Part shown: piece by piece, positions 1 through 64,000 of the stretch | Layout: each line of letters begins with the position of its first letter | Position numbering within the stretch: position 1 is the first letter of the stretch | Assembly: GCA_012838235.1 (NCBI GenBank) | Contig: DUPQ01000014.1 | Location: 64,108 to 128,107, forward strand | Direction: 5' to 3' | Source of the DNA: Clostridiaceae bacterium | Lineage (GTDB): Bacteria > Bacillota > Clostridia > DUPQ01 | Length of the DNA: 64,000 nt | Notes under the pieces: model-generated | Databases searched by the model: none | Seen by the model: only the letters and a program-made list of their open reading frames with translations | Told to the model about the DNA's origin: nothing | Program-made: the position numbers and the translations under genes

Positions 1-114
1 CAATAAGTAGAAAGCCAGTTTATATCCCGGTATTATTGTGCTTATGTATAGCAAAATCATCATTATTGCAAGAAGTATGGCGGATCTTGCAAGTTTCTTT
101 GTTTTTTCACGCAT
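1..114 (-). CDS. Membrane protein, N-terminal fragment (runs off the window)
   Basis: Only the first 38 codons are inside the window. The fragment has a basic start (MREKTKKLARS) followed by a hydrophobic segment containing an I-I-P-G-Y turn, so this is the first transmembrane helix of an integral membrane protein. An AAAGGA ribosome binding site lies just upstream of the ATG and the gene follows the J-domain gene by 12 bases, so it is probably the last-read member of that operon seen here. The start resembles small clostridial membrane proteins of the ECF-substrate-component type, but too little is present to name a family. Confidence 0.6.
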   Translation of the reverse strand, partial: MREKTKKLARSAILLAIMMILLYISTIIPGYKLAFYLL

Positions 115-126
115 TTTCTGTTTCCT

Positions 127-690
127 TTATCTGCAACATAAGCTGGTACAAAGTAAACACTGGCAAAGTCTGCAAAAGTCCTCATCCGCAGAACTGTACC
201 CTCTTGTGTACACATTGCTTCTGTATGCATTTGCAGTACTTCTTGTCTGTGAATATGCCGTTGCGTATTCCGGATTGGAAGGATCCATCAAGTGAGCCTT
301 TTCAAAGTATGAGTAAGCTTGATCATACCATCCCTGTTTCTGGAATATAACACCCCTTAAATAGTGCCACTCGGCATTCCTGTTTGTGGAATTACGTAAG
401 ATGTTATCCGCTGCAGCATAATTACGATTCAGTATATGTCGTCTTACTTCCGCAAAACTGCCTTTATAACTGCTTTCATCATATGAATAACCGTAATCTT
501 TGCTTTTTCTGTTCTTTACGATGGTATCATATGCCATATTTACCTGTTGCAGCTTTTCGTTAGCCAGGTCTTTCAAATCGGTGTCCGTATATTTATCGGG
601 ATGGTATTTCTTAACCAACTCCCTGTATGCTTTTTTAATTGTTTCATCGCTGTCGTTACGATTAACACCTAAGACTTTGTATGGATCCAA
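127..690 (-). CDS. J-domain (DnaJ-like) protein
   Basis: A 187-residue protein with an N-terminal J domain (about residues 1-65) including the HPD tripeptide at residues 30-32 that stimulates DnaK ATPase. The middle (about 85-150) is alpha-helical and TPR-like (YLRGVIFQKQGWYDQAYSYF, then a second similar helix pair). The tail is rich in cysteine (CRLCQCLLC, CC). It lacks the Gly/Phe region, zinc-finger and substrate domains of true DnaJ, so it is a specialised DnaK co-chaperone or adaptor rather than dnaJ. It follows the DUF5685 gene by 2 bases; the two are commonly paired in clostridia, and the partner protein is its likeliest client (inference). Confidence 0.85.
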   Translation of the reverse strand: MDPYKVLGVNRNDSDETIKKAYRELVKKYHPDKYTDTDLKDLANEKLQQVNMAYDTIVKNRKSKDYGYSYDESSYKGSFAEVRRHILNRNYAAADNILRNSTNRNAEWHYLRGVIFQKQGWYDQAYSYFEKAHLMDPSNPEYATAYSQTRSTANAYRSNVYTRGYSSADEDFCRLCQCLLCTSLCCR

Positions 691-692
691 TT

Positions 693-1559
693 CTATTTCT
701 CTCCGTTCAGTATTTTTTCCGTCCTGTCGTAAAGACCTTCATATATAATATTCTTCACGATAGGATCCTTTAATTCTTCATCAATATCTTCATATAAGTC
801 TGTTGCCGCTTTTAAAGGAGCATACAGTAAAAACGAGCATCTTTCCTTAATTTCTTTCTTAAATTCCGCTATATCTCTCCCCTTCTCATATCCGAAACGT
901 GCAAGATAGGGATTATACATTCCTTTTTTAATGTCTTTCTCAATATCATCATATGCATCTGCCGTATATACCCAGTTGCCTACATTGTATGCTATTCTTC
1001 CGACAACATTCTTGAGATTCTCATCAATGTCTTTCAGTGCAAAGAGACAGACATCCTCGACAATCTTTGCATAGCATTCAGCTACCTGATCTATATTATC
1101 GCATCTTTCCCTCTCCAGTATTGCCATATCTTCTATATGCTCATCTATTTTATCCGTAAGCTCAGCGTATTTTTTTCTTAATTTTTTCCCGTATATTCTC
1201 ATAAACCTTTCGGAAGACAAATGAAAGATATTCTTCTCATCCTTTATGTTATCGATAAGTTTCAGATAGGAAAGATATATGTTTATGTCCGCTATATAGT
1301 CGACCGTATCGCTGTTAATTACCTTTTTTTTATTCATAACGGGATGAACAATACAACGAAAGTCCGAATAATTATTCTCCTTTTTTTTAATGGAATCTAT
1401 GAAAACCGCTAAAAACACACAATCGTAATTTATAGTAAGCCTCGGAATCTGGCCCCATCTGTTTTTTATGGAATGGCATATTCCGCAATAATATGCATTG
1501 TACTTTACATATTCCTTTATCTTCAATTCCGGCGGATAAGTCTTAATATATCCTATCAT
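693..1559 (-). CDS. DUF5685 family protein
   Basis: A 288-residue protein whose start (MIGYIKTYPPELKIKEY, then YYCGICHSIK) matches the DUF5685 family, conserved in clostridia and of unknown function. The CxxC of CGIC and a later HPV motif could bind metal; the rest is mainly helical and includes a DAYDDIEKDIKKG segment with acidic residues, reminiscent of helical metal-binding or prenyltransferase-like folds. No signal peptide or membrane helix is visible. It lies 1 base after pgsA and 2 bases before the J-domain gene, so translation is probably coupled. Function unknown. Confidence 0.75.
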   Translation of the reverse strand: MIGYIKTYPPELKIKEYVKYNAYYCGICHSIKNRWGQIPRLTINYDCVFLAVFIDSIKKKENNYSDFRCIVHPVMNKKKVINSDTVDYIADINIYLSYLKLIDNIKDEKNIFHLSSERFMRIYGKKLRKKYAELTDKIDEHIEDMAILERERCDNIDQVAECYAKIVEDVCLFALKDIDENLKNVVGRIAYNVGNWVYTADAYDDIEKDIKKGMYNPYLARFGYEKGRDIAEFKKEIKERCSFLLYAPLKAATDLYEDIDEELKDPIVKNIIYEGLYDRTEKILNGEK

Positions 1560-1560
1560 C

Positions 1561-2103
1561 TTATACCGCCCCCTTCTCCTTATTAATCTTTTTTATCTCT
1601 ATCAGACTCAGTGTAGCATATCCTATCAGTGAAGCAACCTGCATAACCAAAGCTATAATCATGAGTATATTAATGACATTTCTGCTCATGCCGAACAGTA
1701 TGCTCACGGCAAGAACCGCATTCAGATAAAATGCGGAAATCTTTCCGAACCATCTGGATGTAACTGTGATTTTAAATATAAATTTAATTAAGAGCCCACC
1801 TGCAATGAGTATAAAATCTTTAACGAAGATAACTATCATAATCCATGTACTCATTCTGTTTAAAAGCACCAACAGTATAATAGCGGAAATCTGCATTACT
1901 TTATCGGCAAACGGATCGGCAAGTTTACCGAAATTACTGACCGCATTAAGTTTTCTGGAAAGATAACCGTCCAATACATCGGATAAAGATGCGACTATAA
2001 AGACGATACCCGCTACTACAGCATTGTCATTCCATAAGTAATAGCAGAATACCGGAATCAGTAAAATTCTTATGCATGTTATTATATTAGGTATATGTTT
2101 CAT
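1561..2103 (-). CDS. pgsA: CDP-diacylglycerol--glycerol-3-phosphate 3-phosphatidyltransferase
   Basis: Makes phosphatidylglycerol phosphate from CDP-diacylglycerol and glycerol 3-phosphate, the committed step to phosphatidylglycerol and cardiolipin, in the membrane. The 180-residue protein has several hydrophobic segments and a CDP-alcohol phosphotransferase signature at residues 42-67 (D42..D45 G46..R50..G59..D63..D67), complete except that the usual Ala before Arg is Ser49. The ATG at 2103 is chosen because a perfect AGGAGG lies 4 bases upstream, overlapping the pfkA stop; an upstream in-frame start at 2133 would extend into pfkA and has no support. The length is normal for PgsA. Confidence 0.9.
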   Translation of the reverse strand: MKHIPNIITCIRILLIPVFCYYLWNDNAVVAGIVFIVASLSDVLDGYLSRKLNAVSNFGKLADPFADKVMQISAIILLVLLNRMSTWIMIVIFVKDFILIAGGLLIKFIFKITVTSRWFGKISAFYLNAVLAVSILFGMSRNVINILMIIALVMQVASLIGYATLSLIEIKKINKEKGAV

Positions 2104-2110
2104 TATCCTC

Positions 2111-3079
2111 CTACATAGCAAGTACTCTGGCAAGATTCATGTCATAATCAAACGATGCTTTTTCCATTTTTAAGGCTTCTTCAATATCGATATCCACAAT
2201 CTTGTTATCTCTTTGACATATTGCTCTGTTGAAACGACCTTCGTTAAGCACCTCTACGGCCTTAAATCCCATCTTACTGGCCACTACCCTGTCTCTTGCC
2301 ATCGGACTTCCGCCTCTTTGTATGTATCCCAATATAGTGCAAACCGTTCTTATTCCGGTTGTGTTTTCAATTTCTTTGGCAATATTTACGGTATCTCCTA
2401 CTCCTTCGGCGATTACTATACAGTGATCTCTTTTACCTCTGTTTCTTCCCTCCATTATGGGCTTTATTATATCATGCTGGAAATTGTATTCCATTTCGGG
2501 AATAACTATTGCATCTGCACCTCCTGCAATACCGTCATTTATAGCTATATATCCGGCATGACGTCCCATAACTTCGATAACTGTTACCCTCTCGTGTGAG
2601 TAAGCGGTATCCCTCAATTTGTCAATAGCGGACAGTGCGGTATTAAGAGCGGTATCGTACCCGATACAATATTCGGAACAGGAAATATCATTGTCAATTG
2701 TAGCAGGTATGACAATGCATTTCATTCCTTCTCTTAAGAAATCCAGTGCTCCTCTGAATGAACCGTCACCGCCTATTACTACAAGAGCTTCTATTCCGAA
2801 AACACTGCACATTTTCATTGCCCTGTCACGGTATTCTTTTTCTTTAAATCTGTCGGATCGGGCAGTTTTAAGTACAGTACCGCCTCTCTGAAGTATTCCG
2901 GATACGCTTCTTGCATTGAGTTTTTCAAACTCTCCGTTAATCAAACCCTCGTATCCTCTGCTTATACCGTATGTGGTAATTCCGTCTTCTATGCCCGTTC
3001 TTACGACAGCTCTTATTGCCGCATTCATTCCCGGTGCATCTCCTCCGCTTGTTAAAACTCCGATTGTCTTTATTTTCAT
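2111..3079 (-). CDS. pfkA: 6-phosphofructokinase
   Basis: Phosphorylates fructose 6-phosphate to fructose 1,6-bisphosphate, the committed step of glycolysis; cytoplasmic. The 322 residues match the bacterial PfkA size. Visible motifs are the N-terminal nucleotide loop (LTSGGDAPGMNAAIR), GGDGS at 103-107 and the catalytic TIDND around D129. The Gly after the second Asp-containing motif (GGDGS) fits ATP rather than pyrophosphate use. The residue before TIDND, normally Gly in ATP enzymes and Lys in PPi enzymes, is Ala126. It sits between dnaE (34 bases upstream) and pgsA. Confidence 0.95.
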   Translation of the reverse strand: MKIKTIGVLTSGGDAPGMNAAIRAVVRTGIEDGITTYGISRGYEGLINGEFEKLNARSVSGILQRGGTVLKTARSDRFKEKEYRDRAMKMCSVFGIEALVVIGGDGSFRGALDFLREGMKCIVIPATIDNDISCSEYCIGYDTALNTALSAIDKLRDTAYSHERVTVIEVMGRHAGYIAINDGIAGGADAIVIPEMEYNFQHDIIKPIMEGRNRGKRDHCIVIAEGVGDTVNIAKEIENTTGIRTVCTILGYIQRGGSPMARDRVVASKMGFKAVEVLNEGRFNRAICQRDNKIVDIDIEEALKMEKASFDYDMNLARVLAM

Positions 3080-3113
3080 AATCCGTCTCCTGAATTAAAA
3101 TTTTATCACATAT

Positions 3114-6100
3114 CTACTTAAATGCCATATTTTCTTTTCCGAAAAGTTCCGCCATTTCATTAATAATATCAATACTCTGATTATAGTACATGGTTTTAAC
3201 CATTTTACTGCCGTTTACATTCTTAATGATAGTCAAAGCGGAGTTTCCGGTAAAGTACTTTACAAAAGCTTCCAGCTGCGAAAGATTTATATTGTCTCCG
3301 TTTAAATAGAGTTTTTGATTATCGGAGAAACTGATACCGTTATCCGTTCGTAGGTTTTCCTTATTGTTCCGGTAATCGGCAGTATCTTCATTTACGGTAA
3401 TACTGTCATCTTTCTTAACATTCAACTCAACAATATCTTCCGCTATTATTTTGACGGTATCCTGTTTTAGGCTTATTTTTCCGTTTATAATCACTTTATT
3501 TTCCGGTACAAGCAAAGAAGAATATTTTTCCAAGGTTCTGGGGAATATTATTACCTCCATGGTATCGTATAAGTCTTCTATAACCACGAAAGCCATCATT
3601 TCATTGTTCTTTGTGAGTTTTCTTTGCACACTGTTTATTATCCCTGCCACTTTAACTCTTTCGTTATCGACAAGCCTGACACTATCACTGTCGTTTTCAT
3701 CTATGTTTTTATAACTGCACTTAAAAAGATTCATATCTTTCAGAACACTTCTGTATTCATCTAAAGGATTACCCGTCATGTATAGGCCTATCGCTTCTTT
3801 TTCCATAATGAGTTTCTTTGACAGGTCGAATTCCTCTCTCTTTCTTATCTCATATTCATGTTCCGTCGGATCTTCCACCATTGCAAAAAGCGATATCTGA
3901 CCTTCAAGATTCTTTTTCTGCTGCTCATTGATTGAATCTACAACCTCTTCATAGCAACTGAACAATTCACATCTGTTATTACCCAAACCGTCAAATGCAC
4001 CTGCTTTTATAAAGCCCTCGATACACTTTTTATTGACATCATTTCTGCTGTTTCTCTTAACAAAATCCACGAAATTCCTGTATTCGCCCTGTTGGTTTCT
4101 GTTACTTACTATGGTTTCGCATGCTTTTATACCGACACCGTTAATTGCGGCTAAAGGATAACGTATATTCCCTCCTTCAACGGTGAACTTCACATCACTT
4201 TTATTGATATTGGGGGGAAGTACCGAAATATTTATGGACCGGCATTCCTCAATGTATTCCGCAAGTTTTTCTCTTGTTGCAATAAAACTGTTCATAGTTG
4301 CAGCCATGAACTCAACGGGATAATAGCACTTCAGATATGCAGTCTGATAGGAAATATATGCATATGCCACTCCGTGGGATTTGTTAAATGCGTAATTTCC
4401 GAAATCGGTCATTTCATCAAACAACTTATTGGCTACTTCAATAGGTATATTATTTTTTTCCGCTCCCCTCACAAATCTGTCTTTCTCTTTCAGCAATGCC
4501 GACATCTTCTTTTTTGACATCAATCTTCTGACCAGATCCGATTCACCCATCGTGTATCCGGCCATATCGCGGCATATCTGCATTATCTGCTCCTGATATA
4601 TCATGCATCCGTACGTATCGGACAATATAGGTTTCATCAGTTCATGCTCATAAACCGTACCTTCGGGAGTATTCTTGTTGCACAGACACATATCTATAAA
4701 CTTCATGGGTCCCGGTCTGTATATGGAAATACCCAATGTTATGTCTTCGATGGACTTGGGTTTGAAACGTTTCATAAAATCGGTCATTCCCGCACTTTCC
4801 AACTGGAATATACCTGATGTGTTGCCTGAGGATATATATTCGAAAACATTTTTATCATCGTAATCCATGTCATCAAAGTCAATATCTATACCGTGATTTT
4901 TTCTCACCAAATCAATACAATCTTTAATTACCGTCAGTGTTCTTAAGCCCAAGAAGTCCACCTTGAGTAATCCCAACTCCTCCAGATTATCCATAGGAAA
5001 CTGTGTTACAAGAGAATTATCGTCCGATAACTGAGTAGGAATATATTCTTTGACGGGATTATCGGTGATTACCACACCTGCTGCATGTATACCTGAATGT
5101 CTGGATATGCCTTCCAGTTTTCTTGCCATATCTATCAGTTCCTTTACCGAAGGGTCCGATTGGTATTCCGCCAACAGTTCGGGATTGACCTCTAAAGCTC
5201 TGTCAATGGTAATCTTCAGTTCATTGGGTATCATCTTGCTTATTTTATCGCATAGTGCATACGGCAGATTGAGCGCTCTTCCGACATCCTTTATAGCTCC
5301 TCTTGCCGCCATGGTACCGAAAGTTATTATCTGACATACCTTATCCTGTCCGTACTTATTTTTAACATACTCTATGACTTCCGATCTTCTTTCATAACAG
5401 AAGTCCACGTCAATATCGGGTAAAGTTATTCTTGCAGGATTGAGAAATCGCTCAAATAGCAGATTATATCTGATAGGATCCACATTGGTTATACCCATAG
5501 CATATGCCACTATACTTCCTGCAGCACTGCCTCTGCCCGGTCCTACGGGTATACCGTTTTTCTTTGCGTAATCGATGAAATCCGCCGTTATTAAGAAGTA
5601 GTCGACATATTTCATATCGTTTATCACTTTAAGCTCATATTTGGCTCTTTCAACATGCTTTTCGTTCAATTTATCCTTGTATCTTCTTTTCAGTCCTTCA
5701 AATACTATATCCTTCATGTATTCGTAATGGTCTATGCCCTCGGGTAAAGGAAATTTGGGAAGATGCATTTCATTCAGATTAAAGTTTACATCGCACATAT
5801 CCGCTATCTTCTGTGTATTGGTTATAGCCTCCGGTACATTGGAAAATTCCTTCATCATTTCATCCTGAGATTTGAAATAGAACTCGTCCGACGGGAACCT
5901 CATCCGGTTCTCATCCAAAACGGTCTTTGCAGTCTGAATACAAAGCAGAATATCATGTGCTTTTGCATCGGTTTTTTCCAGGTAATGTACATCATTTGTA
6001 GCAACTAAGGGTATATTTAACTCATTGGAGAGTTTTATCAGGTATTTGTTTACCAGTTCCTGCTCCGGTATCTTATTATATTGCAACTCCAGATAAAAAT

Positions 6101-6608
6101 TGCCTTCACCGAATATATCCAGATACTCCAAAGCTGTTGCTTTTGCCTTATTGAAATCCTTGTCAATAATAGCCTCGGGTATTTCTCCTGAAAGACAGGC
6201 GCTCAAAGCGATAATGCCTTCGCTGTATTGCCTTAATAACTCTTTATCTACGCGGGGCTTATAATAGTAGCCGTCCTCAAACGACTGCGAAACCATCTTC
6301 ATTAAATTATGAAGACCGGTATTGTTTTTAGCAAGAAGCACAAGATGGCCTTGTGTGGAATCTATACCGTGTATCTTATCGGTTCTCTTTCTGCGTGCGG
6401 TATATACTTCACAACCTATTATCGGTTTGATACCGACTTTTCTGCACTCTTTATATAACTGAAGTATCCCGTACATAGCTCCATGGTCGGTAATGGCAAC
6501 CGCTTTCATACCCAAATCCTTCGCTTTACTTACCATATCGGGTATTCTTGTCGATCCGTCAAGAAGGCTATATTCCGTGTGTACATGCAGATGTACAAAA
6601 TCAGTCAT
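3114..6608 (-). CDS. dnaE: DNA polymerase III alpha subunit (DnaE type)
   Basis: Replicative DNA polymerase subunit of 1164 residues, the normal DnaE size. Order: PHP domain from the N-terminus (HLHVHTEYSLLDG, ITDHGAMYG, with the histidines and acidic residues kept, so possibly an active phosphoesterase fold), the polymerase core with catalytic aspartates in PDIDVDF at about residues 398-405 and the PGRGSAAGS motif before it, a helix-hairpin-helix region, and a C-terminal OB fold (about 980-1065, KVAGIINSV). There is no embedded 3'-5' exonuclease, so this is not PolC. AAAGGAG precedes the ATG, and the first 8 bases overlap the end of rdgB. Confidence 0.96.
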   Translation of the reverse strand: MTDFVHLHVHTEYSLLDGSTRIPDMVSKAKDLGMKAVAITDHGAMYGILQLYKECRKVGIKPIIGCEVYTARRKRTDKIHGIDSTQGHLVLLAKNNTGLHNLMKMVSQSFEDGYYYKPRVDKELLRQYSEGIIALSACLSGEIPEAIIDKDFNKAKATALEYLDIFGEGNFYLELQYNKIPEQELVNKYLIKLSNELNIPLVATNDVHYLEKTDAKAHDILLCIQTAKTVLDENRMRFPSDEFYFKSQDEMMKEFSNVPEAITNTQKIADMCDVNFNLNEMHLPKFPLPEGIDHYEYMKDIVFEGLKRRYKDKLNEKHVERAKYELKVINDMKYVDYFLITADFIDYAKKNGIPVGPGRGSAAGSIVAYAMGITNVDPIRYNLLFERFLNPARITLPDIDVDFCYERRSEVIEYVKNKYGQDKVCQIITFGTMAARGAIKDVGRALNLPYALCDKISKMIPNELKITIDRALEVNPELLAEYQSDPSVKELIDMARKLEGISRHSGIHAAGVVITDNPVKEYIPTQLSDDNSLVTQFPMDNLEELGLLKVDFLGLRTLTVIKDCIDLVRKNHGIDIDFDDMDYDDKNVFEYISSGNTSGIFQLESAGMTDFMKRFKPKSIEDITLGISIYRPGPMKFIDMCLCNKNTPEGTVYEHELMKPILSDTYGCMIYQEQIMQICRDMAGYTMGESDLVRRLMSKKKMSALLKEKDRFVRGAEKNNIPIEVANKLFDEMTDFGNYAFNKSHGVAYAYISYQTAYLKCYYPVEFMAATMNSFIATREKLAEYIEECRSINISVLPPNINKSDVKFTVEGGNIRYPLAAINGVGIKACETIVSNRNQQGEYRNFVDFVKRNSRNDVNKKCIEGFIKAGAFDGLGNNRCELFSCYEEVVDSINEQQKKNLEGQISLFAMVEDPTEHEYEIRKREEFDLSKKLIMEKEAIGLYMTGNPLDEYRSVLKDMNLFKCSYKNIDENDSDSVRLVDNERVKVAGIINSVQRKLTKNNEMMAFVVIEDLYDTMEVIIFPRTLEKYSSLLVPENKVIINGKISLKQDTVKIIAEDIVELNVKKDDSITVNEDTADYRNNKENLRTDNGISFSDNQKLYLNGDNINLSQLEAFVKYFTGNSALTIIKNVNGSKMVKTMYYNQSIDIINEMAELFGKENMAFK

Positions 6609-7227
6609 CGAGATACTCCTTTAATTTTCTTAATGCATTCGCTCTGTGGCTTATGCCGTTTTTTTGCTCGTCATCCATTTCGGCGAATGTTTTGTCATAA
6701 CCGTCAGGCAAGAAAACCGGATCATATCCGAATCCTCCGCTTCCTTTGGGTTCCGTTAATATTCTACCACGACATTGACCTTCAAACACGACTTCCGTTC
6801 TGTCGCTATTTATCAGTGCAATAACACAGACAAATCTGGCATCTCTCTTATCACACTCTTTTTTCTCCATCATTTTAAGAAGAGTGCACAAATTCAACTT
6901 GTCAATACAAGCCGAATCGGTCATATTTTCCTCTGTTTTTCCGCCCCTGTTAACATAAAGTCGTTTGGAAAAAACACCGGGCATATTATCAAGGCAGAAA
7001 ACCTCCAAACCCGAATCATCGGCAATTACCGTATGTTCGGTAAATGCCTTTGCATGTCTTGCTTTTATCAAAGCATTCTTTATAAAGGTGTTTTCCGTCT
7101 CCTCGGGAGTGTCGGAAACGCCTATATCGCTCAGAGATAATAATTCAATATCAGGCAACAGTGCTTTTATTTCTTTAATTTTTCCCTTGTTGTTACTGGC
7201 AACAACAATAGTCTTTTTTTTCATCAT
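6601..7227 (-). CDS. rdgB: RdgB/HAM1 family XTP/dITP diphosphatase
   Basis: Hydrolyses non-canonical purine nucleoside triphosphates (dITP, XTP) to monophosphates so that they are not incorporated into nucleic acid. Family motifs are present: SNNKGKIKEI at the start, DDSGLEV for substrate and metal contact, GGFGYDPVF, and SHRANAL near the C-terminus. At 208 residues it is slightly longer than usual because of an insert after the RLYVNRGG segment. The ATG overlaps the rph stop (ATGA). rph-rdgB pairing is common in Firmicutes. Confidence 0.93.
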   Translation of the reverse strand: MMKKKTIVVASNNKGKIKEIKALLPDIELLSLSDIGVSDTPEETENTFIKNALIKARHAKAFTEHTVIADDSGLEVFCLDNMPGVFSKRLYVNRGGKTEENMTDSACIDKLNLCTLLKMMEKKECDKRDARFVCVIALINSDRTEVVFEGQCRGRILTEPKGSGGFGYDPVFLPDGYDKTFAEMDDEQKNGISHRANALRKLKEYLDD

Positions 7228-7934
7228 TCAGCTAAACACTTTCTCTGAATTTCCATTATTCTTTCTATACATTTCTGTGACAAGGCTATTATTTCATCCA
7301 GTTGCTCTTTATCAAACGTGCTTTTTTCACCGGTAGCCTGAATCTCCGCAATATTCCCGAATGAATCGGTTACAACATTTACATCGACCTGGGCATTACT
7401 GTCTTCCGCATAGCATAAATCCACCATTACTTCGTTATGCACTATACCTGCGCTAATCGCAGCAATCTGACATATAACGGGATTCTTCTCAACATAACCC
7501 TTTTCCTTCATCCACTCGAATGCATCGTATAAAGCGACATAACCTGCCGTGATAGATGCCGTTCTTGTTCCTCCGTCGGCTTGTATTACATCGCAATCAA
7601 TGATAATTGTAACATCGTTAAACGCATCCAGATCACAACATGCCCGTAATGATCTTCCTATCAGCCTTTCTATTTCCGAAGCTCTGGAATTCTTCTTAAG
7701 ACTTGATATATCTCTTTTGTTTCTTTGTTGCGTAGCTCTGGGCAGCATATTATACTCTGCAGTCACCCAGCCTTTGCCTTCTCTGAAAGGAGGTGATTCG
7801 AAACTGACCGAAGCGGTACAAAGAACCTTTGTCTCTCCGCATTCTATGAATGCCGAACCTTCGGCATACTTCATAACATTTCTTTTTATGGTGATAGGTC
7901 TGAGTTCATCGTTTTGTCTTTTATCAATTCTCAT
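7224..7934 (-). CDS. rph: Ribonuclease PH
   Basis: Phosphorolytic 3'-5' exoribonuclease that trims tRNA 3' ends using inorganic phosphate. The 236-residue length and motifs (R-P-I-T-I at the start, GWVTAEYNMLPRAT, RSLRACCDLDAF, GGTRTASI for phosphate binding) are typical. It is the first gene of the long minus-strand operon; a sigma-A promoter lies about 60-85 bases upstream. Immediately followed by rdgB with a 4-base overlap. Confidence 0.95.
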   Translation of the reverse strand: MRIDKRQNDELRPITIKRNVMKYAEGSAFIECGETKVLCTASVSFESPPFREGKGWVTAEYNMLPRATQQRNKRDISSLKKNSRASEIERLIGRSLRACCDLDAFNDVTIIIDCDVIQADGGTRTASITAGYVALYDAFEWMKEKGYVEKNPVICQIAAISAGIVHNEVMVDLCYAEDSNAQVDVNVVTDSFGNIAEIQATGEKSTFDKEQLDEIIALSQKCIERIMEIQRKCLAE

Positions 7935-7989
7935 GGTGCACCTGTCCTTATTTTTTTACTGCAACACAACAGGAATGTTAACAGATATA

Positions 7990-8018
7990 ATTTTAACATT
8001 TTTATCTTACTGTTACAA
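7990..8018 (-). promoter_or_regulatory. Sigma-A promoter of the rph operon
   Basis: On the minus strand, -35 TTGTAA (8013-8018) and -10 TAAAAT (7990-7995) are separated by exactly 17 bases. It directs transcription into rph and on through the operon to at least position 1. Confidence 0.7.
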
Positions 8019-8044
8019 CAAACCGCATGTTAAATTAATGTCTG

Positions 8045-9583
8045 TTACGGTTGCTGATTGCTCATTAATTCAAGATATTCGATTATGCCGTTAGATATAC
8101 CCTCTGCAAGTTTTTGTTGATACGCATCGGTTTTGAGTTTTGCACTTTCGGTCGGATTGGTAATAAAGCCTACTTCCACCGTAGCGGCGGGACAATTTGC
8201 ACGTGCATGTACCGCCAACATCTGATTAAACAAGCCTCTGTCCGCACCTATTGCACTTTTTACCATATTCTTTTGGACAATCCTTGCAAATTCTTTATCC
8301 TTTTCATCTCTCCAGATTGTCATCAGTCCTTTTGCCGATTCTTCGGTATAAGAGTCCACATGAACCGAAAGAAACAGTTTAGCATTGTGAATATTGGCAA
8401 GATCTCCTCTTTCCAAGGCAAATCCCAGATAAATGTCTTCATTTCGTGTCATAAACACGTTATATCCCTTTTCCAGTAATATCTGTTCAATCTTCAGACA
8501 TATACCCAAGTTTATATCCGCCTCATTAATCTTGTCATCGGTTCTGGATTCCGCACCGGGATCATGTCCTCCGTGTCCGGCATCTATGAATATGACGTTC
8601 TCTATATTTGGATCGCAGAAAGTCAGAGTGGAAAACAAATCATTTGCATTGGGATAAAGAACCAACTCTTTTTGTAAAGCAAAACTCATTGTGTAATAAT
8701 CCGTATCGGAAATAACTTCTTTCTTTAATTCAATAAACTCGATAAAACCGTCATTAATATATATTTTTTCTTCAGTTAAGTTGTGCGTTACGTTTCTTCT
8801 ATCCATCGGTGACCAGGCCCTTGCGGGAAATCTTATCGTATACAACTCCTCATTACCGTCATCAATATTGTCTTCATAATACAAAACCGTACTGTCGGAC
8901 TGTTTACACAACTGATATTTAGGTATAAACATAAACTTCCTGGAATGTATGTTGGAGTAATTGAAGAAATCCCTGTTTGCCACTTCTGCGATGCTGAATC
9001 GCATACCTGAAGATAAAGTTTCTATATCCGTAACGGCTATGCACTTGTCGGTTATGACTTTAACATTCAAAGACATATCGTGATTATCTTTAGTAATCTC
9101 AATCTTCTGCACAACCGAGTTGTCCGGGAACAGCGACTGGTCCTGATAATTGTATAAATTAAACTCATCCAGTAAAACCGTGAAGTATATGGTGGATTTA
9201 TTATTAATCTCATACCATGATCTTTTTTTTGTATCGTCCGGGTGTCTTAATTCATTAAAGATGTAGTCTTTATTATTTTCAAAAACCGTATGGAATTCAC
9301 AATCTTTTGAAAGACCTTCAAAGATAAGTACTTCATTCTCGTAACTTATCTTTATCTCCTTCGGTTGCCTTATTTCCGTCGGCTGCGGTGACTGCACATC
9401 CGGACCTTGTGTTTCTGTCTGTTGAATAATAGGAGTTGAAGAAGCTTTAGGATTATTGTTAATTAAATCCTCATTTGTCAGAATAAAGATAACTACCGCG
9501 ATAACAATACATAAAATAACCATAATAACGGCGATTGTGATTATCTTTTTTTTCATACCCGAATCTTTATAATCGAATTCCAT
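8045..9583 (-). CDS. Membrane-anchored N-acetylmuramoyl-L-alanine amidase (Amidase_3)
   Basis: Cuts the amide bond between muramic acid and the stem peptide of peptidoglycan. The 512-residue protein has a short cytoplasmic start (MEFDYKDSGMKKK), one transmembrane helix (about 13-35), a low-complexity linker rich in Thr, Gln and Pro (about 45-75), a middle region without a recognised domain, and a C-terminal Amidase_3 domain (about 330-508). The zinc ligands and catalytic Glu are present: DAGHGGHD, NEADINL, SVHVDS and VEVGF. The hydrophobic start with no visible cleavage site suggests a membrane anchor. It follows a second, larger amidase by 14 bases. A GAGG ribosome binding site supports the start. 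Confidence 0.88.
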   Translation of the reverse strand: MEFDYKDSGMKKKIITIAVIMVILCIVIAVVIFILTNEDLINNNPKASSTPIIQQTETQGPDVQSPQPTEIRQPKEIKISYENEVLIFEGLSKDCEFHTVFENNKDYIFNELRHPDDTKKRSWYEINNKSTIYFTVLLDEFNLYNYQDQSLFPDNSVVQKIEITKDNHDMSLNVKVITDKCIAVTDIETLSSGMRFSIAEVANRDFFNYSNIHSRKFMFIPKYQLCKQSDSTVLYYEDNIDDGNEELYTIRFPARAWSPMDRRNVTHNLTEEKIYINDGFIEFIELKKEVISDTDYYTMSFALQKELVLYPNANDLFSTLTFCDPNIENVIFIDAGHGGHDPGAESRTDDKINEADINLGICLKIEQILLEKGYNVFMTRNEDIYLGFALERGDLANIHNAKLFLSVHVDSYTEESAKGLMTIWRDEKDKEFARIVQKNMVKSAIGADRGLFNQMLAVHARANCPAATVEVGFITNPTESAKLKTDAYQQKLAEGISNGIIEYLELMSNQQP

Positions 9584-9597
9584 AAATCCTCACTGTA

Positions 9598-12441
9598 CTA
9601 CTTCCCGTTTAGTGTATCCAGAATACCTCTTACAATACCTCTTGCAAGAATATCCTGATATTCCTCCGACTGCAAAGCTTTAAGTTCATCGGGATTGGTC
9701 ATGAATCCGCACTCCACCAAAGCCGCAGGCATCTTAGTAGAGTTTAGCACCACTAAATTAGGTCTGTCAATAACTCCCCTGTCTGCGGCACCGGTAATAT
9801 TGACCAGATTCCTTTGAATAGTTCTGCCCAGCGACTTACCTGTTATCTTTGAATTGTTAGCGGAAACGGGATATACAAGAGTCATTATTCCTTTCAGACT
9901 GCTATTTGTAAATGCATTGGAATGTATGCTCACAAACAGTGATGCGTTTAGATTATTTGCTATATCCGCTCTTTCGTACAGTCCGACATAATCATCGGTA
10001 TCTCTGGTCATGAATACTTTAATACCTTCAGCCGACAGCAACTTTTCCACTTTTTTTGCTATGGACAGATTTATCTTGGACTCATATACCGTCTGTGCCA
10101 CGGCACCGGGATCAAATCCGCCGTGACCGGCATCAATAACAACACATCCCGAATAGGGGTTATTTTCAGGTAAAAGGTTGATATTGGTATAGGAGGAACC
10201 GGTAGAATTCACGTATATTTGTAAAGGTTGCTTGGCATATATGGTCATCCTTACAGTTTCTTCGTTTCTTCTTATCTGAATCTTCTCAATATAATCGTCA
10301 TTTACGTATAGAACTCCTGCCGTCAGTCTGAATGTAGGATCCACAAAGGATATTTCGGTAATCAAATTATTATTTGCAATTTTTACATTACCGTTTACTT
10401 TTCCATATTGGTCAGATAAAGAAAGACCTTTAAGTTTTATATATTTCCTGTTATACGCATTGTGATAGGACATGTTTATTATTTTCTGGGAGTATATATC
10501 AATAATAAGCTCGGTTTTGCTTTTCTCCGATATCTCATATCTGCACTGACCGGTGAGCTGCATAGATATATTTGTACCGTCCTTATCAACTCTGACATTT
10601 ATCGCTTTAATATATCTGGATCCTTCGGTCGGTATAAGCTTGTCGATATTAAAGCAAGTGTGGGGTATGAATATCTCCAATCTGTCTGGGTCGGATATCC
10701 TTCTTACCGTATACCCTTTATAATCCGCAACTGTAATACCTATCCTATCCTTCTGAACATTAATTTTCATCTCATTCTTGGGTGTATCTGTAACTTCGGT
10801 ATTTTTATTCTCCGCTACCGGTTGCTGTGTCGCATCAACTTTACCGTTAATTTTCATTTCAATATATCCGTCATATTGTTTTACCTGATAACCGGCCTTA
10901 TTACTTAAGTCCACAACCAGTCTTCTGACGTTTCCGTCCGGTATAACTCTTACGGAATTGAAATTCAGTCCTTTTTGTTTGATTCCCTCCATTTTTTCGA
11001 CATTTAATAAATCTACGACTACACGATCGGGAGCATTCAAAGGATAATGAGTTTTAATCTTTGCGTCCGGTGATTTGATTATAAGGAGATCTTCCGACTG
11101 TAAGGCCTTATGTAAAACAGATGTTGAATTTATATAAGATTCGAAACTTGTATTTACAAGTGTTATGCCCCCCTCAAACTTGAACTCCTGATCGGATATT
11201 TCGATATCATTTACATATATCTTCATTTTTCTTATATCAAACACATATTTGACGTCTTTTACTGTAAGAATTGCACAGAAAGTATTATCATTCCATTCAA
11301 TTGTTCCGCCTATCTTCCGAGCAAGCTCTCTTATGGGAATATATTGAGCAACCGCTTCTGAATCGGGCTTATTTTCAACATTAGGTTCGGCAACCGAAGG
11401 TTTTTCCGCAGGTATCGGTTGTTTTATTTCATCCGTCAATCCGAAAACAGCCAGTGCATCATATTCAATATATACAATGTCCTTTTCTTCTTTAACTTTA
11501 AAGTTATTGTATATATTGTCCCCTTTCATTATTATATTTGTGGGAACCAGAACGAAGTATGATATATTCTCCGCCTTTACTTCGGCATATTTATTTACGT
11601 AATAGTACTGGTATTTGTATCCTTCGATATCGCTTAATTCTTTCAGACTTACATATTTAATATCAGTGTTATCGAATATGTATGTAGTATACTTATCCTC
11701 TTTCACACCTTGTTCGGATGCATTTTCGTGACTTGCAAAATCCGGCAGGAATGCTTCCAGCAGAAAAGCGGTTATTGTATCCGGAGCATAGTGTTTTCCG
11801 TCTTTGATAAAAATGTCACCGCAGGTAAAAAATGTACCTTTATACATGATAGCATCGGTCTGAACATGAAAATACATATCTGTTTTTCCGTTACTTATCA
11901 TGATGTAGTCGCCTTCCGATACTTTTGTTGTCATACTGTACAATTCGGCAAATTCCTCTACGCAGAAATAAAGAACTTGATTAAAATCATACTTCTTTAA
12001 CGTTGTAACTGTAAGTTTGTCATTTGCATCAATATCAATTCTGGTAATCTTACCGTTAACATACTTTATATTGCTGCTGCTGTTTAATTGATAAGCCGTA
12101 TATCCTTCATTGAATATCGTCGTCGCGTCTTCTGGTATGTATGTGAAGCCGTTTTGCAGCACTATATCACCGAAATAGTGCCTTTCACCGTTAATATATA
12201 CAATATCGTTAACCGTATTAAAAACGATATTTCTGCCGTTATATGACGTTGTAACGCTTTTCTCGGCATCACTCCATTGCACTTTAAGTTTGTGCACACC
12301 TGCAACCGATGTCAGTTTATAGTATTTGAGATTATCAATAATGGTATACTCGCATGTTGAGTATATATCCTGCTGCGCATATGCCGTAATCGGAATTAAA
12401 ATAATAAGTAGAATTAAGAGTGTCTTTAGTGTGTTTTTCAT
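9598..12441 (-). CDS. Secreted multidomain N-acetylmuramoyl-L-alanine amidase with AMIN-like domains
   Basis: A 947-residue exported peptidoglycan amidase. A signal peptide (residues 1-22, ending AYA) is followed by copper-amine-oxidase-N-type stalk repeats (clearest around YIPIRELARKIGGTIEW, about 365-420), then AMIN-like domains that bind cell wall (APDRVVVDLLN at about 480, and a second around GYTVRRISDPDRLEIF), and a C-terminal Amidase_3 domain (about 765-944). Zinc and catalytic residues are intact: DAGHGGFD, Glu in YESKINL, SIHSNA and VECGF. It is much larger than most Amidase_3 enzymes because of the wall-binding region, which suggests septal or sporulation-linked targeting (inference). 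Probably co-transcribed with the shorter amidase. Confidence 0.9.
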   Translation of the reverse strand: MKNTLKTLLILLIILIPITAYAQQDIYSTCEYTIIDNLKYYKLTSVAGVHKLKVQWSDAEKSVTTSYNGRNIVFNTVNDIVYINGERHYFGDIVLQNGFTYIPEDATTIFNEGYTAYQLNSSSNIKYVNGKITRIDIDANDKLTVTTLKKYDFNQVLYFCVEEFAELYSMTTKVSEGDYIMISNGKTDMYFHVQTDAIMYKGTFFTCGDIFIKDGKHYAPDTITAFLLEAFLPDFASHENASEQGVKEDKYTTYIFDNTDIKYVSLKELSDIEGYKYQYYYVNKYAEVKAENISYFVLVPTNIIMKGDNIYNNFKVKEEKDIVYIEYDALAVFGLTDEIKQPIPAEKPSVAEPNVENKPDSEAVAQYIPIRELARKIGGTIEWNDNTFCAILTVKDVKYVFDIRKMKIYVNDIEISDQEFKFEGGITLVNTSFESYINSTSVLHKALQSEDLLIIKSPDAKIKTHYPLNAPDRVVVDLLNVEKMEGIKQKGLNFNSVRVIPDGNVRRLVVDLSNKAGYQVKQYDGYIEMKINGKVDATQQPVAENKNTEVTDTPKNEMKINVQKDRIGITVADYKGYTVRRISDPDRLEIFIPHTCFNIDKLIPTEGSRYIKAINVRVDKDGTNISMQLTGQCRYEISEKSKTELIIDIYSQKIINMSYHNAYNRKYIKLKGLSLSDQYGKVNGNVKIANNNLITEISFVDPTFRLTAGVLYVNDDYIEKIQIRRNEETVRMTIYAKQPLQIYVNSTGSSYTNINLLPENNPYSGCVVIDAGHGGFDPGAVAQTVYESKINLSIAKKVEKLLSAEGIKVFMTRDTDDYVGLYERADIANNLNASLFVSIHSNAFTNSSLKGIMTLVYPVSANNSKITGKSLGRTIQRNLVNITGAADRGVIDRPNLVVLNSTKMPAALVECGFMTNPDELKALQSEEYQDILARGIVRGILDTLNGK

Positions 12442-12472
12442 TTTTTATCTTTTGTACCCCTATTTAGTTTAT

Positions 12473-12775
12473 CTATTTAATCGGTGCTTTTTTATCTAAA
12501 CTCCTCCCGAAACTGTTCCATGAATCACGAACTTTATAACGAAGTTTAACATCGTATATGTTGTCAATAAGCCTGTTAAGCTCTCTCCTCATTTCAACAT
12601 ACTCGGCTAAAACAAATTCATCCTTTTCCAGCAGTGCATCCATTTCCAAGAGCCAAGGATTAAAAGTTTCCGCATCACTGTGTTCCGCATCTTCCAGTTT
12701 TCTGCGCAAATGTGCTACTACGAGTTTAACAGCTTTTTTCTTATAATATTCATCAGGATATATTTTTTTAGCCAT
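12473..12775 (-). CDS. Small conserved-looking protein of unknown function
   Basis: A 100-residue, highly charged, helical protein (MAKKIYPDEYYKKKAVKLVV start, many Lys, Arg, Glu and Asp) with no membrane segment, signal peptide or recognised motif. It is 31 bases upstream of the large amidase in the same direction and may be co-transcribed. I do not recognise it. Protein-like codon usage, the position between genes and the absence of a competing frame support it being real. Confidence 0.6.
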   Translation of the reverse strand: MAKKIYPDEYYKKKAVKLVVAHLRRKLEDAEHSDAETFNPWLLEMDALLEKDEFVLAEYVEMRRELNRLIDNIYDVKLRYKVRDSWNSFGRSLDKKAPIK

Positions 12776-12903
12776 TTTCCCTTACCATCCTCTTGTTATA
12801 TCTGTCTAATAAAAAATTAACATACATAACCGGATTTAAATTTCTTAACTTCTTATAAATTCATGATAACATAAGCAAATGAAATAATCAATATGCAACA
12901 ATA

Positions 12904-12912
12904 TGCTATAAT
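12904..12912 (+). promoter_or_regulatory. Extended -10 promoter directly abutting a start codon
   Basis: TGC followed by TATAAT (12907-12912) forms an extended -10 element. No good -35 is seen 17 bases upstream, as is usual for extended -10 promoters. The predicted transcription start, about 7 bases past the hexamer, falls on the A of the ATG at 12919, so the mRNA would have no leader. Confidence 0.55.
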
Positions 12913-12918
12913 CTCCTC

Positions 12919-13425
12919 ATGAATAGCCAATTTTCGCAAAAAAAGATAGATTGTATATATAAAAGATCATATAAACTCCTGAATAACATTACTCCGTTAC
13001 ATTTTGACTGCGGAGAATTATGTAATAACAAGTGTTGTAAAGATGGATACGAAGGCATGTATCTTTTTCCCTATGAAGAACAATATCTTTCGGGTAAAAC
13101 CGAAAATCAGATAGTAAACACAAACAGCAATCTTAATCTTCTACTTTGCAACGGAGAATGTAACAGAAAATATCGGCCTTTAGCCTGCAGAATTTTCCCG
13201 TACTTTCCCTACCTTGACACCAACGGTATTTTAGAAGTAAAGTTCGATTTACGTGCAAAAAGTATCTGTCCTCTGCAATTTACCGATATACTACAGATTG
13301 TCATCAATAAGAGGTTTATAAAAAGAATTGAAAGAGTTTTCCGGAAATTGATAAAACACAAAGTCTTTTATGACTACTTAAGAAATCTTACTGATGAGAT
13401 TGTTTTTTTGGAAAAATTCCATTGA
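12919..13425 (+). CDS. Cysteine-rich YkgJ-like metal-binding protein
   Basis: A 168-residue protein with an N-terminal Cys cluster (CGELCNNKCC at about 32-41) and a second cluster CNGECNRKYRPLACRIFPYF (about 79-98). The C-x3-C...RP-x2-CR-x-FP arrangement is the signature of the YkgJ (UPF0153) group thought to chelate zinc or iron-sulfur; its function is not established. There is no signal peptide. The ATG at 12919 has no Shine-Dalgarno sequence (CTCCTC precedes it) and is the only ATG before the first Cys cluster. The gene ends just before a terminator shared with tRNA-Gln. Confidence 0.75.
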   Translation: MNSQFSQKKIDCIYKRSYKLLNNITPLHFDCGELCNNKCCKDGYEGMYLFPYEEQYLSGKTENQIVNTNSNLNLLLCNGECNRKYRPLACRIFPYFPYLDTNGILEVKFDLRAKSICPLQFTDILQIVINKRFIKRIERVFRKLIKHKVFYDYLRNLTDEIVFLEKFH

Positions 13426-13430
13426 AAAAA

Positions 13431-13453
13431 GGATGCACTCCCCCTTTACATCC
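13431..13453. terminator. Bidirectional terminator between YkgJ-like gene and tRNA-Gln
   Basis: GGATG (13431-13435) pairs with CATCC (13449-13453) around a C-rich loop. Six A residues precede it (a U-run for minus-strand transcripts) and CTTTT follows it for plus-strand transcripts. In the minus-strand RNA one extra G-U pair extends the stem, so it is a better terminator for tRNA-Gln. Confidence 0.6.
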
Positions 13454-13458
13454 CCTTT

Positions 13459-13532
13459 TGGCTGCCGAAGAAGGATTTGAACCCTCACAAACTGATCCAG
13501 AGTCAGGTGTGCTACCATTACACAATTCGGCA
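13459..13532 (-). tRNA. tRNA-Gln (anticodon CUG)
   Basis: A 74-base tRNA with CCA encoded. The acceptor TGCCGAA pairs perfectly with TTCGGCA, the T-loop is TTCAAAT with a GAGGG/CCTTC stem, and the anticodon loop is CTCTGGA with anticodon CTG. It reads CAG codons. It has its own promoter at 13545-13573. Confidence 0.95.
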
Positions 13533-13544
13533 ATATACCAAGAA

Positions 13545-13573
13545 ACTATACCATAAATGCCTTATTACTTCAA
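13545..13573 (-). promoter_or_regulatory. Sigma-A promoter of tRNA-Gln
   Basis: -35 TTGAAG (13568-13573) and -10 TATAGT (13545-13550) on the minus strand, 17-base spacer ending in TGG, giving an extended -10. The start point would be about 6 bases before the mature tRNA. Confidence 0.7.
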
Positions 13574-13619
13574 CAACTTTTTTAACCTTCCACCTAAAAA
13601 ACAAACCCCTTTGCACCTG

Positions 13620-14816
13620 TTACAGCTGTTGATTTTCTGTACGGTATTGCTGCGGTGTCATACCGGTAATTTTCTTGAAGCTTTCCGCAAAATGACTGGA
13701 AGAAGCAAAATGTAAGGTATCCGCAATTTGAGCAATGGTCACACCGGCACCTGCCAACATCAGTTTGGACCGCTCCACCCTAACATATTTGATATAGTTA
13801 CTGATGGACATACCGGTCTCTTTCTTGAATTTCCGGGACAGGTAGTATTCGGAATAGCCCACTCTCTTAGCTAAAGTAGCAAGATATAGAGGTTTTTCCG
13901 CATAAAGTTCAATATACTCCTGACAGCTTTGTATTTGGGGAGAGAGATTAGGATTCATACGATGTTTATGACAACGAAATACAAAATCTTCGTACATTTC
14001 CTGAGCAATGGCAGTCAGTTCCTCTATATTACGACATTGAATCATACTCTCATTATAGGCATCTCCTACTGCATAAGCAGTATCCGATGAGATTCCTGCC
14101 GCAATGGCTTCATGGATGCAAAGGGCTGTAAAACCGGTAGCACCGATGGTAGCATGAATCAGAGAATCCCGGTTAGTTCCGATAAAAGAGCCGAACAGAT
14201 GATTGGAATCGGCCAGTGTTTGCTTATAATTCATATTACCTTCCCGAAGCATATGCAGTAGCAGTTGCCGGGTTTGATAGCGATTGTCCTCCTGTTCGGA
14301 ATTCCCGGTTCTGGGACTGATTATTCCGCTTCTCGGCTGAAACTGAATATCGCTACGGTTCAGATATTCTCCGGTAACACAGTAGTGCATCATTAAAGCA
14401 TACTGTAAAAATACTACATTCGGCACTACCGGAATCTCATGCATCAATCTTATATATTGTTTTTGAAATGTAGGGTCGATGTGGTATCGGTCAATACTTT
14501 CAATAATGTAAGAACCGGAAATCTCCGAGTGAAACACCGGACCCAGCAGATATACGCTGTTTCCTGTTCTTTCAAACACCGCACACCACTGCAAGCCCAT
14601 ATCGCTGCCCAGGATTAAAGGAGCGGTATGGTTTTTTCCATATTGAAGCATATAATCGGAAGCACCGATATAGGAAAAAATTTTGTCAAGAACCAGATGC
14701 TCTGCAGTCGTGTCCAACAGATGTCCGTCTCCGTCATAGTGCCAGATAGGCACATTTGTTCCGCAGCTGAGCAATTCCCGCATCAAGTTAATTCTATTCT
14801 GTTTCATTACATCCAT
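13620..14816 (-). CDS. AraC family transcriptional regulator
   Basis: A 398-residue regulator, divergent from the sugar symporter gene and so its likely activator. The C-terminal 100 residues form the double helix-turn-helix AraC domain (LATLAKRVGYSEYYLSRKF, then TIAQIADTLHFASSSHFAES and the closing GMTPQQYR). The N-terminal 280 residues are a sensing region of the type seen in clostridial carbohydrate regulators (GSDMGLQWCAVFE, LGPVFH); the ligand is unknown. Two in-frame ATGs are possible: the one at 14807 has AGG at better spacing than that at 14816. The target is probably the 14.83-14.95 kb intergenic region. Confidence 0.9.
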   Translation of the reverse strand: MDVMKQNRINLMRELLSCGTNVPIWHYDGDGHLLDTTAEHLVLDKIFSYIGASDYMLQYGKNHTAPLILGSDMGLQWCAVFERTGNSVYLLGPVFHSEISGSYIIESIDRYHIDPTFQKQYIRLMHEIPVVPNVVFLQYALMMHYCVTGEYLNRSDIQFQPRSGIISPRTGNSEQEDNRYQTRQLLLHMLREGNMNYKQTLADSNHLFGSFIGTNRDSLIHATIGATGFTALCIHEAIAAGISSDTAYAVGDAYNESMIQCRNIEELTAIAQEMYEDFVFRCHKHRMNPNLSPQIQSCQEYIELYAEKPLYLATLAKRVGYSEYYLSRKFKKETGMSISNYIKYVRVERSKLMLAGAGVTIAQIADTLHFASSSHFAESFKKITGMTPQQYRTENQQL

Positions 14817-14827
14817 CCTGTTTTTTG

Positions 14828-14945
14828 ATTATAATATCGTAAAATTGCGATAAGTACAAGATATTAGCGTTTTCAGACAAGTCAGCAAAATTTTGATATA
14901 TTTGACAAATTCATTGTACTTCCTTTGCAGTAGTTGTTCTATAAT
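14828..14945. promoter_or_regulatory. Divergent promoter region of the rhamnoside cluster
   Basis: On the minus strand TATAAT (14828-14833) is a -10 for the AraC gene. On the plus strand TATAAT (14940-14945) is a -10 for the symporter, but no acceptable -35 lies 17 bases upstream (a TTGACA at 14901-14906 is too far), which fits activator dependence. An inverted repeat TATCG-N8-CGATA (14835-14852) lies between the two and is a candidate operator. Confidence 0.5.
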
Positions 14946-14989
14946 ACTCTTATAAATTGTATTTTAAATAAAATAAAGGAGTACATACT

Positions 14990-16399
14990 ATGGCAAAGAA
15001 CAAACAATCCAAAGCGGATCGCCTGCCTATAGGCAAATTTTTGGCATGGAAATCTTCCGATATTACCAGTGCCGGCGTTTTTCTTATAGTTACCACCTAC
15101 ATGACACTTTTCTGCACAGACCATCTGGGCATGAAGCCGCTTGTAGTAGGTAATATCATTCTTATCAGCAATATCATTGATTTCATAACCGATTTAATTG
15201 CTGCCTATGTGATAGATAACACCAAGACCAAATGGGGTAAAGCACGTCCTTATGAACTGGGTGCTATCGGTATGACCCTTTGCACTACATTAATTTTTAT
15301 CACTCCCAGCGGTTGGAGTGAAACCCTTAAGATAGTGTGGGTGTTTACCATGTACACTTTCCTTTTCGGTGTTTTTAATACCTTCCGAACAAGTGCAAAC
15401 GTTCCTTACCTGATTCGTGCTTTTGATAATAACCGCACCCTTATCGGTAAGGTTTCCTCCTATGGAGGCATCGTTACCACCTTAGGTTCTATGGTGATAT
15501 CTCTGACATTCCCCAAGTTGATGGCAGAGTTGGCTACTTCCGATGCCGGTTGGACCACTCTGATACTGATTTATATGGTCCCTCTGACAATCCTGGGCAT
15601 GTTCCGTTTTATATTTGTCAAGGAGAATCCGGAAATCGACGCAAAGCAACTCAAGGATAAGGTAGATTTCAAAGATATCTGGGCAATGATACGAAAGAAC
15701 GGCTATGCATGGTTGTATTTGCTGATTATGTTCTTCTTCCAGACCATACAATCTATCGGTGCCCTGTCCTACTATTTCAAATACATCGTAGGTGATATAG
15801 GTTCTGCAGGTCTACTCAGTATCATGGGTTTCGTATTGCTCCCCACAATGTTTGTATTTCCTCAGATTATGAAGAAGTTGAGTGCATCCCAGATTATTGC
15901 TCTGGGGGCTGTTTTCTCCTGTCTGGGTTATGTGGTGAATTACTTTGCAGGTGCTTCCATGACCTTGCTGATTATCGGTTCTATCATCACGGCATTTGCA
16001 ATGCTGCCTATTTCTTATCTGGGAAATATGGTCCAGATGGATTTGTGTACATACAATCAGTATCTGGGTCTGCCCAGAATGGATGCTTCTATCGGCGCAA
16101 TATTTAATGGCTTCGGATCTCAGATTGGCCAAGGTTTTGGCGGATGGTTGCTGGGTTTTGCACTTTCCTCAGCCGGTTATGTTGCGTCCGAAGGAGATAC
16201 AATTGTAACACAGCCTGAAAGTGCCATTACCATGATTCGCCTGTTGTACAGTCTGATCCCAATGTTATTAATGATTCTGTTGGCTGTGGTCGCATTCCTG
16301 TTAAGCAAGCTGAGTAAGAAGATGCCGGAAATTGAAGCAAAGATTGCTGCCGATTATAAAGAAAGCCATCATGAAATGAACTCTCCGTCAGTATCTTGA
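14990..16399 (+). CDS. GPH family sugar:cation symporter
   Basis: A 469-residue, 12-helix transporter of the glycoside-pentoside-hexuronide family (MelB-like), importing a sugar or glycoside with Na+ or H+. The family loop between helices 2 and 3 is clear (DNTKTKWGKARPYELG, with the conserved D/KWGK-RP pattern), as is NVPYLIRAF later. It is the first gene of the plus-strand operon; AAAGGAG lies upstream of the ATG. Use of a GPH carrier rather than a PTS implies an unphosphorylated substrate, matching the two cytoplasmic glycosidases that follow. Confidence 0.92.
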   Translation: MAKNKQSKADRLPIGKFLAWKSSDITSAGVFLIVTTYMTLFCTDHLGMKPLVVGNIILISNIIDFITDLIAAYVIDNTKTKWGKARPYELGAIGMTLCTTLIFITPSGWSETLKIVWVFTMYTFLFGVFNTFRTSANVPYLIRAFDNNRTLIGKVSSYGGIVTTLGSMVISLTFPKLMAELATSDAGWTTLILIYMVPLTILGMFRFIFVKENPEIDAKQLKDKVDFKDIWAMIRKNGYAWLYLLIMFFFQTIQSIGALSYYFKYIVGDIGSAGLLSIMGFVLLPTMFVFPQIMKKLSASQIIALGAVFSCLGYVVNYFAGASMTLLIIGSIITAFAMLPISYLGNMVQMDLCTYNQYLGLPRMDASIGAIFNGFGSQIGQGFGGWLLGFALSSAGYVASEGDTIVTQPESAITMIRLLYSLIPMLLMILLAVVAFLLSKLSKKMPEIEAKIAADYKESHHEMNSPSVS

Positions 16400-16464
16400 T
16401 GTGACCGGAAGAAGATTAAGTAAAAACTTTGATTATTACGGTTTTTTAGATAGGCAGGTGTAAT

Positions 16465-18648
16465 ATGGAACTTAAACAACATTTTATTACTACCAACCGT
16501 CCCTTCCGGGAGGGTGCAGTGGAAGTATTTCAACAGAATATATCTACCCAAAATGTAAAAAAAGCTACCCTCACCATTACTGCTTTGGGTCTTTATGAAG
16601 TAGAGTTAAATGGAAAAAAAGTGGGCGATGCATTATTTACTCCCGGCTTTACCTATTATCCCCGCCATCTATATTTCCAAAACTATGATGTAAAAGGTAT
16701 GCTTAACGCTGAGAATATACTTACCGTGTACCTAGCTCAGGGTTGGTACTGCGGCCGGTTCACCTTCAATAACAAGGTACAGATTTACGGTAAATGCCCT
16801 GCGGTATCCTGGGTACTGACTGTGGAGGATCAAACCGGAATGCATAGATATTACTCGGATGATGCATCTGTGAAAGCAATTGCATCCCCCTATGAATATG
16901 CCGGATTCTATGACGGCGAAGTGTACAACCAATCTCGTGAGCAGGAAATCTTCCGGCCTGTGAAGTTCACCGGTCATGTTCCGGAAATTATTGAGGAAAG
17001 CACCCTGCATGTCCGGATACGAGAAGAAATGCCGGTGCAAACCGTCACAAAGCATGGTGATGTAACCATTCTGGATTACGGTCAGAATTTTGCAGGCATA
17101 ATATGTATTAATCCGTCGAAAATGCAGGATATTCAGCTTAAACTGCGTCACGGTGAGATACTGAATCCCGACGGCAGTCTCTACACTGCCAATCTTCGTA
17201 AAGCCAAAGCGGAAACAGTTTACCATAAAGGAAGCGGCATTTACCGACCCAGGTTTACTTATATGGGATTCCGGTATGTGGAGTTATCGGGTGTTGAATA
17301 TGAGGACGGTCTGCTGACTGCATATGCCATATATTCCGATATGGAGCGGACCGGCTACTTTACCTGTGATAATCCTCTTGTAAACCAACTTTACAGCAAC
17401 CAGATTTGGGGTCAAAAGTCCAATTATATCGAAGTACCCACCGACTGCCCACAACGCGACGAACGTATGGGCTATACCGGTGACGGTCATGTCTTTGCTC
17501 ATACCGGCGCTTATAACTTTAACACTGAAGCCTTTTGGGATAAATTCCTGAAAGATATCCGTTATTCCCAAGAAGCAAACAAAGAAGGTTATGTAGCCCC
17601 TACCCTGCCTGCACCTCCCGGGGAGCAAGGCATCGGATTTATGTCCATGCTCGGTTGGGGAAACTGTGTGTGTATCGTTCCCGAGATGCTGTATTGGCAC
17701 TTCGGAACCGACCGATATATTCGGGAATACTACGACTGTATGAAACGGTTTGTGGAATGTGAAATTCGCAAAATGGGAGGTATCCTCGGAAAGAAGGATC
17801 TTTGGATTCAGCCCAGTCTCGGTGACTGGCTGGCAATGGGACGAGATGTAAAGTACATAGCTATGCACAATGGTCCGGTGTCCAATGCATTCATTGTCAA
17901 CGACTTACGAATAATGGTTTGGGCCGCAACACTGCTGGGCAAGACGGATGATGCGGAGAAATATGCCGCACAGTTGGAAAAGACCCGTGCTGCTTACATC
18001 AAAGCGTTTGTCAAAAAAGACGGCACGATGAAGGATGACTATCAGGGCGCATATATCATGGCACTGAAAATGGTAATACCCGCAGGTGATTTGCGGAACA
18101 AGGTTTATACAAATCTGACTGAAAGAATCCGTCGGGACGGTATGCAGACAGGTTTCTTTGCAACTGAACATATTCTGCCTCTGTTAGCAGATAACGGTGA
18201 TGATAGACTTGCCTTCGACCTTCTGCTGGACGAGCGCTGCGGTGGCTGGATGTATCAGATTAAAGCCGGTGCAACCACCACATGGGAACGCTGGGATGCC
18301 TTGCGACCTGACGGCACCGTGAACGAAACTAAAATGTCAACCGACAATATGGTGTCTTTCAATCACTATTCCTTCGGTTCTGTCGGTAAGTTTTACTATC
18401 AGTACATTCTGGGTATTCAACCTATAGAACCCGGATTTGCAAAGATAAAGATTAAACCTCATATTGATAACCGAATCGGAGCATTCCGTGGTAACTACAA
18501 GGATATTCATGTAAGTTACAACGGGGAGAAACTGCATCTTTCAACACCTGCGGATACAACGGTGATTCTGCCTGATGGTACCGTTCATGAAGTAAGTTCG
18601 GGCAATTATATCTTTTCTGTAAAGGAGTCAGTTAATGAAAAAATTTGA
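16465..18648 (+). CDS. Alpha-L-rhamnosidase (GH78)
   Basis: Releases terminal L-rhamnose from glycosides. The 727-residue protein has the usual order: Bac_rhamnosid_N beta-sandwich (about 15-170, LNGKKVGDALFTPGFT), a second beta domain (about 185-285), the (alpha/alpha)6 barrel (about 290-640) and a C-terminal beta domain. The catalytic signature DCPQRDERMGYTGDG is present with D332, E333 and D340, and the second catalytic Glu is E608 in TTTWERWD. There is no signal peptide, so it acts in the cytoplasm on imported substrate. It is compact compared with many GH78 enzymes (900 or more residues). Its end overlaps the GH1 gene by 14 bases. Confidence 0.93.
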   Translation: MELKQHFITTNRPFREGAVEVFQQNISTQNVKKATLTITALGLYEVELNGKKVGDALFTPGFTYYPRHLYFQNYDVKGMLNAENILTVYLAQGWYCGRFTFNNKVQIYGKCPAVSWVLTVEDQTGMHRYYSDDASVKAIASPYEYAGFYDGEVYNQSREQEIFRPVKFTGHVPEIIEESTLHVRIREEMPVQTVTKHGDVTILDYGQNFAGIICINPSKMQDIQLKLRHGEILNPDGSLYTANLRKAKAETVYHKGSGIYRPRFTYMGFRYVELSGVEYEDGLLTAYAIYSDMERTGYFTCDNPLVNQLYSNQIWGQKSNYIEVPTDCPQRDERMGYTGDGHVFAHTGAYNFNTEAFWDKFLKDIRYSQEANKEGYVAPTLPAPPGEQGIGFMSMLGWGNCVCIVPEMLYWHFGTDRYIREYYDCMKRFVECEIRKMGGILGKKDLWIQPSLGDWLAMGRDVKYIAMHNGPVSNAFIVNDLRIMVWAATLLGKTDDAEKYAAQLEKTRAAYIKAFVKKDGTMKDDYQGAYIMALKMVIPAGDLRNKVYTNLTERIRRDGMQTGFFATEHILPLLADNGDDRLAFDLLLDERCGGWMYQIKAGATTTWERWDALRPDGTVNETKMSTDNMVSFNHYSFGSVGKFYYQYILGIQPIEPGFAKIKIKPHIDNRIGAFRGNYKDIHVSYNGEKLHLSTPADTTVILPDGTVHEVSSGNYIFSVKESVNEKI

Positions 18649-19933
18649 TAAGGATTTCCTGCTGGGTGCATCTACAGCTGCTCATCAGGTAGAAGGAAAC
18701 AATATACACAGCGATTCCTGGGCTTTGGAACACATGAAATATACCAGTTTTGCCGAACCCAGTCTGGATGCGGTCGATCATTATAATCGCTATGAAGAAG
18801 ACATCAGACTTCTTGCCGATGCGGGGTTGAACTGCTACCGCTTCTCCATTGAGTGGGCAAGAATTGAACCTGCAGAAGGACAGTTCGATAAAGCGGAAGT
18901 GGAACATTATCGCAAGGTTATACGCTGCTGCAAGAATAACGGAGTGACACCTGTTGTGGTCATGCACCACTTCACTTCTCCAAAGTGGCTGATATCCAAG
19001 GGCGGCTGGGAAGCACAATCCACTGTGGAGGATTTCAAACGCTACTGTTCCTATCTTGTGAATGAATTGGGTGATGAACTGGAATATGTAGTTACCATTA
19101 ACGAGGCCAATATGGGCTTACAGTTGGCAGCCATTGCCAAAAGGTTTATCAGGCAGATGCTTCTGCCTAAAAGGAAAAGGAATTCCGACGGCAATGACGG
19201 CCAGGCACAAGTTGGTATTAATCTGAAGCGGATGCTCCTTAATCTGAAGTATGCCGCTGCCGAAAATCTTGAATTATTCGGGACGGAAAAAGTTAACAAC
19301 TTTCATTCCATGCGTACGCCCGAGGGTGATTTGTTGATTTTCCGGGCACACTGTGCCGCCAGAGATGCCATGAAGGCTATCAACCCCCATTTGAAAGTCG
19401 GTGTTTCTCTTTCCCTTCATGACATTCAGTGGAAAAAGGGCGGCGAGAAACAAGCTGCTAAGGAATGGGATGCTGAGTTTGTCCACTATCTGCCATATAT
19501 CAAGAACGATGATTTTCTGGGTGTTCAGAACTACACACGAAATTACTTCGGTCGCTTCGGGCGAATCGATTCCGACAGAATACCGGGAGCCGAACTGACT
19601 CAGATGGGTTATGAATTCTATCCCGAGGCATTGGAAAATGTAATACGTACCGTGGCTAAAGATTTCAAGGGCGATATCATCGTTACGGAAAACGGAATTG
19701 CTACAAGCGACGATACTCGCCGCGTAGAATTCATCCGCCGTGCAGTTGACGGTGTGCAGAACTGTATTGCTGACGGTATCCCGGTAAAAGGCTACTGTTA
19801 CTGGAGCTTGCTGGATAACTTTGAATGGCAGAAAGGATTTAGCAAGACCTTCGGTCTGATTGCTGTGGACCGCAAGACTCAAATGCGTTATCCGAAAGAG
19901 AGCCTGGCCTATCTTGGTTCTTTTGCAAAATAA
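18635..19933 (+). CDS. GH1 family beta-glycosidase
   Basis: A 432-residue retaining beta-glycosidase, cytoplasmic. GH1 markers: AAHQVEGN near the start, YRFSIEWARIEP, acid/base E157 in TINEAN and nucleophile E352 in VTENGIA, then YWSLLDNFEW. The usual NEP is NEA here, and the protein is short for GH1 because the region after TINEAN is condensed. AAAGGAG precedes the ATG inside the rhamnosidase gene, so translation is coupled. Together the two enzymes could strip a rhamnosyl-beta-glucoside (such as a rutinoside) sequentially; the substrate is inference. Confidence 0.92.
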   Translation: MKKFDKDFLLGASTAAHQVEGNNIHSDSWALEHMKYTSFAEPSLDAVDHYNRYEEDIRLLADAGLNCYRFSIEWARIEPAEGQFDKAEVEHYRKVIRCCKNNGVTPVVVMHHFTSPKWLISKGGWEAQSTVEDFKRYCSYLVNELGDELEYVVTINEANMGLQLAAIAKRFIRQMLLPKRKRNSDGNDGQAQVGINLKRMLLNLKYAAAENLELFGTEKVNNFHSMRTPEGDLLIFRAHCAARDAMKAINPHLKVGVSLSLHDIQWKKGGEKQAAKEWDAEFVHYLPYIKNDDFLGVQNYTRNYFGRFGRIDSDRIPGAELTQMGYEFYPEALENVIRTVAKDFKGDIIVTENGIATSDDTRRVEFIRRAVDGVQNCIADGIPVKGYCYWSLLDNFEWQKGFSKTFGLIAVDRKTQMRYPKESLAYLGSFAK

Positions 19934-19943
19934 GTATTTTAAA

Positions 19944-19969
19944 AACCCCGGTTCCGAAGAGCCGGGGTT
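19944..19969. terminator. Bidirectional intrinsic terminator
   Basis: AACCCCGG (19944-19951) and CCGGGGTT (19962-19969) form a perfect 8-bp stem with a 10-base loop. The U-run is stronger for minus-strand transcripts (TTTTT after the stem), so it ends the ppdK operon as well as the rhamnoside operon. Confidence 0.85.
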
Positions 19970-20052
19970 CCTTTAATCCTTAATCCATATTCTTCAACAT
20001 CCTGAATCGCGACTGTGCATTTACGCTATTTCGGTTTTCAGGTTATCACACC

Positions 20053-22674
20053 TTACCTGTTGTTTATTACAGCCTGTGCCGCAGCAAGCCGTGCAATGGG
20101 TACTCTGAACGGTGAACAGGATACAGAGTCCAGACCTGTGAGATAGCAGAACTCTATTGTTGAAGGATCGGCACCGTGCTCTCCGCATATACCCAGTTTA
20201 ATATCCTTCCTTGTAGCTCTGCCCAAATCAGCTGCCATTTTAACAAGTTTTCCTACTCCCTTTTGGTCCAGTCTTGCAAACGGATCGGATTCCAGAATCT
20301 GCAAATCATAATATGCTCCCAAGAACTTGGTTGCATCATCTCTGCTGAAGCCGTAAGTCATCTGTGTCATGTCGTTGGTTCCGAAGGAGAAGAATTCCGC
20401 TTCTTTAGCAATTTCATCCGCTAAAATAGCTGCTCTGGGTATCTCTATCATGGTACCTACCGTATACTTAAGATTGACTTTTGCATCTTTAATTATTCTG
20501 TTAGCGGTGTTAACAACTGTTTTCTTAACAAAAGCGAATTCCTTGGGTTCGGATATGAGAGGAATCATCAGTTCCGGTTCAATCTTAATACCTTTTTTGC
20601 TTACGTTTATAGCAGCTTCAATAATTGCTGTTGTCTGCATAACTGCAATTTCGGGATATGTTACCGAAAGACGACATCCTCTGTGACCCATCATGGGGTT
20701 AATCTCATGCAATTCGTCTATCTTTGCTCTGACCACCGATTCTTTTACTTTAAGAACTTCCGCCAATTCCTTGATTTCTCTGTCTTCTTTGGGCAAGAAC
20801 TCATGTAAAGGAGGATCCAAGAACCTTATCGTTACCGGTCTGCCTTCCATAGCGGTGAATATACCTTCGAAATCTCCTCTTTGCATAGGAAGAATCTTAT
20901 TAAGAGCTTCTTCTCTTTGTTCTTTTGTATCGGCCAAAATCATTTGCCTGACCGACCTTATTCTGTCAGCTTCAAAGAACATGTGCTCTGTACGACAAAG
21001 TCCTATTCCTTCGGCTCCGAAAGAAACCGCTTGTTTTGCATCTGCAGGATTGTCGGCATTTGCCCTTACTTTCAGAGTTCTGACTTCATCCGCCCAACTC
21101 ATAAGTGTTGCGAAGTCACCGGACAATTCCGGTTCTTTTGTAGCGACTTTCTCACCGTATATTTTACCGGTGCTGCCGTCCAATGAAATCCAGTCGCCTG
21201 TTTTGTATGTTTTTCCGGACAGTGAAAATTCTTTCTTATGTTCATCTATCTTCAATTCGGTACATCCCGATACGCAACATCTGCCCATTCCTCTTGCCAC
21301 AACGGCTGCATGACTTGTCATACCGCCTCTTGCAGTAAGAATACCCTGTGAAATATTCATTCCTTCTATGTCTTCGGGTGAGGTTTCCAGTCTGACCAGT
21401 ATAACGTCATCTTTTGTCTTTTTGCGCATTTCTTTTGCATCATCCGCACAGAAAACGACTCTACCGGCAGCAGCACCCGGAGAAGCTGCAAGACCTGTTC
21501 CTATTACTTTTGCGGCCTTCAATGCTTTATCGTCAAACATGGGATGTAAAAGTGCATCCAGTTGTTTGGGATCTACTTTCAATAGTGCCTCTTCCTTTGT
21601 AAGTAATCCTTCTTTTACCAGATCAACAGCTATTTTCAGCGCTGCATGGGCTGTTCTCTTACCGTTTCTGGTCTGCAATATGAAGAGTTTTCCTCTTTCT
21701 ATCGTAAACTCTATATCCTGCATATCACGATAGTGATTTTCCAGTTTCATACAAAGATCCATAAACTGGTCATAAACTTCCTTATTGGTTTCTTCCAGAT
21801 GGTCTATATGATACGGTGTTCTTACTCCCGCAACAACGTCCTCTCCCTGTGCATTCATAAGATACTCTCCCATAAGCTTCTTTTCGCCCGTAGAGGGATT
21901 TCTTGTAAATGCCACACCTGTTCCCGAATCTTCACCCATATTTCCGTATACCATTTCCTGAACATTAACGGCTGTTCCCCAGTTGGAAGGAATGTCATTC
22001 ATTCTTCTGTAATATATTGCTCTTTCATTATTCCACGATCTGAAAACCGCTTTTATAGCTTCAAAAAGCTGCTCCTTGGGATCTTGCGGGAACTCTTTTC
22101 CCATCTCCTTTTTGTACATTTCCTTGAACTTCTTCAGAACAAATTTCATATCGTCAGCCGTAAGATCGGTGTCGCTCACAATACCTTTATCTTCTTTTAT
22201 ATCATCCAATATTCTTTCGAATTTGGACTTGGAAAGACCTATTACGACATCGGAGAACATCATTACGAACCTTCTGTAACTGTCATAAGCAAATCGGGGA
22301 TTATTGGTTAATTTTGCCAGTCCTTCAACAACTTCATCGTTGAGTCCGAGATTTAAAACGGTATCCATCATTCCCGGCATGGAAGCACGGGATCCCGACC
22401 TGACTGAAACCAAAAACGGATTCTTGGGATCGCCCAATTTTTTACCTACGGTTTTCTCGGTAATATCCAGCATTTTAAGAATTTCTTCTTCTATATCTTT
22501 ACCGATTTGTTCGCCGTCTTCATAATACCTGAGGCATGCTTCGGTTGTGACCGTAAATCCTCTCGGCACCGGTAATCCCAGTGTCGTCATTTCCGCAAGG
22601 TTGGCTCCTTTACCACCGAGCAGATTCCTCATCTTCGCATTTCCCTCGTTAAAGAGATAAACATATTTCGTCAT
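20053..22674 (-). CDS. ppdK: Pyruvate, phosphate dikinase
   Basis: Interconverts pyruvate + ATP + Pi and PEP + AMP + PPi; in anaerobic clostridia it often works in glycolysis with PPi or in gluconeogenesis. At 873 residues it is full length. The N-terminal nucleotide domain starts GGKGANLAEMTTLGLPVPRG; the central phosphohistidine domain has GGMTSHAAVVARGMG; the C-terminal PEP barrel has FGTNDMTQMTYGFSRDD and the catalytic Cys in GICGEHG. GGAGG lies upstream of the ATG. It is the last gene of the yicC operon, 12 bases after glyQS. Spot GC is higher than in most neighbours, as expected for a highly expressed gene. Confidence 0.97.
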   Translation of the reverse strand: MTKYVYLFNEGNAKMRNLLGGKGANLAEMTTLGLPVPRGFTVTTEACLRYYEDGEQIGKDIEEEILKMLDITEKTVGKKLGDPKNPFLVSVRSGSRASMPGMMDTVLNLGLNDEVVEGLAKLTNNPRFAYDSYRRFVMMFSDVVIGLSKSKFERILDDIKEDKGIVSDTDLTADDMKFVLKKFKEMYKKEMGKEFPQDPKEQLFEAIKAVFRSWNNERAIYYRRMNDIPSNWGTAVNVQEMVYGNMGEDSGTGVAFTRNPSTGEKKLMGEYLMNAQGEDVVAGVRTPYHIDHLEETNKEVYDQFMDLCMKLENHYRDMQDIEFTIERGKLFILQTRNGKRTAHAALKIAVDLVKEGLLTKEEALLKVDPKQLDALLHPMFDDKALKAAKVIGTGLAASPGAAAGRVVFCADDAKEMRKKTKDDVILVRLETSPEDIEGMNISQGILTARGGMTSHAAVVARGMGRCCVSGCTELKIDEHKKEFSLSGKTYKTGDWISLDGSTGKIYGEKVATKEPELSGDFATLMSWADEVRTLKVRANADNPADAKQAVSFGAEGIGLCRTEHMFFEADRIRSVRQMILADTKEQREEALNKILPMQRGDFEGIFTAMEGRPVTIRFLDPPLHEFLPKEDREIKELAEVLKVKESVVRAKIDELHEINPMMGHRGCRLSVTYPEIAVMQTTAIIEAAINVSKKGIKIEPELMIPLISEPKEFAFVKKTVVNTANRIIKDAKVNLKYTVGTMIEIPRAAILADEIAKEAEFFSFGTNDMTQMTYGFSRDDATKFLGAYYDLQILESDPFARLDQKGVGKLVKMAADLGRATRKDIKLGICGEHGADPSTIEFCYLTGLDSVSCSPFRVPIARLAAAQAVINNR

Positions 22675-22686
22675 AAAAACCTCCTA

Positions 22687-24078
22687 TTATAGTTTTATAT
22701 TTTCCTCAAGAAAAGTCATGATTGAATCAATTCTTATCCTGTCTTGCTTCATGCTGTCTCTGTATCTTACCGTTACACAATTATCTTCCAAAGAATCAAA
22801 ATCATATGTGAAACAGAAAGGTGTACCTATTTCATCCTGTCTTCTGTATCGCTTCCCTATGCTCTGGGTATCATCATATTCCGCAGGCCATTTTTTTCTT
22901 ATCATTTCATAGACTTTGAATGCATCATCACCCAGTCTCTTCGCTAAAGGAAGAATCGCCGCCTTAACGGGAGCAAGGAAAGGATGAAGCCGCAAAACCG
23001 TTCTGGAATCATCTTTTTCCAGCAATTCTTCATCATACGCATCGGTCAGTATTGCCAACAACAGTCTTTCGACGCCTACTGACGGCTCAATGCAGTAAGG
23101 AATATATTTTTCTTCCGTTATCGGATCGAAATATGATAAATCCTGTTTGGAAAACTCCGAATGCTGTTTTAAGTCATAATCGGTTCTGTCGGCAATTCCC
23201 CACAGTTCCCCCCAACCGAACGGGAACAGATATTCAAAGTCGGTAGTAGCTTTACTGTAAAAAGACAATTCTTTTTCCGAATGATCTCTCAGACGAATAT
23301 TATCCTTATTCAATCCTAAACTTAACAGCCAGTTATGGCAGAAAGTTCTCCAGTATTCAAACCATTCCAGGTCGGTTCCCGGCTCACAGAAAAACTCCAG
23401 TTCCATCTGCTCGAATTCTCTCGTACGGAAAATGAAGTTACCCGGGGTTATTTCATTTCTGAAACTCTTACCTATCTGTCCTATTCCGAAAGGTATTTTT
23501 CTTCTGGTTGTTCTCTGCACATTCTTAAAATTAACAAAAATACCCTGTGCCGTTTCCGGTCGCAGGTAGATTTGAGCGGCAGTATCTTCATTAACACCCT
23601 GATAGGTCTTAAACATGCAATTAAACTGTTTTACTTCGGTAAAATCCTGTTTTCCGCAATTGGGACAAGGTATTCCCTTTTCTTTTATGTATGTCGTTAA
23701 CGTTTCGTTATCCAATCCGTCAACAATCATCTCTATACTTTTTGATTTATTGTATTCTTTGATGAGTTCGTCTGCTCTGTGTCGTGTTTTACAGTTTTTA
23801 CAATCGGTTAACGGGTCTACGAAAGATCCGACATGACCGGAAGCTACCCAGACATTGGGGTTCATGAGAATGGCACAGTCCAGTCCGACATTATATTCAT
23901 TATCGGTAATGAATTTCTTCCACCAGGCAGCTTTTATGTTATTCTTCAGTTCCACTCCCAACGGACCGTAATCCCATGCGTTAGCCAATCCGTCGTAAAT
24001 CTCCGAACCGGGATATACAAAACCTCTTCTCTTAGCCAAAGAGACCAGCTTATCCATAGTTACCTGTTCTTTACTCAT
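22687..24078 (-). CDS. glyQS: Glycyl-tRNA synthetase (single-chain, dimeric type)
   Basis: Charges tRNA-Gly; class II synthetase of the eukaryote/archaea-like alpha2 type (463 residues here), as in Bacillus and many clostridia. Class II motifs are visible: [18 protein letters not shown] near the start, [20 protein letters not shown] (motif 2 region), and the C-terminal anticodon-binding domain (about 360-460). The ATG at 24078 overlaps the rpoZ stop by 8 bases; an upstream GTG at 24090 is possible but has no better ribosome binding site. No T-box leader is seen because the gene is internal to an operon. Confidence 0.95.
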
Positions 24079-24325
24079 CAACGCTCTCACTTTCCGTAAT
24101 TATTTCTTCTTCCTGTAATTCTTCCGCAATAGGTTCATCAACCACTCTTACAGCACCGCTGTCTATTTCCATTGCAGCAACGGTAATAGGATTTTTCTCG
24201 TTTGTTTCAATCCTCACTCTTGCCCCACCTGCTATTTCTCTGGAACGCTTTGCCAATGCATTAACTATTACAAATCTTACAGGTATTTTCTTTTCCAATT
24301 GTTCAACTGACGGTTTATTTATCAT
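24071..24325 (-). CDS. rpoZ: RNA polymerase omega subunit
   Basis: An 84-residue omega subunit that helps assemble RNA polymerase around beta'. The diagnostic segment [19 protein letters not shown] (about 17-35) is intact, and the acidic tail ([17 protein letters not shown]) is typical. It lies between remA and glyQS; the yicC-remA-(gmk)-rpoZ order is conserved in Firmicutes, but gmk is missing from its usual place here (20 bases separate remA and rpoZ). Confidence 0.93.
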
Positions 24326-24345
24326 TTCCTATCTCCTTATGTCAA

Positions 24346-24615
24346 TTAATTACTCTCTTCGGAAATATCATCCGGAACAACTCCTCCGCTTAATCGCCTT
24401 TCCAATGTTTCCGGTTGAAGAGGCGATAAAATCACATGTTCGCTGTCCGTTATTATTACGGCTCTGGTTCTTCTGCCGTATGTTGCATCAATCAGTACCG
24501 AAATGTCTCTGGCTTCCTGTATTATCCTTTTTACAGGCGCCGACTCGGGACTTAGTATCGCAACTATTCTTTCTATTGAAACCATATTACCGAATCCGAT
24601 GTTTAAAAATTTCAT
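24346..24615 (-). CDS. remA: RemA-like DNA-binding regulator (DUF370)
   Basis: An 89-residue RemA homologue; in Bacillus RemA activates biofilm-matrix operons and binds DNA as a ring-like oligomer. The conserved core is clear: [37 protein letters not shown] and [16 protein letters not shown]. The ATG at 24615 gives the family's normal start ([10 protein letters not shown]); longer upstream frames run into yicC. It begins 2 bases after the yicC stop. Confidence 0.9.
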
Positions 24616-24617
24616 TT

Positions 24618-25493
24618 CTATTCCAGATTTTGAATCTGCTCCCTTATTTTCTCTATAATACATTTCATTTCCAACACATTGTTTATAACGTCGAGGCTGT
24701 TTGCTTTTGAAGCTATTGTATTTGTTTCTCTTAACATTTCCTGCAGTACAAAGTCCAGCTTTTTACCGGACGTTTCATTATGCAGATTATTGGAAAACTG
24801 CTTAATATGGCTTCTGAGACGCGTAATCTCCTCATCGATACAGCATCTGTCAGCAAAAAATGCAACTTCCTGTGCTATTCTGGTTTCATCGGTTTTTACA
24901 TCCTCAAGAAGTTCGGCAATTCTCTTCTCCAGCTTTTGCTTATACTGAGCCGGAAGATCGGCAGATACTTTCTGTATATTATCAACCAGATTTTCAAACT
25001 CTTTAAGTTTTAACTCACAATCGGCACACAGTATTTCGCCTTCTTTTTTCTTGGCAACAAGAATGTTGTCAATTGCAATATTGAAGGCTTCCAATATGCA
25101 GTCTGTAAGTTTGTCGTAGTCTTCATCACTTTCGGTTGTATTTATTACTCCCGGAAAAGATGCAATCTGTACCGGAGTTATACCGGCAATGAGGTTATAT
25201 CTCCTCTTTATGGATTTTAAGAAACCGAAATAAGCATCGGCAACCTTTTCATCGAATTTTATATCCGTAAAAGATGCATGCATGTCATGTACTGTAACAT
25301 AACAATCTATCTTCCCTCTTGTTATTCTGCTTCTTAAAAGGTTACGTACTTTTTCTTCGGCAAAAGATATATTCTTAGGCAATCGTAAGTTCAAATCAAG
25401 AAATTTACTGTTTATACTCTTGATCTCCACTCTCATCGATATTAATTCGTTTTCATACAGGCTTTTCCCGTATCCTGTCATGCTGTATGCCAT
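24618..25493 (-). CDS. yicC: YicC family protein (putative endoribonuclease)
   Basis: A 291-residue member of the YicC/YloC family, recently characterised members of which are endoribonucleases. The start MTGYGK (after MAYS), [20 protein letters not shown] and the C-terminal [19 protein letters not shown] are diagnostic. AAGGA lies 9 bases upstream of the ATG at 25493. First gene of a five-gene operon (yicC-remA-rpoZ-glyQS-ppdK) served by the promoter at 25522-25550. Confidence 0.92.
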
Positions 25494-25521
25494 ACTTACG
25501 CATCCTTATTTAATCTTAAAT

Positions 25522-25567
25522 ATTGTAACATACACAACACTCACATGCAACATTTTACATTGCATGT
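25522..25567 (-). promoter_or_regulatory. yicC operon promoter with overlapping inverted repeat
   Basis: On the minus strand, -35 TTGCAT (25545-25550) and -10 TACAAT (25522-25527) are 17 bases apart. A perfect 8-bp inverted repeat, ACATGCAA at 25543-25550 and TTGCATGT at 25560-25567 with 9 bases between, covers the -35 and so could be a repressor site. No U-run follows it on either strand, so it is not a terminator. Confidence 0.65.
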
Positions 25568-25605
25568 ACGTCGTTAAAATATTGTAAAAAACATGCCTAA
25601 AAAGC

Positions 25606-26709
25606 CTATTTATCCAGTTTAATTAAATCGTATTGCATACTGCCCAGCCCGATATCGCTTGCATATTGCAAAGCATGAATCCAGTCGGTTGAGGGATTAA
25701 CCGTTGTAAGGTTGTCTTTCATCTTTTTGTTTTTATCCAACAGACTGCCTTTTATGACTATTCCTTCATTAACGGCATCGGCACATGCCTTATCCAATGC
25801 AACCGGATCAAAAGAAGCGAAAATACCTATATCATCCACTATGGGAACATCGTTGAAACTGTGACAGTCGCAGTACGGAGAAATATCCGTCACAAAGGAT
25901 ATGTGGAAGTGTTGTTTATCTTTCAATACCGCATATGTGTATTCCGCCATTTTTTCACTTAATATTTCGTTTGTTTCATCATGTGAAGGTCTGATGGCAT
26001 CAAACAGGCAGGAACCTATGCATCTGCCGCAACCGGTACAATAGTCATGGTTGATGTATGCTTTTCCGTTAACTTCGGAAATAGCATCATGAGCACAACT
26101 TTTTATGCAAGTAAAACAACCTCTGCACTTATCCCTGTTCACTTGGGGTTTACCTGCCGAATGCATTTCCATCTTACCCGCTCTGGAACCCGACCCCATA
26201 CCGATATTCTTGATAGCACCGCCCATACCGGTGGAAACATGTCCTTTAAAATGGTTAAGGGAAATAATAATGTCGGCATCGGCAATGGCATGACCTATCT
26301 TTGCCTCTTTTACATGCTTTAAATCTATTTTAATCAATGCTTCATCGGTACCTTTAAGTCCGTCCGCTATAATAACGTTGCATCCTGTTACAAAGGGATT
26401 GAATCCGTTTTGATAAGCCGTATCCAGATGCTCCAAGGCATTTTTCCTGCTTCCCGGATACAGTGTATTGCAATCGGTCAGAAAAGGCCTTCCTTTTTTA
26501 CTTCTGATATAGTCGCTCAGAACCTTTGTATAATTGGGCCTTATATACGCCAGATTACCCGTCTCTCCGAAATGTATCTTTATCGCTGTAAACTTGTTTT
26601 CAAATGATAATTCATCAATTCCCGCCTTCTTAAAAAGGTTTTCAAATTTGGTCAACAGATTGTGACCGTGTTTGGTATGCAGATCGGTAAAGTATACTTT
26701 TGATGCCAT
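25606..26709 (-). CDS. DUF362 domain protein with two 4Fe-4S clusters
   Basis: A 367-residue iron-sulfur protein. The N-terminal 180 residues are the DUF362 domain (IKIHFGETGN, LTDCNTLYPGSR, SLNHFKGH, GGAIKNIGMG). It is followed by two complete ferredoxin motifs, CRGCFTCIKSC and CTGCGRCIGSC, each C-x2-C-x2-C-x3-C, at about 195-240, and a C-terminal return to DUF362 (CDCHSFNDVPIVDDIGIFAS). The reaction is unknown; an electron-transfer role is inferred. The ATG at 26709 is chosen for its AGAGGTGA; a GTG at 26721 lies inside that site. Confidence 0.88.
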   Translation of the reverse strand: MASKVYFTDLHTKHGHNLLTKFENLFKKAGIDELSFENKFTAIKIHFGETGNLAYIRPNYTKVLSDYIRSKKGRPFLTDCNTLYPGSRKNALEHLDTAYQNGFNPFVTGCNVIIADGLKGTDEALIKIDLKHVKEAKIGHAIADADIIISLNHFKGHVSTGMGGAIKNIGMGSGSRAGKMEMHSAGKPQVNRDKCRGCFTCIKSCAHDAISEVNGKAYINHDYCTGCGRCIGSCLFDAIRPSHDETNEILSEKMAEYTYAVLKDKQHFHISFVTDISPYCDCHSFNDVPIVDDIGIFASFDPVALDKACADAVNEGIVIKGSLLDKNKKMKDNLTTVNPSTDWIHALQYASDIGLGSMQYDLIKLDK

Positions 26710-26879
26710 AATTCTTGTCACCTCTTACAGGATAATTATAACGGGTTACTGCGTGCAATTCAAATCGTACATAGTCTAAAAAGTAGAATATAAAGGTTGG
26801 TTTTGCTGTTTTTATTAATATTATGCTGTGGATAATCCGCTGACCGTATGGTAATATTATTCATGAAAAGGAACTGAAA

Positions 26880-28178
26880 ATGGATTTCATAGAAAAACGA
26901 CTGCTGGAATGTGCAGTGCATGTACCGAAAATTCTTATACCGACCAATAAAAGCGACCATATATCCTGGCCGGGTTTTCCTGCGGTCAATGATGATTTGA
27001 ATGCATCTTTATTGGCTCCTCTTAATGCGGGGAACTTAATGAATTCCAAAGACTATTCTTCGGATTTGAAAAATGAACTCAATCTTCCCGAAAGAAAGCG
27101 ATATGTACGCACTTACAAGAACATGAAAAGGGCTGTACGTTCGGGTTTTTTAACCGAGTATAAAGGATTTATTCTGACAAGACGAATAAATAAGTCGGGT
27201 GTCGAGAGATACGGATTGCTTATTCTGCTGGATTATGAAGATTATCTTTCCGACAATCCCGTAATCGCGGTATCAAGGGAGTATAACAGGGATATAGCTA
27301 ATGCACAGGCCGATTTTATGACAAACGCAATCTTCGATTTACAGTATGCACAGGCCCTTATTGAAGATCAGGAGGCAACCCTTATAGAACCTTTAGTGGC
27401 CAGCACTTTTCATTTTAAGAAGATATTTTCTTTTAATCATCCCGTTTTCGGGATATATGAAGGATTTCTGATTGATACACCGCAGCATTTCACGCTTATA
27501 AGCAATGCTTTTGCAAAAATCAAGGCTAAAAGTATCAAAAATGGCAAATCACTTTTCTTGGTTCATGAAGGAGTGGAATCTTTTGAAAGCGGTCTTATTC
27601 ATTGGAACAGATTGAAAGAACAATACGGAAACCGACTTTACAGGTATAACCCTGCACGTTTCCATCTTGTGGAATTATTTAACATATACAGTCCCGATAT
27701 CAACCTTGTTCCGTACAATGTACTGGTAAAAGACATTTCTCACGACAAGCTTGTTACTCAATTCAGAGCTAAGGAAAAGATCAAAGTGGAAACATTATCT
27801 TCGGTAAGAGAACTGCATGAAGCCATATTGAAGCGATCGGAAAAATACGGCTCGGTTTGTTACGGACTTATCTGCGATGACGTGTCCTATCTGGTTACTT
27901 TCAGAACTTCCGAATCGGATATAGGTATTATAAATATCCAGGATACTCTGTCCGAACTCATACAGGAGAATGAACATTCGGTCTCCTACCATATCAATAT
28001 TTCGGAAATGCTCATTGAATATGCCGAAGGAAAGCATACGGCTATTATAATGCCGCCTATTAAAAAAGATACATTTTTCGATAATATTGCCAAGCACGGA
28101 CGGTTAAACCGACATGCATATTGTCATGACATACCCGCTAACTTGAGATTTTTATTTGAAGCAAGATTCTTACAATAG
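26880..28178 (+). CDS. Divergent DUF1015-like protein
   Basis: A 432-residue soluble protein. Several blocks follow the DUF1015 family of clostridia: ILIPTNKSDHISWPGF at the start, a helix then YKGFILTRR...GLLILLDYEDYL, EATLIEPLVAS, and YNPARFHLVELFNIYSPDINLVPYN. The segment that in the family carries D-G-N-H-S-L-A followed by a K-x-x-W helix is here HEGVESFESGLIHWNRLK, so the hallmark residues are lost while the surrounding fold appears kept. DUF1015 function is unknown. AAAGGAA precedes the ATG. It ends directly against the convergent radical SAM gene. Confidence 0.6.
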   Translation: MDFIEKRLLECAVHVPKILIPTNKSDHISWPGFPAVNDDLNASLLAPLNAGNLMNSKDYSSDLKNELNLPERKRYVRTYKNMKRAVRSGFLTEYKGFILTRRINKSGVERYGLLILLDYEDYLSDNPVIAVSREYNRDIANAQADFMTNAIFDLQYAQALIEDQEATLIEPLVASTFHFKKIFSFNHPVFGIYEGFLIDTPQHFTLISNAFAKIKAKSIKNGKSLFLVHEGVESFESGLIHWNRLKEQYGNRLYRYNPARFHLVELFNIYSPDINLVPYNVLVKDISHDKLVTQFRAKEKIKVETLSSVRELHEAILKRSEKYGSVCYGLICDDVSYLVTFRTSESDIGIINIQDTLSELIQENEHSVSYHINISEMLIEYAEGKHTAIIMPPIKKDTFFDNIAKHGRLNRHAYCHDIPANLRFLFEARFLQ

Positions 28179-29618
28179 TTAAGTATAACTCAAAGGTGCC
28201 TGTCTGTTTAAACAGTCACTGTAATCTTCTTTCAGGTAGTCTATGAAATCCGACCACTCTTTATCGGTCATACCGCTTTTAATCTCTTTTTTTGAAAACT
28301 CATACAGAGCTTTGAACGCATTTTCCTGAGAAACGGAAGATATATGGCGATTTATATATCTATCCAATCCGACAAAGAAATCAAACGGACTTAAAGAAAA
28401 TCCGGTTATATACTCAATTGTTCTTTCGAAATGAACACTGTTTTTGTATCTTTCGGTCAATGCGGCTACTCTTTTCAGACTACTTATTTCATCAAAAGAA
28501 ATAAAGCGATTTTCATAAACATCATATGGGGCATTCATATTAAACTTATATGCATATTTGTCCTTTTCTTCACGTATTTTTGTTCCCTTAAGTAACTTCA
28601 AAAATCCCAGTTGCAACCGGTCACAGGCATAAAACAATGAGTTATATGACTCTCTTACCGAAGATATATCGTCATAAGGTAATCCCGCAATCAGGTCCGC
28701 ATGAACATTGATATTACCTAATCTTCTGAGTTTTTTCATATTTCTTATTGCCTTTTCAATATCCGAAGGTCTGTCAATGGCCAAAAGAACTTTATTGTCG
28801 GTACTCTGAATACCAATCTCCATCTGCAGCTTACCTTTAGGGAATTTTTCCAGGATACAAAACATTTCTTCATCAAATAACTCCGGACGCATTTCCATAT
28901 GATAGGTTTTTGTATATTTCTCACTTAACAGGCCCTGAAAAATATCTTTTGCTCTTTTCATATTATAATTAAAGGTCCTGTCCACGAATTTAATAGTGGA
29001 GACAGTACTGAACTTCTCAAATTCCAGAAGATCCTGCAATGTATGAGAAACCGTTTTAGCTCTTATGCCTGAAATACGGGAAGATAAGCAATATGAGCAC
29101 TTGTAAGGACAACCTCTTGAAGACTCATAATATGCAATATTACCCGAAATTGTCTCATTTACGGAGTATTGTATACCTGTTTGTGTAAATTTACCGAATA
29201 TCTTACCGTCTATTATTTTTTCATCACTACCCTTTTCCAGAAAATCGGCAAATGCCTCTTCCCCTTCATTTATTATGACATAATCAATAAATGTATGATT
29301 TTTCAGTAAATCCTCCGCGTCATAAGATACTTCCGGTCCTCCGAATACTATCAATGAATCCGGAAGAAGACTTTTTATACCGCCGGCATAGAAGAGAATC
29401 TCACGGATATTGTAAATATAGCAGGAAAAGGCATACACATCTGCCTTCAGCGAATAGAGCGAATATAGTACCTCGTCAAACTTATCCTTAAGATTGTTTT
29501 CCACAATAATTATTTCATGCTTATTCGGAAGCTGCTGCTCGGCATATTTTTTTAAGCATCTTACTGCTAAATTGGTATGAACATAGGAGCTGTTGAGTGC
29601 AAACAATACAACTTTCAT
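28179..29618 (-). CDS. B12-binding-like radical SAM protein
   Basis: A 479-residue radical SAM enzyme. The N-terminal Rossmann-like region (about 1-130, ending FGGPEVSYDAEDLL, VIINEGEEAF) is of the B12-binding type but has no D-x-H-x-x-G cobalamin-ligand motif. The radical SAM cluster is C170-x3-C174-x2-C177 in RGCPYKCSYCLSS. The C-terminal helical region fits the DUF4080 extension. Such proteins are related to MiaB-like and hopanoid/bacteriochlorophyll methylases, but the substrate is unknown. Its start overlaps the dinB stop by 4 bases, hence coupled translation. Confidence 0.85.
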   Translation of the reverse strand: MKVVLFALNSSYVHTNLAVRCLKKYAEQQLPNKHEIIIVENNLKDKFDEVLYSLYSLKADVYAFSCYIYNIREILFYAGGIKSLLPDSLIVFGGPEVSYDAEDLLKNHTFIDYVIINEGEEAFADFLEKGSDEKIIDGKIFGKFTQTGIQYSVNETISGNIAYYESSRGCPYKCSYCLSSRISGIRAKTVSHTLQDLLEFEKFSTVSTIKFVDRTFNYNMKRAKDIFQGLLSEKYTKTYHMEMRPELFDEEMFCILEKFPKGKLQMEIGIQSTDNKVLLAIDRPSDIEKAIRNMKKLRRLGNINVHADLIAGLPYDDISSVRESYNSLFYACDRLQLGFLKLLKGTKIREEKDKYAYKFNMNAPYDVYENRFISFDEISSLKRVAALTERYKNSVHFERTIEYITGFSLSPFDFFVGLDRYINRHISSVSQENAFKALYEFSKKEIKSGMTDKEWSDFIDYLKEDYSDCLNRQAPLSYT

Positions 29619-30766
29619 AAAACATTTCCTCGTTTTATAAGATTCTTACCGAATTTATCTTTAAGTTCGTCGATAGTTTCTTCCAACTTCTCTTCCTTCT
29701 CTCTGTCCTGAAAATCCATGCTTATCTGCATATCTTTCCCCTTCAATGAACCGACCGATACGCCTAAAAGTCGCACAGGCTTATCCTCATCCCAGTTATC
29801 TTCCAGCAATTTACATGCCGCATTATATATATCTTTCGTAAGATTGCTCTGTTCAATCTGCATCTGACGGTTAATCATCTTAAAAGTATTGTATTTAATC
29901 TGAACGGTGACAACGCTCCCTTCCAGTTTCCTTCTTCTCAATGTTCGTGCTACCGAATCGGTAAGCAGTGCCATAACTTTCTTTGCTTCTTTTATATCGA
30001 TAATATCCTGTGCTAAAGTTTCCATACGTCCGCAGGAAAGATTTTCCGCCTGCACGGGACACACCGGGTCGTCATCTATGCCGTTGGACCTGTTATACAG
30101 ATAAAAGCCGTATTTACCGAATTTCTTAACAAGATAAGCAACATCACATGTAGCCAAATCCCCTATTGTGTTTACTCCTTCGTTAATTAACTTTTCCGCT
30201 GTGACTTTACCTATTCCGTACAGATTTCTGACAGGCATGGGCCATAAAACGTCCTCTATTTCATTTTTATACAGTGTGGTTATACCCAAAGGCTTCTTTA
30301 TGTCCGATGCCATTTTTGCAAGAAACTTGTTTTCGCTGATACCTATCGAACACCATAAACCCATTTCATCTTTCAGCCTGTTCTGTATCGAGGTTGCAAT
30401 ATCAAGAGGGGTTCCGAAGAGTTTTCTGCTGTTTGTGACATCCATCCATGCTTCATCTATGCTGTTTATCTCTATTATCGGTGTGTACTCATACAGCAGT
30501 TTAAATACTTGCGAAGAACATTTTTCGTAATATGCATGATCGGGTTTTACCAGTATCAGGTCGGGATACAACTTAAGAGCCTCATTTATGGTCATGGTCA
30601 CTCTTATTCCGTATTTTCTGGCTTCATAGTTGGAGGCCAATATAATGCCGGAACGGTATTTGGGATCACCTGCAACAGCGGCGGGTTTATTCAGAAGAGT
30701 TTTATCTCTTCTGGACTCACACATTATGAAAAAGGCATTCATATCAACCAGCAATATATCCCGCAT
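29615..30766 (-). CDS. dinB: Y-family DNA polymerase (DNA polymerase IV-like)
   Basis: Translesion polymerase of 383 residues. Catalytic carboxylates are present in VDMNAFF (D8) and SIDEAWMD. The palm, fingers, thumb (YGIGKVTAEKLINEGVNTIG helix-hairpin-helix) and little-finger domain (about 240-350) are all recognisable. The motif around the first Asp (FFIMCE rather than FFA-S/A-VE) departs from standard DinB and places it with the variant DinB/UvrX-like polymerases of Firmicutes. The ATG at 30766 has GGAG 6 bases upstream. Paired with a radical SAM gene, for which no functional link is known. Confidence 0.9.
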   Translation of the reverse strand: MRDILLVDMNAFFIMCESRRDKTLLNKPAAVAGDPKYRSGIILASNYEARKYGIRVTMTINEALKLYPDLILVKPDHAYYEKCSSQVFKLLYEYTPIIEINSIDEAWMDVTNSRKLFGTPLDIATSIQNRLKDEMGLWCSIGISENKFLAKMASDIKKPLGITTLYKNEIEDVLWPMPVRNLYGIGKVTAEKLINEGVNTIGDLATCDVAYLVKKFGKYGFYLYNRSNGIDDDPVCPVQAENLSCGRMETLAQDIIDIKEAKKVMALLTDSVARTLRRRKLEGSVVTVQIKYNTFKMINRQMQIEQSNLTKDIYNAACKLLEDNWDEDKPVRLLGVSVGSLKGKDMQISMDFQDREKEEKLEETIDELKDKFGKNLIKRGNVL

Positions 30767-30873
30767 TGAAAACTCCGACGGTATTGTTATAAAGATATGA
30801 TATATCAATGAATTTTACTTGTCAAAAGGAGCAAAACGGATATCGGCATTACTTAAATAACTGAAAAATAGGG

Positions 30874-30902
30874 TTGACACGACACTGATATGAAATTAAA
30901 AT
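30874..30902 (+). promoter_or_regulatory. Sigma-A promoter of tRNA-Lys
   Basis: A consensus TTGACA (30874-30879) and TAAAAT (30897-30902) are exactly 17 bases apart; the start point is about 6 bases before the tRNA. Confidence 0.85.
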
Positions 30903-30915
30903 ACTAGTTGCGCCT

Positions 30916-30991
30916 GTGCCATTAGCTCAGATGGTAGAGCACCTGACTCTTAATCAGGGTGTCCGGGGTTCGATCCCCCGATGGCGCACCA
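30916..30991 (+). tRNA. tRNA-Lys (anticodon CUU)
   Basis: A 76-base tRNA with CCA encoded. The acceptor GTGCCAT/ATGGCGC contains one G-U pair, the anticodon stem CCTGA/TCAGG encloses loop CTCTTAA (anticodon CTT), and the T-loop is TTCGATC. It reads AAG codons. Confidence 0.97.
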
Positions 30992-30992
30992 A

Positions 30993-31017
30993 AAGAAGGA
31001 TTTATGCCTTCTTTTTT
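30993..31017. terminator. Terminator after tRNA-Lys
   Basis: AAGAAGG and CCTTCTT form a 7-bp stem around TTTATG, followed by T6 for the plus strand. The T-run overlaps the stop codon of the convergent YhaM-like gene, and the hairpin may also end that transcript. Confidence 0.75.
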
Positions 31018-31975
31018 ATTTATCAAAATCCGGTCTGATAACTCTTCTTTCCAGTGAATAAACAATTCTTTCGCTTATTGCACCTTTTTCCAGTGTTTCA
31101 TATGCATTATTGAAATCATAAACTCTTGCATCCATCAGATCGATATGATGAAGCAATTCCGCTTCCAGGAACATGGGCATTTTTGTACTTCCGTGTTCCG
31201 GTATGTTGTGATGGCTTAATATCATATGTTTTATCAACAGCTCTTTATTCTCCGATAAGCCGGCTTTCTTGGCCATTTCACCGATATAGCAAATACCTAT
31301 CTCAATATGCCCCATCAACTGCCCTTCAAGGGAATAATCTGTGACAATACCTAATTCATTTGAATCCATCTCCCGCAATTTCATTATGTCATGCAGTAAA
31401 ATGCCGGTATAGAGAATATCCGTATTAATCTCTTTATACACAGCTGACAATGCTTTTGCTACATCCAGCATGGTTGTAATATGATAGAGAAATCCTCCTC
31501 TTACCGAATGGTGTAGCACCTTAGCTGCGGGATAATACATTAATTGTTCTTCATATTGCTTGTAGACCATATAGCATAATCTTCTCAGTTGCTCATCCTT
31601 TATGCTTTCGATATATGTCAGTGCTTTTTTGTACATATCTTCCGATGGAAACGGTGCACTCGGTACAAAATCCGCAATTCTTTTCTGTATTTCTTCCGGC
31701 GCTTTGGTTATATATGATACATTCAGTTGTAAATTACCCTGAAACTCCGTAACTCTGCCGGTAATATAATACAATACACCGGTTTCATATTGCGACCCTT
31801 CATTGGGATCGGCATCCCATTTCTTACCGTTTATCTCCCCTGTTTGATCTTTGAACATAAAGTCCATATAGTACTTATTATTGGATGCTTTCCTGTGCTC
31901 GCTGTTCCATAATACGAACAATTGCTTCTTTATTTCCATTCCGGTTGCTAAATCTGTGACCTTAATATCTCCCAT
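31016..31975 (-). CDS. YhaM-like 3'-5' exoribonuclease (OB fold + HD domain)
   Basis: A 319-residue protein with an N-terminal OB-fold nucleic-acid-binding domain (about 15-90, FKDQTGEINGKKWDA) and an HD phosphohydrolase domain (about 145-300) with HHSVRGGFLYH, the HD pair in GILLHDIMKL, and LIKHMILSHHN. This is the architecture of Bacillus YhaM, which degrades RNA and single-stranded DNA. The ATG at 31975 has AAAGGA 7 bases upstream even though it lies 28 bases inside the ABC ATPase gene, so the overlap looks real. Confidence 0.88.
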   Translation of the reverse strand: MGDIKVTDLATGMEIKKQLFVLWNSEHRKASNNKYYMDFMFKDQTGEINGKKWDADPNEGSQYETGVLYYITGRVTEFQGNLQLNVSYITKAPEEIQKRIADFVPSAPFPSEDMYKKALTYIESIKDEQLRRLCYMVYKQYEEQLMYYPAAKVLHHSVRGGFLYHITTMLDVAKALSAVYKEINTDILYTGILLHDIMKLREMDSNELGIVTDYSLEGQLMGHIEIGICYIGEMAKKAGLSENKELLIKHMILSHHNIPEHGSTKMPMFLEAELLHHIDLMDARVYDFNNAYETLEKGAISERIVYSLERRVIRPDFDK

Positions 31976-32649
31976 AACCTGTTCCTTTCAATATCCCTGT
32001 CGGAATCATTCATTTTATATGCATTCTTGCTTGTATATATTATTCTTGTCGGACTGTCTCCCAACACATGTATATCATAAGCCAAACACAGAGCTTCCTC
32101 CAGATTATGTGTTACATATATGACGGTTTTTCTGTTTTGTCTCCACATTTCCAGGAATCTTTCCATTATATCTTCTTTTTGAGTGGGATCCAGTCCCTTA
32201 AAAGGTTCATCCATAAGAAGCACATCGAAATCTTTTACAAAGGCTCTTGCAATGGAGACTCTCTGAGCCATACCGCCGCTTAACTGATTTGGATAATAAT
32301 GGGAATATTTATCCATTTCCACCATTTTAAGACAGGACATTATACTCTCATCCATTTCGGCTTTGGACAGATGTTTGCTGTCCAATACAAACTGCAGGTT
32401 TTTATACACGGTGTAATTATCCAGCAATCTGGGCTCCTGAAATATGTATGAATACTTTAATTTTTCAAAATCGGAACGCGCCACCGTAAATTCTCCGGTT
32501 ATGGAGGATAAGACATTCAGTAATGTGGTTTTTCCGCAGCCGGATTTACCTAAAAGACAGGTAATCCTGTTCTTTTCAATTTCCATACTGAAATCTTGGA
32601 AAATTACTTTATCATCATATGATTTTGTCAGATTTTTCAGCCGGAGCAT
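31948..32649 (-). CDS. ABC transporter ATP-binding protein (nitrate/sulfonate/taurine type)
   Basis: A 233-residue ATPase of the NitD/SsuB/TauB group. Walker A is LLGKSGCGKTTL, the signature LSGGMAQRVSIARA, Walker B VLLMDEP, and the switch His is in YVTHNLEEA. The ATG at 32649 gives the family start (MLRLKNLTKSY); the gene overlaps the permease gene by 35 bases. Partner of the permease upstream. No periplasmic or lipoprotein substrate-binding gene is next to it. Confidence 0.9.
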   Translation of the reverse strand: MLRLKNLTKSYDDKVIFQDFSMEIEKNRITCLLGKSGCGKTTLLNVLSSITGEFTVARSDFEKLKYSYIFQEPRLLDNYTVYKNLQFVLDSKHLSKAEMDESIMSCLKMVEMDKYSHYYPNQLSGGMAQRVSIARAFVKDFDVLLMDEPFKGLDPTQKEDIMERFLEMWRQNRKTVIYVTHNLEEALCLAYDIHVLGDSPTRIIYTSKNAYKMNDSDRDIERNRLWEILRSQI

Positions 32650-33379
32650 TGCGTCTTCCGCCTTCCGTAATTTTCTTAAATAACTGCTCAAATAAAAAGC
32701 TCAGTAACAGTATAACAAATGTCCAGGCAAAGACTTCCGCGGTATCCAGATTATACTTTGCCTGTAAAAGTTTTGTCCCTATACCGTATCGGGGATTAGC
32801 CAACACTTCGGCGGCAACTGCAACTCTGAAAGAAAGACCTATAGCGGTATTCATTCCCGCCATAAGAAAAGGTTTTACCGATGCCAGATATATCCCGGTA
32901 AATACTTTTACAGGTTGTACCCGATAAACTTTTGCCATATCCAGAAGTTTGTTGTCGGTACTCCTAATGCCTTTTACAACATTGTCATATATCGGCGGAA
33001 AGCACATTATGATATTAACCGCCAGCGGTGCCAGATTGTAACTGAACCATATTATTGCAAGTATTATGAAACTCATAACCGGTGTGGACCGTATTACGGT
33101 GATAAAGGGAGAAAGCAATATCTCCACATTTTTGTTTAAACCGGCTATTACTCCTAATAAAAATGCCGATATAACGGCAGTTAAAAACCCTGCCACTATT
33201 CTTAACAGCGAGTACAGAATTTGGTTATAGAAAGCCGGTTGGGATAATAACCTTATAAGTGTGGCAAAGGTAATGTACGGCGAAGGCAAAAGAAGCTCTT
33301 TACCTATTATCACAGATAAAATCTGCCATACCAAGAGCCACAATATTATTGCTGCCGCTTTTAAAAACCTTTTTTTCAT
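32615..33379 (-). CDS. ABC transporter permease (nitrate/sulfonate/taurine type)
   Basis: A 255-residue integral membrane protein with about six helices. The permease loop that contacts the ATPase is recognisable (EVLANPRYGIGTKLLQAKYN, matching the A-E-x3-G-x-G-I/L-G pattern of the BPD_transp_1 family). The ATG at 33379 lies after GTGAGG; the preceding gene ends at 33385. The substrate cannot be told; relatives carry sulfonates, nitrate, or thiamine precursors such as HMP. Confidence 0.88.
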   Translation of the reverse strand: MKKRFLKAAAIILWLLVWQILSVIIGKELLLPSPYITFATLIRLLSQPAFYNQILYSLLRIVAGFLTAVISAFLLGVIAGLNKNVEILLSPFITVIRSTPVMSFIILAIIWFSYNLAPLAVNIIMCFPPIYDNVVKGIRSTDNKLLDMAKVYRVQPVKVFTGIYLASVKPFLMAGMNTAIGLSFRVAVAAEVLANPRYGIGTKLLQAKYNLDTAEVFAWTFVILLLSFLFEQLFKKITEGGRRNAPAEKSDKII

Positions 33380-33384
33380 TAACC

Positions 33385-34275
33385 TCACTTTTTTGCTTTA
33401 GGTGCTTCTATTCCGTCATCAACTAACACTTCTTCCGGAGGTGTCAGTAAAACTTCTGGATTCTGTAGTATCTTGGAAAACATCCTCATAGATGATGCAT
33501 AGTAAAATCCGTCACATATTCTTTCATCCACAACCATTTTCAGACTTATTATTCTCTTTTTAATCAACTCGCCCTCGTCCGAGCCCTGATACTGATACTC
33601 CCTTTTTCCCATTGCGAGAAATACCGATGTCGTTCCGAAGTTATATAAATGGTGATAAACCGATTTAATACCCAAAGAACCCATATTTGTTAAATATGCA
33701 CTGCAATGGAACGGTGAAAAATCAATGGCCGCTTTAGGCATTATACCTATTCTGTCCATCCACATCAAAGTATTGATTACCGCTTTAATTATAAATGTCG
33801 GCATATGCCCTACCAGTTTAGCAAACTTATCGGTATCATTTTCCGAACCGCTTTCCTTATTAAGGTTAACTTCCTTATTAACAATTTCCACTACATCCTT
33901 AAGTGTTGATTCCGGAGCAAATTTCGGTTTGATATTGGTCTCTTCCCCGTCATCCGTCATGCTTCTTTTTATTGACATGGATATTGCTATATGATTTCTT
34001 GCATATATTTTATGTCCGCACACAAATCTGTTGACTCTCGGTCTTGTTGCCATGAGCCTTACAAGAGCGGCTATAAATACATGATAAAGCTTAAGTCCGG
34101 GAATATTCTCCTGGTTCTTCCTGACAAAAGCATCCAATTCCTCCACGTCCGCCACATCTTCAAAAAATATCTGACTGTCATTTCTGGTTTTCATAATATA
34201 CGGTATAAGAAGGAAAAACGTATCCACATTTCTCAATCTGTACCCGTCATACCTGTCGCCTAATTTTTTTTTCAT
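33385..34275 (-). CDS. 2-oxoacid dehydrogenase E2 / CAT-like acyltransferase homologue, catalytic His replaced
   Basis: A 296-residue protein with the fold-defining blocks of the E2 catalytic domain and chloramphenicol acetyltransferase: LYHVFIAALVRLMATRPRVNRFV, then AYLTNMGSLGIKSVYHHLYNFGTTSVFLAMG, and a C-terminal VVDERICDGFYYA. In active E2 and CAT enzymes the last block is H-x3-DG; here the His position is Glu (about residue 251), so classical acyl transfer is doubtful. There is no lipoyl or subunit-binding domain. It is first in an operon with an ABC transporter and YhaM; an extended -10 (TGA-TACAAT, minus strand, 34300-34305) lies just upstream, and a G-rich ribosome binding site supports the ATG at 34275. 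Confidence 0.7.
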   Translation of the reverse strand: MKKKLGDRYDGYRLRNVDTFFLLIPYIMKTRNDSQIFFEDVADVEELDAFVRKNQENIPGLKLYHVFIAALVRLMATRPRVNRFVCGHKIYARNHIAISMSIKRSMTDDGEETNIKPKFAPESTLKDVVEIVNKEVNLNKESGSENDTDKFAKLVGHMPTFIIKAVINTLMWMDRIGIMPKAAIDFSPFHCSAYLTNMGSLGIKSVYHHLYNFGTTSVFLAMGKREYQYQGSDEGELIKKRIISLKMVVDERICDGFYYASSMRMFSKILQNPEVLLTPPEEVLVDDGIEAPKAKK

Positions 34276-34442
34276 ATGTTTCCCCCCATTGTCCATGCTA
34301 TTGTATCATAATCGGTAAGATATAAAAATAGGCATTATTTATACTTAATTATATTTAAACAATATATCCTTAAATTTTACAGAGTATTAAACATTTGAGG
34401 GGTGAAATAATCATAGGTTATTGACACTGCTTTCAATGCTTC

Positions 34443-34510
34443 TTGACAATTAACATGTTTGTAAATAAAATCTAATGAATGATTTGACCTCTATATTTTT
34501 GGTCAGGTCA
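34443..34510 (+). promoter_or_regulatory. Aspartate kinase promoter and repeat-containing leader
   Basis: TTGACA (34443-34448) and TAAAAT (34466-34471) with a 17-base spacer. In the predicted leader, TGACC (34485-34489) can pair with either of two tandem GGTCA copies (34501-34505, 34506-34510). No lysine riboswitch is recognisable; the leader is only about 50 bases long. Confidence 0.7.
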
Positions 34511-34529
34511 CGGATAAAAGGAGACAGAT

Positions 34530-35894
34530 ATGTTGAAAGTAGTTAAATTCGGCGGTTCCAGCCTTTCAGATGCAACACAGGTAAAAAAAGTGTTTAATAT
34601 CGTTACTTCCGAACCTGCAAGAAAGTTTGTGGTTGTTTCCGCTCCGGGCAAAAGAAATGCTTCCGATGAAAAAGTAACCGATATGCTTATAGCATTAGCG
34701 GAAAAGGCCCTTGCAAATGAGGATGTAACTGAACAACTTAATAAAATAATTCAAAGATACAGAGACATTTCCACAGGTCTCGGCATGAATGACGATATTA
34801 TAGATACAATTACACAAGACCTAAAGAACAGACTTAATTCAGATAAATCGATAAAAGGAAGATATCTGGATAACCTTAAAGCCGCAGGAGAAGATAATTG
34901 CGCAAAGCTTGTAGCGAAATATTTTAATCTGCAGGGTGAAAAAGCAACTTATGTATCTCCCAAAGAAGCAGGTCTGCTGCTGACTGCCGAGTTCGGTAAC
35001 GCCCAGGTGCTTCCGGCATCCTATCAGAATCTGAAGGTTTTACATAATTACGAGGGTAAAGTTATTTTCCCGGGATTTTTCGGCTATTCCGTTAACGGCG
35101 ATGTGGTCACGCTACCCAGAGGCGGTTCCGATGTTACCGGTGCTATATTGGCGGTTGCTCTGGAGTGTGATGTTTATGAAAACTTCACCGATGTTGATTA
35201 CATTTACACGGTAAACCCCAATATTGTATCCGACCCTCTCCCGATTGACCATATGACTTTCAAGGAGATGCGCGAACTTTCATATGCCGGTTTCAGTGTG
35301 TTTCATGAAGAGGCTCTGACTCCTGTTTATTACAAATTCACTCACGTTAACGTCAGGAATACCAATAATCCTACCGCTCCCGGTACCATGATACATATGG
35401 AAGTTAACCAAAACAGAAAACATCGTATTACGGGTATAAGCGGTGATAAAGGATTTTCCACCATTACCGTAAGAAAATATCTTATGAACCGTGAAGTAGG
35501 TTTTGTGCGTAAAATATTACAGATGCTGGAGGAAGAATGCATTCCGTTTGAACACTCCCCATCGGGAATAGATGATATTTCCATAATACTTCGTTCAAAA
35601 TACTTAAACAAAGAAATTGAGGATAAACTTATCTGTCGTATTAAAAAGGAACTGGGTGCGGAGGAAGTTTCTATAGTTCATAATCAGGCTTTGGTAATGA
35701 TAGTAGGCGAAAAATGTCTTGATGACTCCGAAACACTTCATAAATGTTCCGAAGCTTTACATGAAGCCGGGATAGTTATAAAGATGCTCAATCAGGGATC
35801 TTCAAAATTAAGTATTATTGTAGGAATTGATGAAGCGGATTTTGAAAAAGCAATAAGGAGTCTTTACAATAAGTTCTTTATTGAAATGGCATAG
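34530..35894 (+). CDS. lysC: Aspartate kinase
   Basis: Phosphorylates aspartate, the first step to lysine, threonine, methionine and diaminopimelate. The 454-residue protein starts with the kinase signature VVKFGGSSLSDA; the catalytic region holds GFFGYSVNGDVVTLPRGGSDVTGA and NFTDVDYIYTVNPNI. The C-terminal 140 residues form two ACT domains (from about 315), implying allosteric control by an amino acid. AAAGGAGA precedes the ATG. lysA lies elsewhere in the window (62.2 kb) and is not linked. The symbol lysC is used for the family; a threonine-regulated isoform is equally possible. Confidence 0.93.
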   Translation: MLKVVKFGGSSLSDATQVKKVFNIVTSEPARKFVVVSAPGKRNASDEKVTDMLIALAEKALANEDVTEQLNKIIQRYRDISTGLGMNDDIIDTITQDLKNRLNSDKSIKGRYLDNLKAAGEDNCAKLVAKYFNLQGEKATYVSPKEAGLLLTAEFGNAQVLPASYQNLKVLHNYEGKVIFPGFFGYSVNGDVVTLPRGGSDVTGAILAVALECDVYENFTDVDYIYTVNPNIVSDPLPIDHMTFKEMRELSYAGFSVFHEEALTPVYYKFTHVNVRNTNNPTAPGTMIHMEVNQNRKHRITGISGDKGFSTITVRKYLMNREVGFVRKILQMLEEECIPFEHSPSGIDDISIILRSKYLNKEIEDKLICRIKKELGAEEVSIVHNQALVMIVGEKCLDDSETLHKCSEALHEAGIVIKMLNQGSSKLSIIVGIDEADFEKAIRSLYNKFFIEMA

Positions 35895-36021
35895 TATATT
35901 ATAAAGGTAACTCACTTTGAACAGTTGTGACCACGGTAATACTACCCTTTGTTCGCTGTTTCCTTATATTGTTTTTCAGTATATAATTTATTAATACAGC
36001 ATAGTGTTTTATGAGGAATAT

Positions 36022-36975
36022 ATGAAACAGTTTTTAGCAATATACCTTACATTATCCGTTATTATTGCATCGGTACGAGCAATAAAACCTAAGCAGTTCT
36101 TTTATGAAACATCACTCTTTTCCTGGAGTACCGAACAGACATATTCCGAAGGGTTAACCGATTATCTTGAAGTTCTTGATGTATGTGATATTAATTCTTC
36201 ATATCAATATTTCTCCGATGAGATGCTCAACAGTACATATCCGAGAGAATATATAAAAAAGCTTAATGAACAAGGTATCTCCACTTATTATCTTTCCGGT
36301 AATCCCACATGGGCAACCGCAAGAAGAAACAGAAGCATGAGGGAAAAGATTACTCTTGTATCTAAATACAATAGAAAAGTTGCGGAAAGAGAAAAATTCA
36401 CAGGCATAGTGTTTGATGTGGAACCGTATCTTTTATCCGATTGGAAGAAAGACAAAAATAATATAATGGATAAATTTCTTGATAACATGAAAGATTCCTA
36501 TCAATATGCTAAAGAGCAAAATCTGGAATTGATAGTGTGTGTTCCCTATTGGTTTGACAATGATTTTTATCACATTCTTGAACAACTGATTGCCGATGCA
36601 TGTGATAAACTGGCTGTAATGAACTATTACAGGAACAGTGAGATTAAGAATATTGAAAACGAACTGGAACTATGCAGGAAATACGGTAAGACAATCATAT
36701 GCATATCCGAACTGCAAAAACCCGTTTCCGATTCCGTACCGGATACCGTCACATACTATAATTACGGACTTATTGTCATGTGGAGAATGTGGAATCACCT
36801 ATACTCTCACTTTGATTATTCCAAACTGGAGTTTTCCTACCATTATTACAAACCTCTGAGAGACTTCCTGGATCAAATCAAGGTTCCGAAAGAACCCGTT
36901 GACATAATAAAACCTCAATATCAACAAAAAATACAGTACCCGGACGGTATTTCTACTGTACCGACCGTGTACTGA
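36022..36975 (+). CDS. Secreted TIM-barrel-like protein, possible glycoside hydrolase
   Basis: A 317-residue protein with a signal-peptide-like start (MKQFLAIYLTLSVIIASVRA). After it, alternating beta-alpha segments read like a TIM barrel: YLEVLDVCDINSSYQYF, GISTYYLSG, FTGIVFDVEPYLL (an acidic strand end as in GH18-like enzymes), LELIVCVPYWF, and KLAVMNYYRN. The D-x-E pair at about 131-133 is a plausible catalytic site. I cannot assign a family. The ATG at 36022 has GAGGA just upstream and is preferred over a GTG at 36004. It stands alone between unrelated genes. Confidence 0.55.
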   Translation: MKQFLAIYLTLSVIIASVRAIKPKQFFYETSLFSWSTEQTYSEGLTDYLEVLDVCDINSSYQYFSDEMLNSTYPREYIKKLNEQGISTYYLSGNPTWATARRNRSMREKITLVSKYNRKVAEREKFTGIVFDVEPYLLSDWKKDKNNIMDKFLDNMKDSYQYAKEQNLELIVCVPYWFDNDFYHILEQLIADACDKLAVMNYYRNSEIKNIENELELCRKYGKTIICISELQKPVSDSVPDTVTYYNYGLIVMWRMWNHLYSHFDYSKLEFSYHYYKPLRDFLDQIKVPKEPVDIIKPQYQQKIQYPDGISTVPTVY

Positions 36976-37026
36976 TGTGATTTTCTGATTTAATTAATAA
37001 TTACCTTTTACAAAAACAATCTTTTC

Positions 37027-38997
37027 TTATTTTATTATATTCTTATTCCGATAATCCGCCCAGACATTCTCAAACCAGTTGTCTTCCACGGGTATAGGTC
37101 TGACATCGGTCCAATCAAACCTTACTTTCATAGTGTCCTTATCATATGTTACGGAACAGGCTTTTTTCATGGATTTTAAATCATCCAGTTTGAATCGGAA
37201 CAGTTCCGGAAGATTCGGTAACGGAAGAATTCCGTTATCGTCTCTTACAAGGTAGGAACCTCTGGATTTTCCGCCTCTTTCTATGTATTCCTTTATAGCA
37301 CTTAAGTATACATACTGAGTTATAAGAATATCACGGTTTCTGAAGGCATCGGCCAGGTATGCTCTGTCGTTAGCGGATGTCTCGGTATCAAATGCTTTTA
37401 ACTCTTTTAAGCTTGTATTTACAGCTTCCGATACCTCACTCAATCCCCTGATATGTGCACCCGCTCTGGTCATCAGTCTCTGATAGCGTTTTCTTTGCTG
37501 CATAACATTGGTTTTATCCTTGTTCTGTGTCAATTTATCGGCAAGAGTCTTTAATTCATTTATTCTGTCCTTTGATAAATTCTTAAAATCGGCATTTGAC
37601 AACGGTGCGGACCCGTAGTTCTGTGCAATATATTGTGCTGCTCTGAATGAGGAAACCTGTGTGGAGTTAAGAGCGCTTCCGCCCGGTCTGTATACACCGA
37701 ATGTGCCGTTTACTTCTCCTACCGGGAACAAATGACGGATGTTGCTTTCATACCAGATATTTGCTTCCAAGCCCCCGTTATTATGCTGTGCACATACCGC
37801 TATCTCCAGATTCTCTTTGTATAAGTTGATACCGTTATTCATATATAAGTCAATTGCAGGCTTATTCATATGCTCCAGTCTTTTTATAGGTGTATCCTGA
37901 AATGCATTTGAGTTCTTTAAATAGGTATAGGATTCTTCGTTAAGTAACGAGAAATCAAAACCTTTGGGATTGCTCCTGAAGTCCATGAAAACTCTTCTTC
38001 CCTTTATCACCGTTTCATGGAACACAAGAATATCAATAACCGAAGAGCCTATATTCTCAATCTTTCTCGGATCAAACGGCCATTGATAGCCTTTTAAGAA
38101 AATGCAGTCGAAAAGTCTTCCTTTATCGGTAAAATACTCATCCAGAAACTCTTTTTCGTCATTACCTTCCGTATCGGTGGATATATATCTGGGGATTACC
38201 TGCTGATATGTACCCGACAGATTCCATCGGAATTTAATGGATGCGATTCCGTATTGTGATTCGGTAAGATTAATACCTTTTGCACCTGCTTCAAAGGCAA
38301 TTCCCGTGGTTCCCGTATGACTTACAGGATATACCGATGTCTCATATATTCCTGCGGGTCCGCCGGTAGCATAAACGATATTTGTACAATTAAATACGGT
38401 AATACCGTAATTATCCCGATTTACCTTACTTGTATCAATGGCAACCAAACCGTATGCCCTGCCTTTATCCTGAAGTATTGCGATAACATAAAAGCCGTCG
38501 AATATTTGAATGTTTTTGCTTTTGACCTGTTGCTCCAGTTTCTCCGTCATAAACTTTGAGGTAAGCGGTCCTGCCGACGTGGCTCGCTGACGAGGATCAT
38601 GGTCGGTTTTATACCCGACATACTCTCCGTACTTATTGTGAGGAAACGGTACGCCTATGGAAGCCAGTTTATAGAAGCCTTTAGCCGATAATGCCGCTTC
38701 GGTCAACGCTATGTCTCCGTGCATACTGCCGCCGTCAAACAGTGTTTTAGCCATTTCATGAACAGAATCATCTCCGTCTCCGGATAATGTAAGTTTATAG
38801 TATGTTTGCTTATCCGATCCGGTGTTTCTGGAAGTACCCATTTTTATGCCTTCGGTTACGATACATATATCCTTTTGGCCTAAATCATATAAACTGTCCG
38901 CAGCATTAAATCCCGCAGCACCGGTTCCTACTATTACAGTGTTTACCGAGATAAGATCATATTCAACCTTGTTTATAGTTATTGTACTTTTTTTCAT
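37027..38997 (-). CDS. FAD-dependent oxidoreductase, fumarate-reductase-flavoprotein-like
   Basis: A 656-residue flavoprotein. The N-terminal FAD-binding motif is VIVGTGAAGFNAA (about 22-34), followed by the family's substrate-domain features: IVYATGGPAGIY, the active-site-like block CAQHNNGGLEAN (compare H-x-x-GG in fumarate reductase flavoproteins), and the FAD-closing segment FPVGEVNGTFGVYRPGGSAL. There is no signal peptide, FMN-attachment or Fe-S domain. AGGAGGGA overlaps the first of two consecutive ATGs, so the second (38997) is chosen. It is the last gene of the redox operon, 15 bases after the SDR, and a likely electron partner for the OYE-like protein (inference). Confidence 0.85.
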   Translation of the reverse strand: MKKSTITINKVEYDLISVNTVIVGTGAAGFNAADSLYDLGQKDICIVTEGIKMGTSRNTGSDKQTYYKLTLSGDGDDSVHEMAKTLFDGGSMHGDIALTEAALSAKGFYKLASIGVPFPHNKYGEYVGYKTDHDPRQRATSAGPLTSKFMTEKLEQQVKSKNIQIFDGFYVIAILQDKGRAYGLVAIDTSKVNRDNYGITVFNCTNIVYATGGPAGIYETSVYPVSHTGTTGIAFEAGAKGINLTESQYGIASIKFRWNLSGTYQQVIPRYISTDTEGNDEKEFLDEYFTDKGRLFDCIFLKGYQWPFDPRKIENIGSSVIDILVFHETVIKGRRVFMDFRSNPKGFDFSLLNEESYTYLKNSNAFQDTPIKRLEHMNKPAIDLYMNNGINLYKENLEIAVCAQHNNGGLEANIWYESNIRHLFPVGEVNGTFGVYRPGGSALNSTQVSSFRAAQYIAQNYGSAPLSNADFKNLSKDRINELKTLADKLTQNKDKTNVMQQRKRYQRLMTRAGAHIRGLSEVSEAVNTSLKELKAFDTETSANDRAYLADAFRNRDILITQYVYLSAIKEYIERGGKSRGSYLVRDDNGILPLPNLPELFRFKLDDLKSMKKACSVTYDKDTMKVRFDWTDVRPIPVEDNWFENVWADYRNKNIIK

Positions 38998-39015
38998 CAT
39001 TCCCTCCTGAAGTTT

Positions 39016-39786
39016 CTATAGCCTCTGTATATGCAAGCCTCCGTCCACATTTATGACATCCCCCGTCGAGAACGGGAATTTACCCGATACGAATGCCGAA
39101 ACGACAGATGCGATGTCTTCGGGGTATCCCCATCTCTTAATGGGAGAAATACCTTCCGCTATCAGTTTGTCGTATTTGGCTCTTACCACCTCGGTCATAG
39201 GTGTATAAATGATTCCCGGCCTTATCTCGTATACATTAATCTCATATTCCGCCAGTCTGTCTGCAAAAAGTTTGGTTATCATGCTGACACCGGCTTTGGA
39301 TATACAATACTCTCCTCTGGATGTCGAACTGGTATATGCCGACATGGAGCTTATATTTACTATTTTAGGGTTGCAATCTTTCAAAGTCTCTTTACACTTA
39401 ATCATTTCATTTGCCACCGCCTGAGTAAGAAAATATGTGCCTCTGACATTAATATTCATTACGAAATCAAAGCTCTCTTCGGTTGTTTGCAAGATATCCA
39501 TACGTACTTTGGGACCTACTCCCGCATTATTTACCAGAACATCAATCCTGCCGTATTTATTCATTACCTCTTTTACGAAATCCAGTCTGTCTTCCGTCTT
39601 TGCAAGATCGCCTTTGAAGTATAAGAGTTCGGCACCCGCTTTTATAACTCTGTCAACATTCTTAGCGACATCCTCCTGTGCAAATACATCCAAAATGGCT
39701 ATATCATATCCTTCGGTAGCCAACTGATACGCTATACCGTTTCCTATTCCTCTTGCCGCTCCTGTTACTATTGCAACTTTTTTCAT
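39016..39786 (-). CDS. Short-chain dehydrogenase/reductase (FabG-like)
   Basis: A 256-residue NAD(P)H-dependent SDR. The nucleotide motif is VTGAARGIG near the start, NNAGVG follows, and the catalytic set is Ser in NISSMSAY with YCISKAG (Y-x3-K). The C-terminal INVDGGLHI is typical. It would interconvert a hydroxyl and a ketone on a small molecule; annotation as 3-oxoacyl-ACP reductase would be by similarity only, since no other fatty-acid gene is near. GGAGG supports the ATG at 39786. Middle gene of the redox operon, 66 bases after the OYE-like gene. Confidence 0.9.
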   Translation of the reverse strand: MKKVAIVTGAARGIGNGIAYQLATEGYDIAILDVFAQEDVAKNVDRVIKAGAELLYFKGDLAKTEDRLDFVKEVMNKYGRIDVLVNNAGVGPKVRMDILQTTEESFDFVMNINVRGTYFLTQAVANEMIKCKETLKDCNPKIVNISSMSAYTSSTSRGEYCISKAGVSMITKLFADRLAEYEINVYEIRPGIIYTPMTEVVRAKYDKLIAEGISPIKRWGYPEDIASVVSAFVSGKFPFSTGDVINVDGGLHIQRL

Positions 39787-39852
39787 CTTTCCATTACCTC
39801 CAATCACTTTGCTTTATATCACTTCAATTCTGAAACTAATATTTCCATTAAG

Positions 39853-41160
39853 TTATTTATTCAACTCCCTGTATAACGGCAGATACACTTCCCCGTCTTT
39901 AATAACACATCCGGGAGTGCTGCCCGCTCTCATAAGCTCCACACATTTTCCGCAGCAGATACAGCATTTATTGGAAACCATACCATTGTTTTTTAATATA
40001 TCATTTGCAAAATCCGGATAAGCCAAAGAAACTCTGCCGAATCCTATAATATCCGCCATATTATTCTCTTTAACATAAGCGGCAACATACGGAGCGAAGT
40101 TCCTTAACCAGGAATAGCCCGTTCCCATGACAACCATTTCCGGTACCTGCTTTTTAATTTCCGCGGCACCCGAAATGAGCCTTGCCACTCCTTCCAGAGG
40201 ATGTTCGTGCGGTATATATTCGCCCGTATCGAAAGGTCGGTTGATGTGGGGGTTATAGTAAGGAGTACCCATTGTTACATTCAGCAATCTTACTCCTTTT
40301 GAATAGAGAATCTTCGCCAGTTTTACAGGCTCATCGTAATCAGGCAGAAGATAATTGCATTTATTCACGCCGAATCCGTAAGGATACGGAATGGAATCGT
40401 AGATATTTATGCGTGTGGAAATAATGAAATTGTCGTCATTTACGGCCGCTCTTATCTTATCTACACAATTAACCATAAATCTGATACGGTTTTCAAAGCT
40501 TCCGCCGTACTTTCCTTCTCTTGTAAATGCCCCTAAAAGACCGGAATTGAGATATCTGTGACATGCTTTCATATCCACACCGTCAAAGCCCGCTTTATAC
40601 GCCAATACGGCGCTATTTACGAAATCCTCTTCCAAAGCTTCCAGTTCATCATCGGTTATAACGTCCAGCTTTTGCAATCTTTGATGTCTGTCCAATATAT
40701 CATTTTTGCATTCCAGTATGGGAGCAGGCTTGCCTTCAGGTTTGGAAAATCTGCCCGAATGGGTTAATTGCATAACAATTATGCAACCTTTCGATTCTTT
40801 TCTGATCATGTTTACAACATGCTTGTATTTTTCCAGATTTTCCTCTGTTATCTGCAACTGCCTCGGATTGGCTTTACCGTTCTTATTGACAGCGGTTGCT
40901 TCGAACCATATAAGGCCGGCACCTCCGTTAGCAAACCTCTTGTATCTTCTTAAGGTCAGATCGGAACAGGAACCGTCAGCATTACCGTCACAACCTTCCA
41001 TAGGATGTATGCCTAAACTGTTCTTTACAACTTTTTCACCTATTCTGACCGATTGAGCCAAAACACTTAAATTGTCGGAAAAACCCAACGGTATTTCATT
41101 CTCTTTGCAGAAATCTTCCATCTGTTTTTTTGTTTTGAAATTAAATCTTGAATATTCCAT
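39853..41160 (-). CDS. Old Yellow Enzyme-like Fe-S flavoprotein without the FAD/NAD(P)H domain
   Basis: A 435-residue TIM-barrel FMN protein of the NADH:flavin oxidoreductase/enoate reductase group (IHPMEGCDGNADGSCSD, LTHSGRFSKPEGKPAP, GFDGVDMKACHRYL). The C-terminus carries a C-x2-C-x3-C-x11-C motif (in NKCCICCGKCVELMRAGSTPGC the first, third, fifth and sixth Cys fit), as in 2,4-dienoyl-CoA reductase and bile-acid BaiCD-type enzymes. Those are about 640-670 residues with a flavodoxin-fold FAD/NAD(P)H domain; this one stops about 20 residues after the motif. AAGGAG supports the ATG at 41160. First gene of the three-gene redox operon. Confidence 0.87.
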   Translation of the reverse strand: MEYSRFNFKTKKQMEDFCKENEIPLGFSDNLSVLAQSVRIGEKVVKNSLGIHPMEGCDGNADGSCSDLTLRRYKRFANGGAGLIWFEATAVNKNGKANPRQLQITEENLEKYKHVVNMIRKESKGCIIVMQLTHSGRFSKPEGKPAPILECKNDILDRHQRLQKLDVITDDELEALEEDFVNSAVLAYKAGFDGVDMKACHRYLNSGLLGAFTREGKYGGSFENRIRFMVNCVDKIRAAVNDDNFIISTRINIYDSIPYPYGFGVNKCNYLLPDYDEPVKLAKILYSKGVRLLNVTMGTPYYNPHINRPFDTGEYIPHEHPLEGVARLISGAAEIKKQVPEMVVMGTGYSWLRNFAPYVAAYVKENNMADIIGFGRVSLAYPDFANDILKNNGMVSNKCCICCGKCVELMRAGSTPGCVIKDGEVYLPLYRELNK

Positions 41161-41195
41161 ACTATCTCCTTTTACAAGCATATACCACTCCATTA

Positions 41196-41224
41196 ATTGT
41201 ACTTGATAAGGGATATTAAAACAA
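41196..41224 (-). promoter_or_regulatory. Sigma-A promoter of the redox operon
   Basis: -35 TTGTTT (41219-41224) and -10 TACAAT (41196-41201) on the minus strand with a 17-base spacer, about 35 bases before the OYE-like ATG. Confidence 0.65.
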
Positions 41225-41261
41225 CATAACCTACCTTGAGTTTCCTGCTTTTTTCACATCC

Positions 41262-41855
41262 TTATACTAATTCCTCAAATTTTTCGCGACACGAGTTTAC
41301 ATATCTTTCTAATTTATCTGTTTGATTTTCTTCAAGCCAAGTCAATGTTTCTTCTAATAATTCTTCTTCGTCCTTTGAACCGGTATCTTTTATTCCTAAT
41401 CGCTTGGCCATACGAACGATATCATCATAGCAATCGTACCCTCGCGCATGATGTTTTAAATTAGCCACCCAAACCTTCAATGTGTGCGAAAATACATCGT
41501 TTACTGCATGTTCTTTTAAAACAGTTGTACAATGCGGAATAGCTATACAGTTAATATCAACTATTGCAAATGGATTATCAATGCTTATCGCAATTGAAAC
41601 TATATAACTATTCGGTATAAGACCAGGTGCAAAGTCATAATAAATAACATTAATTTTATCTTTGATTAAATGAGGTACCTCTAACATAAATATACCGTTA
41701 TCATATCCGGAAACATCCACCTTAATATCAATATCCGAAAACTCATCCTCTGTGTTATTCGCTATACTTCCGTATAATTCGCAATATTTCACCATCGGTA
41801 ATGAGCTGATTACATTCATACATTTATCTGCCATCTCTCTCAGTTGCAAATTCAT
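41262..41855 (-). CDS. Pol-beta superfamily nucleotidyltransferase
   Basis: A 197-residue protein with the minimal nucleotidyltransferase signature YGS...SDIDIKVD (Gly-Ser at about 29-30, metal-binding Asp pair at about 41-43), seen in aminoglycoside nucleotidyltransferases and related enzymes. The C-terminal half is helical (HTLKVWVANLKHHARGYDCYDD). The substrate is unknown; it may be a drug-modifying or toxin-antitoxin-type enzyme, but no partner gene is adjacent. TGGAG precedes the ATG. It stands between the redox operon and the CYTH gene with spacing of about 75-100 bases on each side. Confidence 0.75.
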   Translation of the reverse strand: MNLQLREMADKCMNVISSLPMVKYCELYGSIANNTEDEFSDIDIKVDVSGYDNGIFMLEVPHLIKDKINVIYYDFAPGLIPNSYIVSIAISIDNPFAIVDINCIAIPHCTTVLKEHAVNDVFSHTLKVWVANLKHHARGYDCYDDIVRMAKRLGIKDTGSKDEEELLEETLTWLEENQTDKLERYVNSCREKFEELV

Positions 41856-41929
41856 ATATATTCTCCACTTTAATTTATTTTAAGCATGCGACAAATATTA
41901 AATCAAGAGTTTTGCTTGTGTGGCCGTTT

Positions 41930-42505
41930 TCATATATAACTTTGAATTAATCTTTTATATTTTGAAATCCCCGCAACTCTGTCATTTATATCTATCCCGT
42001 ATTTTTTTAAGATTCTTAAAGCTTTGTAATACTGTTTTTTATCTATTTCCCATTCCAGTTCATAATCGGTAAAACCGTTGTAAGTATTCATATCTATTTC
42101 AGCATCCGGCATGGATACATCTAGGGTAACATTTGCTCTTAAAGTCTCCAGTGTACCTTTATAAACTACACTGCTATCGGATGTTTTTTCCTTTTTTAGA
42201 TATGTCAATAACGCTTCAGGATTGTTTTTGATTATCAGATAATCGGATTCGGACAGTTTCATTGAGTATTCGGTTTTATCTTTCAGACCTTTTAATTGCA
42301 CACCGTCATTGCTCACTTTATATTGCAGGAAAAATTCATTATTCATCTTTCGGATACGAACAGTTAAATCATCGGTTATTTTGTAATAATGATTTATCTG
42401 TGTATGTATATTATGTCCTTTTGAAAAAAGAATCTGATACTCGTCTTTTGTAATCATAACCTTTATTTCTGTTTCTATATCAGCAGTAAATGTTCTTTTT
42501 ATCAT
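41930..42505 (-). CDS. CYTH domain protein
   Basis: A 191-residue CYTH (triphosphate tunnel) protein. The E-x-E-x-K motif of the family is ETEIKV near the start; further strands carry HYYKI, VRIRK, ECK-type basic/acidic pairs and YELEWEIDKKQYYKAL. Such proteins hydrolyse triphosphates (inorganic triphosphate or thiamine triphosphate) or are adenylate cyclases; residue set alone does not decide. Start chosen at 42505 (AAAGG upstream); longer frames run into addA. It is 35 bases downstream of addA and could be in that operon. Confidence 0.83.
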   Translation of the reverse strand: MIKRTFTADIETEIKVMITKDEYQILFSKGHNIHTQINHYYKITDDLTVRIRKMNNEFFLQYKVSNDGVQLKGLKDKTEYSMKLSESDYLIIKNNPEALLTYLKKEKTSDSSVVYKGTLETLRANVTLDVSMPDAEIDMNTYNGFTDYELEWEIDKKQYYKALRILKKYGIDINDRVAGISKYKRLIQSYI

Positions 42506-42539
42506 TAAATACCTTTCTTTACATAAGTAATCCCGCCAA

Positions 42540-45500
42540 TTATAGCAGATTGAGCTCAACATTTGTATTTGTTTCAAAAAAATGTATTATTTTACGTGTC
42601 ACTTTAATTCCCATAATTCTTTCCACCGCTTCGGAATATATATCCAGTTGCTTTATGTACCTCAAAGCATGTTCCTTTTCATTGCCTTTTTCCACTTTGT
42701 CGGTTTTATAATCAACAATAGTTGCGTATCCGTCTTTTATAATTAGGCAATCAATAACCCCCTGCAGCAGTACTTCATGTTCTGATTGGTATTTATCGTC
42801 GGTATATGCGGAAATATAGCTTGTATTTACAGGCATAAAGAAGACTTTTTCCTGATATATTGCGTCCGCTTCACAGATATCGTTAAATAAAGGGGTGCCG
42901 ATAAATGCAAGAATATTGTTCAAATACTCGGGTACTGTTATTTTTGACTTTATATAGGAAATATACTCGGGATTATTTAATTGTCTCAAATCTATTGATG
43001 CTATTATCTTATGCATGATTGTGCCTTTTTGTGCCGCACTTATCTTGCTATCCTTTTGCATAAACATGGGTTTTTTATGTGTTTGCACACGGTATCGGTT
43101 ATAGAAGTCGTCAATATCATATCTCTTACTCTTATATTTTGACAATTCCGTTACCGTAACTTTCCTGTTAAGCCTTGTTTCTTCCAAGTAAGGATATTCG
43201 AATCCGGTTTTTGCTAAGATATTCTGGTAATAAGCGGCATCATTTAAATCCCTTGCCTGCACTGTTTCCGCCACTTCCCCTTCGGTCAGATTCCTAATGA
43301 TATTTTCACAGTCTTTTTCATTTAAGGTTTTGAATGTTGCACCGTAAGAATTGGGAAGAATCCAGTCAAAAGGACATTTTGCCTCTTGCTCTATTACATT
43401 CTCATCAAAACTTTTATCAATGCCGGTTATTATGAGTTTTTCCTTAGCCCTGGTTAAGGCTACATATAGAACCCTCATTTCCTCGGATAAACTCTGTTTT
43501 TCCATACTTAATGAAAGTGCATTTTTTGTTATATGTTTATGGTATGTCTTGTTATCGCAGTTTATATAGTCCGACCCGATACCCAATTTTCTGTCAATAA
43601 TCAATCTTCCCTGAGTATCGGTGAAATTAAACTTTCGGGTACTTCCGGCCAATATAACTACGGGGAATTCCAGTCCCTTACTCTTGTGTATACTCATTAT
43701 ATTTACCGTATTATCCTTATTGTGACGCATTATGTCGTAAATAACGGATAATTCATGCTTGTCTTTACTCTTGAGAAAGTCTAAGAAGCCGTATAAATCG
43801 TCAATACCTTTTTTGTAACATTCGACTGCCAATACATAAAATCTCTTTAAGAGATCCTGCTCCCTGCTCACATAATATATTCCGGACTTTGTCATGGCGT
43901 AATATACGGTTTTCTCTACCGTATTGTTCCTGGAAAACTTTCTTATATCATGAAAATCCTCCAAAAACCTTTGTATCTTAGACTGTAATCTGTCTTCTTC
44001 ATTGTAGGAAACCAAAGCATCATACAGGTCGGATTTATCTTTTTTTATTAAAGCGAATTCACATTCATTAAAGTTATATACTTTGTTCTTTAATATTTGG
44101 GCAAGATAAATATCCTGGTACGGATTATCAACTACATTTAAAAGAGCATACAAATCGGAGATGGTTTTATTACTTAAAAACTCTATACTTACCTCGGAAT
44201 AGGCGGAAATACCGCAATTATTTAGTATTTCGGTATACTTATCCCCGTAATTACTTACCGCTCTCATAAGTATGACTATGTCCGATAACTTTACAGGTCT
44301 TGTTGTTTTCAGTTTGTCATCATATATCATCAATTTACTGTCGATAAGTTGCTTTATTTCATCGGCAATTACATAAGCTTCAATCTCGACATCGGACAGT
44401 CGGTCTTCCGTTTCCATTTTTGAATTGTCAACACATATTTTAATAACGGTAGGTCTGTAACTCTCATCGGTCTCATTCTCATACTGTTTGGAGCCGTACT
44501 TCAATTCTTCATCTTCACTGTATTCGACTTCTCCCAGCTGCTCGGTCATTATATCTGTGAATATGTCGTTAACATATTTCAGAATGGCATTTCTGCTTCG
44601 GAAATTATAGCTTAAAGTGAGTTTAGTACCTAAAGAAGGATCATCCTCATATTCTTGGGATTTATCTCTGAATATTGCGGTCTGCGCATTTCTGAACCTG
44701 TATATACTCTGCTTCAAGTCCCCTACCGCAAATACATTATCACCTCTGCTTATCTTATTTATTATCTCCTCTTGTATATAGTTAAAGTCCTGATACTCAT
44801 CTATCAATATATATTTGTACTTTTCCCTGTAAATCTCCTCCGCACCGGACTTAAGACATCTTAATGCCATATGTTCCATATCGGCATAGTCAATCAGTTT
44901 AGCCTTTACTTTCATTTTTGAATATACATCATCCGCCTGTAAGACCGTTTCTACAAACTTTTTTATAGGTCGCTGCATAAACCGACAGTCTTTTATAATA
45001 TTGTCCGAATAGTCATAGAAAAGTGCAGCTAATGAACTTACGGCTTTCTTTAACTTTGTTCTGTAAGCTTTTATCGCATTTACTGTTTCTTCCTCGAAAT
45101 CTTTCTTTTTTTGCGGAAGATTCGGAAACCTAATTTCATCCAAACAGTTCTTTAACTTGTCCCAATCTTTATATTTCAAAGTATCTTCAATACCTTCAAT
45201 TATCTTTAAATCATTTTCCAGTGTCGCTTTATAGTGTTCGCCTTCCGGGGTATTGCGTATCTCATATTGCACATTATCTATATATCGCTTTAATATATCC
45301 GTTTTTTCCGGAATATGGTCATATATCTGTTTTCCGTATGCGGAGGAGAAAATATTGTCCTTTATTACCGTCTTTTCGGCACTTTCTTTTAACCATTCGT
45401 GATAATCGGGATAACTTTTAACGGTTTTTAATACGGAAGTTATAAGGTCGGTCAGTGCATTGAAATTCTTTCCGTATCCGAATGTTTCCAGCAGTCTGTT

Positions 45501-45962
45501 AAAATCGGCATCCTGCCTGCTTAAATTCTGCTCATAAACGGTATTTATTGCCTGTAACAGAAACTTATCCGCAACCGTTTTATCGGCAACGGAAAATCCC
45601 GGGTCTATGTTTATAAGGGCGGCATTCTGCCTTATAACTTCCGAGCAGAAGGAATGAAGTGTACTTATTGTAGCTCTGTCTATATTTCTATACTGTTTGT
45701 AGATATAGAGATCGGAAGGGTTGTCTTGCACTTTTTCTCTTAAGGATCTTCTGATACGTTCCCTTATCTCACCCGCTGCTGCATTTGTAAATGTTGTAAC
45801 CAGAAGATTTTCACACTGAACATTCTTTTTCTCATCGGAAAGTATGTTAATAATGCGCTCGATAAGTGTTGCCGTCTTACCGCTGCCGGCAGCTGCGGAT
45901 ACCAGTATATTGGTATTCAGTGTCTTTATTGCTTTTATCTGCTGATTTGTCCACTTTACCAT
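42540..45962 (-). CDS. addA: ATP-dependent helicase/nuclease subunit A
   Basis: The motor and nuclease subunit of AddAB, which resects double-strand breaks for RecA-dependent repair (the Gram-positive counterpart of RecBCD). 1140 residues. Walker A AAAGSGKT at 23-30, Walker B DEYQDFN, QSIYRFRNA, further UvrD motifs (SIHKSKGLEFPVV, VALTRAKEKL), and a C-terminal nuclease domain with GVIDCLI...IVDYKTDKV, the D-x-K catalytic core. Its ATG overlaps the addB stop by 7 bases. Confidence 0.96.
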   Translation of the reverse strand: MVKWTNQQIKAIKTLNTNILVSAAAGSGKTATLIERIINILSDEKKNVQCENLLVTTFTNAAAGEIRERIRRSLREKVQDNPSDLYIYKQYRNIDRATISTLHSFCSEVIRQNAALINIDPGFSVADKTVADKFLLQAINTVYEQNLSRQDADFNRLLETFGYGKNFNALTDLITSVLKTVKSYPDYHEWLKESAEKTVIKDNIFSSAYGKQIYDHIPEKTDILKRYIDNVQYEIRNTPEGEHYKATLENDLKIIEGIEDTLKYKDWDKLKNCLDEIRFPNLPQKKKDFEEETVNAIKAYRTKLKKAVSSLAALFYDYSDNIIKDCRFMQRPIKKFVETVLQADDVYSKMKVKAKLIDYADMEHMALRCLKSGAEEIYREKYKYILIDEYQDFNYIQEEIINKISRGDNVFAVGDLKQSIYRFRNAQTAIFRDKSQEYEDDPSLGTKLTLSYNFRSRNAILKYVNDIFTDIMTEQLGEVEYSEDEELKYGSKQYENETDESYRPTVIKICVDNSKMETEDRLSDVEIEAYVIADEIKQLIDSKLMIYDDKLKTTRPVKLSDIVILMRAVSNYGDKYTEILNNCGISAYSEVSIEFLSNKTISDLYALLNVVDNPYQDIYLAQILKNKVYNFNECEFALIKKDKSDLYDALVSYNEEDRLQSKIQRFLEDFHDIRKFSRNNTVEKTVYYAMTKSGIYYVSREQDLLKRFYVLAVECYKKGIDDLYGFLDFLKSKDKHELSVIYDIMRHNKDNTVNIMSIHKSKGLEFPVVILAGSTRKFNFTDTQGRLIIDRKLGIGSDYINCDNKTYHKHITKNALSLSMEKQSLSEEMRVLYVALTRAKEKLIITGIDKSFDENVIEQEAKCPFDWILPNSYGATFKTLNEKDCENIIRNLTEGEVAETVQARDLNDAAYYQNILAKTGFEYPYLEETRLNRKVTVTELSKYKSKRYDIDDFYNRYRVQTHKKPMFMQKDSKISAAQKGTIMHKIIASIDLRQLNNPEYISYIKSKITVPEYLNNILAFIGTPLFNDICEADAIYQEKVFFMPVNTSYISAYTDDKYQSEHEVLLQGVIDCLIIKDGYATIVDYKTDKVEKGNEKEHALRYIKQLDIYSEAVERIMGIKVTRKIIHFFETNTNVELNLL

Positions 45963-48900
45963 ATTATCTCATTATCCTTCTTGGCTTCCACCTTTCGGTA
46001 TCGGTCCTTTTTACTGTCAAAACCGCACAACATGCCGTAGGGGCAGTATTTACATGCCGATACTTTTTTATCCATTAAAGGCTTAACTGCAAAATTTCCG
46101 TTGTTTATATTATCGGCTGATGTAACTATGGTGCTTTCTACACTTTGAAATATATTCTGCTGTAAATCGCTGTCCAGTACCTTACTTTTCTTTATCGTGT
46201 TGTTGTCTATAAGTTCGGATAAGCTACCCGACCGGTCATCAAAGGAATACCCCGGCAGCACCTTATTGATATCTTCAAAGGAGTTATCCTGACTGTTTTC
46301 CACCTTGGAATATTTATTCTCTATCGTCATGTAGTACATACCTGCCAATTGCGCTTTTACCGATTTATGGTAAGCATAAGCATATAGGGCAAGCTGTATG
46401 TCCAGCCCTTCTTTTATTCTGTACAAGGCGATATCGTTATCCGATGTTTTGTAATCTATTACTCTGAAGTACTCTTTATTCTCGCCTGTTGCAGTGTCAA
46501 TTCTGTCCACCTTACCGTTAATGCGTACATTAACATTGCCCGTTTTAAATACAAGAGGTTTGATTATGCCGTTTTCGTCAAACTTGGTCTCCAGATATTT
46601 CGGTCTCATTTTCTCGTTTTTCATAATATCCAAAGAAATTGTAATGGTATCCGCTGCTTGTTGAACCGCCCTCTTCTTTACATATTCCAATACCGAATCG
46701 CGCTTATAAATATTATTTGTCCTGCTTATCTTTTCCGCCGATTGCTCGCAGATTGCATATATTTCATCATATGTATAATCAATGTTATCATCACATATCA
46801 AGCTCATGGCATCAAACAGTATCGAGTGTTTTAACGAACCTAAATTGGCGGAAAAATATTCAAACACCGGCCGCTCATCAAATTTCAGCCCGTATGCCAT
46901 TAAAAAACTGTACGGACATGCTACATAGCGCTCCAACATGGTGGCGCTTAAGTTCATTGTGTCTCCGAAAAGCATACCGGACATTTCCGATTGAGTAATG
47001 TTTGCGGTGTCGGAAGGTACATACAGTAACTTTTCCAATCGGGTATCTTTACAAACATCCCCTAAAGAAGTATTACCGTTAAACAACATTGAAAAGGCCG
47101 TTTTGATATTATGTGCATACTCGTTTTCCGGTATATCCACTCTGGTTAAAACTTCAATATTGGGGAATATAGCGGAAACCTTTGCCAGCCAGACCGACAT
47201 ATTCTTGTCGCCACCCTCGGAATCATGCAGATGATAGGACAGATATATCTTTCTTGTAGGACTTTGCATAAGTTCATATATCTGATATTCCTCTTTGACG
47301 GCATTCTGTGACGGATCGGTTGATATCTCATAACCGTATTGCTTAATTCTTTCAATATCCGAATCATTGAATAAAGACTTGGAGTCGCTCAATCCGGGAA
47401 ACAGTCCTTCATTAACTCCTAAGACAATCATGGTATCGTAATCTTTTATATCGGCTCTTGCTACATTGGTCAGTATAACGCAATCTTTTGTGACGGGAGT
47501 AATGCCAACGGAAGTTTCCATAAACGCCGTCTTTAAGATATTCATATAGTATTCCACGGTTCTCTTTTCATCATCCGGCATAATAACCATTTGGTCTAAG
47601 ATGTCTATAAAAGAGTCATAGCACTGTTTTGCCTGCTCCGCTCCGTCACTTTCGGTATAGTTTTCTTCTACATCGGTCTTTTCATAAATACGCAAGTTTT
47701 CTATAAGGTTGTATAAATGGCGTGCAAATTCTTCCGGTCTACAGCCGTATCGGACTTTATTAAAAAAAGCGTCCAGAGAATCAACAATTTTCTCTCTTAA
47801 TCTGTTCATTCTGTCATCATAGGCATTGTTCTCGTAATCCCAGACATTGTGCCATGCTTTTTTAGCGGAAATACCCCATTTTATGATGTAGTTCTCCAAT
47901 TTAAGAGCATCCTCTTCATCAATTATCGAATAGAGGTTTTTTATAAATCTTGAAGTACTGTCTATGTCATAATCCCAGACGTAAATATCCAAGATGGAAA
48001 TAATGAACTTTATTAACGGGTTATCCGCAATGCTCTTTTTGGAGTTTATGTAGAAAGGAATATCGTATTGGTCGAAAACCGCTTTTATTATTCTTTCATA
48101 GGAAGAAACATCCGATACCACGCAAAGAATATCCTTGTATCTTATCCCTCTGTTCTCCACGGCATTCATTATCCTAATAGCCGCATATTCCGCTTCTTCG
48201 TATATATCATATGCCTTAAAAATCTCAATATCCTTTACTGCTCCTTTGCTTATTTCATTTCTTGAACGAAACAGATTGGAAAAAAGAAAGTCCAATGACT
48301 GAGATTGCACTGTTTCTTCGGTATATGTCTTATCCCGCTCCTCAATAAAAGTAGTTCTCTGTTGCTTTGCCTGTTCTTTCAGTTTGTCCATGGTGCATAA
48401 CGGTATGGTGAATATATCGCTGTCAGGACCGCTGATTCCGTAATCTATGCATAAAGAGATGTTTATTCTCTCGGCCTTATTCATAAGGCTTTTTATGACA
48501 TCAAACTCTTTTGCGGAAAAAAATGAAAACCTGTCAAACCAGATGATACTGTTGTCAAAGGTCGTTGTATTGTTAATATGCTCGCATAACATATCATAAG
48601 AATCCGTTTGGTCCGCTAATCCCATCTCCTTCATACTTCTCATGTAAAACTCATATATAGCGGCAATTTCGGCAAATTTTGTTTTTGTCGCATAGGAAAA
48701 ATCACCGTTCTCACTTATACGCAGTATATCCTCATAACTTATATTATTTGCTCTAAGCTCTTTTATGGTCTGCATTGCAAGAACGGAAAAACCGGGATAT
48801 TTTCTGGATTTTTGATAATAATCCAGGGACAGTTCTTCTTTATTCAGTAAAGAATAAAGTAACATGGTCTTTCCGGTATCGTTTACGGTATCGTTTCTTT

Positions 48901-49132
48901 CGATATACTCCAAATCAAACAGTCTTTGCGTCAGACGGCTGAAAGTCATCACTTCGGCTTTCATAAAGCCTCTGTCGGATGCAAGCGTCTCCTCATAGTA
49001 TGATGAAAACTGTTCCGGAACAACTACAATAAGGCGATATTTATGGTCTTTTTCTATCGCCTGATTGATTTCTTTTATAAATGCTTTTGTTAAAGCTTTT
49101 TTTTTCGGTCCGTATAATATTCGTAAACTCAT
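45956..49132 (-). CDS. addB: ATP-dependent helicase/nuclease subunit B
   Basis: Partner of AddA, 1058 residues, combining an inactivated-helicase N-terminal region with a C-terminal nuclease. The nuclease has VDRIDTATG...RVIDYKTSD and the four-Cys Fe-S staple: one Cys in YVACPYSFLMAYGL and C-x2-C-x5-C in CKYCPYGMLCGF. At the N-terminus, where AddB normally has a G-R-S-G-S-G-K-T type Walker A, this protein reads YGPKKKALTKAF (residues 6-17), so the P-loop is not recognisable. The ATG overlaps the psuG stop (ATGA). Confidence 0.93.
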   Translation of the reverse strand: MSLRILYGPKKKALTKAFIKEINQAIEKDHKYRLIVVVPEQFSSYYEETLASDRGFMKAEVMTFSRLTQRLFDLEYIERNDTVNDTGKTMLLYSLLNKEELSLDYYQKSRKYPGFSVLAMQTIKELRANNISYEDILRISENGDFSYATKTKFAEIAAIYEFYMRSMKEMGLADQTDSYDMLCEHINNTTTFDNSIIWFDRFSFFSAKEFDVIKSLMNKAERINISLCIDYGISGPDSDIFTIPLCTMDKLKEQAKQQRTTFIEERDKTYTEETVQSQSLDFLFSNLFRSRNEISKGAVKDIEIFKAYDIYEEAEYAAIRIMNAVENRGIRYKDILCVVSDVSSYERIIKAVFDQYDIPFYINSKKSIADNPLIKFIISILDIYVWDYDIDSTSRFIKNLYSIIDEEDALKLENYIIKWGISAKKAWHNVWDYENNAYDDRMNRLREKIVDSLDAFFNKVRYGCRPEEFARHLYNLIENLRIYEKTDVEENYTESDGAEQAKQCYDSFIDILDQMVIMPDDEKRTVEYYMNILKTAFMETSVGITPVTKDCVILTNVARADIKDYDTMIVLGVNEGLFPGLSDSKSLFNDSDIERIKQYGYEISTDPSQNAVKEEYQIYELMQSPTRKIYLSYHLHDSEGGDKNMSVWLAKVSAIFPNIEVLTRVDIPENEYAHNIKTAFSMLFNGNTSLGDVCKDTRLEKLLYVPSDTANITQSEMSGMLFGDTMNLSATMLERYVACPYSFLMAYGLKFDERPVFEYFSANLGSLKHSILFDAMSLICDDNIDYTYDEIYAICEQSAEKISRTNNIYKRDSVLEYVKKRAVQQAADTITISLDIMKNEKMRPKYLETKFDENGIIKPLVFKTGNVNVRINGKVDRIDTATGENKEYFRVIDYKTSDNDIALYRIKEGLDIQLALYAYAYHKSVKAQLAGMYYMTIENKYSKVENSQDNSFEDINKVLPGYSFDDRSGSLSELIDNNTIKKSKVLDSDLQQNIFQSVESTIVTSADNINNGNFAVKPLMDKKVSACKYCPYGMLCGFDSKKDRYRKVEAKKDNEIIW

Positions 49133-50037
49133 TTACACAGTTGATATGCTATCTTTGCCGCAACATTCGAGTTATTCAACACCAGCTTTATATTTGCATC
49201 CAGACTTTCACCCGCAGTCAGCTCTTTTATTTTATCTAAAAGGAACGGCGTTATCTTTTTACCTTTAATACCTCTCTTATCCGCTTCGGCTAAAGCCTCT
49301 TTAATAATATTATCGATATATTTCTTATCCATAGAATACTGTTTGGGTATGGGATTGGCTACAACCACCCCTCCTTGCAGTCCTAAGCCCCATTTAGCCC
49401 TTATTATATCTGCAGCATGTTCAGCATCGTTTACTACATAATCCACTCCGAAACCGCTGTCATCGGTATAGAAAGCGGGAAACTTATCGGTCTGATACCC
49501 TAAGACCGGTACACCCATAGTTTCCAGATATTCCAGTGTAAGTCCGATATCCAGAATACTTTTCACGCCCGCACATACAACGGCAACCGAAGTTTTGGCC
49601 AGTTCCTGAAGATCCGCGGATATGTCAAATGTATGAGACGCCTCTCTGTGTACTCCGCCTATTCCTCCTGTTGCAAAAACCTTTATACCTGCCAATGCGG
49701 CTATTATCATTGTCGCGGCCACGGTAGCGGCACCGTCCTGTTTCTGTGCCACAACAGCAGGTAAATCTCTTCTGGACATCTTTAATATGCCTTTTGCTTT
49801 TGCCAGATACTCAATCTCATCATGACTTAATCCCGCTTTAAGTCTGCCGTCAATAACCGCTATTGTAGCGGGAACGGCATTATTCTTACGTATAATGTCT
49901 TCACACATCAGAGCCGTTTCAACATTTTTCGGATATGGCATACCGTGACTTATTATTGTGGATTCCAACGCCACTACGGGTTGTCCTTCTTTTTTCGCTT
50001 TTTTCACTTCTTCGGAATAATCAATATAACTAATCAT
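49129..50037 (-). CDS. psuG: Pseudouridine-5'-phosphate glycosidase
   Basis: Splits pseudouridine 5'-phosphate reversibly to uracil and ribose 5-phosphate, in pseudouridine catabolism. 302 residues, normal length. Family blocks: VALESTIISHGMPYPKN, AVIDGRLKAGL, ATGGIGGVHR, and the C-terminal GVVVANPIPK. It overlaps psuK by 8 bases, the usual psuK-psuG pair (kinase then glycosidase), and addB by 4 bases. Confidence 0.95.
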   Translation of the reverse strand: MISYIDYSEEVKKAKKEGQPVVALESTIISHGMPYPKNVETALMCEDIIRKNNAVPATIAVIDGRLKAGLSHDEIEYLAKAKGILKMSRRDLPAVVAQKQDGAATVAATMIIAALAGIKVFATGGIGGVHREASHTFDISADLQELAKTSVAVVCAGVKSILDIGLTLEYLETMGVPVLGYQTDKFPAFYTDDSGFGVDYVVNDAEHAADIIRAKWGLGLQGGVVVANPIPKQYSMDKKYIDNIIKEALAEADKRGIKGKKITPFLLDKIKELTAGESLDANIKLVLNNSNVAAKIAYQLCK

Positions 50038-50953
50038 TTTTTCCCGTTTCCTTTAACATTTTTAATATTTTTCTCTCCGTTATATCCTTGCTTACCGCAC
50101 CGGGACTGGATAAAGTAATAAAGCTCATTATGCTTCCAAGCCTCATACAGTGCAAAGTATCATAACCTTTTTTAATTCCGTACGCCAATCCGGCTGCATA
50201 AGAATCGCCGGCACCGTTCACCGAAACAATTTTTTTTACATCAATTGCATCTACATGAACAACTTGATCATTCTCGTAGCCGGTACTGCCGTCTGCTCCT
50301 TCTGTTACAAAAATCCTGTTTTTATACTTTTTAGACATTCTCTTCCCGTTATCAACAGTATACTCCACGCCGTATAGAGCGGAAAACTCCTGCCTGTTAA
50401 GTTTAACGGTATGTATATCTGAAAGACACTTTTTCAGTTTAATAACCTTTGCGGAAGAAACCGCCTCGGCTATTATAATCTTATCTCTATATTTATCTGC
50501 AATGTATTCAATCATAGGCTTGGAAAGATTACAGTCAATAACAATACAAGTTGCATTGACAATAACCTCATTACACTTATCTATATGTGATAACGGCATA
50601 TTCATTATTGCGGATAAATCGCATACTGCGGCCACCATTTCACCTGTATGATCCTCCAATGAAAGATATGTACCGGTAGAATATTCCTTCGTTCCATAGG
50701 AATATTTAGTGGAAATACCCAATTTCGCACAGGAAGTCTTTAACATATCGGCCAGATGGTCATCAGAAAAGGTAGTTATGAACTCACAGGAAACACCCAA
50801 ACGAACCAGATTTTCACATATGTTCCGGGCAACCCCTCCGGAAGTTAATGTAACCTTCCCTATATTTGATTCATTCCTTACGACATCCTTAACGGCTTTT
50901 CCAGTAATATCGGCATTTATGCCTCCGATAATCACAATATATCCGTTTTCCAT
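50030..50953 (-). CDS. psuK: PfkB family kinase, probable pseudouridine kinase
   Basis: A 307-residue ribokinase-like enzyme (IIGGINADITGKAV at the start, GGVARNICENLVRLG, and the catalytic GAGDSYAAGLAYG near the C-terminus). Neighbouring psuG implies that it phosphorylates pseudouridine to pseudouridine 5'-phosphate. The ATG at 50953 has AAGGTGA upstream. A minus-strand extended -10 (TGATATTAT) lies about 20 bases before that, so this is the first gene of psuK-psuG-addB-addA. Confidence 0.9.
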   Translation of the reverse strand: MENGYIVIIGGINADITGKAVKDVVRNESNIGKVTLTSGGVARNICENLVRLGVSCEFITTFSDDHLADMLKTSCAKLGISTKYSYGTKEYSTGTYLSLEDHTGEMVAAVCDLSAIMNMPLSHIDKCNEVIVNATCIVIDCNLSKPMIEYIADKYRDKIIIAEAVSSAKVIKLKKCLSDIHTVKLNRQEFSALYGVEYTVDNGKRMSKKYKNRIFVTEGADGSTGYENDQVVHVDAIDVKKIVSVNGAGDSYAAGLAYGIKKGYDTLHCMRLGSIMSFITLSSPGAVSKDITERKILKMLKETGKND

Positions 50954-51013
50954 ATGTATCACCTTCCAATGATAATAATATCACATCATCGGGGCTGATA
51001 CTATCTTTTATAA

Positions 51014-51042
51014 TTGACAACAAGTTCGGTTTACGGTATATT
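51014..51042 (+). promoter_or_regulatory. Sigma-A promoter of tRNA-Thr
   Basis: TTGACA (51014-51019) and TATATT (51037-51042) with a 17-base spacer, about 20 bases before the tRNA. Confidence 0.8.
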
Positions 51043-51062
51043 TTGAAACGCAAAGTTCTTTT

Positions 51063-51138
51063 GCTGGTGTGGCTCAGCTGGCAGAGCAGCTGATTCGTAA
51101 TCAGCAGGTCGCCGGTTCAAATCCGGCCACCAGCTCCA
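51063..51138 (+). tRNA. tRNA-Thr (anticodon CGU)
   Basis: A 76-base tRNA with CCA encoded. Acceptor GCTGGTG/CACCAGC is perfect, the anticodon stem GCTGA/TCAGC encloses loop TTCGTAA (anticodon CGT), and the T-arm is GCCGGTTCAAATCCGGC. It reads ACG codons. Confidence 0.97.
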
Positions 51139-51140
51139 AA

Positions 51141-51170
51141 AATCCTCAGTTTATATGCTGAGGATTTTCT
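51141..51170. terminator. Bidirectional terminator between tRNA-Thr and yhbY
   Basis: AATCCTCAG (51141-51149) and CTGAGGATT (51158-51166) form a perfect 9-bp stem with TTTATATG as loop; T-runs flank both sides. Confidence 0.85.
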
Positions 51171-51239
51171 TTATACACGGCTCAATCAGAAACAGAACTA
51201 CAAAACCGATATGTAAAATTAATAAATATTTGTTTTTAC

Positions 51240-51533
51240 CTATAAATCCAGATTAATACGCTTCTTTTCTCTTGACTGCTTATACAATACGAACTTATTA
51301 CCTATTACCTGCACAACTTCGGCACCTATTGCCTCGGCTATATCGTTTGCAACCTGCAAAGGCTCATACTCACAGCTTTTCAGCACAGTTGTCTTTACAA
51401 GTTCACGAGCCTCTAAAGCCTCTTTATACATAATAAGAGTGTTTTCGCTTATTCCGTCTTTGCCCAGTTGTATAATCGGTTGTATTTTCTGTGCCAGTCC
51501 TTTTAAATATGCTCTCTGCTTACTTGTTATCAT
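51240..51533 (-). CDS. yhbY: YhbY family RNA-binding protein
   Basis: A 97-residue CRS1/YhbY (CRM) domain protein that binds pre-50S ribosomal particles. Typical blocks: SKQRAYLKGLAQKIQPIIQLGKDG, ELVKTTVLKSCEY, and VVQVIGNKFVLYKQS. It follows obg by 11 bases, a conserved order (rplU-rpmA-obg-yhbY) in Firmicutes. Confidence 0.92.
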   Translation of the reverse strand: MITSKQRAYLKGLAQKIQPIIQLGKDGISENTLIMYKEALEARELVKTTVLKSCEYEPLQVANDIAEAIGAEVVQVIGNKFVLYKQSREKKRINLDL

Positions 51534-51544
51534 ATATATACCTC

Positions 51545-52834
51545 TTATCTGAAATATTCGAATTCAAAATCATCTATTACCACTAAATCTTCTTCCTGTA
51601 TGCCCGCCTTTTCCAATTCTTCAATTACATTCTTTTCTCTTAATTGTCTTTGGAAATATCTCAAGGATTCGGTATTGTAAATATTGATGGAGTTTACAAG
51701 CTTGGTTGCCCAAGCGCCTTCTACATAGTATATGTTCCCTTCTTTACGAACGGTGAAACGCTCGTCTTCTGCATGTTCATATACCGCATATTCCTCCGCT
51801 TCCGGCATAATAACCGTATCGGGCAGTTTACTGAGTAATTCCGCACATCTTTTTACCAATATATCGGTTCCTTTATTTGTAGCGGCGGAAATCTTTAATA
51901 CTTCATAGCCTTTTTCTTTAATTGCGGCTTCAATTTCTTCCGCTCTCTTTATCTGTTCATCGGTTGTACATAAATCGGTCTTGTTCATCACACATATCTG
52001 ATGACGCTCATAGAGCCGCGGATTATACTTAGCCAGCTCATTGTTGATAGTATCAAAATCCTTTACCGCATCTCGCCCTTCAAGTTCCGATGCATCTATC
52101 ATATGAACCAATAATTTTGTTCTCTCGATATGTCGCAAAAATGCATGTCCCAAGCCTGCTCCTTCCGATGCTCCTTCAATTAAACCGGGAATATCGGCAA
52201 CAACAAACTGTGTTTCATCATTTAATCGCACTACTCCGAGATTGGGTACCAATGTGGTGAAATGATAATCGGCAATTTTGGGTTTTGCGGATGTTATAAC
52301 CGAGATTAAGGTGGATTTACCTACCGAAGGCATACCGATTATACCCACATCGGCTAAAAGCTTTAATTCCAGACGAAGGTTTTTCTCTTCCCCTTCCATG
52401 CCGGCTTCGGAAAACTCGGGAGCCTGTCTTGTAGGTGTGGCAAAACGTGTATTTCCCCTTCCCCCTCTTCCGCCTTCACATACTGTGAAAGACATCTGAT
52501 CTTTGTTTAAATCGCATATAAGCTTATTCCTGTCGGTATCGGTTATAAGGGTGCCTACGGGAACTCTTATGACGGTATTTTCTCCGGATTTTCCCGTCAT
52601 GTTTTTCCGCATTCCTTTTTCACCGTCTTTTGCGTAATACTTTCTGTTGTATTTTACATCCAGCAAGGTACGCACATTATTATCGGCAACAAAAACAATA
52701 TCGCCGCCTTTTCCGCCGTCTCCTCCGTCCGGTCCTCCTGCCGGTTCGTATTTTTCTCTTCTGAAAGTAGCGGCTCCGTTTCCGCCTTTACCTGCTTTTA
52801 CGTATATCGTTACTTCGTCAATAAACATAATCAA
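51545..52834 (-). CDS. obgE: GTPase Obg
   Basis: Essential ribosome-assembly GTPase. About 429 residues in three parts: glycine-rich N-terminal domain (KAGKGGNGAATFRREK, GGDGGKGGD), G domain with GMPSVGKSTL, DIPGLIEGA and NKTD, and the C-terminal OCT domain (about 340-420). Start: the frame begins TTG (52834) or ATG (52828). No free Shine-Dalgarno sequence exists; the only purine-rich element, GAGGCGG, is the 3' arm of the terminator directly upstream, 5 bases from the TTG or 11 from the ATG. See the separate finding. Confidence 0.93.
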   Translation of the reverse strand: MIMFIDEVTIYVKAGKGGNGAATFRREKYEPAGGPDGGDGGKGGDIVFVADNNVRTLLDVKYNRKYYAKDGEKGMRKNMTGKSGENTVIRVPVGTLITDTDRNKLICDLNKDQMSFTVCEGGRGGRGNTRFATPTRQAPEFSEAGMEGEEKNLRLELKLLADVGIIGMPSVGKSTLISVITSAKPKIADYHFTTLVPNLGVVRLNDETQFVVADIPGLIEGASEGAGLGHAFLRHIERTKLLVHMIDASELEGRDAVKDFDTINNELAKYNPRLYERHQICVMNKTDLCTTDEQIKRAEEIEAAIKEKGYEVLKISAATNKGTDILVKRCAELLSKLPDTVIMPEAEEYAVYEHAEDERFTVRKEGNIYYVEGAWATKLVNSINIYNTESLRYFQRQLREKNVIEELEKAGIQEEDLVVIDDFEFEYFR

Positions 52835-52858
52835 AAAAACCGCCTCGGTTGGAGGCGG
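52833..52858 (-). terminator. Strong intrinsic terminator between rpmA and obg
   Basis: In minus-strand RNA CCGCCUC pairs with GAGGCGG (plus strand 52840-52846 and 52852-52858) around a 5-base loop, then U7 (52833-52839). It closes the rplU-rpmA transcript 8 bases after the rpmA stop and lies immediately before the obg start. Confidence 0.85.
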
Positions 52859-52865
52859 GTGTTTT

Positions 52866-53123
52866 TTACTGGGCTACGACGATACTGACCTTTTTTCTGT
52901 CTCTTCCCATTCTTGAGAAACTGACAGTTCCGTTTGCTTTTGCATATAACGTATCATCTTTGCCGATTCCGACATTTTCACCGGGGTGAATCTTGGTTCC
53001 TCTTTGTCTTACAAGAATTGTTCCTGCAAGGACCGCTTGACCGTCACCTCTTTTAACGCCTAATCTTTTACTCTGACTGTCTCTTCCGTTCTTTGTACTT
53101 CCAACACCTTTCTTATGTGCCAA
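52866..53123 (-). CDS. rpmA: Ribosomal protein L27, UUG start, no N-terminal extension
   Basis: An 85-residue L27 ([21 protein letters not shown] start) whose flexible N-terminus reaches the peptidyl-transferase centre. The start codon is TTG at 53123 with GGAGGTG 7 bases upstream; an in-frame TGA three codons before it rules out any longer form. Most Firmicutes L27 proteins start with a short peptide removed by the protease Prp, encoded between rplU and rpmA; here there is neither extension nor prp gene (18 bases separate the two genes). Confidence 0.96.
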
Positions 53124-53141
53124 TTTAATTCACCTCCGATC

Positions 53142-53450
53142 CTATAAAGAAATTTTAGTAATTTTTACTTTCGTGTAAGGTTGTCTGTGTCCCTGCATCT
53201 TTTTGTATCCCTTTTTGGCCTTATACTTAAACACAAGTATTTTCTTTGCCTTACCGGTCTTTTCCACTTCAGCAGTTACTGTTGCTTTTTCAACATAAGG
53301 TTTTCCCACCTTAAGTCCTTCATCTGTGGCCACTGCAAGAACCTTGTCAAACTTAACTTTTCCTTCTTCCGCCTCTATCTTCTCGATATAGAGTGTGTCG
53401 CCTTCGGATACCTTGTATTGTTTTCCTCCGGTTTCAATAATTGCGTACAT
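53142..53450 (-). CDS. rplU: Ribosomal protein L21
   Basis: A 102-residue 50S protein ([18 protein letters not shown], with the C-terminal [18 protein letters not shown]). The ATG at 53450 has AGGAGG 9 bases upstream; longer frames run into the leader. It precedes rpmA as usual and probably has an autoregulatory leader. Confidence 0.96.
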
Positions 53451-53530
53451 CCTTTGTTGCCTCCTAAGCAAAATCTCGCCTTGCCAAGGTAAGTAATTGC
53501 ATACTTTTAAAACCCCTCAAGTGCGGCTAC
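53451..53530 (-). promoter_or_regulatory. rplU 5' leader (L21-leader-like)
   Basis: About 80 bases between the predicted start point and the rplU ATG. It contains a short hairpin CCTTGGCAAGG (plus strand 53482-53492) followed by CGAGATTTTGCTTAGGAGG, the arrangement I associate with the ribosomal L21 leader of Firmicutes. The assignment is by memory and needs a covariance-model check. Confidence 0.5.
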
Positions 53531-53536
53531 CGACAG

Positions 53537-53565
53537 ATTCTATCATAAGGAGGTATGGGTGTCAA
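53537..53565 (-). promoter_or_regulatory. Sigma-A promoter of rplU
   Basis: -35 TTGACA (53560-53565) and -10 TAGAAT (53537-53542) on the minus strand, 17-base spacer. Confidence 0.8.
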
Positions 53566-53570
53566 TAACG

Positions 53571-53823
53571 AGTTTTTCCCGTGTTTTCGCCTTTTAAATA
53601 ACTTATATCTCGTTTTATTAAGGGAAGCATAAACGTCGCAACGCCTTCTGCTCCCCTTTGCTAACTGATTTTTCCGCTGTCCGCCAGCCACTGGCACATA
53701 CGTCCAGCAAGAATGCAAGTTTTAATGTTTCTTGCCAACATCCGGTACATTGTCCGGCAAATTCGGATTTTAGGTGTCAGTCCACCGCAACTTCACATTA
53801 AACAATATTCCCAAAAATGTCAA
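53571..53823 (-). ncRNA. Candidate structured RNA or long rplU leader, with its own promoter
   Basis: A gene-free, GC-rich stretch (hand count 33/60 G+C at 53641-53700). A minus-strand promoter precedes it: TTGACA (53818-53823), 17 bases, TAATGT (53795-53800). Predicted RNA hairpins, in minus-strand sense, are GGTG/CACC (53773-53786), TTGCC.../...GGCAA (53732-53760), GCCAG/CTGGC with a 3-base loop (53683-53695) and GGGGAGCA/TGCTTCCC (53622-53656). Two of these need G-U pairs that exist only in the minus-strand RNA. No terminator follows, so it may read through into rplU. I cannot match it to a known family. Confidence 0.5.
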
Positions 53824-53854
53824 GAAACAAATATATTTTTTACATTAACTTTAA

Positions 53855-54979
53855 TCAGTCTTCAATCTTATGAAACTGCAAATTATCCGTTCCTATCTCG
53901 GATTTGTCTATGTAATAGTCGGGTTTATCACGGAAGTTGGAAGAAAATATTATATACCCGTCCACATCACTTAAGAATCCGCCCGGTATTTTGCCGTTTG
54001 CTTTATCAAATACAATGGTATTTAAGAGATTGTAATCCCGGTCATAAATGCACATAACCTGATTCTCATAATCAAACGGAACACTGTTATTGTGAACAAG
54101 AAGTATGTAATCATCTAAATAAAAAGCACTGCTATTGCCACCGTTTTCCAGCTCTATGGGCTTAACAAGGCTCATTTCGTTTGTGCCGAAATCATATTCA
54201 TAAAATCCCTTATTTTTGACATAACAATAACCTTTATTCTCATCTTTTAAATATGAACCTAAACCGGACCAATCATCGGTCAGTTTTGAGAGACTTTTTG
54301 TAACTGTCGAATAAGAATATAACGAAGATATTTTATCAGGATCGGAATTCCGCACGCTTATGTATATATTATCTCCGATCATCGTAAACATATCCGTTTG
54401 CAGTATCAAATCATTTGTCAATAATACTTCGGACTCCGATTTGTCATCTACTTTTGTTCTGTAAAGAGTAGGGTCATCTTTTCCTTTTACTCCGTTATAT
54501 TCTGCGAAATTAGTTTTAATGTAGTAATAATATCCGTTATGAAAATATCCGTGATTACTACAATGCTCTTCATACAATGCCTTAACTATTTTATGATTGC
54601 ATCCGTCCATGTCCATGCAATATATATGTTTGAAACGCCTGTAGTAAATTTTATTATTATAATAACCAATCACACTCCCTTTTAAAAACGCATTACAATC
54701 TTCCGAATTATGGCTGCAGTCAGGCTTGTTGCACAGTTTAACATATTTCGTGTTTCCCTTATGGGAGTAATATATATATCTGTTTCCGGAAGCGAAATAC
54801 GAACCGTAGGGAGTTTCAATAAATCTACCGAAACAGGCGCTTATTTTAAACGAAGTATAATATGTCTCGGGCTTTAAAACAGAAGATTGGACAGGTTCCC
54901 GGACGGTTCCGGTATTACACGATACCAGACAAGCCATAACAAGTATGAGCATTATGAGGGCAGAAACCTTTTTTGTCAT
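53855..54979 (-). CDS. Lipoprotein with beta-propeller-like repeats
   Basis: A 374-residue exported protein with a lipoprotein signal (hydrophobic 5-20, lipobox LVSC, Cys21). The mature part contains repeated Y-Y and K-x-Y-Y strands with Asp/Cys-rich loops (VKLCNKPDCSHNSEDCNAF, IYCMDMDGCNHKIV), resembling DUF5050-type surface beta-propellers. Ligand unknown. GCAGGT lies upstream of the ATG at 54979, 11 bases after the serine hydrolase gene, so the two are co-expressed. Confidence 0.72.
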   Translation of the reverse strand: MTKKVSALIMLILVMACLVSCNTGTVREPVQSSVLKPETYYTSFKISACFGRFIETPYGSYFASGNRYIYYSHKGNTKYVKLCNKPDCSHNSEDCNAFLKGSVIGYYNNKIYYRRFKHIYCMDMDGCNHKIVKALYEEHCSNHGYFHNGYYYYIKTNFAEYNGVKGKDDPTLYRTKVDDKSESEVLLTNDLILQTDMFTMIGDNIYISVRNSDPDKISSLYSYSTVTKSLSKLTDDWSGLGSYLKDENKGYCYVKNKGFYEYDFGTNEMSLVKPIELENGGNSSAFYLDDYILLVHNNSVPFDYENQVMCIYDRDYNLLNTIVFDKANGKIPGGFLSDVDGYIIFSSNFRDKPDYYIDKSEIGTDNLQFHKIED

Positions 54980-54990
54980 ACGATTACCTG

Positions 54991-56079
54991 CTATTTCCAC
55001 TTTAATTCACCTACAGCATATCCGTTTTCCATGAAATCGTATATAACCTTGCTTATCTTTTTATGAAGCTCTGTAGATTCTTCAATTACTATATCGGTCG
55101 AACAGTAAGATAAGATATAAGGGTGTTTTGTAAAAACGATTGTAGCTTCGTTATATGTAGGTAATATGGTATTTATCCCGGTTTTCATGGCAATCTGCAA
55201 GTCTTCAGGCAGTACCGACTTGGAAGACATCCAATAACCCACCTTGTTACTGCAAAGATCGTCCATAAGTTTTTGGTAGTGCTCGGGGTTTTCTTCCACA
55301 AGCCTTAATAACTCTTTGTAGTAAAGCGTAAGATCATAAGGACAGGTTTTCCAGCGCTTTTTGATGTAATCCACCTTGGCACCTAATTTGTTCATGTAAT
55401 TGACCATATACCATTCATTACAGGTCCGAATAAGCATATTTATCGCACAGTTGTCACTGTGTATAATGGCATATTCCGCCAATTCCCCTATCGTATATAC
55501 ATCTCCGAACTCCCCTTTGATTATTATCCCCGTTCCCACTTCATAATCACTTTCGGTATAAACCACGGTATCATCAAAGGAAAGTTGCCCCTTTTCCACT
55601 GCGCTATAAACATACATTACCATAGGCACTTTTGTGGATGATGCCGCTACAAACAGTTCGGTGTCGTTAATGCCTATGTATTCCTCCGTAACCGTGTTGT
55701 AAAGACTTAATCCGTGCTTACCTTGCTCGGATTTAAGAATCGACTCAAGGTAAATCTTGAGTGAAGTCATGTTTCGTATTTCAATTTCGTTTAAGTTTAT
55801 ACTTGATGACGGTACAGGTTCAGGTGTCTGAACAGCCGCGGTTTCCGTAGGCATAACGGTCTGTGTGGGAGCAACCGTTTCAGCAGGTATTTCCGTTTGC
55901 TGATATGTAGCAATCGGTGACTGAATTACGGGAGTATCGGTACTGATACCCGTATTTTTTGTAAAATATCGGGAAAGGAAAAGTACAAAAAGCGGTATAC
56001 CCACAACTACGGTTATGACGGTGATTGCAGTTAATGCTTTCTTTTCCTTATCAGTCTTTTTTTTCTTCGAATTGCTCAT
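54991..56079 (-). CDS. Membrane-anchored class A beta-lactamase-fold serine hydrolase
   Basis: A 362-residue protein with one transmembrane helix (about 17-38) and a Pro/Thr-rich linker (about 47-95), so the enzyme faces outside. The penicillin-interacting motifs are present: S147-x-x-K150 (ASSTK), S208-D209-N210 and K299-T300-G301. The E-x-x-L-N motif carrying the deacylating Glu of class A beta-lactamases is absent where expected after SDN, arguing for a peptidoglycan-active or PBP-like enzyme rather than antibiotic resistance. AAGGG precedes the ATG at 56079. Confidence 0.83.
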   Translation of the reverse strand: MSNSKKKKTDKEKKALTAITVITVVVGIPLFVLFLSRYFTKNTGISTDTPVIQSPIATYQQTEIPAETVAPTQTVMPTETAAVQTPEPVPSSSINLNEIEIRNMTSLKIYLESILKSEQGKHGLSLYNTVTEEYIGINDTELFVAASSTKVPMVMYVYSAVEKGQLSFDDTVVYTESDYEVGTGIIIKGEFGDVYTIGELAEYAIIHSDNCAINMLIRTCNEWYMVNYMNKLGAKVDYIKKRWKTCPYDLTLYYKELLRLVEENPEHYQKLMDDLCSNKVGYWMSSKSVLPEDLQIAMKTGINTILPTYNEATIVFTKHPYILSYCSTDIVIEESTELHKKISKVIYDFMENGYAVGELKWK

Positions 56080-56186
56080 AGTGTTACCCTTCAAGCATTA
56101 TACCACATATTAATTATCTGATATTAACGGTAAGTTATTTAACTTTAAACTTGTTTACTTAAAAACCTTTTTCCTTTTCACATAAC

Positions 56187-59310
<3,124 letters not shown>

Positions 59311-59381
59311 TCATTTCCGCTACTTTTACGGTATTTCTAAATATTATGTAAGACATTGATTTGTATAAAAATATCGAAACA

Positions 59382-59406
59382 AAAAACCGGGTATACCGGT
59401 TTTTTT
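59382..59406. terminator. Bidirectional terminator after lacZ
   Basis: AAAAACCGG and CCGGTTTTT form a stem around GTATA, followed by more T; symmetric, so it also ends rhaA transcripts. Confidence 0.85.
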
Positions 59407-59452
59407 GTTCTATGTACTCTTTTCTTCTTAATACTTCTTTAGCAGTTAAATA

Positions 59453-60712
59453 CTATCTCTTTAAAAGAACATCCTGCTCGTACTGTTTTATATCATTAAT
59501 CCATTCAATGCCCGATTTGGCACCGGCTTTTTCACAGTAGTAATCCCAAACAAGACCGAACGGAGCGGATTTGAACTCCTCTCTGATTGCCAATACACCG
59601 GTGTTATCATTTCTTGTTGCTACCTTGGAAAGCATTTCGTTAGGTTGTAACAGAGCCGCAAGTATCGCTTTTCTGGTATTTCTTAAACCCACAACCCATG
59701 CCATTACCCTGTTGATGGAAGCATCAAAATAGTCGGTTGCTACATAAGTGTTATTAAGTTTGCCCAATTTTACCAATTCTTCAAATATAGCTCTGGTCTC
59801 ATCATCAAAAGAAACTACATGGTCGGAATCCCATCTTACAGGTCTGCTTACATGTAAGAGTATCGACTTTTGGAAAGCGAATATCGCTCCCAGTTTTGCC
59901 GATACCACCTCGGTGGGATGATAATGACCGGTATCCATCGTAAGAATGATGTGATTCTTTCTCTTGTTAATAACATAACTCAGACAAAACTCAAAACTTC
60001 CCGCTGTATAACTTTCCAATCCTATTCCGAACAATTTACTCTCTATACCGTCTATGACGCCTTTTACATCGGCTGTTTCCGCAAATATTCTGTCATAACT
60101 GTCTTTTAATCTCAATCTCGGTGACAGAGTATCATGAGGTATTTCTTTGGAACCGTCGCTCGTCCAGTGGTTTACAACGCAGGGTTTCCCTGTTCTTTCA
60201 TAGAAATACTGCCCTATTCTTCTGCAGGCTATTCCGTGTCTTATCCAGAACTCCCTTACCTCATCATTGGCAGCCGACAGCGTGCCGTTTTCGCTCAAAG
60301 GATGAGAAAAATATGTGGGATTAAAATCCAGTCCGATATTTCTGTCCACAGCCCAGTCCGCCCATTTCTTGAAGTGTTCCGGTTTTATGGCATCTCTGTC
60401 TACAAATTCCTCCGCTTCCTGATAAATTGCATGCAGATTTATTTTTTTGACTCCCGGAAGATATTTCATTACAACATCCAGGTCTGACCGTAATTCATCG
60501 GCGGTCCTCGGTTTGCCCGGATAATTGCCCGTTACCTGAAGTCCTCCGGTTAAGTCCGATGCACTCTTTTCAAATCCGCCCACATCATCGCCTTGCCAGC
60601 AATGTATTGAAATCGGAACCTTGTCACATAATTTCATTGCTTTTTCCGTGTCTATTCCGAAACGTTTATAATACTCCTTAGCCTGTTTATATGCTTTTTC
60701 CGTACTGTACAT
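59453..60712 (-). CDS. rhaA: L-rhamnose isomerase
   Basis: Converts L-rhamnose to L-rhamnulose. 419 residues, the RhaA size. Characteristic blocks: ISIHCWQGDDVGGFE, GGLQVTGNYPGK, VNHWTSDGSKE, and the metal-site region ILTMDTGHYHPTE. AGGAGG supports the ATG at 60712, and a weak promoter (CTGAAA, 17 bases, TAGAAT) lies just upstream on the minus strand. Rhamnulokinase and aldolase genes are not in the window; the rhamnosidase cluster 40 kb away is a likely source of its substrate. Confidence 0.93.
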   Translation of the reverse strand: MYSTEKAYKQAKEYYKRFGIDTEKAMKLCDKVPISIHCWQGDDVGGFEKSASDLTGGLQVTGNYPGKPRTADELRSDLDVVMKYLPGVKKINLHAIYQEAEEFVDRDAIKPEHFKKWADWAVDRNIGLDFNPTYFSHPLSENGTLSAANDEVREFWIRHGIACRRIGQYFYERTGKPCVVNHWTSDGSKEIPHDTLSPRLRLKDSYDRIFAETADVKGVIDGIESKLFGIGLESYTAGSFEFCLSYVINKRKNHIILTMDTGHYHPTEVVSAKLGAIFAFQKSILLHVSRPVRWDSDHVVSFDDETRAIFEELVKLGKLNNTYVATDYFDASINRVMAWVVGLRNTRKAILAALLQPNEMLSKVATRNDNTGVLAIREEFKSAPFGLVWDYYCEKAGAKSGIEWINDIKQYEQDVLLKR

Positions 60713-60783
60713 ATTCACCCTCCTGTTTTTCTTTATTCTATCATTTTTATAAAGCATTTTCAGCATTATCCGGTATTTTTTTG

Positions 60784-62088
60784 TCAGAATAAGTTATATA
60801 GTCTTGCTGCCGACCCGGCTGCTTCATATTTTACCTTCTCTTCATCAATAGTCAGCAACTGCTTATCCTTCATAAGAATCTCACCGTTTACCATCACGGT
60901 ATCCACATCGGTTGCTCTTACTGAATAGACCAATGCCGATACCGGATCATGGAACGGTGTCATGTTAAGGCTTTCGGTATCGACCAGTATAATGTCGGCT
61001 TTCATACCGGTTTTAATCATACCGCACTTATCAAATCCCAATGCTCTTGCTCCGTTGGCCGTTGCCATGGTCAGCACCTGCCGTGCATTTATAACATTAC
61101 TGTCACCTTTATAACCTCTGTGTATAAGTGAAGTAAGATGCATTTCCTTGAACATATCCAAAGTGTTATTACTTGCCGCACCGTCTGTGCCTATTGCAGG
61201 TTTAATACCTGCTTTAAGCATTTTGGGTATGTCGGCAATACCGCTGCCGAGCAAAAGATTACTTGACGGATTGTGTACCGGTATGACATTCTTTTCTTTC
61301 ATCAACAGCATATCTTCATCATTTACATGAACGGTGTGTGCGGCGGTAACCCTGTTATCCAGAACACCGGTCTTGGCACATAACTGTAAAGGAGTCATAC
61401 CGTATGTTTTGATACAGTTTTCCACTTCCGCCTTTGTTTCATGCAGATGAATATGTATAAGGGTATCGGTTTCCTTAGCCATTTTTGCACTTAAGATTAA
61501 TTCAGGCTCATCTACCAGATACACCGAATGTATTTCCACCGATGTATTAAGCCTTCCTTTAAATGCATTTTTGTTGGTTAAAATAAAGTTCTTACAGTAC
61601 TGCTCCGCTCCCTGTTTACCCAGTTCCTTTACCTTGCCGGATGTGGATACCCCGTAAGAAAGATTGGCCTTTATACCTGTTTCTTTTATAGCTTCCAATG
61701 ATGCTTCATGGATATAGTACATGTCCAGATAGGCAACCGTTCCCCCTCTTATCATTTCCGCTATTCCCAGCATTGCTCCGTTGTAGACATCCTTGTATGT
61801 AAGATTGGCTTCCACCGGAAATATCTGTTCGTGTAACCACCTTTCCAGAGGAAGATCGTTGGAGCGGTTTCGCATCAGTGTCATGGCGCAATGGGTATGT
61901 GCATTGAAAAGACCCGGCATAACTATTTTATTCTTCGCATTAATCATCCTGTTGGGTATAAAAAAGAACGGCTCATCCTCACCGATATACACTATCTTAT
62001 CCTCTTCTATGCAGATAACCTGATTTTTTAATATGGTAAATTTTTCATCCATTGTCAGAATATCTGCATTTTTTATCATTGTGTTCAT
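60784..62088 (-). CDS. mtaD: Amidohydrolase, MTA/S-adenosylhomocysteine deaminase type
   Basis: A 434-residue zinc amidohydrolase of the MtaD group, which deaminates 5'-methylthioadenosine and S-adenosylhomocysteine. Metal-site blocks: HTHCAMTLMRN, HIHLHETKAEV, AAHTVHVNDEDM and IGTDGAASNN (catalytic Asp). Substrate specificity within the family (also N-ethylammeline, cytosine, guanine) is not fixed by these motifs. GAGGTG precedes the ATG and directly follows the U-run of a terminator hairpin (62095-62130). Confidence 0.87.
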   Translation of the reverse strand: MNTMIKNADILTMDEKFTILKNQVICIEEDKIVYIGEDEPFFFIPNRMINAKNKIVMPGLFNAHTHCAMTLMRNRSNDLPLERWLHEQIFPVEANLTYKDVYNGAMLGIAEMIRGGTVAYLDMYYIHEASLEAIKETGIKANLSYGVSTSGKVKELGKQGAEQYCKNFILTNKNAFKGRLNTSVEIHSVYLVDEPELILSAKMAKETDTLIHIHLHETKAEVENCIKTYGMTPLQLCAKTGVLDNRVTAAHTVHVNDEDMLLMKEKNVIPVHNPSSNLLLGSGIADIPKMLKAGIKPAIGTDGAASNNTLDMFKEMHLTSLIHRGYKGDSNVINARQVLTMATANGARALGFDKCGMIKTGMKADIILVDTESLNMTPFHDPVSALVYSVRATDVDTVMVNGEILMKDKQLLTIDEEKVKYEAAGSAARLYNLF

Positions 62089-62094
62089 AATTCA

Positions 62095-62130
62095 CCTCAA
62101 AAAAAATGGAATATATCCAATTATATTCCA
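62095..62130 (-). terminator. Terminator or attenuator between lysA and mtaD
   Basis: A perfect 9-bp inverted repeat, TGGAATATA (62107-62115) and TATATTCCA (62122-62130), is followed on the minus strand by U8. The U-run leads straight into the mtaD ribosome binding site. Confidence 0.75.
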
Positions 62131-62155
62131 TCTTAGCTATATTTTCCACAAAACA

Positions 62156-63400
62156 TCAAAAACCTTTTATAAGGTCCTCCAGAGTCTCTCTTTTCCGTAT
62201 AACCTGTAAACCGCCGTCGTTCTTTATCAGTACTTCCGCAGGACGCAACCTGTTGTTGTAATTGGAACTCATGGAATATCCGTAAGCGCCCGCATCCATA
62301 ACACCTATGATATCGTCCTCCAATATTACGGGCAATTGCCTTTCTTCGGCAAGTATATCTCCGCTTTCGCATATATTACCTGCAATATTTACAAATTCAT
62401 AAGCACCGTTTTTAACGGGTTTGTCATTTCTGTATATTTCTATATCATGGTGAGCTCCGTACATTGCATGACGGATGAGTACGGAAAATCCGATATCCGT
62501 TCCGATATATATTTTGTTGTAGTTATGCTTTTTTGCATATACCTTGCCCAAAAGTATACTCGATTCCGCAACTACAAATCGTCCCGGCTCGCATTTAAAC
62601 AGTATATTCTTCTTCTTTTCCTTCTGCCAACTTGTTAATACATCTTTAAGTTCTTTCCCGAACTGTTTAAGATCCAACGGCTGTTGCCCCTGCTGCTTAT
62701 TATACGGAATACCGAATCCGCCTCCGAAATCCAGAAACTCTATATCTTCAAAAAGCGACGATAATTGCAGTAACTCCTTTACACTTTTGATATATTCCGT
62801 GGAAGTCATAATGAAAGAACCGATATGCTGATTCAAACCCGCAATTTTCAGATTATATTTTTCAGCAATGCGTATGACATCATTTGCTTTATCGATATTA
62901 ATACCGAATTTGGTAGCCTCTCCCGCTGTAACCACTTTCTTATGATGTCCCGCTCCTATTCCTGGATTTATCCTGACCGCTACTTTAGTTTTAGGAAAGT
63001 TCTTTCCGTACAGTTCCAGCTGAGACAGTGAATCCACACTTACCATAATGCCCCTGTCTACGGCATATTTCATTTCTTCGGCCGATACATTGTTGCAGAC
63101 AAAGAATATACGGTCTTTTTCGTAACCGGCCTGTTCCGTTACAAAGATTTCTCCTTCGCTCATGGCATCGGCATGCAGTCCTTCTTCTTTTAATATCTTC
63201 AGAATATGCAGATTACAGTTTGCCTTTACCGAATAGGAAACGGTAAAGTTGGGCATATTCACAAAATTCTTTATCTGCCTTGCCCGCTCTCTCAGTATAT
63301 CTTCATTGTAAACATACAAAGGCGACCCGTATGCCGAGAGCAGCTCCGAAGGCTTGTGCTGTTTATAAAAGTCCGTTTTTTCGCTGAAATATTCTATCAT
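62156..63400 (-). CDS. lysA: Diaminopimelate decarboxylase
   Basis: PLP enzyme that turns meso-diaminopimelate into L-lysine, the last step of the pathway. 414 residues. PLP lysine K59 in YSVKAN; HIGSFI, DFGGGFGIPY (phosphate-binding glycines) and DAGAYGYSMSSNYN near the C-terminus. The ATG overlaps the serS stop by 4 bases (ATGA). The aspartate kinase for the same pathway is at 34.5 kb. Confidence 0.95.
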   Translation of the reverse strand: MIEYFSEKTDFYKQHKPSELLSAYGSPLYVYNEDILRERARQIKNFVNMPNFTVSYSVKANCNLHILKILKEEGLHADAMSEGEIFVTEQAGYEKDRIFFVCNNVSAEEMKYAVDRGIMVSVDSLSQLELYGKNFPKTKVAVRINPGIGAGHHKKVVTAGEATKFGINIDKANDVIRIAEKYNLKIAGLNQHIGSFIMTSTEYIKSVKELLQLSSLFEDIEFLDFGGGFGIPYNKQQGQQPLDLKQFGKELKDVLTSWQKEKKKNILFKCEPGRFVVAESSILLGKVYAKKHNYNKIYIGTDIGFSVLIRHAMYGAHHDIEIYRNDKPVKNGAYEFVNIAGNICESGDILAEERQLPVILEDDIIGVMDAGAYGYSMSSNYNNRLRPAEVLIKNDGGLQVIRKRETLEDLIKGF

Positions 63401-64000
63401 ACCGTTAATTTATCTTTACCTACCCATTTTCTTAATACTTCGGGAACAGTCACCGATCCGTCTTTATGCTGGTTCTGTTCTATAATTGCCGGAAAAACTC
63501 TGGAAGTGGCAAGTCCTGAAGCATTCAATGTGTGCAGGTACTCATTTTTCCCGGTTGCTGTCCTTTTAAATCTCATGCCTCCCCTTATGGCCTGAAAGTC
63601 ATATGCATTGGAAGCGGAACTTACTTCCTTGTATATACCCATGCTGGGAATCCATACTTCCACATCATATGTTTTGCCCATTGCGAAAGAACAGTCGGCT
63701 GCAGCCAGTTTACTTAAGCGGAAATGTAAGCCCAATCCGTTCATCAGAGCCTCCGCTTTGGCTACCAGTTCCATGAGTGCTTCTTCGCTTTTTTCCGGCA
63801 CGGTATACTGGAACATTTCCACTTTATTGAACTGATGACCTCTTATCATGCCTCTTTCTTCCGCTCTGTAACTGCCCGCTTCCTTTCTGTAACAGGGAGT
63901 ATAAGCAAAGTATTTTTTGGGAAGCTCTTCTTCTCTCAATACTTCATTCCTATGCAGATTTATCAGTGCGGTTTCCGCCGTCGGCAGTAAAAACTGATCG
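63397..64000 (-). CDS. serS: Seryl-tRNA synthetase, C-terminal part (start beyond the window)
   Basis: About 200 C-terminal residues of the class II SerRS catalytic domain. It opens with DQFLLPTAETALINLHRNE, includes motif 2 (CYRKEAGSYRAEERGMIRGH, then QFNKVE), a serine-site region EVSSASNAYDFQAIRGGMR and motif 3 (LHTLNASGLATSRVF). The N-terminal coiled-coil arm and the start codon are outside the window at higher coordinates. A GTG/TTG at 63939 is not the true start, since the conserved sequence continues upstream of it. Confidence 0.95.
   Translation of the reverse strand, partial: DQFLLPTAETALINLHRNEVLREEELPKKYFAYTPCYRKEAGSYRAEERGMIRGHQFNKVEMFQYTVPEKSEEALMELVAKAEALMNGLGLHFRLSKLAAADCSFAMGKTYDVEVWIPSMGIYKEVSSASNAYDFQAIRGGMRFKRTATGKNEYLHTLNASGLATSRVFPAIIEQNQHKDGSVTVPEVLRKWVGKDKLTV

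Follow-up and report, generated by a model that had tools for sequence, protein, structure and literature searches.

A two-unit pseudoknotted RNA linked to PBECR4 nuclease genes, and a probable solitary antitoxin copy upstream of rplU in a Clostridiaceae bacterium

The RNA gene upstream of rplU

The window, a stretch of 64,000 nucleotides from a Clostridiaceae bacterium, contains on its minus strand a structured RNA gene with its own promoter at approximately 53787-53620. No toxin gene lies beside the RNA, and rplU follows. The preliminary description of this interval reported a high G+C content, and its counts were exact (33/60 at 53641-53700 and 27/60 at 53701-53760; the whole window has 39.2%). 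It also placed on the minus strand a promoter (53795-53823) that we likewise read from the sequence, with TTGACA at 53823-53818, a 17-nt spacer and TAATGT at 53800-53795. TAATGT is a weak -10 element, and the promoter was not listed by a consensus scan. The start expected from it, near 53788-53786, falls exactly at the first helix of the RNA. The minus strand was the correct choice for the RNA, and folding of the minus-strand RNA was better than that of dinucleotide shuffles (z -2.44, 3/200). As described earlier, the interval has no gene: no homologous protein runs through it. A coding interval was rejected, as the open reading frames are mechanical only and the sequence variation consists of compensatory base pairs.

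At the 3' side, the stem proposed at 53622-53656 proved correct and forms a hairpin at 53620-53658 (minus strand; 10+6 bp, -19.7 kcal/mol) with a UGCG loop, which is UNCG-like in the relatives. The hairpin has a terminator-like position with a weak or missing U-tract and was not scored as an intrinsic terminator. The RNA probably ends near 53620, and its length is therefore probably about 168 nt, not the 220 nt estimated before.

We then compared the locus with that of a congener (G003), in which rplU, with its promoter and leader, lies about 24 bp after a beta-lactamase-like gene. The segment 53569-54991, which holds the RNA and a lipoprotein-like gene (53855-55000), is absent from the congener at this locus. 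In the window, rplU has its own promoter at 53537-53565 on the minus strand (TTGACA-17-TAGAAT, 11/12 match), which is separate from the RNA and conserved in the congener. Since the congener keeps the rplU promoter and leader without the RNA, the RNA does not belong to the rplU unit and was gained or lost separately from it. The suggestion that the RNA is a long leader of the rplU-rpmA transcript was thus unsupported, and its relatives were found upstream of PBECR4 genes or standing alone, not upstream of rplU. A cis-regulatory leader or attenuator of whichever gene follows, rplU here and PBECR4 elsewhere, could account for the position of the RNA 5' of either gene with a terminator-like hairpin between; however, the rplU promoter and leader are its own and are conserved where the RNA is absent, and solitary copies precede unrelated genes or tRNAs, which makes this reading extremely unlikely. 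The lipoprotein-like gene (minus strand) has no Pfam or NCBIfam match; the genome encodes several paralogues of it, and such genes form a tandem array in the congener (C17).

The preliminary description had named Rfam and covariation searches among the checks on its proposal of a new small RNA. At the gathering score, Rfam gave no match in the window except three tRNAs, and up to E 10 the region gave only a sub-threshold L21_leader match and a chance snoRNA. No Rfam family matched the RNA, so a known Rfam RNA was rejected; the drum model (RF02958) gave no match even at E 10, and the AbiF RNA model (RF03085) also gave none. L21_leader (RF00559) was rejected as well, since its match at 53475-53525 (minus strand; 19.9 bits, gathering score 36) lies outside the RNA. 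That segment is part of the rplU leader, is in the right place before rplU and is conserved in the congener.

Fold and covariation

The RNA opens with the P0 hairpin (53773-53786; GGUG 53786-53783 paired with CACC 53776-53773), followed by two tandem units of about 50 nt. Each unit runs from an AAAA linker through a short K strand and helix A to helix B, which bears a loop; all elements are on the minus strand. Unit 1 (53724-53771) has the K1 strand UCCG (53767-53764), helix A1 (53757-53752/53748-53742), helix B1 (53741-53737/53729-53725) and loop 1 CAAG (53734-53731). Unit 2 (53674-53723) has the K2 strand CUUG (53719-53716), helix A2 (53707-53702/53697-53691), helix B2 (53688-53685/53679-53676) and loop 2 CGGA (53683-53680). 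The K2 strand pairs with loop 1, and loop 2 pairs with the K1 strand. Because each loop thus pairs with the start of the other unit, both units are joined in a circle. A third pseudoknot, K0, between the P0 loop GACUGA (53782-53777) and UCAGUU (53668-53663) at the 3' end, closes the whole RNA. Variants with one unit also occur. A second stem described before, at 53732-53760, contains the conserved helix CCGGAC/GU.CCGG (53752-53757 with 53742-53748); its outer part would occupy a loop that, by covariation, pairs with another segment.

The pairs were read from an alignment of nine divergent sequences (A3), in which 92.4% of the pair cells were standard and 26 of the 38 pairs had two-sided changes; none of 500 shuffles matched this. 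When the alignment was slid by one column, the pairing fell to about 35%. For a covariance model (R1), only K0 and the A and B helices were supplied as structure, leaving out P0, K1 and K2; the model detected the conserved core of the window RNA at 53662-53786 (minus strand) with 120.5 bits (E 9e-29). In the 48 distinct sequences that the model collected (alignment A7), 98.5% of the pair cells were paired, 26 of the 34 pairs had two-sided changes (0/500 shuffles), and the two-sided cells numbered 232 versus 60 in shuffles, counts that are inflated by kinship among the sequences; the nine divergent sequences alone agree. P0, K1 and K2, which the model had not been given, were paired in 96-100% of the cells (P0 and K1 in 100%, K2 in 96-98%), and K0 was paired in 97%, with compensatory changes. 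Among 17 distinct K2/loop-1 types, full complementarity was seen in 82% with the type's own partner and in 14% after the partners were swapped.

The changes can be followed from copy to copy. K0 is GACUGA/UCAGUU in the window, GGCUGA/UCAGCC in the viral contig L128 and GCUUGA/UCAAGC in phage phi1605. Loop 1/K2 is CAAG/CUUG in the window, CGGG/CCCG in L124, CAGG/CCUG in L128, CGAG/CUCG in L165 and UUGG/CCAA in phi1605, and K1/loop 2 occurs as UCCG/CGGA, UCUG/CAGA and CUUG/CAAG. The pseudoknotted fold, including K0, K1 and K2, is supported by covariation. With relatives that covary massively and no Rfam match, the proposal of a new small RNA is strongly supported.

The closest relative of the window RNA is a solitary phage copy (L128, 82% identity). 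The window could hold only a decaying, untranscribed remnant without function: the toxin gene is absent, the -10 element is weak, and the RNA is missing from the congener. However, the window RNA has preserved all its helices and the three pseudoknots, apart from a single mismatch in B1 in the register chosen, and has lineage-specific compensatory changes such as CAAG/CUUG, so we consider functionless decay doubtful.

Relatives of the RNA and the linked PBECR4 genes

A blastn search of 40 relatives with the RNA as query gave two colinear matches in a genome of another family (G026), where the RNA is followed by a PBECR4 gene. An 18-mer pattern found the RNA in G060, and a 16-mer pattern found it in viral contigs (L123, L124, L126, L127 and L128). 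When 391 class genomes were searched with the PBECR4 profile PF18813, the RNA was seen upstream of PBECR4 in G104, G202 and G339, and divergently in G370, and tblastn led to the Erysipelothrix phage phi1605. A blastn search against phages and plasmids gave no match, the sequences being too diverged. With the covariance model, 17 of the 391 class genomes had matches at E<=0.01, 14 of these at E<1e-10; 399 genomes of the phylum added one further genome, and 27 of the 69 genomes of genus g61 had matches. The matches L202-L204, below 30 bits, were excluded from the counts.

An intact PBECR4 gene lies beside the RNA in genomes (G026, G060, G104, G202, G339, G370 and G814) and in viral sequences (L124, L127, L207, L212, L214 and L216), and at 13 loci the RNA is directly upstream of an intact PBECR4 gene on the same strand. 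The relatives carry the same 3' hairpin between the RNA and PBECR4, and the window RNA has this toxin-linked type of hairpin; the U-tract after the hairpin, before PBECR4, is unclear, weak or absent in many loci. The neighbouring proteins match Pfam PBECR4 (PF18813) only, with no match to a ToxN profile, and neither PADLOC nor NCBIfam has a family for them. PBECR proteins are predicted RNases with a helix histidine (PMC5512222), which fits the F-x-H-L-x-G motif that is invariant in the PBECR4 proteins compared. An AlphaFold model of PBECR4 from six sequences had a mean pLDDT of 64.7, with residues 103-161 unreliable, and no Foldseek match of this model in the PDB was better than E 0.8; we therefore make no claim on the fold from the model.

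In other loci, the PBECR4 gene is broken beside an intact RNA (G267, locus L192; G360, L193; G818, L220; L213; and phi1605), and in G830 (L237) a broken PBECR4 gene accompanies an intact RNA with one unit. The RNA might be a guide or cofactor needed for PBECR4 activity, as in a ribonucleoprotein effector. A cofactor equally predicts the tight linkage, and the unit starts and loops do vary freely provided that the pairing holds. However, the variable bases are consumed by internal pairing, and intact RNAs often stand beside a disrupted nuclease gene or without one, contrary to the expectation for a cofactor and in line with that for an antitoxin. We consider a cofactor very improbable.

The RNA also occurs without an adjoining PBECR4 gene, in the window and in L123/L126, L128, L196, L201, L209, L210, L211, L215/L217 and L218. 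PBECR4 was not found in the genome of the window, which is 85.6% complete, so that a copy elsewhere is possible. In genus g61, most copies lack an adjoining PBECR4, possess a promoter of their own and differ in their neighbours, and a U-rich terminator often follows; most g61 genomes with the RNA are without any PBECR4, and some have two or three RNA copies. Since most of these copies are alone, the RNA may have another role, for instance as an independent regulatory or structural small RNA of Clostridia that binds a host protein or ligand and was recruited later by PBECR4 modules. The presence of the RNA in 27 of 69 genomes, mostly as stand-alone copies with promoter and terminator and multiplied in some, favors such a role. 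However, the RNA has no conserved neighbour, is patchy (14 of 391 class genomes) and is present in phages, the PBECR4 linkage recurs across several families, and the drum RNA fills the same slot before other PBECR4 genes; an independent small RNA is thus unlikely. In G837 (L238/L242), three nearly identical stand-alone copies lie in tandem, 332 bp apart.

The drum RNA (RF02958) was found directly upstream of PBECR4 in 11 of the 30 PBECR4 loci of the class (L158, L159, L161-L164, L169, L173-L175 and L186). A different group of PBECR4 genes (L176, L177, L178, L179 and L187) is preceded by a further conserved, apparently structured RNA, UUUGUCAGGUAGUG...GUUAUUGCU..., that matched nothing in Rfam. 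Because drum or another structured-looking RNA stands before other PBECR4 genes, possession of an RNA partner seems to be characteristic of this protein family.

A proposed antitoxin role

Relatives of the window RNA lie directly in front of a predicted RNase gene, and the RNA is therefore probably an antitoxin, kept here without its toxin. From the combined analysis, we assign a probability of about 0.7 to the reading that the family is the RNA antitoxin of the PBECR4 nuclease and that the window copy is either a remnant or a protection against incoming PBECR4 modules. In the proposed module, the order would be a promoter, two RNA units, a hairpin and the PBECR4 toxin gene, in a type III-like operon. 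The RNA would fold into a closed two-unit ring, in which loops 1 and 2 each pair with the beginning of the opposite unit and the P0 loop pairs with the 3' end. We infer that this ring would neutralize the PBECR4 ribonuclease, a protein of predicted BECR fold, by binding it and holding the nuclease inactive. The window RNA would then either be left over from a lost module or, as a solitary antitoxin, shield the cell when phages or mobile elements bring in PBECR4 modules.

Type III operons consist of a promoter, RNA repeats, a hairpin and an RNase gene (PMC5086642), and the units of CptI and TenpI are 45-50 nt long and present in about two copies (PMC5086642, PMC12373285). The present family resembles ToxIN, CptIN and TenpIN in its tandem pseudoknotted RNA units, followed by a hairpin and an RNase gene: the RNA is upstream of the toxin gene, is repeated in tandem and has pseudoknots. 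On the other hand, the toxin is PBECR4, not a ToxN homologue, and the known antitoxins form independent H-type pseudoknots, whereas this RNA has reciprocal loop-to-start pairing and a closing pseudoknot. The window copy also differs in having no toxin gene, and it is therefore not classed as a type III system.

The AbiF RNA (RF03085), found in Firmicutes and prophages, likewise has two motifs before a toxin gene and acts in trans on the protein (PMC12373285); both its protein family and its RNA are different. The drum RNA shares the slot directly upstream of PBECR4 genes, and its model does not match the window RNA. The PBECR4-RNA pairing was not found in Rfam, PADLOC or NCBIfam, nor in the literature searched. 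That literature, with preprints and most subscription journals outside its scope, so that an earlier description is possible, did not mention PBECR4 or link PBECR or drum to RNA antitoxins.

With the antitoxin reading, an RNA family absent from Rfam acquires a function that can be tested, and drum, which shares the PBECR4 partner, gains a functional lead. If true, the reading would bring a further nuclease family under the logic of type III-like toxin-antitoxin systems, and the self-closing two-unit ring would be a new antitoxin architecture. PBECR4 nucleases and the RNAs upstream of their genes (the two-unit ring RNA, drum and one or more other types) may constitute a new superfamily of RNA-antitoxin modules, with the ring RNAs that stand alone in host chromosomes or in the tRNA clusters of phages serving as shields or counter-defence decoys; we regard the odds of this as even.

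The occurrence of copies without PBECR4 in chromosomes and among phage tRNA genes suggests protection or counter-defence as the reason for keeping or carrying RNA antitoxins. The phage tRNA clusters that hold such copies lie in L128 (9878-13908), L215 (1456-7393) and L209 (3194-4381), with ROOL also present in L128 and L215, skipping-rope in L128, and DUF3800-XI just beside the copy in L215. The pseudo-ToxI of phage TE escape mutants is a phage-borne RNA antitoxin without a toxin that neutralizes a host system (PMC5086642), and the copies in L128, L209 and L215, although of another RNA family, are candidates for a similar role. It is possible that these tRNA clusters, with their solitary RNA and ROOL, skipping-rope or DUF3800-XI, are counter-defence RNA arrays. 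In the viral contig L211 (1-1251), the solitary RNA is followed by a protein that, judged by eye, resembles a Doc-type toxin.
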